A DNA stretch of 35,956 bases from positions 1 to 35,956 of the forward strand of contig JAMONN010000155.1 of NCBI GenBank assembly GCA_027065775.1, in the 5' to 3' direction. The position numbers were made by a program, and so were the translations under genes. Source of the DNA: Flavobacteriaceae bacterium. Lineage in GTDB: Bacteria; Bacteroidota; Bacteroidia; Flavobacteriales; Flavobacteriaceae. Below the pieces are notes generated by a model. It saw only the letters and a list, made by a program, of their open reading frames with translations, did not search any database and was not told the DNA's origin. Shown in pieces: positions 1-35,956 of this stretch (within the stretch, counting starts at the first letter, position 1; each line of letters begins with the position of its first letter).

Positions 1-1
1 T

Positions 2-73
2 CGAAAAGTAATTAAAAACACAAAATATGCAACATATATTTACCGTAAAGAACAACTAAAAATGAAATTTTAA
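2..73 (+). CDS. Possible C-terminal end of a gene cut by the window edge
   Basis: One frame is open from the first bases to a TAA at 71-73 and would encode about 23 residues rich in Lys and Tyr; the other two plus-strand frames close within 15 bases. This is what the last codons of an upstream gene would look like, but the stretch is too short to prove coding or to assign a family. Confidence 0.2.
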   Translation, partial: RKVIKNTKYATYIYRKEQLKMKF

Positions 74-118
74 GGTTTTCCTGAAGTTTTAAATTAACTT
101 GCGGATTTAAGGTATAAC

Positions 119-556
119 ATGAACAATAAACGTTTTAGAATGACTTCCGAAGTACTTTTTAAAGGCGGTACTTCAAAAATACCAAATCATCAAAAAAGCG
201 AACTTAGAAAAGCAGGAAAAGAATTATTTAGATTAATGTCTAAATTAGCGAAAGACAATCCCAAAATTAATTTTTTAATAATTTTAGAAGGTAATAATGC
301 ACGTTGGCAAGACCCTAGAACTGGTAGGTGGAACTATCAAGATATACCAAATGTAGGTTATAAAATAAGTTACAAAAGAGCTTTAGCTTTATATAATTTT
401 TGGAAAGTAAATGGTTACGATTTTAAAAGTTTAAAAAATTGCGAAATCCTTATTTCTGGTAGTGGTTATTTTGGTAAATCTAGAGATGAAGTTAATGAGA
501 GTCAAAACAAACGATTTACTATTCAAATAACTGGTAAAATTGGTGATTTTAAATAG
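119..556 (+). CDS. OmpA/MotB-like C-terminal domain protein without signal peptide
   Basis: The 145-residue product follows the OmpA-like peptidoglycan-binding fold order: an early strand with SEVLF (residues 10-14), a long helix with KAGKELFRLMSKLA, a strand ILEG, a helix starting ISYKRALALYNFW, a strand ILISGSGYFG, and the family-end motif NKRFTIQI, which corresponds to NRRVEI. The Arg of the RA helix is present, but the usual GHTD aspartate that binds diaminopimelate is replaced (EGNNA), so cell-wall binding may be lost or altered. There is no signal peptide or membrane segment. The domain normally sits at the C-terminus of an envelope protein, so this may be a detached tail or a cytosolic stand-alone form. 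The frame is open back to 98, after a TAA at 95-97; ATG 119 is the first ATG. The domain call is from pattern; the function is unknown. Confidence 0.6.
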   Translation: MNNKRFRMTSEVLFKGGTSKIPNHQKSELRKAGKELFRLMSKLAKDNPKINFLIILEGNNARWQDPRTGRWNYQDIPNVGYKISYKRALALYNFWKVNGYDFKSLKNCEILISGSGYFGKSRDEVNESQNKRFTIQITGKIGDFK

Positions 557-560
557 AAAA

Positions 561-692
561 ATGAAAAATAAAGTTCAGTTGGTTTTTTATAATACCACAA
601 TCTCTCCACACAAATCCGAAACAACAATACTAGTAGTAACCGAAATATTCAAAGAATGTTTTGTGCCAAACTATAGAATTTTAATACGGTAA
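561..692 (+). CDS. Possible 43-residue micro-ORF
   Basis: An ATG four bases after the stop of the OmpA-like gene opens a 43-codon frame ending TAA at 690-692. The product has no recognised motif (it begins MKNKVQLVFYNTT). The close spacing would allow translational coupling, but the length and lack of features make chance likely. The rest of 557-836 holds only the secDF promoter. Confidence 0.2.
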   Translation: MKNKVQLVFYNTTISPHKSETTILVVTEIFKECFVPNYRILIR

Positions 693-740
693 TATAAAAA
701 TGCGTAGAACCAACTCTCTAAATAAAATCCTACAAATCAA

Positions 741-771
741 TTGTTCAATTTCATTATAAATACTATATTTG
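741..771 (+). promoter_or_regulatory. Bacteroidota-type promoter for secDF
   Basis: TTG at 741-743 is followed after 20 bases by TATATTTG at 764-771, which matches the TTG / TAnnTTTG consensus of the Bacteroidota primary sigma factor. It lies about 65 bases upstream of the secDF ATG, so transcription would start near 778. Confidence 0.65.
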
Positions 772-836
772 CAAACTTGAAAAAGTAACGCTAAATAGAG
801 CGTATTAAATAAAAAAAAGATTTTAAACTTAAAATA

Positions 837-3752
837 ATGCAAAACAAAGGAGTAATTAGACTATTTGCCATCATTTTCGGATTGATATGTGTATACTATC
901 TATCATTTACCTATACGGCAAAAAATGCAGAAAAGAAAGCGAAAATTTATGCCAATGGCGATAAAGTTAAAGAAAAAGCGTATTTAGATTCTTTAGATAT
1001 TAATTATCTATTAACTAGTTATAAATACAACGAAGTTAAGGATAGAGCAATGAATCTTGGTTTAGATCTTAAAGGAGGAATCAATGCTACTTTAGAAATT
1101 TCTGTAAAAGATATTTTAATTGGTTTATCTGGTAAGTCTAAAAATGTGGTATTTAATCAAGCACTTACGAAAGCTACGGAAATGCAAAAAACCACAAGTG
1201 ATCCATATTTGAATTCGTTTATTACTGCATTTAAAGAAATAAGTGGTGGGAAAACCAAATTAGGTCATCCATCTATTTTCGGAAAATTAGGTTCTGAAAT
1301 CACTAGAGAAACTAGCGATCAAGATGCAGCAAAAATATTAAAAAAACAAGTAGACGCATCTATTGCAACTGCATTTAAAGTATTACGTAATCGTATTGAT
1401 CAGTTTGGTGTAACACAACCAAATATTCAACGTATTGGTAATACTGGTAGAATTTTAATCGAATTGCCAGGAGCAAAAGATATCGATCGTGTAAAAGATA
1501 TTATTACCAGAACTGCGGAATTAGAATTTTGGGAAATGTCAACTTCTAGTGATTTAGGTAGTTTTTTCGGAGCTGCAAATCAAAAATTAGCATCTATAAT
1601 TAAACCTGTTGAAGAAGTATTAAAAGATGCAACAAATGTTGATGAGGTTGATAAATTATTAAGCGGTCAAAGTGATGCGGATAGTTTAAAAGTAAGTAAT
1701 CCTTTGTTTAGTATATTCACTCCTTATCCTGCTAATAACTATGCAGTATTAGGAATAGCTACTATAGGAAACAAAGAAAAAATTAATGCTTATTTAAGTA
1801 AGTCAGAAGTTAAAGCATTATTACCTTCTACATTAAAATACACTAAATTTTTATGGGATAACCCTAAAAAAGGAAGCGATACTATACGTTTATATGCTAT
1901 AAAAGGTAATCGTAAAAATGTAGCACCAATTCATGGTGATGTAATAAAAAGCGCAAGACAAGACTTTGAAACATTAGGTGCTAACCCATTGATTTCAATG
2001 ACTATGAAAAGTGATGCCTCAAGAGCATGGGCAAAAATGACAGAAAAAAACCTTAAAAGACCAGTTGCTGTAGTTTTAGATAGTATTGTTTATTCTGCAC
2101 CAACAGTACAATCGGTTATTAAAGGTGGTTCTACACAAATTACTGGTAACTTTACTGTAGAAGAAGCACAAGATGTTGCAAACGCATTACAATCTGGTAA
2201 ATTACCAGCATCTGCACATATTATACAATCGGAGATTGTTGGACCATCATTAGGTCAAGAAGCAATAGATAGTGGTTATAAATCTTTTATGATTGCTATT
2301 GCATTAATATTATTATGGATGATGTTCTATTATGGTAAAGCAGGTATTTTTACCAATATTGCATTAGTATTAAACATGTTATTTGTATTTGGTGTGTTAG
2401 CTGCATTTGGTGCAGTATTAACTTTACCTGGTATTGCAGGTATTGTACTTACCATCGGTATGGCAGTAGATGCGAACGTACTTATATACGAAAGAATTAA
2501 AGAAGAAATAGCAGGTGGAAAACCACTTAAAGAAGCAATTAATGCAGGTTACAAAGGTTCATTATCTTCTATTTTAGATGCAAATATTACAACATTATTA
2601 ACAGGTATTGTATTATTTGTTTTTGGTTCAGGACCAGTTAAAGGTTTTGCAACTACTTTAATTATTGGTATTTTAACTTCATTATTCTCTGCGATTTATA
2701 TTTCAAGATTATTTATTGAATGGTTTATCAATAGCGGAAAAACAATGACGTTTAACACTAGTATTACTAAAAACTGGTTTAAAAACATCAACATAGATTT
2801 CTTGAAAAAGCGTAAAATGGCGTTAATAATTTCAGGTGTATTATTAGCGATTGGTTTTGGTTCTTTAGTAACACAAGGTTTAAATTATGGTGTAGATTTT
2901 TCAGGAGGAAGAACGTTTACTATTAAATTCGATAAAGATGTAAATGCTACTGATGTAGCAAATAGTCTTAAAGGTGCTTTCGGAACTACACCAGAAGTAA
3001 AAACTTATGGTGGAGAAAATCAATTAAAAATAACTACAAAATATGAAGTTGATAATACCAGCAAAACTATTGATGCTGAAATTGAAACTTTATTATTTAC
3101 TAATTTAAAACCATTTTTCTCATCTAACATAAGTTTAGAAGACTTTAAAATTTCTGCAGATAAAAGCGATGTTGGTTTAATGCGTACAGAAATGGTTGGG
3201 CCAACTATTGCAGATGATATTAAAAAAGATGCATTATGGGCTATTTTAGGTTCTTTATTAATTGTTTTCTTATATATTTTAATTCGTTTTAGAAAATGGC
3301 AATTTAGTTTAGGTGCTGTAATTGCAGTATTTCATGATGTTTTAATTGTATTAGGAGTATTCTCCTTATTACATAAATTTTTACCTTTCGAGGAAATTAA
3401 CCAAGCATTTATTGCAGCGATTCTTACGGTTGTTGGTTACTCTTTAAATGATACTGTGGTAATATTCGATAGAATTAGAGAATTTGCAAACGATCATGAA
3501 GATTGGAAATATAAAGATGTTGTAAACAAAGCATTAAGTAGTACTTTAGGTAGAACAATAAATACATCGTTAACAACTTTAGTAACCTTATTAGCTATCT
3601 TTATTTTTGGTGGAGACTCCATTAAAGGATTTATGTTTGCAATGATTATAGGTGTTATTGTAGGTACGTATTCATCACTATTTATTGCAACGCCAATTAT
3701 GTATGATTTCATTATGAAAGGAAAAAATAAAAAATTGAAAGAAGTAGAATAA
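837..3752 (+). CDS. secDF: Protein translocase subunit SecDF (fused)
   Basis: SecDF is the inner-membrane, proton-driven partner of SecYEG that pulls exported proteins through on the periplasmic side. The 971-residue product carries both halves in one chain, the usual Bacteroidota arrangement. The SecD half has an N-terminal membrane helix (about 8-26), the GLDLKGG motif (75-81), a large periplasmic domain, and a five-helix membrane bundle containing TIGMAVDANVLIYERI and the GSGPVKGFATTL loop. The SecF half begins after about residue 650, with GVDFSGG near 685-691 and a second bundle containing TVVGYSLNDTVVIFDRIRE and GGDSIKGF. The paired VDANVLIYER and LNDTVVIFDR segments carry the conserved proton-path aspartates. 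The gene has its own promoter and a hairpin terminator, so it is probably monocistronic. Confidence 0.97.
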   Translation: MQNKGVIRLFAIIFGLICVYYLSFTYTAKNAEKKAKIYANGDKVKEKAYLDSLDINYLLTSYKYNEVKDRAMNLGLDLKGGINATLEISVKDILIGLSGKSKNVVFNQALTKATEMQKTTSDPYLNSFITAFKEISGGKTKLGHPSIFGKLGSEITRETSDQDAAKILKKQVDASIATAFKVLRNRIDQFGVTQPNIQRIGNTGRILIELPGAKDIDRVKDIITRTAELEFWEMSTSSDLGSFFGAANQKLASIIKPVEEVLKDATNVDEVDKLLSGQSDADSLKVSNPLFSIFTPYPANNYAVLGIATIGNKEKINAYLSKSEVKALLPSTLKYTKFLWDNPKKGSDTIRLYAIKGNRKNVAPIHGDVIKSARQDFETLGANPLISMTMKSDASRAWAKMTEKNLKRPVAVVLDSIVYSAPTVQSVIKGGSTQITGNFTVEEAQDVANALQSGKLPASAHIIQSEIVGPSLGQEAIDSGYKSFMIAIALILLWMMFYYGKAGIFTNIALVLNMLFVFGVLAAFGAVLTLPGIAGIVLTIGMAVDANVLIYERIKEEIAGGKPLKEAINAGYKGSLSSILDANITTLLTGIVLFVFGSGPVKGFATTLIIGILTSLFSAIYISRLFIEWFINSGKTMTFNTSITKNWFKNINIDFLKKRKMALIISGVLLAIGFGSLVTQGLNYGVDFSGGRTFTIKFDKDVNATDVANSLKGAFGTTPEVKTYGGENQLKITTKYEVDNTSKTIDAEIETLLFTNLKPFFSSNISLEDFKISADKSDVGLMRTEMVGPTIADDIKKDALWAILGSLLIVFLYILIRFRKWQFSLGAVIAVFHDVLIVLGVFSLLHKFLPFEEINQAFIAAILTVVGYSLNDTVVIFDRIREFANDHEDWKYKDVVNKALSSTLGRTINTSLTTLVTLLAIFIFGGDSIKGFMFAMIIGVIVGTYSSLFIATPIMYDFIMKGKNKKLKEVE

Positions 3753-3774
3753 TTTCAATATATGATATAAAAAT

Positions 3775-3809
3775 AACCTTTCAAGATTTCTAATTTTGAA
3801 AGGTTTTTT
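3775..3809 (+). terminator. Intrinsic terminator after secDF
   Basis: Arms AACCTTTCAA (3775-3784) and TTGAAAGGTT (3796-3805) pair over ten bases around an 11-base loop and run into a T stretch. It lies 22 bases after the secDF stop. Confidence 0.75.
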
Positions 3810-3862
3810 GATTAAGATTGACATTAAAACTAAATTAAATCTTCGGAAAAAATCACAAATAA

Positions 3863-4978
3863 ATGAGCACTCTAAAAATACACGACAAATATTTTAAACC
3901 ATATAAAAGCAAAAAAAAAATTGCAAAATATGTGTCTTATTTAGTTAAACAAGTTGAAAATGATCTAGAAGAAAATGAAATACCATTATTTATAGGTATT
4001 TTGAATGGTTCTTTTATGTTTGCTGCCGATTTTATTAGAGAATTTAAAGGCGAATGCGAAATTAGTTTTGTAAAATTTGCTTCTTATGAAGGAACAACTT
4101 CTACAGGTCAAGTAAAAAAACTAGTTGGTATAAATGAAAATTTAGAAGGTAGAACTGTAATCATCTTAGAAGATATAATTGATACAGGAAATACCTTAAC
4201 AGAAATTTATAATATATTTAAAGATAAAAAATTAAAGCAACTTAGAATTGCGACATTGTTTTTTAAACCAGATGTTTTCCGTAAAGAACTACATATAGAT
4301 TATATTGGTAAATCTATACCCGATAAATTTATTGTAGGTTATGGTTTAGATTATGATGGTTTAGGCAGAAACATACCTAGCATATATCAATTAACAACAC
4401 AAAAGATGACAAACATTGTATTATTTGGTCCTCCAGGTGCAGGAAAAGGAACACAAGCAACAATTTTAAAAGACAAATATGACTTAATTCATATCTCAAC
4501 TGGTGATGTTTTTAGATATAATATTAAAAATGGAACTAAGTTAGGTTTATTAGCCAAATCTTTTATGGATAAAGGCGATTTGGTACCAGATGAAGTTACT
4601 ATTAATATGCTTAAAGCAGAAGTAGATAAAAATGCGGACGCTAAAGGTTTTATTTTTGATGGTTTTCCAAGAACAGAATCACAAGCAAAAGCATTAGATG
4701 ATTTTCTTTCTGAAAAAGGAGAAGCAATTAATGGTATGGTTGCACTTGAAGTGGAAGAAGATTTACTAGTAAAAAGATTATTAAAAAGAGGAGAAACTAG
4801 CGGAAGACCAGACGATCAAGATGAAAGTAAAATCCGTAATCGATTTAATGAATACGAAACAAAAACTGCTATTTTACAACATTATTACGAAGATCAGAAC
4901 AAATATTTTGGTGTAAATGGCGTTGGTTCTATTGAGAAAATAACTTTAAGACTTTGCGAAGTTTTTGATACATTATAG
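3863..4978 (+). CDS. Hypoxanthine phosphoribosyltransferase-adenylate kinase fusion
   Basis: One 371-codon frame encodes two purine enzymes. Residues 1-181 are a hypoxanthine phosphoribosyltransferase (hypoxanthine plus PRPP to IMP), with the PRPP-binding motif ILEDIIDTGNTL and the GILNGSFMF segment. Residues 182-371 are a complete 190-residue adenylate kinase (ATP + AMP to 2 ADP), starting at an internal ATG (4406) with the P-loop GPPGAGKGTQ, the STGDVFR and FDGFPRT motifs, and a short LID containing RGETSGRPDD. No stop separates the domains, and the linker is essentially the natural HPRT C-terminus. Adjacent hpt and adk genes are common in this group; here they are joined. The internal ATG could still give free adenylate kinase. 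Either domain alone would be a standard call. Confidence 0.93.
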   Translation: MSTLKIHDKYFKPYKSKKKIAKYVSYLVKQVENDLEENEIPLFIGILNGSFMFAADFIREFKGECEISFVKFASYEGTTSTGQVKKLVGINENLEGRTVIILEDIIDTGNTLTEIYNIFKDKKLKQLRIATLFFKPDVFRKELHIDYIGKSIPDKFIVGYGLDYDGLGRNIPSIYQLTTQKMTNIVLFGPPGAGKGTQATILKDKYDLIHISTGDVFRYNIKNGTKLGLLAKSFMDKGDLVPDEVTINMLKAEVDKNADAKGFIFDGFPRTESQAKALDDFLSEKGEAINGMVALEVEEDLLVKRLLKRGETSGRPDDQDESKIRNRFNEYETKTAILQHYYEDQNKYFGVNGVGSIEKITLRLCEVFDTL

Positions 4979-4990
4979 AAAATAGCAAAT

Positions 4991-5023
4991 AGACCTTCAA
5001 GGTTTTTAAAACCTTGAAGGTCT
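4991..5023. repeat. 33-base near-perfect palindrome (REP-like or terminator)
   Basis: Arms AGACCTTCAAGGTTTT (4991-5006) and its exact reverse complement (5008-5023) flank a single T. It begins 13 bases after the adenylate kinase stop and may end transcription in both directions, although no long T run follows. The 16-base arms with a one-base loop are shared by palindromes of other sequence at 7602-7634 and (17-base arms) 25103-25137. Confidence 0.7.
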
Positions 5024-5040
5024 AGCTTTAAATTAAACAA

Positions 5041-5090
5041 TTTGCCTTGCGACCTTTGTGAAAACATTGCGACCTTTGCGGTTAAACAAC
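5041..5090. repeat. CTTTGCG-type dispersed intergenic repeat
   Basis: Three clustered variants of the unit (CCTTGCGACCTTTGTG, then ATTGCGACCTTTGCGG) lie directly before the obg start. A related block occurs at 24038-24080 in front of another gene. The block is open in the obg frame, which falsely extends the ORF back to 5058. Confidence 0.6.
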
Positions 5091-5096
5091 AATACA

Positions 5097-6089
5097 ATGA
5101 CTGAAGGAAATTTTGTAGACTACATAAAAATATATGCTTCTGCTGGTAATGGCGGAAAAGGTTCTGTGCATTTACATAGAGAAAAGTACATTACTAAAGG
5201 CGGACCAGATGGTGGCGATGGCGGTCGTGGTGGACACATTATTATTAGAGCAAATAGAGAAATGTGGACTCTTTTTCATCTAAAATTTAAACAACATTTT
5301 AGAGCAACCGAAGGTCATGGCGGAAGTGGAAGTAGAAGTACAGGTAAAGATGGTAAAGATATTTATATTGATGTTCCTTTAGGTACTATTATCCGACATG
5401 GCGAAACGCAAGAAAAATTATTTGAAGTAACAGAAGATAAAGAAGAAGTTATTTTATTAAGAGGTGGACAAGGCGGTCGAGGTAATTGGCACTTTAGATC
5501 TTCTACAAATCAAACACCTAGATATGCACAACCAGGAATTGATGGTTTAGAAGCTTGGTTTCAATTAGAATTAAAAGTACTAGCAGATGTTGGTTTAGTA
5601 GGTTTTCCTAATGCTGGTAAATCCACTTTATTATCTGTAATTACTTCAGCAAAACCTAAAATAGCAGATTATGCTTTTACTACTTTAAAACCAAATTTAG
5701 GTATTGTAGAATATCGTAATTTTAGATCTTTTGTAATGGCGGATATTCCTGGTATTATCGAAGGTGCAGCAGAAGGAAAAGGATTAGGGCATCGTTTTTT
5801 AAGACATATAGAACGTAATTCTACGTTGTTATTTATGATTCCTGCAGATAGTGATGATATTAAAAAAGAATACGAAATATTGTTGAATGAATTACGTAAA
5901 CATAATCCAGAATTAATAGACAAACAACGTTTGTTGGCGATTTCAAAATCGGATATGTTAGATGATGAACTTATAGAAGAAATAACTAAAGAATTACCAA
6001 AAGACGTTCCTTTTATATTTATTTCTTCGGTAGCACAGCAAAATATAATGGAACTTAAAGATAAACTTTGGGCGATGTTGCAGGATTAA
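5097..6089 (+). CDS. obg: Obg family GTPase
   Basis: Obg GTPases bind the large ribosomal subunit and take part in ribosome maturation and growth control. The product is 330 residues from ATG 5097. The frame extends upstream to 5058 only through a dispersed repeat, and [20 protein letters not shown] is the natural Obg N-terminus. Residues 1-158 form the Gly-rich Obg fold ([20 protein letters not shown]). The G domain follows, with G1 GFPNAGKST near 166-174, a G3 DIPG, G4 SKSD and a G5-like ISSVA. The C-terminal OCT domain of longer homologues is absent, as is usual here. The stop codon (6087-6089) overlaps the stop of the oppositely oriented ATPase gene, and a second copy of the last 159 bases lies at 7442-7600. 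The last codon reads GAT TAA here but GAA TAG in that copy. Confidence 0.97.
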
Positions 6090-7279
6090 TACAGAAACCC
6101 AAACAACCAAAGTGGTATTATATTTCCATTACCATATTCTATATTATCTTTAATAACATAAGCGTTCTTAATATCTTTTATTTGTTTTTTCGTTTTGTTT
6201 TTTCCTCCAATTTCAAAAGTATAGGTATCATTAACTACAAAATCACTTTTATTAGATAAATCTATTTTAGAAACAATTTTTAATTGATTTAAAAAAAACG
6301 TCTCCCTAATATTACCAATATTTGCATTTTTATTTGCAATGGCATTTATAATATTTGTATTGTTTAAATACAATTTATCTGGTTTACTTAAAATGGTAAT
6401 TCCTTTATTTGGTTTATTTATTATAGTAATTAATCTTGCTTTATCTAAATAAGTAAGTGCTTTTATTAAACTTTGTCTAGAGATGTTAATTTTTTCAGCA
6501 ATTTTACTAATATTTGGTATAAAGGGTACACTTGTAGCTATAGCAAAAAGCAATTTTTTAATTTTTGTAACTTGTTGAAAATCTATATTTTCTACTGCTA
6601 AAATATCAACCTCAATAATTAGGTTAATGGTATTTATTAGTTTTTGTTGGTATTCAGTTATTCCTTGAGTGAAATATGGATATGCACCATATTGATTGTA
6701 TGTATTAAAAGTGAGAATTGGTTTTATTTTTTGATTAATTTCTGAAGCAATTTCAACATGATTTTTAAGTATGTTTTCTAAACTATAAATTGGCAATTTA
6801 ATTGAATTTTCTAATTCAATAAATTCTCTAATTGACATTTCTGGTAAAGTATAACTTACAACTCTACGAGATAAATCAGATTCCGATTTATAAATTTCTA
6901 AAATAGATGATGAAGTAAAAACTACTTTTAAATCAGGATGATTGTCATAGATTAATTTTATTTCTCTCGACCAATTTGGGTATTTATGAACTTCATCTAA
7001 AAAGAGATATTTTCCATCATTTTGTGAAAATTCTTCTGCTAACTCTATTAAATTATTTTCTGTAAAAAATAATTCGTCCATAGATATATATAAAACAGAA
7101 TTATCTTTAGGTAAATTTAATTTTATGTGTTGTAATAAGAGTGTAGTTTTACCAACACCTCTTGCGCCTTTTATAGCAATTAGTTGGTTGTCCCAATTAA
7201 TTTTAGATAACAAAAAACGTTTGAAATTTGTTTTCGTTCTTTCTATTTTTGTTCTAGATTTATTGAATAAAGAAACCAT
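6086..7279 (-). CDS. AAA_14 ATPase with C-terminal DUF4143 domain
   Basis: Predicted product of 397 residues. It has Walker [10 protein letters not shown] (38-46), Walker [11 protein letters not shown] (91-100), a sensor-like VVFTSSSIL, then a winged-helix-like middle ([15 protein letters not shown]). The C-terminal segment [13 protein letters not shown] and the end [10 protein letters not shown] are typical of DUF4143, which resembles a PD-(D/E)XK nuclease fold. These proteins are widespread, poorly understood accessory ATPases. Codons rise to an upstream ATG at 7333, but a TATATTTG element at 7298-7305 would leave that start outside the transcript, so 7279 is preferred. The gene points against obg and its stop overlaps the obg stop. 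The flanking copies of obg and glmS pieces mark it as an insertion. Confidence 0.85.
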
Positions 7280-7297
7280 ATTGTTAATTATAAATAA

Positions 7298-7305
7298 CAA
7301 ATATA
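7298..7305 (-). promoter_or_regulatory. TAnnTTTG element upstream of the ATPase gene
   Basis: On the minus strand this reads TATATTTG and lies 18 bases before ATG 7279. The nearest upstream TTG is about 25 bases away, longer than the usual 19-21, so only the -7 part is convincing. Confidence 0.4.
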
Positions 7306-7371
7306 TAAAAATATTGTTAAACACGATTAACAATTAACACATTAAAAAAACCAATGCATTATTGAATGTAG

Positions 7372-7441
7372 GAAATTTCTTTTAATTTTAACGCATTTTA
7401 ACGCACCTTCTAAAGCCACAGGAAAATTAAAACCTCTACCT
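7372..7441 (-). pseudogene. glmS internal fragment (duplicate)
   Basis: These bases match the interior of the resident glmS at 8358-8417 (residues about 479-498, [20 protein letters not shown]), in the same orientation. A 10-base repeat (TTTTAACGCA twice) breaks the frame. Outside it, the two base changes are synonymous (TTC/TTT, GCA/GCG), as between alleles of related strains. The fragment ends at 7441, exactly where the obg fragment begins. Confidence 0.85.
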
Positions 7442-7600
7442 TTGTTAGCGATTTCAAAATCGGATATGTTAGATGATGAACTTATAGAAGAAATAACTAA
7501 AGAATTACCAAAAGACGCTCCTTTTATATTTATTTCTTCGGTTGCACAACAAAATATAATGGAACTTAAAGATAAACTTTGGGCGATGTTGCAGGAATAG
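7442..7600 (+). pseudogene. obg 3'-end fragment (duplicate)
   Basis: 159 bases match obg 5931-6089 (residues about 279-330 plus stop) with six differences. One changes Val to Ala, three are synonymous, and two change the end from GAT TAA to GAA TAG. The fragment has no start and cannot be expressed alone. Because it is not downstream of the ATPase insertion, its GAA TAG end may be the original obg terminus. The palindrome at 7602 follows its stop directly. Confidence 0.9.
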
Positions 7601-7601
7601 T

Positions 7602-7634
7602 ATTCACACCGTGACTTTAAGTCACGGTGTGAAT
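7602..7634. repeat. 33-base near-perfect palindrome
   Basis: Arms ATTCACACCGTGACTT (7602-7617) and the exact reverse complement (7619-7634) flank a single T, followed by ATTTTT. It starts one base after the stop of the duplicated obg end and is probably a terminator or REP-like element. Confidence 0.7.
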
Positions 7635-7757
7635 ATTTTTAAGACACTATCCTTTTAAAAGAACACCATTTCAAAATGGTTATGTATTTTTCTCTAATTG
7701 CTTTAGACCACTGATAAGTTTTAACCACAGTTTATCTGGGTTACAAATATAAAAATC
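7635..7757. other. Non-coding spacer between two obg tail copies
   Basis: No credible ORF is present. A small hairpin with arms ACCATTT and AAATGGT lies at 7665-7680. Nothing else is recognisable. The stretch is bounded on both sides by copies of the obg 3' end, so it may be an inserted or duplicated segment. Confidence 0.4.
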
Positions 7758-7777
7758 AATAAACTTTGGGCGATGTT
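7758..7777 (+). repeat. Third copy of the obg tail (19-20 bases)
   Basis: ATAAACTTTGGGCGATGTT at 7759-7777 is identical to obg 6061-6079 and to 7572-7590. It ends three bases before the stop of the small membrane-protein gene that is read from the other strand. Confidence 0.75.
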
Positions 7778-7780
7778 AAA

Positions 7781-7912
7781 TTAACCAAAAAACAGTTTTA
7801 AAAAGCGTTCAGCATTAAACCACATATAAATAATCACAAAAAGTAAAACAACCATAACCAAACCCCTAATGTTGTTTGGTTTTTTTCTGTGGTTAATTTT
7901 TCTGAATTCCAT
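7781..7912 (-). CDS. Small single-helix membrane protein
   Basis: From ATG 7912 the product has 43 residues: a basic N-terminus (MEFRKINHRKKPNN), one hydrophobic helix (LVMVVLLFVIIYMWF) and a short tail. The frame can be extended to 7972 but the added segment looks non-coding. It lies 87 bases downstream of glmS on the same strand and could be co-transcribed. No family is recognised; the positive-inside pattern suggests a cytoplasmic N-terminus. Confidence 0.55.
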   Translation of the reverse strand: MEFRKINHRKKPNNIRGLVMVVLLFVIIYMWFNAERFLKLFFG

Positions 7913-7999
7913 AGTAATTTGTGTAACTGTTTTTTGTTTAATCGTGTAATTGTATATTAAACGGTTACACAAAAAACAATTAAACCATATTCATAAAAC

Positions 8000-9853
8000 T
8001 TACTCTACAGTAACAGATTTAGCCAAATTACGTGGTTGATCTACGTTTCTTTCTAACATAACAGCAATATGATAAGAGAATAATTGCAATGGTATTGTAG
8101 TCAATAAAGGAGTAAATGCCTCTATAGTTTCAGGTACTTCAATAACATGATCCGCAATGCCTTTTACTGTAGTATCGCCTTCGGTGACAATGGCAATAAT
8201 TTTACCTTTACGTGCTTTAATTTCTTGAATATTGCTAACTACTTTTTCGTAATGACCTTTATTTGTTGCAATAACAACAATTGGCATATTTTCATCTATA
8301 AGTGCAATTGGTCCGTGTTTCATTTCTGCTGCAGGATAACCTTCTGCATGAATATAAGAAATTTCTTTTAATTTTAATGCACCTTCTAAAGCCACAGGAA
8401 AATTGAAACCTCTACCTAAATAAAGCATATTTTTAGCATCTTTATATTCACTTGCAATATATTTTACTTTATCATTAATTTCTAAAAGACTTTCTACTTT
8501 TTTAGGAATTAATTCCATTTCTTGTAAATAAGAATGGTAATCTGTTTTGGAAACATTTCCGTTTGCCAAACCTAATTTTAAAGCAATTAAAGATAGTAGT
8601 GTAATTTGAGTTGTAAATGCTTTGGTGGAAGCAACGCCAATTTCAGGACCAGCATGTGTATAGGCACCAGCATGTGCTTCACGAGCAATTGAAGAACCAA
8701 CCACATTACAAACACCAAATACAAAAGCACCTTTTTCTTTTGCCATTTTTATGGCTGCTAAAGTATCTGCAGTTTCACCAGATTGTGAAATTGCAATCAC
8801 AATATCGTCTTTGTTTATTATCGGATTACGGTATCTAAATTCAGAACCATATTCAACTTCAACAGGTATTCTTGCAATATCTTCAAACAAATATTCGGCT
8901 ACTAAACCAGCATGCCAAGATGTACCACAAGCAACAATAATAATTCTTTTTGCATTTAAGAATTTTTGCATGTTATCATCAACGCCAGCCATTCTAATTA
9001 GACCTTCATTAACTAACATTCTACCTCTAAAAGTATCGATTATTGCTTTAGGTTGTTCATGAATTTCCTTTAGCATGAAATGATCGTAACCACCTTTTTC
9101 AATTTGCTCTAAATTTAATTTTAATTGTAAAATATCTGGATCTACTAATGAATCGTCTTGAATTTTACGTACTTTTATTTCTCTATCTATTTTTATAACA
9201 GCCATTTCGCCATCTTCTAAATAGACGCAATTTTTGGTGTATTCTATAAATGGTGATGCATCAGAAGCAATAAAAAACTCTTTATTATCTTCACCAATTC
9301 CGATAGCAATCGGGCTACCCAAACGAGCAACTACAAATTCATCTGGTTTGGTTTTATCAAAAACAACAATGGCATAAGCGCCAATAACTTGATTTAAAGC
9401 TAATTGTACTGCTTTACCAAGTTTAACGTTTTCTGTTTTTTTAATTTCTTCAATTAAATTAATTAAAACTTCGGTATCTGTATCACTTTTAAAGGTGTAA
9501 CCTCTGTTAATTAATTCAATTTTTATGGTATCGTAATTTTCGATTATTCCGTTATGGATAATCACTAAATTTTCTGATTCGGAAAAATGAGGATGAGAAT
9601 TTACATCATTTGGTACACCATGTGTTGCCCAACGTGTATGACCAAAACCAATATTACCAGTAGTAGTAATTTCTTTTTTTATTCTTTTTTCAAGATCAGA
9701 AACTTTACCTTTGGTTTTAGACATTTTAAGTTCTTTACCATCGTAAAGAATTAATCCTGCACTATCATAACCTCTATATTCAAGACGTTTTAAACCGTTA
9801 ATAATAATAGGATGCGCATCTCTATAACCTATATAACCAGTAATACCACACAT
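8000..9853 (-). CDS. glmS: Glutamine-fructose-6-phosphate aminotransferase
   Basis: This enzyme makes glucosamine-6-phosphate from fructose-6-phosphate and glutamine, the first step to UDP-GlcNAc for peptidoglycan and LPS. The 617-residue product starts MCGITGYIG, so Cys2 becomes the N-terminal nucleophile of the glutaminase domain, which also has GHTRWATHG and HNGIIENY. Two SIS sugar-isomerase domains follow: ACGTSWHAG and SQSGETADT in the first, [18 protein letters not shown] in the second. It ends with the diagnostic PRNLAKSVTVE. No glmS ribozyme is expected, and only 73 bases separate it from the upstream lipoprotein gene, so it is probably in one operon with the two genes to its right. 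A fragment of this gene is duplicated at 7372-7441. Confidence 0.98.
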   Translation of the reverse strand: MCGITGYIGYRDAHPIIINGLKRLEYRGYDSAGLILYDGKELKMSKTKGKVSDLEKRIKKEITTTGNIGFGHTRWATHGVPNDVNSHPHFSESENLVIIHNGIIENYDTIKIELINRGYTFKSDTDTEVLINLIEEIKKTENVKLGKAVQLALNQVIGAYAIVVFDKTKPDEFVVARLGSPIAIGIGEDNKEFFIASDASPFIEYTKNCVYLEDGEMAVIKIDREIKVRKIQDDSLVDPDILQLKLNLEQIEKGGYDHFMLKEIHEQPKAIIDTFRGRMLVNEGLIRMAGVDDNMQKFLNAKRIIIVACGTSWHAGLVAEYLFEDIARIPVEVEYGSEFRYRNPIINKDDIVIAISQSGETADTLAAIKMAKEKGAFVFGVCNVVGSSIAREAHAGAYTHAGPEIGVASTKAFTTQITLLSLIALKLGLANGNVSKTDYHSYLQEMELIPKKVESLLEINDKVKYIASEYKDAKNMLYLGRGFNFPVALEGALKLKEISYIHAEGYPAAEMKHGPIALIDENMPIVVIATNKGHYEKVVSNIQEIKARKGKIIAIVTEGDTTVKGIADHVIEVPETIEAFTPLLTTIPLQLFSYHIAVMLERNVDQPRNLAKSVTVE

Positions 9854-9926
9854 ATGTTATTGTTTATTTGTTTATTGTTTAGTTGTTTAATCGTTCTTTA
9901 ATTATGATTAAATAGTTAAACATTTT

Positions 9927-11549
9927 TTATTCGTTAAGTTTGGTATAATATATTTCTAATTTCAACCTTTTATCATAATCAGGATCTGTAGGTAAATAAT
10001 CATTCCCATAAAGCACAACACCTCTTGGATCCCAACTAAACTCTCTTACAATAGTATCTTCTGCAAATTGTAAATTAGGTAAATCTGAAACATGAAATGC
10101 TTTAATACCAAAATTCACAGGTTGTGTAGCATCTTCATTTTTTAGGACTTCTGATAAATAATCTGTAATTCTAAATCTATATTTTACTGGACCTTCTGTT
10201 GTTTCATCATTTCCATCATCTTCTTCACTTTGAAGATTTCCATCATACGTTGCTTCACCTACAGATAAAATATCTAATATTTGAGCATTGTTGTTTGATG
10301 TGTCACCATCTTCATCTAATTTGTATAAAAATAATCTTGTAGGTACAACATCTCCACTTGCATCTTTATCCACATTAAATACTAAATTTGCTTCATTAAT
10401 TAACCAATTTTCATTTCTAATTGCATCTAAATCCATATTATTAAAAGCATCTAAAGAAACAATAGAACCTTGTGCGCCTTGTATATATAGTTTTTTACTT
10501 TGGTTAGGGTTGTCAAATACTTGGTCTATTGTAGAATTAGAATAATTACGTTCAAAAGTATTAGTTCTAATACCATTAAAACCAAAAACTATAGATTGTT
10601 TTGTTTTTACTGGCTGGTCATTATCTTCAAAATCACCGTCACCATTATAGTCGGTTTCTGAAATAATATTTCCTTCAGAATCCTCAATAGTTTCATTAGT
10701 TAAAATTTCATTTGTATAATATATATTAAGAGTTGCACCTGCAAAATTTAATAACATTATAGAGCCATCGTCTCCTTCAGATTCAAATAATAATCCATTA
10801 AAGAATTGTACAAATTTCTCTTGACTTTCAAAATTTACTGAGTTAAGATCATTCTCATCGTCTAAAAGAAAATTATCTGTAAAAAAACCTTTGTCTAAAC
10901 CTAATTTTATTGATGGTGCGCTATCACTTTTAATAATTGTATCGATATTTACACTAGTATCAAAAATATCAGGCCTAGAGATATAAGCAACAGTATCATT
11001 TTTATTTGGTTTGAAACCACCTGAAAATAATTCAGTAGATGTATTATAAGTTCTGTTTGAATAATATTTTTTAATTTGCGTTGGATTTTCTGGATCTAGT
11101 GAATTTAAAAAGGTTTCTAGTCTTGATATTTTTATATTAAATTCTGTTTCTTGATTTCCATAAATATTATTTAAAATAAATTTAGGTTTATTATCATCAT
11201 AAACACCATCACTTGTAGCATTATAAGGTATATCTACAATTACAGAATCTATTGTTGGGTTTAAACCATAATCAACTACTGCAGGCACACTTAATTGTGT
11301 AACAACACCAGCGTTTAATAGACCAAAATTAGTTGTTTTATAAACTCCTAATGTATGAACAGGTGTATTTTCTACTCTAGATTTAAGAACATTTTTAGTA
11401 AAGGCATTTACTTCAAATATTGCTTTATCTGTATCAAAAGTATTATTATCGATTAATTCAGCACCTACATTTTCAAAATCAGTTTCACACGCAACAATAC
11501 TTAAGATTATAGTTATTATTGCGATTGTATATTTTAATAAGTTATTCAT
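9927..11549 (-). CDS. DUF4270 family lipoprotein
   Basis: The 540-residue product begins with a lipoprotein signal peptide (membrane segment then IVACET, lipidated Cys near 21), followed by FENVGAELIDNNTF, the usual start of DUF4270 proteins. The body is Asp/Asn-rich and beta-strand-like, with many DxDxDG-type acidic stretches that could bind calcium (for example DYNGDGDFEDND). Cell location is likely the outer membrane. The function of the family is unknown. It sits between the GT5-like gene and glmS, an arrangement I remember from other flavobacteria. Confidence 0.85.
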   Translation of the reverse strand: MNNLLKYTIAIITIILSIVACETDFENVGAELIDNNTFDTDKAIFEVNAFTKNVLKSRVENTPVHTLGVYKTTNFGLLNAGVVTQLSVPAVVDYGLNPTIDSVIVDIPYNATSDGVYDDNKPKFILNNIYGNQETEFNIKISRLETFLNSLDPENPTQIKKYYSNRTYNTSTELFSGGFKPNKNDTVAYISRPDIFDTSVNIDTIIKSDSAPSIKLGLDKGFFTDNFLLDDENDLNSVNFESQEKFVQFFNGLLFESEGDDGSIMLLNFAGATLNIYYTNEILTNETIEDSEGNIISETDYNGDGDFEDNDQPVKTKQSIVFGFNGIRTNTFERNYSNSTIDQVFDNPNQSKKLYIQGAQGSIVSLDAFNNMDLDAIRNENWLINEANLVFNVDKDASGDVVPTRLFLYKLDEDGDTSNNNAQILDILSVGEATYDGNLQSEEDDGNDETTEGPVKYRFRITDYLSEVLKNEDATQPVNFGIKAFHVSDLPNLQFAEDTIVREFSWDPRGVVLYGNDYLPTDPDYDKRLKLEIYYTKLNE

Positions 11550-11576
11550 TGTTATTTAAATTGTCTAAATTTTTAT

Positions 11577-12407
11577 TTAAGATTCTGTTTCTGGGGTTAC
11601 TTCTAACACTTCATTTAAATAGAATTCGGCATAGGCATCAGAAAATTCTTCTTCTGGTTTGTATTTTAAAACAGGTTTATCTATATTTTCTAAGTACGAA
11701 TTTAATTCTAATGGTAAAGAAAAACTACCTCTTATTATAGCATCAGAATTGTCTATTGCTATTTTAGCTAAATTCACAAAATTTGGTTCTTTGATGTTTT
11801 CTAGTTTGCTTTCATCAATACCGTCAAACTTTATTTTATTAACTAAATCGTTATTTATTTTACCTTCAAATGGTTCGTTATATAATGAAACTACAATTTT
11901 ACAATCTGTAAATAAAGTATCATTTTTGTAATATTCTTTTAAATATAACGGTAAAAGAGATGTCATCCAACCACTAATATGAATAATATCTGGTGCCCAA
12001 TTTAACTTCTTAACAGTTTCTATAACACCTTTTGCGAAAAATATTGCGCGTTCATCATTATCTGTAAACAGTTCATTATCTTCATTTTCAAATACGGCTT
12101 TTCGCTTAAAATATTCATCATTATCAATAAAATAAACTTGCATTCTCTCTCTCGGTATCGAAGCAACTTTAATAATTAATGGCATGTCTATATCATTGAT
12201 GATCAGATTCATACCTGATAATCGAATTACTTCATGTAATTGATGTCTTCTTTCGTTTATAACACCATAACGAGGCGTAAACACTCTTATTTGAGCGCCT
12301 TTTTGATTCATTTTTCTTGCCATTTCAAAAGCCATTTTAGAGGTTTCTGTTTCTGGTAAATAAGGCATCATTTCAGATGAAATAAATAAAATTCTTTTAT
12401 CTTTCAT
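11577..12407 (-). CDS. Glycogen/starch synthase N-terminal domain protein (GT5-like)
   Basis: The 276-residue product opens with ILFISSEMMPYLPETETSKMAFEMARKM, the Rossmann start of GT5 glycogen/starch synthases, and continues with IRVFTPRYGVINERRHQL, VYFIDNDEYFKRK and PDIIHISGWMTSLLPLYLK. The C-terminal glycosyltransferase half of the roughly 480-residue enzymes is missing, and the frame ends naturally with no remnant beyond. The usual KTGGL substrate loop is replaced by ETETSKM. A short acidic tail follows. In flavobacteria this short form is regularly found in this place, so it is probably a functional protein with another role rather than a recent truncation. It is divergent to panC with 155 bases between. 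Confidence 0.8.
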   Translation of the reverse strand: MKDKRILFISSEMMPYLPETETSKMAFEMARKMNQKGAQIRVFTPRYGVINERRHQLHEVIRLSGMNLIINDIDMPLIIKVASIPRERMQVYFIDNDEYFKRKAVFENEDNELFTDNDERAIFFAKGVIETVKKLNWAPDIIHISGWMTSLLPLYLKEYYKNDTLFTDCKIVVSLYNEPFEGKINNDLVNKIKFDGIDESKLENIKEPNFVNLAKIAIDNSDAIIRGSFSLPLELNSYLENIDKPVLKYKPEEEFSDAYAEFYLNEVLEVTPETES

Positions 12408-12483
12408 ATTTTGTTTTTAATTCTTCGGCAAATCTTTAATCTACAATTTTTAAATTGCTGTTTTGTTGAAAATTCACGAAACG

Positions 12484-12491
12484 CAAAAATA
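12484..12491 (-). promoter_or_regulatory. Candidate -7 element for the GT5-like/DUF4270/glmS operon
   Basis: The minus strand reads TATTTTTG, 77 bases upstream of the GT5-like start, in the divergent region with panC. No clear TTG partner at about 20 bases is seen. Confidence 0.4.
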
Positions 12492-12562
12492 CGAAAATTT
12501 GTCTAAAATTCACATTAAAATAGTAAGTTTACACTCTTTTAACGTGTAATTAACATTTATAA

Positions 12563-13396
12563 ATGGAAGTCTTTAATTCGGTTAGGTCGCTGCAAAAAAA
12601 AATAACTAGCTATAAAAAAACAAACTCTATTGCTTTTGTGCCAACTATGGGTGCATTACATAAAGGTCATTTGTCCTTAATTAAAAAAGCACAAAGTGAA
12701 AATGACCTAGTTGTTGTTAGTATTTTTGTAAACCCAACTCAATTTGACAATAAAGAGGATTTGATAAAATATCCTAAAACTTTAGAAGCAGATTTAAAAT
12801 TGCTTAAAAAAGTAAAATGTGATATGGTATTCACGCCAACTGTTAAAGAAATTTATAATGAGGACGTTGTATCTAAACACTATAAATTTGATGGTTTAGA
12901 AAATGAAATGGAAGGAAAATTTAGAGAAGGTCATTTTAATGGTGTAGCAACTATTGTACAAAGACTTTTTGAAATAGTAACTCCTGACAAAGCCTATTTT
13001 GGCAAAAAAGATTTTCAACAGTTACAAATCATTAAAAAATTAGTAGCAATAGAAAAATTACCAATAAAAATAGTTGGTTGTAAAATATTTAGAGAAAAAG
13101 ATGGTTTAGCAATGAGTTCTCGTAATGTAAGATTGTCTAAACAGCATAGAAAATCGGCACCTTTTATATATAAGACATTAAAAAAAGCAAAGAAAAAGTT
13201 ACAAAATAAATCCATTGAAGAAATATTACATTGGGTTAATAAAAAATTTAAAAAACACCCGTTTTTAGAGTTAGAATATTTTATCATTGCAGATGAAATA
13301 ACATTAAAAGATAGTATTGTAAAAGACGATAATTTACGTGGTTTTATAGCTGTTTTTGCTGGTGAAATAAGATTAATCGATAATATTAAGTTATAA
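12563..13396 (+). CDS. panC: Pantothenate synthetase
   Basis: PanC joins pantoate and beta-alanine using ATP to form pantothenate, the precursor of coenzyme A. The 277-residue product has [10 protein letters not shown] (HxGH at 33-36), SIFVNPTQF, the [10 protein letters not shown] segment, [10 protein letters not shown] and the KMSKS-like GLAMSSRN. Its stop overlaps the panD start by one base (TAATG), so the next gene, which supplies beta-alanine, is translationally coupled. The downstream pathway enzyme CoaX is also in this window, but in another operon. Confidence 0.98.
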
Positions 13397-13743
13397 TGAG
13401 AGTTACTGTTTTAAAATCAAAAATACACTGTGTAAAAGTTACAGGTGCAGATTTAAATTATATTGGAAGTATCACCATTGATGAAGATTTAATGGATGCT
13501 GCAAATATAATTGAAGGAGAAAAAATATTAGTAGTCAATAATGATAATGGGCAGCGTTTAGAAACCTACGTTATTCCTGGTGCTAGACAAAGTGGTGAAA
13601 TTATTTTAAATGGCGCTGCAGCAAGAAAAGTAGCAGTTGGCGATACACTTATTTTAATCACTTTTGCAAGCATGAAGTTGAAAGATGCTAAAAAATACCA
13701 ACCTTCATTGGTTTTTCCGAATGATAAAAATTTACTAAAATAA
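13396..13743 (+). CDS. panD: Aspartate 1-decarboxylase
   Basis: PanD makes beta-alanine from aspartate. The 115-residue proenzyme starts [20 protein letters not shown] and contains the self-cleavage site at Gly24-Ser25 (LNYIGSITI), where Ser25 becomes the pyruvoyl group. Other family residues are the YVIPG segment and the [11 protein letters not shown] motif. It overlaps panC by one base and is followed after three bases by the next gene. Confidence 0.97.
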
Positions 13744-13746
13744 ATT

Positions 13747-14706
13747 TTGAGTAAAAAAACAAAAAAAATAATATTTATTTTACTGCCAATTGCATTGGGA
13801 GTTTTTTTGATATGGTATTATTTACATCAATTTACAGATCAAGAATTAAATAAAATTATTTATGATTTAAAGCATGCAAATTATGCTTGGATATTCTTAT
13901 CCTTATTTTTCGGAATATTAAGTCATATTTCTAGAGCTTATCGCTGGCACTTTATGTTAGAACCTTTGGGTTACAAACCAAAATTCGGCAATAGTATCAT
14001 GGCAGTTTTGATAGCGTATTTGTTAAACTTAGCGATACCAAGATCTGGTGAGATTGGTAGAGCGGCAACAATGACTAAATATGAAAACATTCCTTTTGAA
14101 AAAGGGTTTGGAACTATTGTAGCAGAAAGAATATCCGACGTTATAATGCTTTTAATAATTCTAACAATTGTGTTTTTTTTACAAACGGATTTAATTTTAG
14201 AATATTTATCAAATACCAATCCAACTAATAAAATAATGATATTGTTAATAGGTTTTTTAGCAATTTTTATTGGATATAAAATATTTAAAAAGTCTACAAA
14301 TTCTATAGTTTTAAAAATAAAAAACTTCATTAAAGGTTTAGTAGAAGGCGTTACAAGTATATTAAAAATGAAAAAGAAAGGTGCATTTATTTTTCATACC
14401 ATTTTTATTTGGACAATGTATATTCTAATGTTTTGGGCCGTAACTTTTACCATACCAGAAACTTCACACTTATCTTTTGAAGCAATTCTAGTTGGTTTTA
14501 TTGCAGGCGCAATTGCTATGTCGATAACTAATGGTGGTTTTGGAGCATATCCAGTTTTTGTTTTTAAAGCATTATTACTATATGGCGTTACTAAAGAATC
14601 AGGAACTTCATTTGGTCTATTAATGTGGTCTTCACAAACTATTATGGTATTAGTTTTTGGTGGATTATCCTTTTTGTTTTTGCCTATTTATAACAGAAAA
14701 AAATAA
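13747..14706 (+). CDS. Lysylphosphatidylglycerol synthase TM-type membrane protein
   Basis: The 319-residue integral membrane protein has about eight hydrophobic segments and the family signatures HISRAYRWHFMLEPLG, NLAIPRSGEIGRAATMTKYE, FGTIVAERISDVIMLL and MSITNGGFGAYPVFV. These belong to the flippase-like part of MprF/UPF0104 proteins; the aminoacyl-transferase half is absent, so the transported lipid is unknown. It starts with TTG at 13747, three bases after the panD stop; the next in-frame ATG is about 70 codons in and would remove the first helices, so the TTG start is favoured. It appears to be the third gene of the pan operon. Confidence 0.85.
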   Translation: MSKKTKKIIFILLPIALGVFLIWYYLHQFTDQELNKIIYDLKHANYAWIFLSLFFGILSHISRAYRWHFMLEPLGYKPKFGNSIMAVLIAYLLNLAIPRSGEIGRAATMTKYENIPFEKGFGTIVAERISDVIMLLIILTIVFFLQTDLILEYLSNTNPTNKIMILLIGFLAIFIGYKIFKKSTNSIVLKIKNFIKGLVEGVTSILKMKKKGAFIFHTIFIWTMYILMFWAVTFTIPETSHLSFEAILVGFIAGAIAMSITNGGFGAYPVFVFKALLLYGVTKESGTSFGLLMWSSQTIMVLVFGGLSFLFLPIYNRKK

Positions 14707-14728
14707 TATTATTCAAAATAATAATAAG

Positions 14729-15640
14729 TTGAATTTTTACAGTAACGGTAAATTATTAATCACAGGCGAATATGCTGTGTTAGATGGTGCTAAAGCATTA
14801 GCATTACCAACAAAATTTGGTCAAAATTTAATTATTTCAAATTCAATCAAAAATAATCTTTATTGGGAAAGTTTAGACTATAATGGCGCTGTTTGGTTTA
14901 CATGTAAACTTACCTTACCTTCTTTACAGATGGATGATTCTGTAAAGAAAAAACAGATTGATATTGCGAAAACACTACAATTTATATTAAAAGAAGCACA
15001 AAAACTAAATCCTAATTTTCTAGTTAACAATAATAGTATTCATATTAAAACGAATCTAACTTTTGATAGAAATTGGGGATTAGGAACATCATCTACACTT
15101 ATAAATAATATTGCAAATTGGGCAAAAGTAGATGCTTTTAAATTACAATTAAATACCTTTGGTGGCTCTGCGTATGATATAGCTTGTGCGCAAAATGATA
15201 ATTCGATTATTTATCAATTAAAAAATAATAAACCAATTGTTGAAGTTGTAAATTTTAATCCAAATTTTAAAAATCAATTATATTTTGTGTATTTAAATAA
15301 AAAGAAAAACAGTAGAATAGCAATTGATAATTACCAAAAAATCAAAAATAATAAAACCGAATTAATAAAGATTATTTCTACAATTACTAATGAAATTCTA
15401 AAGACGAATTCACTAGTTGAATTTGAAAAACTATTACAAGAGCACGAAAATATAATTTCAAATATAATTAAAATAGAACCTATAAAACAGCAACTATTTA
15501 AAGATTATTTTGGGGTAATAAAAAGTTTAGGTGCTTGGGAAGGCGATTTTATATTAGCAACTGGTAATACGGATACTCCTAAGTATTTTAGAGATAAAGG
15601 TTATGAAACTATTTTATCTTATGATGATATGATTTTGTAA
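14729..15640 (+). CDS. GYDIA-type GHMP kinase
   Basis: The product (303 residues) has the three GHMP elements: N-terminal FYSNGKLLITGEYAVLDGAKAL, the ATP-binding loop as NWGLGTSSTLI, and a C-terminal segment with GAWEGDFILATG. The line FGGSAYDIACAQ identifies the Bacteroidota GYDIA subgroup, thought to act as a mevalonate-pathway kinase for isoprenoid synthesis; the substrate is not proven by sequence. The frame opens at 14657 inside the previous gene, but homology starts at TTG 14729 (MNFYSNGKLLITGEY), 22 bases after the preceding stop. A strong terminator follows. Confidence 0.82.
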   Translation: MNFYSNGKLLITGEYAVLDGAKALALPTKFGQNLIISNSIKNNLYWESLDYNGAVWFTCKLTLPSLQMDDSVKKKQIDIAKTLQFILKEAQKLNPNFLVNNNSIHIKTNLTFDRNWGLGTSSTLINNIANWAKVDAFKLQLNTFGGSAYDIACAQNDNSIIYQLKNNKPIVEVVNFNPNFKNQLYFVYLNKKKNSRIAIDNYQKIKNNKTELIKIISTITNEILKTNSLVEFEKLLQEHENIISNIIKIEPIKQQLFKDYFGVIKSLGAWEGDFILATGNTDTPKYFRDKGYETILSYDDMIL

Positions 15641-15660
15641 TTTCAGTAAAATTAATCATA

Positions 15661-15693
15661 AAAAAACCTGCTAAAAATTAGCAGGTTTTTTTA
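15661..15693. terminator. Bidirectional terminator between GHMP kinase and T9SS protein
   Basis: Arms AAAAAACCTGCTAA (15661-15674) and TTAGCAGGTTTTTT (15678-15691) pair across a three-base loop. A and T runs on both sides suit termination from both converging genes. Confidence 0.85.
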
Positions 15694-15709
15694 AACTCTA
15701 AAAAATTAA

Positions 15710-17419
15710 TTATTTAATAACTAATTTACGAGTTGATGAATTTGAACCTTCCGTTACTTTTAAGAAATAAACACCAGTGTTCATTTTTTCTAAATTAATA
15801 ACTGAACTTGTACCTGTAAATGAGTTAGTATAAACTTGTTTACCTAATATATCAAATATAGAAACACTTTTTGCCGAAGCGCTTAAAGTATTCATTACAA
15901 TTCTGTTGTTAACTACCGGATTTGGGTAAATTGAAAAACCTTCGATTTCATTATCATTAACTGAAGCAGTATAGTCAGTAAAGTCAGCTAAATCTCTTGC
16001 TCCTAAAGAATGAGTACCAGTTCTATCAATAATAAGACCTACTATTTCTTGAGCTACTGTAGGTACATCAGTATCTGTATAATCAACACCAAAAAATGTT
16101 CGAAATAAAAATGTATCTGCATTTTGTGTCATCGGGTAATCTGTATTATTAACAAAAGTAGTTTCTGTTGAATTATCTAATAATACATCTACTACTTTTA
16201 CTAATTCTGCTTCATAATTTTCAGCATTAGCCGTTAATTCTGCTAGAGTTACTACTTGCGGAGTAATAGTTAAAGTAGATGGTGATACTAAAACAGCATC
16301 TGCTAAAGGTATAAATTGTAGCATATTGTTAAACTCGCTTAATGTTCCATAGATACCTGTTAAACCATCTCCTCTTGCTCCCGAAGTAATATTACCAGCA
16401 CTATCATCAATTAAAATACCAGCAGTTGCATCTTGGATGAATTTTTGACTTCTAAATCCTGTAGCGTAATTAATAAAAACTTCATTATTTAATGTGTAAA
16501 CAGTACCATCTGTTTGGGTTGGGAAAGCTGCTCTTAAAGCGGCTAAATTTGCAATAGCATTTAAAGTACCTACGCTAAAATCTGTAGAACTAGTAGCTAA
16601 AACACCACCATTAACTAAATCAACTGTCACAGCATAACTTGAACCATCTGTGGTAGTAATAGCAAAAGGACTTGTAACATTTGTAGTTTCAGAACCATTT
16701 ACTGTAATATTAACTTGTTCGCTACCAGTAGTATTTGCAGTAACAAATTCTATATTAACATTAGTAGTTCCTGGAGCAAATAACGTTCCGTTAGAAGGAG
16801 AAGTAATACTAATTGTTGGATCAGGAACACCTGTAACAACATAAGTACCTAATGGAAAAGGTGTTGCAGCAGATGCGTTGTCTGCTTGCCCATCATTTAC
16901 ATTGATACCGCTAAAAGACCAATTTCCTAAAACAAATGTAGTACCATCTGGTCCTGTAGCATCATTTCTATATGCCCAACCATCTAAATATTCCCATGGT
17001 TCACCATTACCATCAACATTTATATCTCCGAATGTATCTGTTACGGCGCCGTTAAAAAATAATTCTACTGCATCATCTCCGTTAATTCCCATAGAACTGT
17101 CTAAATAGTCTGCATCAAAACCGAAATAAGTATTAAAAGCACCTGCGTTACCACCTTCGGTAGCAACATATATAAAATCTCCAGCAGAGTAAGAATCTGC
17201 GGGAAAAGTAAATTCTTCGCCATCAGTACCTTGACCGTTGTTTGCGCTACCAATACCGTAAAGACTTAAGTCTGCAATATTATTAACTACATAAAGTTCT
17301 GTCATTTTAGGTGTTCCACCTGTTAAAGGCCCGTCAAAAACACCTGTGATAATTAAATCTTGCCCAAAAGACAAAGAAGTTACCATAATAGCAACTAATA
17401 ATAAGTAAATTTTTTTCAT
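15710..17419 (-). CDS. Type IX secreted protein with lamin-tail-like and DUF5689 domains
   Basis: The 569-residue protein has a Sec signal peptide (MKKIYLLLVAIMVTSLSFGQ), then a lamin-tail-like domain (LIITGVFDG...TELYVVNNIADLSLYGIG, with GDDAVELFFNG and EPWEYLDGWAYR). A bacterial Ig-like segment (PTISITSPSNGTLFAPG) follows, then a DUF5689 region (ALRAAFPTQ...FIQDATAGILIDD). The last 75 residues form a T9SS type A sorting domain (FSIYPNPV, VSIFDILGK, GVYFLKV, RKLVIK), which directs export across the outer membrane and attachment to the surface. Such domain sets often accompany extracellular nucleases, but no nuclease catalytic domain is present here. Role unknown; perhaps binding or scaffold. 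Confidence 0.85.
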   Translation of the reverse strand: MKKIYLLLVAIMVTSLSFGQDLIITGVFDGPLTGGTPKMTELYVVNNIADLSLYGIGSANNGQGTDGEEFTFPADSYSAGDFIYVATEGGNAGAFNTYFGFDADYLDSSMGINGDDAVELFFNGAVTDTFGDINVDGNGEPWEYLDGWAYRNDATGPDGTTFVLGNWSFSGINVNDGQADNASAATPFPLGTYVVTGVPDPTISITSPSNGTLFAPGTTNVNIEFVTANTTGSEQVNITVNGSETTNVTSPFAITTTDGSSYAVTVDLVNGGVLATSSTDFSVGTLNAIANLAALRAAFPTQTDGTVYTLNNEVFINYATGFRSQKFIQDATAGILIDDSAGNITSGARGDGLTGIYGTLSEFNNMLQFIPLADAVLVSPSTLTITPQVVTLAELTANAENYEAELVKVVDVLLDNSTETTFVNNTDYPMTQNADTFLFRTFFGVDYTDTDVPTVAQEIVGLIIDRTGTHSLGARDLADFTDYTASVNDNEIEGFSIYPNPVVNNRIVMNTLSASAKSVSIFDILGKQVYTNSFTGTSSVINLEKMNTGVYFLKVTEGSNSSTRKLVIK

Positions 17420-17458
17420 AATAAAATGTATATTGTTTAATAAAAGTTAAATTCTTTG

Positions 17459-17466
17459 CAAAAATA
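17459..17466 (-). promoter_or_regulatory. Candidate -7 element for the T9SS protein gene
   Basis: The minus strand reads TATTTTTG 40 bases before the start codon. The -33 partner is not clear. Confidence 0.4.
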
Positions 17467-17524
17467 CAAAAGAAGAATTGTTTTTAATGTTAAATAATCA
17501 TTAAGTTATTAACTAAATAAACCC

Positions 17525-18679
17525 TTAATAACCCAAAGTAATTAACACTTCTTTAGAGGTCTTATTATTCTTTCTTTTATAGAATGTTAAAGCCAGGTCT
17601 GTTCTATTTGTAAAAACGCCATCTATTCTATTACTATACCTTATAAATTGCTGGTTGGTATCAAAAGAATATGGATGAATTAATAAGTCAAATTTATGAA
17701 TCATTTCCGCCATCCAATTAGCAGTTAATTCTTCATAATTATTTGGTTCGCCTGCAATACTAGTTCCGATGACATGTACATTATTTGCAATAGCAAAATC
17801 TATTGCTTTTGTATAAGTTTCTTTTATATTGCCTTTCATATCTGGTCGCCATAATAAAAAGCATTTAGGAATGTTAGGTAAATATTTTTCTAAATTTAAA
17901 ATGCTTTTAGGCGAAAAAGATTGTAAAATAAGACGTGCTTTTGTATTGGCAATTCCGATTTTGTTTTCTTGAGTTTGTATTTCTTTTGGGTTATTATTAA
18001 TGTTCCAACCTAATTCGGTTAATTCGTCTTTTAAATATTTTTCGATATTTGATTTTGGATGTTTCGTTTCTACATAAATGCCAGGTCTATTACCATTGTC
18101 GTTTGGATCGATTTCATATTGGTATTTGCCATTCCAATTACCATTAATTATAATTTTTATAGGATTTCCATTTTTTCGTTGTATTCTATTTCCTTCAGCA
18201 ATCATAATTACATCTTGTAAAGTAAGAATTTTAAGGTTTTTAAATTTTTTATTTGCTTGATTTGGGTTTATTATATTAAACCAAGAACCTGCATCTAATT
18301 GTCTTAATTCTAGCAAAGTAAAAGCATTAATGGAAGCATTAATTCTATCAGGAAATATTTCTTTTATATTTGTAGTTCGTTTTAAATCGTCATCATGAAA
18401 AGCAACTAGTTCATTATCTTTAGTTAATTGAATATCTAACTCTAAGTAATCTGCACCGATATTTCTTGCCCAAAGATATGCGGGTTCAGTTTCTTCTGGT
18501 GTCCAATAAGTACTGCCTCTATGGGCGATTATGATATCTTTTTTTATATAATTTTGTACTTTTTTTGTGCTTTCGCTTATTTTTTTAATTTCTTGCATTT
18601 GTGTTTTTTCTTTCACCTCTTTTTTACAAGCTGTTAGTGTTAAAATAAGTATTAAAATAATATAGTTGATTGCCTTCAT
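17525..18679 (-). CDS. glpQ: Glycerophosphodiester phosphodiesterase lipoprotein
   Basis: GlpQ cleaves glycerophosphodiesters from phospholipid breakdown into glycerol-3-phosphate and an alcohol outside the cytoplasm. From ATG 18679 the product has 384 residues with a lipoprotein signal (ILILILTLTACKK). The catalytic core shows AHRGSTYWTPEETEPA, GADYLELDIQLTKD and LVAFHDDDLKRTTN, the paired His and acidic metal ligands of the GDPD TIM barrel, and later YVETKHP. An alternative ATG at 18689-18691 overlaps the upstream stop by 11 bases; the start at 18679 follows that stop directly and gives a normal signal peptide. It is the last gene of the glpD-glpT-glpQ cluster, so its product is imported by the neighbour. 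Confidence 0.93.
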   Translation of the reverse strand: MKAINYIILILILTLTACKKEVKEKTQMQEIKKISESTKKVQNYIKKDIIIAHRGSTYWTPEETEPAYLWARNIGADYLELDIQLTKDNELVAFHDDDLKRTTNIKEIFPDRINASINAFTLLELRQLDAGSWFNIINPNQANKKFKNLKILTLQDVIMIAEGNRIQRKNGNPIKIIINGNWNGKYQYEIDPNDNGNRPGIYVETKHPKSNIEKYLKDELTELGWNINNNPKEIQTQENKIGIANTKARLILQSFSPKSILNLEKYLPNIPKCFLLWRPDMKGNIKETYTKAIDFAIANNVHVIGTSIAGEPNNYEELTANWMAEMIHKFDLLIHPYSFDTNQQFIRYSNRIDGVFTNRTDLALTFYKRKNNKTSKEVLITLGY

Positions 18680-18680
18680 T

Positions 18681-20042
18681 TTAAATTTCATTTTTGTTTA
18701 ATTCTTTTAATCGATGGTTTTTGTTTTCAATAACCCAAGTGTAACCAATAATAATAATCGCCAAAATACAAGCTGCTACGAGTAACTGAAAACTACTATC
18801 CCAACCATAATTATCTACTAAATAACCGATAACAATATTTGCGGTTAATGCACCGCCAAGATAACCAAATAAACCTGTAAACCCAGCAGCAGTTCCTGCA
18901 GCGTTTTTAGGTACTAAATCTAAAGCTTGTACTCCAATAAGCATTACAGGACCATAAATTAAAAAACCGATAGAAATTAATGCAATATTATCAATTATCG
19001 GATTTCCTGCAGGGTTTTTCCAATAAATAACAACTGCTATTAAAACTAAAGTCATATAAATTATACTTACTGGGGCACGTTTACCTTTAAACCATTTATC
19101 ACTTACAATTCCAGCAATAATTGTTCCTGGAATTCCGGCCCATTCGTATAAAAAATAAGCCCAGCCAGTTTCTTTTAAAGAGAAATTTTTAACTTCTTTT
19201 AAATAGGTTGGCGCCCAATCTAAAACACCATATCTAACCAAATAAACAAAAATATTTGCAATGGCAATAAACCATAATAACTTATTTTTAAATACATATT
19301 TAATAAAAATTTCTTTTGCTGATATTGCTAGATTTTGATCTACCTCTTTAAATGTTTCTGGATAATCGTTTCTATAATCTTCAATAGAAGGTAGGCCAAT
19401 AGCTTGTGGTCTATCTCTAAGTGTTAAATAAATAATTAAAGCAATAAATATGGCAATAATACCTGGTAAATAAAGTTTTGCATGCCAATCATTAAAATAA
19501 GCAACTCCAAAAATGGCTAATGGACCAATTAAACCACCACCAATATTATGAGCAGTATTCCAAAAGGCCATTTTAGTACCTCTTTCTTTTATCGAAAACC
19601 ATTGCACCATTATTCTTCCACTTGGTGGCCAACCCATACCTTGAAACCATCCGTTAAGTAATAGTAAAATAAACATGATGGTTACTGATGATGTGGCAAA
19701 AGGGAAAAATCCCATAGTAATCATAATAAGTCCAGACATCAACAAACCTATTGGCATAAACTTTCTTGCATCACTTCTGTCTGAAACATTACCCATTAAA
19801 AACTTACTTAAGCCATAGGCAATTGCGACTCCTGATAAAGCAAAACCTAGTTCTAACTTAGTATAACCTTGTTCTATTAAATCAGGCATTGCTAATGTAA
19901 AATTTTTACGAACTAAATAATAACCAGCATAACCAATAAAAATACCAAAAAAAACTTGCCAACGCATTTTTTTATAAATCGTATCTATTTTCTCTTTTGG
20001 TAAAGTTTCTTTTTTTGGTGGTACTTTTAAAAATTTAAACAT
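18681..20042 (-). CDS. glpT: Glycerol-3-phosphate transporter (MFS)
   Basis: The 453-residue product is a 12-helix major facilitator with organophosphate:phosphate antiporter features: GYAGYYLVRKNFTLAMPDL in the first helix region, GNVSDRSDARKFMPIG between helices 2 and 3, NGWFQGMGWPPSGRIMVQWF, and WNTAHNIGGGLIGPLA. These regions match GlpT, including the Arg residues that bind phosphate. It would import glycerol-3-phosphate released by the adjacent GlpQ and hand it to GlpD. It starts six bases after glpD. Confidence 0.93.
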   Translation of the reverse strand: MFKFLKVPPKKETLPKEKIDTIYKKMRWQVFFGIFIGYAGYYLVRKNFTLAMPDLIEQGYTKLELGFALSGVAIAYGLSKFLMGNVSDRSDARKFMPIGLLMSGLIMITMGFFPFATSSVTIMFILLLLNGWFQGMGWPPSGRIMVQWFSIKERGTKMAFWNTAHNIGGGLIGPLAIFGVAYFNDWHAKLYLPGIIAIFIALIIYLTLRDRPQAIGLPSIEDYRNDYPETFKEVDQNLAISAKEIFIKYVFKNKLLWFIAIANIFVYLVRYGVLDWAPTYLKEVKNFSLKETGWAYFLYEWAGIPGTIIAGIVSDKWFKGKRAPVSIIYMTLVLIAVVIYWKNPAGNPIIDNIALISIGFLIYGPVMLIGVQALDLVPKNAAGTAAGFTGLFGYLGGALTANIVIGYLVDNYGWDSSFQLLVAACILAIIIIGYTWVIENKNHRLKELNKNEI

Positions 20043-20048
20043 ATTTTT

Positions 20049-21611
20049 TTAATTTAATAAATATCCTTTGGCAAGTTCATTAAATTTTTTGACTTGTTCT
20101 ATTTCCCATTTTTTATCGCGACCTAATTCATTTGCCATAATTTCAGCAACTATTGGTGCCATTTTTATACTTTCTTTAGCGTCTAAAAGTAATGCTCTTG
20201 TTCTGCGTGATAAAAAATCTTCTACATTTCTTGCATATTCACTTTTTACTGCCCAAACAACTTGTGCTTTGTTGATTTTTAAGTCTTCGCTAATCCATTT
20301 TTTTAAATTTGGATTATTTTTAATGAGTTTTTCAATTTCTTGTATATCCGAACCATAAAAATATAACGGATTATTAAAATCTACATTTTCTTTATAACCG
20401 TGAATATGTAATTCCTCAGAAACACTTTTTCTTTCTGTAAGATTAAAAAGTATTGCTAATTTATCTATGGCATCTTCACCCATTTCTCTATAGGTTGTCC
20501 ATTTTCCACCAATTATAGAAACCAAACCAGATTTGGAAGTGATTATTTTATGTCTTCTTGAAATTTCTTTTGTTTTCCCGTTAGCATTTTCTTTTGGTGC
20601 TGCTAATGGTCTTAAACCTGCAAATACACTTTTTACATCTGCTCGTGTTGGTTTGATTTCTAGATATCTACCAGCGGTTTCTAAAATAAAATCGACTTCT
20701 TCATTGGTTACTTTTGGTTCTATTACTGGTTCATCTTTTGCAACATCGGTTGTACCTAAAATTACTTTATTATGCCAAGGTACTGCAAATAAAACACGAC
20801 CATCTCGTGTTTTAGGAATCATTAACGCATAATCGGATTGTAAAAATTTACGATCTATTATTATATGTACACCTTGACTTGGTTTAATTACATTTTTTGC
20901 ATTCGGATTATCTTTTTGAATAATTTCATCTACAAAAACACCTGTTGCATTTAAAACTGCTTTGGCTTTTATTTCAAAAACAATTCCTGTTTCGTCATCT
21001 TTTGCAACAACTCCTTTTATTTTATTATTCTCTTTAAGAAAGGATGTTACTTTCATATAATTTAATGCAGTTCCATTATTTTCTATTATGGTTTGCACTA
21101 AATTAATCCCTAATCTAGAATCGTCAAATTGGCCGTCGTGATATAAAATACTTCCTCTTAAATTTAACTTTTTAAGAGTCGGTATTTTTTCTAGTGTTTT
21201 TTCTTTGGAATATGGTCTAGAAGTCCCAAATCTTGATCTACCTGAAAGTAAATCATAAATTGTTAAACCAAAAGTGTAAAAAGGTTTGTACCACCATTTA
21301 TAAGATGGAATTAAAAAAGGTTTATTGGTTACTAAATGAGGTGCGTTTTTTAGTAACAAACCTCTTTCTTTTAAAGCTTCTAATACTAAAGAAATATTTC
21401 CTTGAGCCAAATAACGAACACCACCATGTACTAATTTTGTACTTCGACTAGAAGTACCAATAGTGTAATCGTATTGTTCTAATAATAACGTTTTATAACC
21501 TCTTGTTGTTGCTTCTACAGCAGCACCTAAACCAGTTGCGCCTCCACCAATAATAATAATATCCCAAACATCGGTTGACTTAACTTGATGGATAAGTTCA
21601 CTTCTTTTCAT
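20049..21611 (-). CDS. glpD: Glycerol-3-phosphate dehydrogenase (FAD)
   Basis: GlpD oxidises glycerol-3-phosphate to dihydroxyacetone phosphate and passes electrons to quinone at the inner membrane. The 520-residue product has the N-terminal FAD fold DIIIIGGGATGLGAAVEA, then TSSRSTKLVHGGVRYLAQG, GILYHDGQFDDSRL-type core segments (LYHDGQFDDSRLGINLV), VLNATGVFVDEI, and GGKWTTYREMGEDA near residue 370; a C-terminal helical DAO_C region follows. It is the first gene of the glp cluster. No glpK or glpF is nearby, so this cluster appears specialised for phosphodiester-derived G3P, not free glycerol. Confidence 0.96.
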   Translation of the reverse strand: MKRSELIHQVKSTDVWDIIIIGGGATGLGAAVEATTRGYKTLLLEQYDYTIGTSSRSTKLVHGGVRYLAQGNISLVLEALKERGLLLKNAPHLVTNKPFLIPSYKWWYKPFYTFGLTIYDLLSGRSRFGTSRPYSKEKTLEKIPTLKKLNLRGSILYHDGQFDDSRLGINLVQTIIENNGTALNYMKVTSFLKENNKIKGVVAKDDETGIVFEIKAKAVLNATGVFVDEIIQKDNPNAKNVIKPSQGVHIIIDRKFLQSDYALMIPKTRDGRVLFAVPWHNKVILGTTDVAKDEPVIEPKVTNEEVDFILETAGRYLEIKPTRADVKSVFAGLRPLAAPKENANGKTKEISRRHKIITSKSGLVSIIGGKWTTYREMGEDAIDKLAILFNLTERKSVSEELHIHGYKENVDFNNPLYFYGSDIQEIEKLIKNNPNLKKWISEDLKINKAQVVWAVKSEYARNVEDFLSRRTRALLLDAKESIKMAPIVAEIMANELGRDKKWEIEQVKKFNELAKGYLLN

Positions 21612-21683
21612 TTTGAGAATTACTTTTATTTTTTATTCGTGAGACTCTAAAAAAATTATTTCAATTTTTTAGTTAGTCGAACT

Positions 21684-21770
21684 AATCCCGCTTTTTTTAG
21701 CGGGATATTGGTTTGATACCTCGACCCTTGGGTCGATTCTATTTATTGGGTTCAGGACTTGCCCTGAGGT
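21684..21770. repeat. Cluster of three short hairpins
   Basis: Three GC-rich hairpins follow one another in the 173-base gap: TCCCGCT/AGCGGGA (21686-21705), TCGACCC/GGGTCGA (21721-21736) and TCAGG/CCTGA (21752-21767). They lie downstream of chaN-like (which is read leftward) and upstream of glpD. They may terminate chaN transcription or be a composite dispersed repeat; they are clearly richer in G and C than the flanks. Confidence 0.5.
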
Positions 21771-21784
21771 TAATACCTTTTTTA

Positions 21785-22639
21785 TTAATATGTTTTAGTC
21801 ATATCTTCAGGAACAACAATAATAAAATGGGCTAAACCTTTTTCGTTTTCTCCTAATTTTTTAAGTTGTTCTTGCTCTACAGTTGAAATTGTGACAATAT
21901 TTAAATTCGCATTATATTTCTTTAAATACCAACCAATTGCTTCGAAATTATCGGAATGATAAGAACCATTATAATGTACAAATAATTTATTTTTTTCTAA
22001 GTTTTTAAAAATAAAATAACCCATTGTTGCGTCTTTAATTGCTTGTGCTTTTGGCATATTATCACCGCCATGTCCGCCCATCATTTCTATCATTTTTACA
22101 TAACCAGGTAAATCTTTGTCGTATTTAATTGGTAATGGTGCAATGAATGATTTTTCTAAATCTGATAATTCATCCAAACCTTCAAATCCTTTTTTAAAGA
22201 CAATTTTAGCGTTTCGTCTAGGTACATTTGTAGCGATAAATTTAGTATTGCTATCTTTTGCAAAGTCTACTAAAGGTTTATAATCTGTTTTATAATTTGG
22301 CCACAATCTTGCTAAAGTATCTAATGCTTTTTTATCTATTTTACTAGATAAGTAATCGTTTAAAACTTGTTGATTGTCGGCTTCAAACATTTCCGCGCCA
22401 AGCGTTAATTTTCTTTGTTTCGAAACATCTTTTGTTAATTGTAATTGCAACCAATGTATGATGGAATTGTTATGATGTTCACCAAATAAAACAACATCTG
22501 CTTTACTTACTTTTTTCAACATTTTTTTATATGAAGCTTTTTTACCTTTAGATGTAAATATTTTATAAGGTTGCCCGTTTTGTGCTATTAATAAAGTCGA
22601 AAGACTAAAAAATACGATAGATAATACTATTTTTTTCAT
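21785..22639 (-). CDS. ChaN/TIKI-like haem-binding family protein
   Basis: The 284-residue product starts with a signal peptide (MKKIVLSIVFFSLSTLLIAQ) and contains VVLFGEHHNNSIIHWLQ, LTLGAEMFEADNQQVLNDYL, FIATNVPRRNAKIV and VHYNGSYHSDNFEAIGWYL. These match the ChaN family, whose ChaN member of Campylobacter binds haem and which belongs to the EreA/TIKI-type superfamily with conserved GEHH and His residues. It has no lipobox, so it is probably periplasmic. Substrate unknown; iron or haem handling is possible. It is divergent to pepP with 76 bases between. Confidence 0.8.
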   Translation of the reverse strand: MKKIVLSIVFFSLSTLLIAQNGQPYKIFTSKGKKASYKKMLKKVSKADVVLFGEHHNNSIIHWLQLQLTKDVSKQRKLTLGAEMFEADNQQVLNDYLSSKIDKKALDTLARLWPNYKTDYKPLVDFAKDSNTKFIATNVPRRNAKIVFKKGFEGLDELSDLEKSFIAPLPIKYDKDLPGYVKMIEMMGGHGGDNMPKAQAIKDATMGYFIFKNLEKNKLFVHYNGSYHSDNFEAIGWYLKKYNANLNIVTISTVEQEQLKKLGENEKGLAHFIIVVPEDMTKTY

Positions 22640-22659
22640 TTTAATGGAATTGTTTCCTG

Positions 22660-22667
22660 CAAATGTA
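22660..22667 (-). promoter_or_regulatory. Candidate -7 element for the ChaN-like gene
   Basis: The minus strand reads TACATTTG, 20 bases upstream of the start codon. No clear -33 TTG is seen at the usual distance. Confidence 0.4.
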
Positions 22668-22715
22668 TAACTTTGTTACTTAAATAACAGATTTTATATT
22701 TTAATCTTATTACTC

Positions 22716-24005
22716 ATGAAATACTTACCAATAGATAACAAATTATTCATAAAAAACAGAAAGAAATTTATCGCTAAAATGGAAAAAGGCGCGATGGCAA
22801 TTTTTAATTCTAATGATATTTATCCTGTGAGTGCAGATAGTACTTTGCCTTTTGCACAACATCGTGATATTTTTTACTTATCTGGTGTAGATCAAGAAGA
22901 GAGTGTTTTGATTATTTTTCCTGACGCAACTAAAAAAGAATACAAAGAAATATTATTTCTAAAAGAAACCAATGAGCATATTGCTGTTTGGGAAGGCGAA
23001 AAACTAGATGAAGAATCGGCTTTTACAACTTCCGGTATAAAAACAGTTTATTGGTTACAAGATTTAGAAAAAGTATTGTTTGAATTAATGACCATGGCAT
23101 CTGCTGTGTACATTAATACTAATGAACATTATAGAGCAAATGTAGAAACACAAACTCGTGAAGCGCGTTTTATAAAAGCATTACAAAAAAAATATCCTGC
23201 ACATACTTATTTAAGAAGTCAACCAATTTTACAACGTTTGCGTTCTGTTAAAGAAAAAGAAGAGATTGCTTTAATTCAACAAGCATGTGATATTACAGAA
23301 AAAGGTCTTAGAAGAGTTCTTAAATTTGTAAAACCAAACGTAGCAGAATACGAAATTGAAGCAGAATATATTCATGAATTTACCATTAATAGAGCAACGG
23401 GTTTTGCTTACACACCAATTGTAGCAAGTGGTTATAACGCATGTGTATTACATTATATTGAAAATAATCAAGTTTGTAAAGATGGCGATATTATTTTGAT
23501 GGATGTTGGTGCAAGTTATGCCAATTACGCAAGTGATATGTCTAGAAGTATTCCAGTTTCTGGTAAATTTACAGAAAGACAAAAAGATGTTTATAATGCT
23601 GTTTTAAGAGTAAAAACTGCCGCAGCAAAATTATTAGTTCCAGGTACAATTTGGGCAGATTATCATATTGAGGTTGGGAAATTAATGACTAAAGAATTAA
23701 TTAATTTAGGATTAATAACCAGTGAAGATGTTAAAAATGAAGATCCAAAATGGCCTGCATATAAAGAATATTTTATGCATGGCACTTCGCATCATATGGG
23801 ATTAGATACGCATGATTATGGAATCTTAACCGAACCAATGCAAGCAGGAATGGTTTTTACCGTAGAACCAGGAATATATATACCAGAAGAAAATTTAGGT
23901 ATTAGAATTGAAGACGATTATGTGATTCAAGAAAAAGGAGAACCGTTTAATTTAATGGCGAATATCCCGATTACTGTGGATGAGATTGAAGGATTGATGA
24001 AATAA
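22716..24005 (+). CDS. pepP: Xaa-Pro aminopeptidase (M24B)
   Basis: The enzyme removes the N-terminal residue from peptides with proline in second position. The 429-residue cytosolic protein has an N-terminal creatinase-like domain (AQHRDIFYLSGVDQEESVL) and a C-terminal pita-bread fold. The dinuclear metal ligands are visible: the two Asp of LMDVGASYANYASDMSRS, His in HGTSHHMGLDTHDYG, Glu in TVEPGIYI and Glu in GIRIEDDYVI. GYNACVLHYIENN supplies the substrate-side His. ATG 22716 gives the normal MKYLPIDNKLFIKNRKKF start. It may be co-transcribed with the two genes to its right. Confidence 0.95.
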   Translation: MKYLPIDNKLFIKNRKKFIAKMEKGAMAIFNSNDIYPVSADSTLPFAQHRDIFYLSGVDQEESVLIIFPDATKKEYKEILFLKETNEHIAVWEGEKLDEESAFTTSGIKTVYWLQDLEKVLFELMTMASAVYINTNEHYRANVETQTREARFIKALQKKYPAHTYLRSQPILQRLRSVKEKEEIALIQQACDITEKGLRRVLKFVKPNVAEYEIEAEYIHEFTINRATGFAYTPIVASGYNACVLHYIENNQVCKDGDIILMDVGASYANYASDMSRSIPVSGKFTERQKDVYNAVLRVKTAAAKLLVPGTIWADYHIEVGKLMTKELINLGLITSEDVKNEDPKWPAYKEYFMHGTSHHMGLDTHDYGILTEPMQAGMVFTVEPGIYIPEENLGIRIEDDYVIQEKGEPFNLMANIPITVDEIEGLMK

Positions 24006-24008
24006 TTG

Positions 24009-24080
24009 ACACGGATTTCACAGATTTTCACAGATTTTTTCTTTGCGAACTTTGCGAAAAATCTTTGCGCCTTTGCGAGA
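24009..24080. repeat. Dispersed repeat: CACGGATTTCACAG unit plus CTTTGCG block
   Basis: A 14-base unit with echoing CACAGATTTTCACAGATT is followed by CTTTGCGAACTTTGCG and CTTTGCGCCTTTGCGAG. The second part resembles the block at 5041-5090. It is open in the frame of the following gene, so the ORF can be falsely extended to 24043. Confidence 0.6.
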
Positions 24081-24093
24081 AAAACATAAACAA

Positions 24094-24876
24094 TTGCAAG
24101 AAAAAACAATCATTTACAAAAACATAAACATTTCCTATACCGATTCTGGTAAAGGAAATGTTATTGTATTACTACATGGTTTTTTAGAAAATCAATCTAT
24201 GTGGCAAGATATTATTTCTGTATTAACTAAAAAAAACAGAGTAATAACCATCGATTTATTAGGTCACGGAAAAACAGAAAATTTAAGTTATGTGCATTCC
24301 ATGTCTGACCAAGCAAAAATGATAAAATCGGTTTTAGATTCCTTACGGTTAAGACGTTATTATTTAATTGGTCACAGTTTAGGTGGTTATATTTCCTTAG
24401 CATTTACAGAACTATACCCTAAAAATACAAAGGGAATTTGTTTAATGAATTCTACTGCAAAACCAGATGCATCAGAACGAAAACAAAATAGAGATAGAGC
24501 AATTGCAATGGTTAAAAGAAATAAGGATACTTTTATTAAAATGGCAATTCCGAATTTATTTACACAAGAAAGCAGAATTAATTTTAAAAAGGAAATCGAT
24601 GTCATTAAAACGGACGCATTAAAAACTTCAATTCAAGGAGTAATTGCTTCGCTGGAAGGAATGAAAAATAGAAAAGATAGAACCTTTATTTTACAAAATA
24701 TAGAATTTAAAAAAATGCTAATTATTGGCAAGAAAGATCCATTATTGAATCGAGATGAGTTAATAAATCAAGTTAAAAACACCAATACAGAAATTGTAGA
24801 ATTTTCAACCGGACATATGAGTCACATAGAAAACAAAAAAGAATTAATTACCACATTATTAAATTTTGTTAAATAA
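24094..24876 (+). CDS. Alpha/beta hydrolase
   Basis: The product (261 residues from TTG 24094) is a cytosolic alpha/beta-hydrolase. VIVLLHGFLENQSMW gives the oxyanion loop, LIGHSLGGYISLA the nucleophile elbow (Ser in GHSLGG), IGKKDPLL the acid region, and TGHMSHIEN the catalytic His. Substrate unknown. The frame continues upstream to 24043, but that part is made of the CTTTGCG repeat; homology begins about NISYTDSGKGN, so TTG 24094 is a reasonable start though not proven. It overlaps the DUF3820 gene by one base. Confidence 0.85.
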   Translation: MQEKTIIYKNINISYTDSGKGNVIVLLHGFLENQSMWQDIISVLTKKNRVITIDLLGHGKTENLSYVHSMSDQAKMIKSVLDSLRLRRYYLIGHSLGGYISLAFTELYPKNTKGICLMNSTAKPDASERKQNRDRAIAMVKRNKDTFIKMAIPNLFTQESRINFKKEIDVIKTDALKTSIQGVIASLEGMKNRKDRTFILQNIEFKKMLIIGKKDPLLNRDELINQVKNTNTEIVEFSTGHMSHIENKKELITTLLNFVK

Positions 24877-25100
24877 TGGATGATAAATTAAATAGAGAAT
24901 ATCTCGTAAAATTAGCAAATACCAAAATGCCTTACGGTAAATATAAAGGTTATGATTTAATAGATTTGCCCGAACATTATATTGTTTGGTATCATGACAA
25001 AGGTTTTCCGAAAGGTAAAATAGGAGAGATGCTAGGTTTGGTTTACGAACTTAAACTAAATGGTTTAGAACATTTAATACATAAGATTAAGAAAATGTAG
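24876..25100 (+). CDS. DUF3820 family protein
   Basis: The 74-residue product contains MPYGKYKGYDLIDLPEHYIVWY and HDKGFPKGKIGEMLGLVYELK, the core of DUF3820. A PYGKYKG-type motif also occurs in nuclease-associated proteins, but no biochemical role is known to me. Its ATG overlaps the hydrolase stop (TAATG), so it is translationally coupled. A strong terminator follows. Confidence 0.85.
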   Translation: MDDKLNREYLVKLANTKMPYGKYKGYDLIDLPEHYIVWYHDKGFPKGKIGEMLGLVYELKLNGLEHLIHKIKKM

Positions 25101-25102
25101 AC

Positions 25103-25143
25103 AAAGTAAAGACGTTTTGGCAAAACGTCTTTACTTTTTTTTT
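25103..25143. terminator. Strong bidirectional terminator/palindrome
   Basis: Arms AAAGTAAAGACGTTTTG (25103-25119) and the exact reverse complement (25121-25137) flank one G, followed by a T run of about nine. It separates two convergent operons. The 17-base arms and one-base loop resemble the palindromes at 4991 and 7602. Confidence 0.85.
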
Positions 25144-25156
25144 AGTAGAAACAACC

Positions 25157-26410
25157 TTAGTCTTCTAAGTCTAGAATAGTTAAATAAATTTCTTCAATTT
25201 TTGTTTTAGATGCTTTTGCAATTTTGAATTCTAGATTATCTACGATAATTATTTCGTTTAAATCAGGAATAGATTCCGTATGATTTACTACATAACCACC
25301 AAGTGTTTCATAAGAATCTTCTTTAGGGATATTCAAATTATAAACTTCATTAAGATAATCTATTTCTAATCTAGCCGAAAATAAGAACTCTCTACTATTT
25401 ATTTGTTCTTCTGTATTTTTAATTTGATCATGTTCATCTTCAATTTCGCCAAATAATTCCTCAATAATATCTTCTTTAGTAATTAAACCAGATGTACCGC
25501 TATATTCATCTAATACAATGGCAATACTTTTTCTCTTTCTACTTAAATTATCTAATAAATTTTTTATTAAAATGGTTTCTGGAACAAATTCAACTGGCAA
25601 TAAAACAGAACGAATATTTTTTGGTTTTTTGAATAATTCAAAGGTATTTACATAACCTATAATATCGTCTAGAGAATTTTGAAAAATCAATATTTTTGAA
25701 AGTCCAGATTTAATAAATAATTCTTTTAATTTTTTAATTGGTTCATGTACCTCTATAGCAATTATTTCGGTTCTAGGTACCATTACTTCTCTTGCTTTTA
25801 CATTATGAAATTCTAAAGCATTTTGAAATATTTGAATTTCGGAATCTACATTTTCATCGGTTACTTCTAACTGTTCATTAATAAAATTACCTAACTCTTC
25901 TTTACTAAATTCAGTTTGTTCTATGTCTTTTTTAGTATTAAAAAACACGCGTAAAATAAGATCTGATATCTTACTAATAAATTCTGAAATGAAGTAAAAA
26001 AGGATATAAAAAAAATAAGCAAATACTGCAAAAAACTTTAGGGATTCATTCGCAAATGCTCTAAATATTGCTTTCGGAAGAAACTCTGCGGTTATTAATA
26101 TTACAATAGTAGAAATGAAAGTTTGTATAATTAGTATAAAAAACGAATTGGGAATAAATGGTGCGATAATACGAGTTAATAATTCGCCCATATAAAAACC
26201 ATAAATTACTAATGAAATATTATTACCAACTAACATGGTAGTAATAAATTTAGATCGATTTTTAGTAAGTTTTGTTAAAACAGATGATATAAAAGAACCC
26301 TTGTTTTTTTCGATTTCAACCTGTAATTTATTTGCTGAAATAAAAGCAATTTCCATGCCCGAAAAAAATGCAGATAAAGTTATCGATATGCCAATTATTA
26401 AGAATTCCAT
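25157..26410 (-). CDS. CNNM/CorC family membrane protein (hemolysin family)
   Basis: The 417-residue protein has an N-terminal CNNM (DUF21) membrane domain of about four helices (MEFLIIGISITLSAFFSGMEIAF at the start), a CBS-pair region with AREVMVPRTEIIAI and IAIVLDEYSGTSGLITKEDI, and a C-terminal CorC_HlyC domain (DSYETLGGYVVNH). Related proteins are linked to magnesium/cobalt efflux and, in gliding flavobacteria, GldE; which subgroup this is cannot be settled here. It is the last gene of the coaX-to-CNNM cluster. Confidence 0.9.
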   Translation of the reverse strand: MEFLIIGISITLSAFFSGMEIAFISANKLQVEIEKNKGSFISSVLTKLTKNRSKFITTMLVGNNISLVIYGFYMGELLTRIIAPFIPNSFFILIIQTFISTIVILITAEFLPKAIFRAFANESLKFFAVFAYFFYILFYFISEFISKISDLILRVFFNTKKDIEQTEFSKEELGNFINEQLEVTDENVDSEIQIFQNALEFHNVKAREVMVPRTEIIAIEVHEPIKKLKELFIKSGLSKILIFQNSLDDIIGYVNTFELFKKPKNIRSVLLPVEFVPETILIKNLLDNLSRKRKSIAIVLDEYSGTSGLITKEDIIEELFGEIEDEHDQIKNTEEQINSREFLFSARLEIDYLNEVYNLNIPKEDSYETLGGYVVNHTESIPDLNEIIIVDNLEFKIAKASKTKIEEIYLTILDLED

Positions 26411-26416
26411 TTAGAT

Positions 26417-26605
26417 TTATTTTCTGTTTTCAAATCTGTTTTTACGAAACCATCTTTTAAAGAAAAACATAAATATTGCAATTACACCAAAAAATAAATA
26501 TAAAGTTGTTTTTTTTGAATCTGTACTAAATTTCATAATACCGCTTACTATAAAAAAAAGTGCGATTAGTAAATAACCATATTCGAAGAATTTGTATAAT
26601 TTCAT
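26417..26605 (-). CDS. Small two-helix membrane protein
   Basis: The 62-residue product has two hydrophobic helices (YGYLLIALFFIVSGIMKF and TTLYLFFGVIAIFMFFF) and a basic C-terminus (RWFRKNRFENRK). It lies six bases before the CNNM gene and 18 bases after lptC, clearly in the same operon. No family is recognised. Confidence 0.75.
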   Translation of the reverse strand: MKLYKFFEYGYLLIALFFIVSGIMKFSTDSKKTTLYLFFGVIAIFMFFFKRWFRKNRFENRK

Positions 26606-26623
26606 TTTTTAAATTTTAATAGT

Positions 26624-27187
26624 TTAGTTTTTTACAGTTACTCTAGCGCTATTGTTCATCATGTTGGCATTAGATAAATCTGCTTTTGCATCAAAACCTG
26701 CCAAACCAATTAAGGTATCTGTTAAAGATGTTAAAACAGATTTTTTATTAGAGAAATAATAATTTTCTTTTTGATCCCAAAAAAGTTGTTCTGTTTTTAA
26801 TTTCAGATTTTTTTGATGGTTTGTAACAGTAACATTTCCTTTAATTTCAACAATACTTGTATTGGTATACGTAATCGCATAATTTGCAGTTACTGTTGTA
26901 GAATCTCTAGCATCAAAGGTAATGATTTTTATGCCTTCAGGAAACTCTTGATACGGATGTTTTTTTCTGTTAACAAAATCAAGTAATAATTTTGCTTGCA
27001 TTTTACTTTTAACAAAACCAGAATCGGTTTGTATTAAATCAATATCTTTCGCTATTGCTATTGGTAAATTTTTAGCAGTTATTAAATCATTTATTTCTTT
27101 GGTATCGTTACCACAGGAAAAAAGCATTGCTACCAGTATTATGGTAGCAATGCTTTTAATTATATGTAAAAACTTTATTTTATTCAT
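26624..27187 (-). CDS. lptC: LPS export protein LptC (lipoprotein)
   Basis: LptC passes lipopolysaccharide from the inner membrane ABC transporter toward the LptA bridge. The 187-residue product starts with a lipoprotein signal (IATIILVAMLFSCGN). The middle is beta-jellyroll-like, with SGFVKSKMQAKLLLDF, GIKIITFDARDSTTVTANYA, NHQKNLKLKTEQLFWDQKENYY and TLIGLAGFDAKADLSNA. This matches the Bacteroidota LptC form that carries a lipid anchor in place of a transmembrane helix. Confidence 0.9.
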   Translation of the reverse strand: MNKIKFLHIIKSIATIILVAMLFSCGNDTKEINDLITAKNLPIAIAKDIDLIQTDSGFVKSKMQAKLLLDFVNRKKHPYQEFPEGIKIITFDARDSTTVTANYAITYTNTSIVEIKGNVTVTNHQKNLKLKTEQLFWDQKENYYFSNKKSVLTSLTDTLIGLAGFDAKADLSNANMMNNSARVTVKN

Positions 27188-27226
27188 AGTATTGTATAAA
27201 GTCTACTTCTTATTGCATAGAGCAAT

Positions 27227-28609
27227 TTATGGTATTCTTACAGTTTCACCAATCCAACAACCAACTCTGTGTGATGCTCCAGAAGTTTTTCCTAAATTAA
27301 AAATTAATGTTTTATCTGGAAAATTTCCTCTGTAGTTTTTTAAATATCTATTACCTTGAGATTTTAAACTTGGGTTAACTCTAATTGCTTGGTGTATTTT
27401 ATTTGCAGCGGCAACATAAGCCATTCTTTTTTCAAATTCTTTAGAACCACAACTATTAGCACTTTTAGCATACATTCTAGCAATTAAAATATAAGCTTTA
27501 CCATAATTTGGTACGTGAGATACTGCTTCTCTTGCCTTAGTTCTAGCCTGAGAATATTTACCTGCATTAAATAAATCTTGTGCTTGACTATATACAAACC
27601 TTGCTTTATCATCAGGCGAACCCATTTCGTATATTTTTCCTGCTAAAGTATCTGCTTCACCAGCTCTACCTTGACTTCTATAGATACTTTCTAAGTACTT
27701 TAATACATCTATGTTAGTTGCATCTGCTGCTGCCCAATTTTCAATTAAACTAACAAAAAACGGATCATTTTTACAACCTTTTTTATTTAATCTGTTTGCA
27801 GTTCTTTTTAACCAAACTATATTAGATTTATTAGCATCGTACGTTTTTTTGTATAATGGTATTAGTCTATCACATGTAGCAATAGATTCCACCATACCAT
27901 CTAAGCCACCTTGAATTTTACCTAAACCACCAAGGTTTTTTTCAAAAAATTCATTGTCAACTCTCCATTGTTCTCTTTTAGATAATGATTCGCCAGCATC
28001 AATTTTTGTCTGTAAATCAGAATATTCGCTAGTCATTTTACCTATTTTTTTATCTACAGCTTCTAAAACTTCATCATAGGTATCAAATACTTTTTGTGTA
28101 TTGGTATCTTTATACTTATCTACAACTGTTTGGAAAAATTTGTAAATATTATTTACACTCATTCCTGCAGGATCTGATTCAAAAGCAAGATTTAGTTTTT
28201 CAAATACTTCTTCTTCCGTAGAACCATTTTTGATTAACACCTTTGCCCAATCACTATATACTTTTCCTAAATTTGTTGGAAAGTGCTCAATTCTTTTAGC
28301 GTAAATTTCGTTAATTAAATCTAAAGCGTTAGCATCACCATTTTTTAATTGATCTTTTGCTATTTTTAAACCATCAGAATATGTGTGCTTTGATGCTTTT
28401 GGACAATTTTCATAAACCCAAGACCAAGTTTCTAATGCACCTTTATAATTTTTTGCTTTTACATCTTCGTGAAATAAAGAGATGTTTGTTTTACATTTTT
28501 CTGGTTCAGAACCATATTTGTCCTGAGCAGAGATTGAAGTTACTCCTATAAAAAGGAACATCATTAAGGCAAAACCCTTTATTTTTGTAGTGTTAATTTT
28601 CGTTTTCAT
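27227..28609 (-). CDS. TPR protein, probably periplasmic
   Basis: Start ATG 28609 (MKTKINTTKIKGFALMMFLF) gives a signal peptide ending near SAQ; a longer frame to 28642 overlaps the upstream gene and is not needed. The 460-residue product has TPR-like repeats (SQAQDLFNAGKYSQARTKAREAV, NYGKAYILIARMYAKSANSCGSKEFEKRM) and a Lys/Glu-rich helical body. It ends with GETVRIP. It may be an assembly factor for the neighbouring outer-membrane and LPS genes; no direct evidence. Confidence 0.8.
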   Translation of the reverse strand: MKTKINTTKIKGFALMMFLFIGVTSISAQDKYGSEPEKCKTNISLFHEDVKAKNYKGALETWSWVYENCPKASKHTYSDGLKIAKDQLKNGDANALDLINEIYAKRIEHFPTNLGKVYSDWAKVLIKNGSTEEEVFEKLNLAFESDPAGMSVNNIYKFFQTVVDKYKDTNTQKVFDTYDEVLEAVDKKIGKMTSEYSDLQTKIDAGESLSKREQWRVDNEFFEKNLGGLGKIQGGLDGMVESIATCDRLIPLYKKTYDANKSNIVWLKRTANRLNKKGCKNDPFFVSLIENWAAADATNIDVLKYLESIYRSQGRAGEADTLAGKIYEMGSPDDKARFVYSQAQDLFNAGKYSQARTKAREAVSHVPNYGKAYILIARMYAKSANSCGSKEFEKRMAYVAAANKIHQAIRVNPSLKSQGNRYLKNYRGNFPDKTLIFNLGKTSGASHRVGCWIGETVRIP

Positions 28610-28614
28610 ATTGT

Positions 28615-29865
28615 TTAGTTTAATTTTCGTTTTCTGAACCATTTATCGGTAAAAGATAAAGAGAGGCGAAAGTTAAAATAATTTTCTTTAACTAAACCGT
28701 TTCCTGTTTCTCCTTTTTTACCAATATCAAAACCTAAATTTATATCGGATAATTTTCTCTTACTTGGTAGCGTTAATCCAAAAGACATGCCAAAGTCTTT
28801 AATTTCTGTATCATTTATTTTATAACCTAACTCTTTAGAGTAGAAACCAGCACGATAAGTAATACGTTGCCAATAGTTTGTGAGTGATTCTGCTTTAGGT
28901 GTATAGAAACCACCTACAGAGATTTTACTGGTTTTTATAAATTCAATATTTGCACTTTGCAATTGATTATTTTTAAATATTACAGGATCTTGAAAACTAT
29001 ATTCTAAACCAGCGTACCATTTTTTATGAGCAATACCAATACTTAAATTAGTTTTTAATGGCGAATTTACTTCACTATTAAAAACTTCATCTTGAGAAGT
29101 AGCTTGAACTATAACTAAATTTGGGTCGCTAACATTTAATAGAGATACAAGTCGTTTGGTTCCGCTACTCTTTAAATTATTTTCTAAATTTACAGTAATA
29201 CCAGATTTTAAATCTAGTTTGTCATTAATTTTAGCAGTATTTTGAATACCAAATTTTAATGAAAAACCTGTAATATCCGAATTCGTCTCATATAATGAAG
29301 CAAGAATTACATCTTCACGTCTATTTAAAATTCTTTTTTCGATATTACCAAAAGTAAAAGTACCTTCAAGACCAATGTTTGTTTTGTAAGGTAATTTGTG
29401 TCCATAACCTAAAAACACTTTATTTGTTCCGCCTTCACCAAAAAACAGATTTGTTTCTGTGTCACTAACGTTATCTAAAATAGAATAACCTACATTAGAA
29501 TTAGGTTGTATGCCAAAAACCACACCTGCTTTATCGCCTATAGGAAAGCCAAGTGCTAAATAAGATAAATTAAATCTTGAAGCACTTTGTTTTTCAGCGC
29601 CATCATTTACCGTTAAATATTTATTGTTTCCTGCAACAGTATAAGTTGTTAATCTTAACGAAGCGTATGATGCTGGATTAGTCAAATGTATCTTGTAAAG
29701 ACTATTCTGTGCGCCACCAATGCCACCCATATTTAATTCGGATACTGACTTTGCTTCATTAATCTCTCCAATACCAAAAAATGAATATGGTGATATGTTG
29801 TTCTTTTGAGCAATGCTATTTATAGTAACAAAAAGTACTATTATACAAGCTATTTTTTTTATCAT
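28615..29865 (-). CDS. Outer-membrane beta-barrel protein
   Basis: The 416-residue product starts MIKKIACIIVLFVTINSIAQK (signal peptide) and then NISPYSFFGIGEINEAKSVSELNMGGIGGAQNS, a pattern common to Bacteroidota outer-membrane proteins of the FadL/OmpP1-like group. The remainder is rich in aromatic and alternating beta-strand residues and ends SLSFTDKWFRKRKLN. It overlaps coaX by four bases and leads the envelope part of the operon. Substrate unknown. Confidence 0.75.
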   Translation of the reverse strand: MIKKIACIIVLFVTINSIAQKNNISPYSFFGIGEINEAKSVSELNMGGIGGAQNSLYKIHLTNPASYASLRLTTYTVAGNNKYLTVNDGAEKQSASRFNLSYLALGFPIGDKAGVVFGIQPNSNVGYSILDNVSDTETNLFFGEGGTNKVFLGYGHKLPYKTNIGLEGTFTFGNIEKRILNRREDVILASLYETNSDITGFSLKFGIQNTAKINDKLDLKSGITVNLENNLKSSGTKRLVSLLNVSDPNLVIVQATSQDEVFNSEVNSPLKTNLSIGIAHKKWYAGLEYSFQDPVIFKNNQLQSANIEFIKTSKISVGGFYTPKAESLTNYWQRITYRAGFYSKELGYKINDTEIKDFGMSFGLTLPSKRKLSDINLGFDIGKKGETGNGLVKENYFNFRLSLSFTDKWFRKRKLN

Positions 29866-30587
29866 TTCTGTAAATTGTAATTTAAAATATAGTTTAATCC
29901 TTCTAATAAAAAATTAGAATTGGCAAATATGCTACTTTTTAACATTTCTACCAAGAAATTTGTATCTCCACCTGTTAAAACTATTGTTAAATCTTTATTT
30001 TTAGTTTTATATTGCTGTATAATTCCTTCTATTTCTAATAGAATACCATTAATTACACCTTTATGTATGGCATTTTTAGTAGTATTTCCGTTTAACGGAA
30101 TTGTTTGTGCTTTTAATAAAGGTAAATTTGCTGTAAATTGATTTAGTGCTTTGTATCTCATTTCAATTCCTGGTGCAATAGCGCCACCAAAATATTCGTT
30201 TTGAGAATTCACAAAATCATAGGTAATACAAGTTCCAGCATCAATAACCAATGTGTTTTGATGGTTTTTTAAATGAATTGCGCCAGAAATTAATGCAATA
30301 CGATCGACACCTAAAGTTGTAGGTGTTTGATATAAATTATGAAACGGAATTTTAGTTTCACAACTTAAATCAATATAAAAGCATTTTTTAGTTAAAAAAT
30401 TCAACGTTTTTGAAGGCGTTTTAGTCACTGAAGAAATTATAGTGTTATTAATTTTATAATTTTCAAAAAATTGTTTGACTTTTTTATACAACTTATCCGT
30501 TTTAATAATTTTGAGTTTTATAAGGGTATCTTTCTCAAAAACAGCAAGTTTTGCTCTAGTATTTCCTATATCAATTACTAAATTCAT
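29862..30587 (-). CDS. coaX: Type III pantothenate kinase
   Basis: CoaX phosphorylates pantothenate using ATP, the first committed step from the vitamin to coenzyme A. The 241-residue product has the ATP-binding start MNLVIDIGNTRAKLAVF, TTLGVDRIALISGA, and TLVIDAGTCITYDFV with the catalytic Asp in DAGT, plus FFGGAIAPGIEMRYKAL and LTGGDTNFL. It overlaps the outer-membrane gene by four bases (ATGA), so translation is coupled. It works on the product of PanC/PanD encoded elsewhere in the window. Confidence 0.96.
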   Translation of the reverse strand: MNLVIDIGNTRAKLAVFEKDTLIKLKIIKTDKLYKKVKQFFENYKINNTIISSVTKTPSKTLNFLTKKCFYIDLSCETKIPFHNLYQTPTTLGVDRIALISGAIHLKNHQNTLVIDAGTCITYDFVNSQNEYFGGAIAPGIEMRYKALNQFTANLPLLKAQTIPLNGNTTKNAIHKGVINGILLEIEGIIQQYKTKNKDLTIVLTGGDTNFLVEMLKSSIFANSNFLLEGLNYILNYNLQK

Positions 30588-30638
30588 GTTTAAATTTATG
30601 GGTTGCTAAAATACAAATAGAATTTTTACAAAAAAGGT

Positions 30639-30669
30639 TTGACAGTATTAATATTTAAATATATATTTG
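30639..30669 (+). promoter_or_regulatory. Promoter for tRNA-Phe
   Basis: TTGACA at 30639-30644 is separated by 20 bases (after TTG) from TATATTTG at 30662-30669, an excellent match to the Bacteroidota consensus, 15 bases upstream of the tRNA. Confidence 0.75.
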
Positions 30670-30684
30670 CCGACCGATAATAAT

Positions 30685-30757
30685 GGTGCCTTAGCTCAGT
30701 TGGTAGAGCAATGGACTGAAAATCCATGTGTCCCTGGTTCGATTCCTGGAGGCACCA
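30685..30757 (+). tRNA. tRNA-Phe (GAA)
   Basis: The sequence folds as a complete cloverleaf. The seven-base acceptor stem GGTGCCT pairs with AGGCACC. The D arm has AGCTCAGTTGGTAGAGCA. The anticodon stem ATGGA/TCCAT surrounds CTGAAAA with GAA at 30718-30720, and the T arm has GGTTCGATTCC. The discriminator is A and CCA is not encoded. A recombinase gene lies 328 bases downstream, so this tRNA is a likely integration site. Confidence 0.97.
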
Positions 30758-30761
30758 CAAC

Positions 30762-30793
30762 AAAATCCTAACTTAATTAGTTGGGATTTTTTT
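30762..30793 (+). terminator. Terminator after tRNA-Phe
   Basis: AAAATCCTAACT (30762-30773) pairs with AGTTGGGATTTT (30779-30790) with one G-T wobble, followed by further T. Confidence 0.7.
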
Positions 30794-31085
30794 GTTTTAG
30801 GAACTTTTGTAACAAGTAATTTGTACTGAATATGCTACAACATAAAAAAATCGTCTAATTATCATATTGATTATTAGACGATTACGCTATTTAATTAGCG
30901 GTCTGGACGGGACTAAATTAATATACTGGACTTTTTTATAATTTGTTTTGTTGTATGGTGTATTGCAACTTAAAGAAGGTCTTGTAATAAAGTATGATAA
31001 AATGAAATACATTATAATAAAATATTTATCCCCTAAATCCGTCCCCTTCATTTTATATTTGCTATTTTTGTTATATAACAATTAA
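30794..31085. other. Recombinase upstream region with paired hairpins
   Basis: No gene is seen. A hairpin with arms AATCGTCTAAT and ATTAGACGATT (30849-30883) is followed two bases later by CGCTA/TAGCG (30885-30900). On the minus strand the first ends in a T run. Two TAnnTTTG-like elements (31054-31061, 31063-31070) lie before the recombinase. These sites may serve recombinase binding or termination. A 64-residue minus-strand ORF here (30887-31081) looks spurious. Confidence 0.45.
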
Positions 31086-32432
31086 ATGATAATTATGGCA
31101 TCTATATCTTTCGTATTAAAAGAACCAAAAGGTAAATTAAAAACACCTATATATTTACTTTTTAGATTTAATAATGATAGGGTTAAAATATCAACTAAAG
31201 AACTTGTTCATCCAGAAGATTGGAAAAAACAAAAAATTTCAGCAGATGTATTTAATCATCAAGAAATGAATAACAAACTCAATTCTTTAAAGCAAAAATC
31301 ATTAGAAATATACAATTCATTTAAGAGTGAATACAACAGAGAACCTGTAAAACCTAAAAATATAAATGACACTAAAGGTTTGCCACATGAATTAAAAACT
31401 TTATTTGATAAAGAATTATTTTCTACAGAAACACTTATAAAGTCTAATCAACAAAAGACATTTTTCGAATTTTTTGAAAACCTTATAGAAGTAAGGAACG
31501 CAAATAAAAAAGTAAGTAAACAACGTATTGCAATATATAAGAACACATTGAAACTATTAAAAAATTATCAGTTTAAAACAAAAGATTTAGTCTCATTTGA
31601 AAGATTTAATGAAAGATTTTCTATAAATTTTATTGCTTTTCTAGAGGAAGAAAAAAACTATTCAGCAAATACAATTAAGAAAAATTTTAATGTTATTAGA
31701 GCGGTATTAAATAATGCTTTTGCAAAAAATTATAATATAAATAGAGAGTATAAATTAACTGATTTTATGCCAGAAAGTGAAGAGTCATTTGAGGTGTCTT
31801 TAAGTATTGATGAGGTAGAAAATCTTCATGAATTTGATTTTTCAAAAAATAAAAAACTAGAGCGTGTTAGGGATTTATTTGTAGTTGCATGTTATACTGG
31901 TTTAAGATTTGGAGATTTACAGAGATTAAAAAAAGAACATTTGCAAAGCAAATTTCTAAGTGTAGTACAAGAGAAAACAAAAAAGAAAAATCCTTTACCA
32001 GTTATAATTCCAATTTTAGAACCAGTTAAGGAGATATTCATTAAATATGATTACAATCTACCAAATGAAATATCTAACCAAAAAATGAATCTTTATTTAA
32101 AGAAAATGGCAGAAGAAAGTAAATTGTTTAATGATATAGTGACTTATCAAAAAGTTAAAGGCGGTAAAAAAACAACTATATCTCATCCAAGGTATAGCGA
32201 AATTAAAACACATACAGCCAGAAGAACATTTTGTACTATGAGTTATTTATTAGGTGTTCCAACTCAATCTATAATGAAAATTTCTGGACATCGTACAGAA
32301 AAATCCTTCTTACGCTATTTAAAGGTAAGTAATGATGAACATGCTGAAAGAACATTAAAAATTTGGGAGGAATACTACTTAAGTAACAAAAAGAAGACTG
32401 GAAAAACTATTAAAATGGTAAATACCGCATAA
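31086..32432 (+). CDS. Tyrosine-type site-specific recombinase (integrase)
   Basis: The 448-residue product has an N-terminal arm domain (FVLKEPKGKLKTPIYLLFRF, as in Bacteroidota phage_int_SAM_5-type integrases), a core SAM-like domain (residues about 120-225: FFEFFENLIEVRN, NYSANTIKKNF), and a catalytic domain. Catalytic residues are Arg in ACYTGLRFGDL (near 277), His-x-x-Arg in THTARRTF (near 375-378), His in ISGHRTEKSF and the Tyr nucleophile in LRYLK near 410. An alternative start is ATG 31095 (MASISFVLKE). It lies just downstream of tRNA-Phe and points away from it, typical of an integrated element. Confidence 0.95.
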   Translation: MIIMASISFVLKEPKGKLKTPIYLLFRFNNDRVKISTKELVHPEDWKKQKISADVFNHQEMNNKLNSLKQKSLEIYNSFKSEYNREPVKPKNINDTKGLPHELKTLFDKELFSTETLIKSNQQKTFFEFFENLIEVRNANKKVSKQRIAIYKNTLKLLKNYQFKTKDLVSFERFNERFSINFIAFLEEEKNYSANTIKKNFNVIRAVLNNAFAKNYNINREYKLTDFMPESEESFEVSLSIDEVENLHEFDFSKNKKLERVRDLFVVACYTGLRFGDLQRLKKEHLQSKFLSVVQEKTKKKNPLPVIIPILEPVKEIFIKYDYNLPNEISNQKMNLYLKKMAEESKLFNDIVTYQKVKGGKKTTISHPRYSEIKTHTARRTFCTMSYLLGVPTQSIMKISGHRTEKSFLRYLKVSNDEHAERTLKIWEEYYLSNKKKTGKTIKMVNTA

Positions 32433-32580
32433 TTTTTTTAATATTTTGATTAGCAATGAGATAAGGTTAATTAACATCTCGTTAAGGGTATATACAAGTG
32501 ATATTCAAATAGTTAAATTAAAAAATAATTTATAATAATGTATCTTATTTAGTAAAGTATTACTATTTTCGCACTACATT

Positions 32581-32877
32581 ATGAATAACCTACTCATCCA
32601 AGAGGTGTCAAAATTAGATTTTGAAATCCTCATCGAAAAGAAGTTGAGAAAGGTTCTATCTGAATACAATTTTACAGATAATAAACCTCAAGAAAGCAAT
32701 TATTATAGTCGTTTAGAAACGGCAAAAAAACTCAAAATTAGTCTTGTAACTTTAGCCAAACTAACCTCATCAGGAAGATTAACGGCTTATCGGTTAGGTA
32801 GTAAAAGAGTACTCTACAAGCAAGAAGATATAGAGAAGGCACTAATTCCAATTTCAACTTTTAATCCTGAAAAATGA
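32581..32877 (+). CDS. Excisionase-like helix-turn-helix protein
   Basis: The 98-residue product contains an HTH_17/excisionase-type domain: YYSRLETAKKLKISLVTLAKLTSSGRLTAYRLGSKRVLYKQEDIEKAL. Such proteins bind attachment sites and control excision, or act as regulators. It lies 148 bases after the recombinase. A poor promoter match, TATTTTCG (32564-32571), precedes it. Confidence 0.85.
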   Translation: MNNLLIQEVSKLDFEILIEKKLRKVLSEYNFTDNKPQESNYYSRLETAKKLKISLVTLAKLTSSGRLTAYRLGSKRVLYKQEDIEKALIPISTFNPEK

Positions 32878-32889
32878 AAAAGTTAGAAT

Positions 32890-32985
32890 ATGAATTATGC
32901 GTATTTTGAGAACTCTAAAATCAATGGAGTTTATGACAAAATAGATAAAAGTCATAAATTTCATTTTGATTCTAAAATTCTTTAG
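32890..32985 (+). CDS. Possible 31-residue micro-ORF
   Basis: ATG at 32890 opens a frame of 31 codons to TAG 32983-32985 (MNYAYFENSKINGVYDK...). It lies 12 bases after the HTH gene. No motif is recognised; it could be a remnant or chance. Confidence 0.2.
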   Translation: MNYAYFENSKINGVYDKIDKSHKFHFDSKIL

Positions 32986-33134
32986 AGAACTAACAAAGCA
33001 AATAATTTAACAATTAATTTTAACTTAAACACGAATCTAAAGAGTTCTGTATGTCTGATTAAGTAACTGTTCTTAATCGTTGCCATTTTCAAAGTAAATG
33101 TACGAATTTTTTTAGGTTTTTAAATTTTACAAAT
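32986..33134. other. Non-coding region with inverted repeats, possible operator
   Basis: GATTAAG (33056) and CTTAATC form a seven-base inverted repeat about an eight-base spacer. Copies of a GAACTCT/AGAGTTCT motif occur on both strands at about 32909, 32984 and 33043. A regulator-binding site is possible. No ORF is seen. Confidence 0.3.
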
Positions 33135-33501
33135 ATGAGCATATTAAAAAAAGATTTTACATTTGGTATAGTACCAACATATTTATTAATAGATAAAGAT
33201 ATATCACTAAAAGCAAAGGGCTTGTATGGTTATATGCACGATAAACCTAATGACTGGAACTTTACTATTGCAAGCATGGCAAAACAATTATTAGAAGGTA
33301 AAAATTCTATTAATACCGCACTAAAAGAATTGAGGAGTAATGGTTGGGTTTCATACCAGAGATTAAGTACTGGAGAAGGTCAATATACACTATGTCATGA
33401 CCCTAAATAAACCATATATGAAAAACCCATATGTGGAAAACCCATATGTGGATAATCAATACGTATTATACAGACAGATTTATAAACAGAATCTTTTATA
33501 A
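33135..33501 (+). pseudogene. Helix-turn-helix (HTH_36-like) replication-type protein, frameshifted
   Basis: The 91-residue first part has FGIVPTYLLIDKDISLKAKGLYGYMHDKPNDWNFTIASMAKQL and KELRSNGWVSYQR, a winged helix seen in replication-initiation and phage-type proteins. It stops at TAA 33408-33410. If one T (33408) is an insertion, the frame continues as KKPYMKN, NPYVEN, NPYVDN and QYVLYRQIYKQNLL to TAA 33499-33501, a tail of Pro-Tyr-Val repeats known to me from this protein type. The gene is therefore probably broken by a one-base insertion; alternatively the two products are made by frameshifting. Confidence 0.65.
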
Positions 33502-33510
33502 ACAAAATCT
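33407..33510 (+). repeat. Tandem repeats in the tail of the HTH_36-like gene
   Basis: AAAACCCATATGTGG is repeated exactly at 33422-33436 and 33437-33451, with a degenerate copy before. TTTATAAACAGAATCT (33479-33494) is followed by TTTATAAACAAAATCT (33495-33510). The first encodes NPYVE-type units; both may also be iterons. Confidence 0.7.
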
Positions 33511-33645
33511 TGAAAAACTACCCCTATAATCCCCTTAGGATTTTCATAGTAACAACTTAAAAAATTAAAGAAAAATCTAGAATACACAAATTGTTTTTAT
33601 ATAGAAATGGAAGGTGAACTAAAAATATTAATAAAACTTAAGTAA

Positions 33646-34012
33646 ATGAAAAACATAAACAAACAAAATTCAAAAGGAGGACGCAATAACAAATATACTA
33701 TTAGGTCAAGAGAAGGGTTATTAGAAGTATTTGAAGATAAATTTAAAAATTTGTCAAAGGATATTTCTTTTATTGATTACGACAAGAGGTTTACCACTCT
33801 AAAGCCATATGCAAAGTGTTTGTGTAGTGTTTATGACGAAATTGGTGAAAACAAGGGGGTTAATTTATAACGCTTTAAAAGATGAATTTAAGAGAAATAG
33901 GTTTAAGACATATTTCAATCAATTATCTCCAGAAAAAAAAGCAATTGAATTGAGACAATACTTACAAATGTTAAGTCCAGAGCAGATTGAAGATATATTT
34001 AAAAACATGTAA
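33646..34012 (+). pseudogene. Hypothetical island protein split by a frameshift
   Basis: A 74-residue frame (MKNINKQNSKGGRNNKYTI...SVYDEIGENKGVNL) ends at 33870. A second frame, with ATG 33809, continues ALKDEFKRNRFKTYF, FNQLSPEKKAIELRQYLQM and EQIEDIFKNM to 34012. Removing one G from the G run near 33854-33858 joins them into one protein of about 121 residues reading through ENKGLIYNALKDEF. The second part is rich in helix and charged residues. No family is recognised. An RNA/DNA-binding or replication accessory role is only a guess. 34013-34225 holds nothing recognisable. Confidence 0.55.
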
Positions 34013-34225
34013 CTAGTTAATACAAGTGTAAATTCTATTTTTTTCATCTCATCATTTTCCATAAAAAAACCTTTGAGAATAATTCATGTACATGGTTGTA
34101 AATCAGATATTTGGAATCCTTATACCTACATACAAGTACCCCTAGCATTAAAATATTAATACTCATAAGTCTTTGCATGTGGTAACAACTACTCCTCCGA
34201 GCGGTTTTTCAGAAAATTTAAAAAA

Positions 34226-34612
34226 CTAGTATTTTTGATTTACAAAATCAATAACGTTAAGTTTAATGAGATAATAACTCATTTGCCACATAGCATCATC
34301 TTCTTTTAGTTTATTATAAGAAACACTAATTCCTTTAACCCAAAGTTCAAACTCTTTAAAATCTACATCATTTTTATATTGTTCTTTGATGAGGTTGTAA
34401 GCATTATCTATCTTGGTAATATTTGCTTTAATAATGGGTAGTGCTTTACCTTTTTCAAGATTGTCATTTTTAACATCATCTAACGAACTTATTGCAGTTA
34501 GTAAATATGTTGTAACCTTGTAGAATTCACAATCTTTTTTAAGATTTTGAGAATTGACTTTTGTAATAAAACTTACTGACAATATCAGTATTAATAGAAT
34601 TGTTTTTTTCAT
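34226..34612 (-). CDS. Hypothetical exported protein
   Basis: The 128-residue product starts with a signal peptide (MKKTILLILILSVSFITKVNSQ) and then is mostly helical and Lys/Asp-rich (VTTYLLTAISSLDDVKNDNLEK, IDNAYNLIKEQYKNDVDF). No lipobox is present. It is 12 bases after the next upstream gene on the same strand, so the two are probably one operon. Family unknown. Confidence 0.6.
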   Translation of the reverse strand: MKKTILLILILSVSFITKVNSQNLKKDCEFYKVTTYLLTAISSLDDVKNDNLEKGKALPIIKANITKIDNAYNLIKEQYKNDVDFKEFELWVKGISVSYNKLKEDDAMWQMSYYLIKLNVIDFVNQKY

Positions 34613-34624
34613 TTTGTTTGAATT

Positions 34625-35568
34625 TTATAATGATTTTGTTGATAATATATTTCCCTTTAAATCCGCTTTTGCACGAATTGTATTTATAACTATTACTCCA
34701 AATGAATTACTACCTCTAAATTTCATATATACATAAATATAACTTCCTTTGTCGGTATAGGTGGTCTCAATATGCTTAAATGTTTTAGGATTATTCATAT
34801 TTTGTTTTACAAGTTGTTTTAATTTTGAATGACTACCATCCCAACCTGAGAATTGTCTATTTATTAAACGTTGTCTTTTTGCTTTTTTATTATTAATTTT
34901 TTGTTGTCTAGGGTCTGGATTGAGTATGATTTTAATCTTCTCTATACCTGAACCAAATTCCCTAATTAATAAAGTATCATTGTTTCTTTGAAACATTCTT
35001 TGATTAATCTCTGCTATATTTGTCCAATTACCCTTTGAACCATCCTTTGAAAGTTGAAAATAAATAGTATCAGAATTTTTAGATACTATTCCCTTCCTTA
35101 TATACGCTCCTTTCCAATCTTTTACAACACTATCAATCCATTTTTTTTGGAATTTAATATAAAGTGATTGTTGATTTTTTTGTTCCTCTAATTTCTTTAA
35201 TTCTCTTGTTTCATCAACTTTTTTTATACTGTCTAATTTGAAATTTGATAATTTGATTTTCTTTGTTGCTTTATCATAATATTTACTCTCTTTATCAATT
35301 TCTTTAAATTGAAGTATAGCACGTTTATACGCTCCTTCCTTAAACAATTCATTTCCCTTTGGGAAATAAACTGTTCCTTTATCTATAAAAGAGACAATGG
35401 TGTTTATCAAAAAAATAAATGATAAAAATGAACCAAGTATTGTAAAAATTACTTTTTTCCAAGTTTTAGAATTTCGTTTAAAAATCCCATAAATAGCAAC
35501 AGGAGGAATAATGAAAAGAAATAGAATTAATAAACCTGTGTAGTTGTACCATTTTTTTGTTTTTTCAT
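34625..35568 (-). pseudogene. TPR/coiled-coil membrane protein with N-terminal frameshift
   Basis: The intact frame from TTG 35410 gives 261 residues. The same frame is open further upstream (TGLLILFLFIIPPVAIYGIF, then KVIFTILGSFLSFIFLINT) with no ATG. ATG 35566-35568 begins MKKQK and would reach this frame if the T run at 35552-35558 had one more base, giving MKKQKKWYNYTGLLIL. The protein then has two N-terminal membrane helices, a TPR-like unit (GNELFKEGAYKRAILQFKEI), a coiled coil, and a C-terminal domain with SGWDGSHSKLKQLVKQNMNNP and KFRGSNSFGVIVIN. That domain is one I recall from many small envelope proteins of unknown role. Break, sequencing error and phase variation are all possible. 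Confidence 0.6.
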
Positions 35569-35637
35569 AGTATTATCATTATAGTTTTTTTCTAAAATCA
35601 TCAAAATAAGGCACAAAAAAAGCGTACCTCATCACAT

Positions 35638-35753
35638 TTGAATAAGGACGCTCGACAAAGCGTAAGTAAAACAAAAGGAATCGGCACGCCATAACGAACG
35701 TACTTCCAATTGCCTTGCTTTACTTTTGAAATTTTGCCGATTTCCTTATTCAA
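35638..35753 (-). ncRNA. Structured leader with nested and crossing inverted repeats
   Basis: Arms TTGAATAAGGA (35638-35648) and TCCTTATTCAA (35743-35753) enclose AATCGGCA (35679-35686) with TGCCGATT (35735-35742). ACGCT/AGCGT (35648-35663) forms a local hairpin. AAGTAAA (35664-35670) with TTTACTT (35719-35725) would cross the second pair, a pseudoknot. It lies in the probable 5' leader of the 34625 gene. Class unknown. Confidence 0.4.
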
Positions 35754-35810
35754 GACTAATTATATGTACGAATATTAAAACTCTAATAATAGAGTGTTAT
35801 ATTCTTACTG

Positions 35811-35818
35811 CAAATATA
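35811..35818 (-). promoter_or_regulatory. TAnnTTTG element upstream of the 34625 gene
   Basis: The minus strand reads TATATTTG. A TTG on that strand lies about 25 bases upstream. If used, the leader to ATG 35568 would be about 240 bases and contain the structured region. Nothing else is recognised in 35819-35956. Confidence 0.35.
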
Positions 35819-35956
35819 TTAAATAAATTATTTTAGTACATGACAAAAACACAACTTACTGATTATTAATAAATTAAACGTCAAATAATTAGTTTAAAAC
35901 ATTGATATTCAGTATATTAGTAGAATAATTTCAAAGATTTTACTAATGCAAAATAC

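Follow-up and report, generated by a model that had tools for sequence, protein, structure and literature searches.

Duplicated gene ends flank an AAA_14 ATPase gene at the obg-glmS locus of a Flavobacteriaceae genome and at some loci of related ATPases

Gene arrangement at the locus

We analyzed one contig of a Flavobacteriaceae bacterium in full (JAMONN010000155.1 of assembly GCA_027065775.1; contig C155 of genome G000 in our numbering), and "the window" below means this whole stretch, positions 1 to 35,956 (35,956 nt). The assembly comprises 281 contigs, is 87% complete, and is apparently metagenome derived. On the forward strand lies an intact resident obg gene (5097-6089; Pfam GTP1_OBG, E value of 2.9e-58; repeat D1), whose last ∼160 nt (5930-6089, ending ..WAMLQD and TAA) form the complete copy of a repeated end. 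It is followed on the reverse strand by an ATPase gene (6086-7279) with an AAA_14 domain, a winged-helix region, and a C-terminal DUF4143-like region, as delineated from the AAA_14 match, alignments, and an AlphaFold2 model. The ATPase stop codon occupies 6086-6088, and the TTAA at 6086-6089 is common to the stops of both genes. Directly upstream of the ATPase start are two operator-like palindromes, TTGTTA-N8-TAACAA, at 7281-7300 and 7314-7333 (I19). Beyond them are a forward-strand fragment of the glmS interior (7363-7441, counterpart 8349-8417) and a second, partial obg 3' end (7441-7600, forward strand, counterpart 5930-6089), which terminates in a stop codon of its own (..WAMLQE, TAG). 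The intact resident glmS, source or sister of the fragment by alignment, lies on the reverse strand at 8000-9853 (SIS, 3.2e-63). The ATPase gene is the sole long open reading frame (ORF) between the two obg repeats. An integrase-driven island with restoration of the target gene was rejected, as there is no recombinase gene between these repeats.

A preliminary description of this DNA had reported a piece of glmS joined directly to a copy of the obg 3' end, and both pieces were located as claimed. The obg piece matches 5927-6091 at 96% identity (E value of 5.8e-72) and the glmS piece matches 8349-8417 (E value of 3.3e-17), both far beyond chance. Where the two meet, at about position 7441, they share at most 1 to 2 nt, reading the sequence by eye. 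The glmS piece differs from the resident gene by 4 substitutions, all synonymous (alignment, with codons read by eye), and contains a 10-nt tandem insertion that the preliminary description did not list. Over the 52 codons compared, the obg piece shows 3 synonymous and 2 nonsynonymous differences from the resident; of the nonsynonymous changes, one falls in the codon at the junction. Copy and resident also have different final codons and stops (..LQE/TAG versus ..LQD/TAA).

Immediately past the TAG of this obg end is a dispersed terminator-like hairpin (7601-7643) that recurs at nine or more further positions in the same genome and has some matches in relatives too (I7). A second terminator-like hairpin, of similar make, lies at 4990-5024. 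A further 114 nt (7644-7757) separate the hairpin at 7601-7643 from a third obg 3' end on the forward strand (7758-7783). Around this interval, 7729-7752 matches one place in G009 and 7731-7765 matches one place in G036. The third end was recognized by 19 exact nucleotides at 7759-7777, one of three obg-end copies (D4), and in the obg frame it reads DKLWAMLN-stop. The intact obg is accompanied by dissociated ends at 7441-7600 and 7758-7783.

The stop of the third end meets that of a small conserved ORF on the reverse strand (7781-7913; MEFRKINHRKKPNN..), which is downstream of glmS and has a membrane-like stretch. DNA similar to this ORF lies beside glmS in two genus relatives (G005 and G004), with short matches in three others (G003, G001, and G002), and the ORF is apparently the ancestral neighbor of glmS. 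Because its stop meets an ORF whose DNA adjoins glmS in relatives, the third end is probably the oldest obg end, still in place beside the glmS neighborhood. With the order of the three ends taken from their position, the obg 3' end seems to have been replaced at least twice, from ..LN on the glmS side, through ..LQE with its hairpin, to ..LQD at the ATPase gene.

The genus contains six genomes, and the assemblies of the five relatives are 70 to 94% complete. Each of the five gave a single match for obg and a single one for glmS, and the neighborhoods retrieved from them held no ATPase match near obg or glmS. In G004, 6 kb containing five other genes separates obg from glmS, and this block has only short matches in our genome (87% complete); in the remaining four, the two genes lie on different contigs. 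None of the five provided a clean empty site for the locus. The arrangement that the preliminary description had named as contrary to its reading, both fragments in a relative without the ATPase gene, was not found among these five incomplete genomes.

The main rival to the reading developed below is a local rearrangement, which we regard as unlikely. It would consist of a tandem duplication running from obg 5930 to glmS 8417, or of template switching between the two adjacent genes, after which the ATPase gene took the place of the central part of the left copy, so that its association with the junction is incidental. The preliminary description had proposed such a tandem duplication, and the order of the pieces, glmS and then obg, is exactly head-to-tail as it stated. 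Both pieces have also diverged to a similar small extent, and obg and glmS are neighbors in this genome. The remainder of the left duplicate copy is missing. Against this scenario, the third obg end goes unexplained. A freely drifting copy should show amino acid changes, whereas every glmS substitution is synonymous, and the 6-kb distance in G004 also speaks against this scenario.

ATPase protein and its distribution

The protein matches AAA_14 (E value of 2.3e-29; 102.4 bits) well above the curated cutoff of 27, and DUF4143 with 26.5 bits falls just below the cutoff of 28.1. The best PADLOC match was the candidate defense gene PDC-S01 (6.4e-25). Searches of NCBIfam profiles with five proteins returned matches only far below the cutoff, and none for two of the five; solved structures searched by sequence gave only RecA fusions via the P-loop region, which were uninformative. 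We take COG1373 to be the COG of this ATPase type.

The AlphaFold2 model has a mean pLDDT of 89.9 and a pTM of 0.85. In the fold search, whose rows cover model residues 18 to 337, the predicted structure resembles ATPases of archaea and the core of STAND/NLR ATPases (2fna, Z of 16.0, root mean square deviation [rmsd] of 3.8, 259 residues aligned; 2qen, Z of 15.7, rmsd of 4.3, 262 aligned). The C-terminal 78 residues (338 to 415) lie outside these rows and are modeled as a helix-strand-strand-strand arrangement. In alignments of relatives, R343, E344, E374, and K380 are invariant and D364 is invariant to nearly so. These conserved residues and the strand order suggest that the C-terminal region is a predicted PD-(D/E)XK nuclease, which we presume to be the appropriate family label.

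The same residues on the same model favor a second alternative, in which the ATPase, by means of its PD-(D/E)XK-like tail, would cut gene ends and insert its own gene like a homing gene, with repeats of 40 to 210 nt arising either from a widely staggered cut or through copying during repair. We consider such active insertion improbable, and we know of no activity for these ATPases.

The ATPase ORF is readable up to a TTG at 7333, and the probable start is instead the ATG at 7279-7277, which encodes a methionine (M19) that is invariant in one alignment and nearly so in another. Of 117 ATPase loci, 14 have at least two palindromes with the same arms in their upstream region, compared with 0.2 expected from mononucleotide shuffles. 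The obg-locus gene is not among the 14, the scanned stretch having stopped inside its second palindrome. The arms vary between family members, and the palindromes raise the possibility that these ATPases may bind their own promoters. As a separate observation, among the 80 best of 309 confirmed loci, 17 have a stop within the tblastn span of the ATPase. When 42 were examined singly, 11 had a stop, which in nine came first no more than 15 residues from the start of the span, perhaps merely a wrong start call; L097 and L139 have internal stops.

Close relatives of the ATPase are patchily distributed, with 21 carriers among 395 genomes from the order (E ≤ 1e-60), and our genome itself has three copies, weak and distant matches being left out of this last count. 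This spread is in keeping with active insertion. We rejected carriage as prophage cargo, since only 1 of 50,697 phage records (E ≤ 1e-10) and 4 loci in viral_contigs had a match. Relatives were rare among plasmid records as well (24 of 72,556, E ≤ 1e-20). Some ATPase loci have flanking genes in common: L074, L076, L077, L098, L101, and L104 form one such group, and L075, L078, L080, L085, and L140 form a second whose common genes are polysaccharide-cluster-like. COG1373 appears in a table of genes transferred between gut genera in the portion of that report available to us (PMC10782964), a listing that fits a mobile ATPase and is silent on scars.

Flanking repeats at other ATPase loci

An initial look revealed four further ATPase loci with repeats close on both sides of the gene, and larger sets gave more. 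We then counted direct repeats of at least 40 nt with at least 80% identity and E ≤ 1e-8 lying within 300 nt on each side, a criterion fixed after the first cases had been seen. From 125 ATPase loci, 6 duplicates were removed to give 119, and another 10, in which one flank was shorter than 250 nt, were then removed to give 109. One contributing set was the 80 best loci of the 309 confirmed, and three copies without a locus were left out of the order-wide set.

A flanking direct repeat was present at 16 of the 109 distinct ATPase loci, and the other 93 had none at this criterion. L165, L175, and L212 also have flanking repeats, though they are among the dropped loci. For comparison, other ORFs of similar length at the same loci had a repeat in 2 of 135 cases. 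Two patchily distributed families served as further controls: Shedu, found in 19 of 395 genomes, had 0 of 18 (20 loci, less two below the cutoff), and AAA_15, found in 80 of 395, had 1 of 29 (30 matches with loci, less one with a short flank). PF09820 was dropped as a control because it was too rare (3 of 395 genomes). The excess is significant against all controls pooled (3/182; Fisher P = 2.2e-5) and modest against the two patchy families alone (1/47; P = 0.023). The direction was the same at every other threshold tried: 14/90 versus 3/135 for 30 nt and E ≤ 1e-5, 7/90 versus 1/135 for 80 nt, and 17/90 versus 2/135 within 800 nt.

In 11 of the 16 loci, one copy of the repeat coincides with a terminus of an open ORF: the 3' terminus or its vicinity in seven cases and the 5' terminus in four (the ORF at L152 is partly masked). 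By our own reading, the ORFs with a duplicated end include obg, queG, sugar or glycosyl transferases, SUI1-like and PorQ-like genes, and others. The remaining five repeats (L083, L105, L123, L130, and L161) lie outside listed ORFs, and some may be dispersed repeats. The isolate Runella defluvii DSM 17976 has a perfect 43-nt repeat flanking its ATPase gene, and G363 has two ATPase copies (L133/L201 and L219), each with a duplicated start of the neighboring gene, of 127 nt and 62 nt. Among the units listed, those other than the obg-locus unit measure 1.3 to 2.4 kb. An insertion sequence or transposon was rejected: the repeats range from 41 to 213 nt, their distance to the ATPase gene varies, and no common terminal sequence was evident by eye.

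These repeats bear on each of the alternatives. That they recur around relatives of this ATPase argues against a purely local rearrangement, and together with the third obg end the difference in frequency between ATPase loci and controls disfavors a chance duplication that the ATPase gene later overwrote. Duplication and ATPase insertion are more likely a single process. The perfect repeat in Runella and the two repeat-flanked copies in G363 would suit active insertion; the variation in repeat length and unit ends, and the fact that no terminal repeats were seen, would not. An assembly artefact, in which the assembler joined strain variants of obg and glmS from a metagenome, would be in line with the fragmented and incomplete assembly and with the resemblance of the copies to near alleles. 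It would have to account for two clean joins, the 10-nt insertion, and three obg ends with separate stops, and a gene-end repeat is present in the genome of at least one named isolate as well; we consider it very improbable.

Empty site and origin of the copies

One locus, L078 of G070, could be compared with relatives that lack the insertion. Two of the four other genomes of that genus, G184 and G182, have a matching locus that lacks the ATPase gene (the other two were unmatched), and in both the upstream region and a sugar-transferase gene form a single run. In G070, the upstream region runs into the initial 146 nt of the gene; the ATPase gene comes next, and then the gene anew from its start. 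From this layout, it is the fragment that has kept its former surroundings, and the new end belongs to the complete gene. For L201 and L217, searches within the genus recovered the resident gene in 1 of 3 and 2 of 2 relatives, respectively, and no clean empty site.

A fresh duplication of the target would leave the fragment and the resident gene as mutually nearest sequences, so we compared their divergence. The queG fragment at L073 is identical to each of three genus relatives at 105 of 122 nt and to its own resident at 101 of 122; the shared stretch is uninterrupted by a stop, and the gap between resident and relatives amounts to 4 nt of 122. At L075, the fragment agrees with the resident at 131 of 150 nt and with two relatives at 128 and 130 of 150, is far more distant from three further relatives (70 to 74%), and has a stop after codon 50. 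On these counts, the L075 fragment resembles alleles of other species about as much as its own gene. That both fragments are about as far from their residents as from such alleles is unlike a fresh target-site duplication and weighs against active insertion.

The pN/pS ratio, computed for 6 of the 11 coding pairs, was 0.16 to 0.43 in all but one of them; the exception, L104, with 5 nonsynonymous and 0 synonymous differences, contains a copy that looks decayed. At L078, the two copies retain the state common to both relatives equally (4 and 4 of 8 sites). At L201, the fragment agrees with the single relative at 6 of 9 sites and the resident at 3 of 9, and L217 has one informative site. A mosaic of the kind expected from a single crossover is hinted at in L078 and was not seen in L201. 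At the obg-glmS locus itself, the two copies are equally far from the five genus relatives, which gives no resolution of the origin of the fragments. The earlier suggestion that the copies derive from a related allele thus finds agreement at L073 and L075, and at the obg locus copy and resident are equidistant from the relatives. Taken together, the comparisons are evidence, not proof, that, in some loci at least, one of the two ends is foreign.

Model for entry of the ATPase gene

We observed three obg ends, a joined glmS piece, recurring repeats around relatives of the ATPase, and one empty site. The reading that we tentatively prefer, at a little short of an even chance, is that the scar is a displaced old obg end, left behind by the homology-guided entry of DNA carrying the ATPase gene and an obg end. 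The incoming DNA would contain an obg end, the ATPase gene, and, at this locus, a bit of glmS. It would recombine with the resident obg through homology on one side and by crossover or end joining on the other. The resident gene would adopt the incoming 3' end and remain intact, the ATPase gene would come to lie against the obg stop codon, and the former 3' end would be shunted downstream, where it would now be seen at 7441-7600. The same event would have taken place once earlier and left the end at 7758-7783.

We infer a joint arrival of the ATPase gene with the new obg end, guided by the homologous stretch. The intermediate might have been a circle containing the ATPase gene and a stretch of the neighboring gene, in which case a single crossover would yield the product directly. 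Alternatively, a linear piece may have been anchored by homology at one end and joined illegitimately at the other, here at the glmS/obg join at 7441. The glmS piece, which starts inside the coding region, is awkward for either form, since no intact obg-ATPase-glmS donor would give it directly and a rearranged donor or an extra step would be needed.

A stronger proposition is that these ATPases are self-propagating single genes that enter via a gene end and leave the target repaired, with the nuclease-like ATPase recognizing or cutting that end in cells without the ATPase gene. We think this quite improbable. If true, it would describe a homing-like element without an intron, intein, transposase, or integrase, with the end of the target gene as its passport.

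Significance and relation to known systems

Single accessory genes are often found in chromosomes without a visible vehicle, and the route by which they arrived is rarely seen. The scars described here suggest that the invaded gene received a new end and stayed intact; they hold traces of the source and can be searched for by computer. Their recurrence points to a repeatable route by which such genes may enter without breaking the target gene, and any participation of the ATPase would give a role to a widespread family whose function is unknown. In searches of the open-license literature, we found no report of insertion scars of DUF4143, COG1373, DUF234, or AAA_14 genes; the obg-locus protein belongs with the AAA_14/DUF4143 ATPases by its AAA_14 match.

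The closest parallel is the displacement of rhs C-terminal ends, for which the available part of the source describes acquisition of a new end via homologous recombination, with the old end left downstream, and proposes a circle and a single crossover (Jackson et al. 2009, PMC2935791). As far as that account extends, both systems have an intact resident gene, an old end that persists as a dissociated fragment downstream, and fragments that pile up (PMC2935791). In rhs, the new end is itself the cargo, a variable tip, whereas at the obg locus the end has hardly changed and the ATPase gene, unrelated to obg, makes up the cargo; judged by the same portion of the text, the ATPase loci also differ from rhs in their varied target genes and in the displacement of 5' as well as 3' ends (PMC2935791). 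We rejected the obg locus as a true rhs member, as the gene is obg, without the rhs core and variable tip, and the resemblance is one of process.

Homology-facilitated illegitimate recombination has been invoked for type VI secretion system (T6SS) effector-immunity modules of Vibrio cholerae, which, in the sections of the report at hand, share with the ATPase loci a single homologous anchor, a nonhomologous join, and an older piece that remains downstream (PMC5361080). The ATPase loci differ from what those sections describe in involving unrelated loci, one ATPase family, and mostly addition with a duplicated gene end (PMC5361080). In natural transformation of Streptococcus pneumoniae, according to the accessible passages of a further study, partly homologous incoming DNA likewise generates a duplication and a new junction (PMC3784515). 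The tandem duplication in those passages spans 107 kb and is unstable, compared with duplications of 40 to 210 nt around one inserted gene at the ATPase loci (PMC3784515). By analogy with these systems, the process itself appears to resemble known end displacement, and the new part is its repeated link to one ATPase family and to the 3' and 5' ends of ordinary genes.
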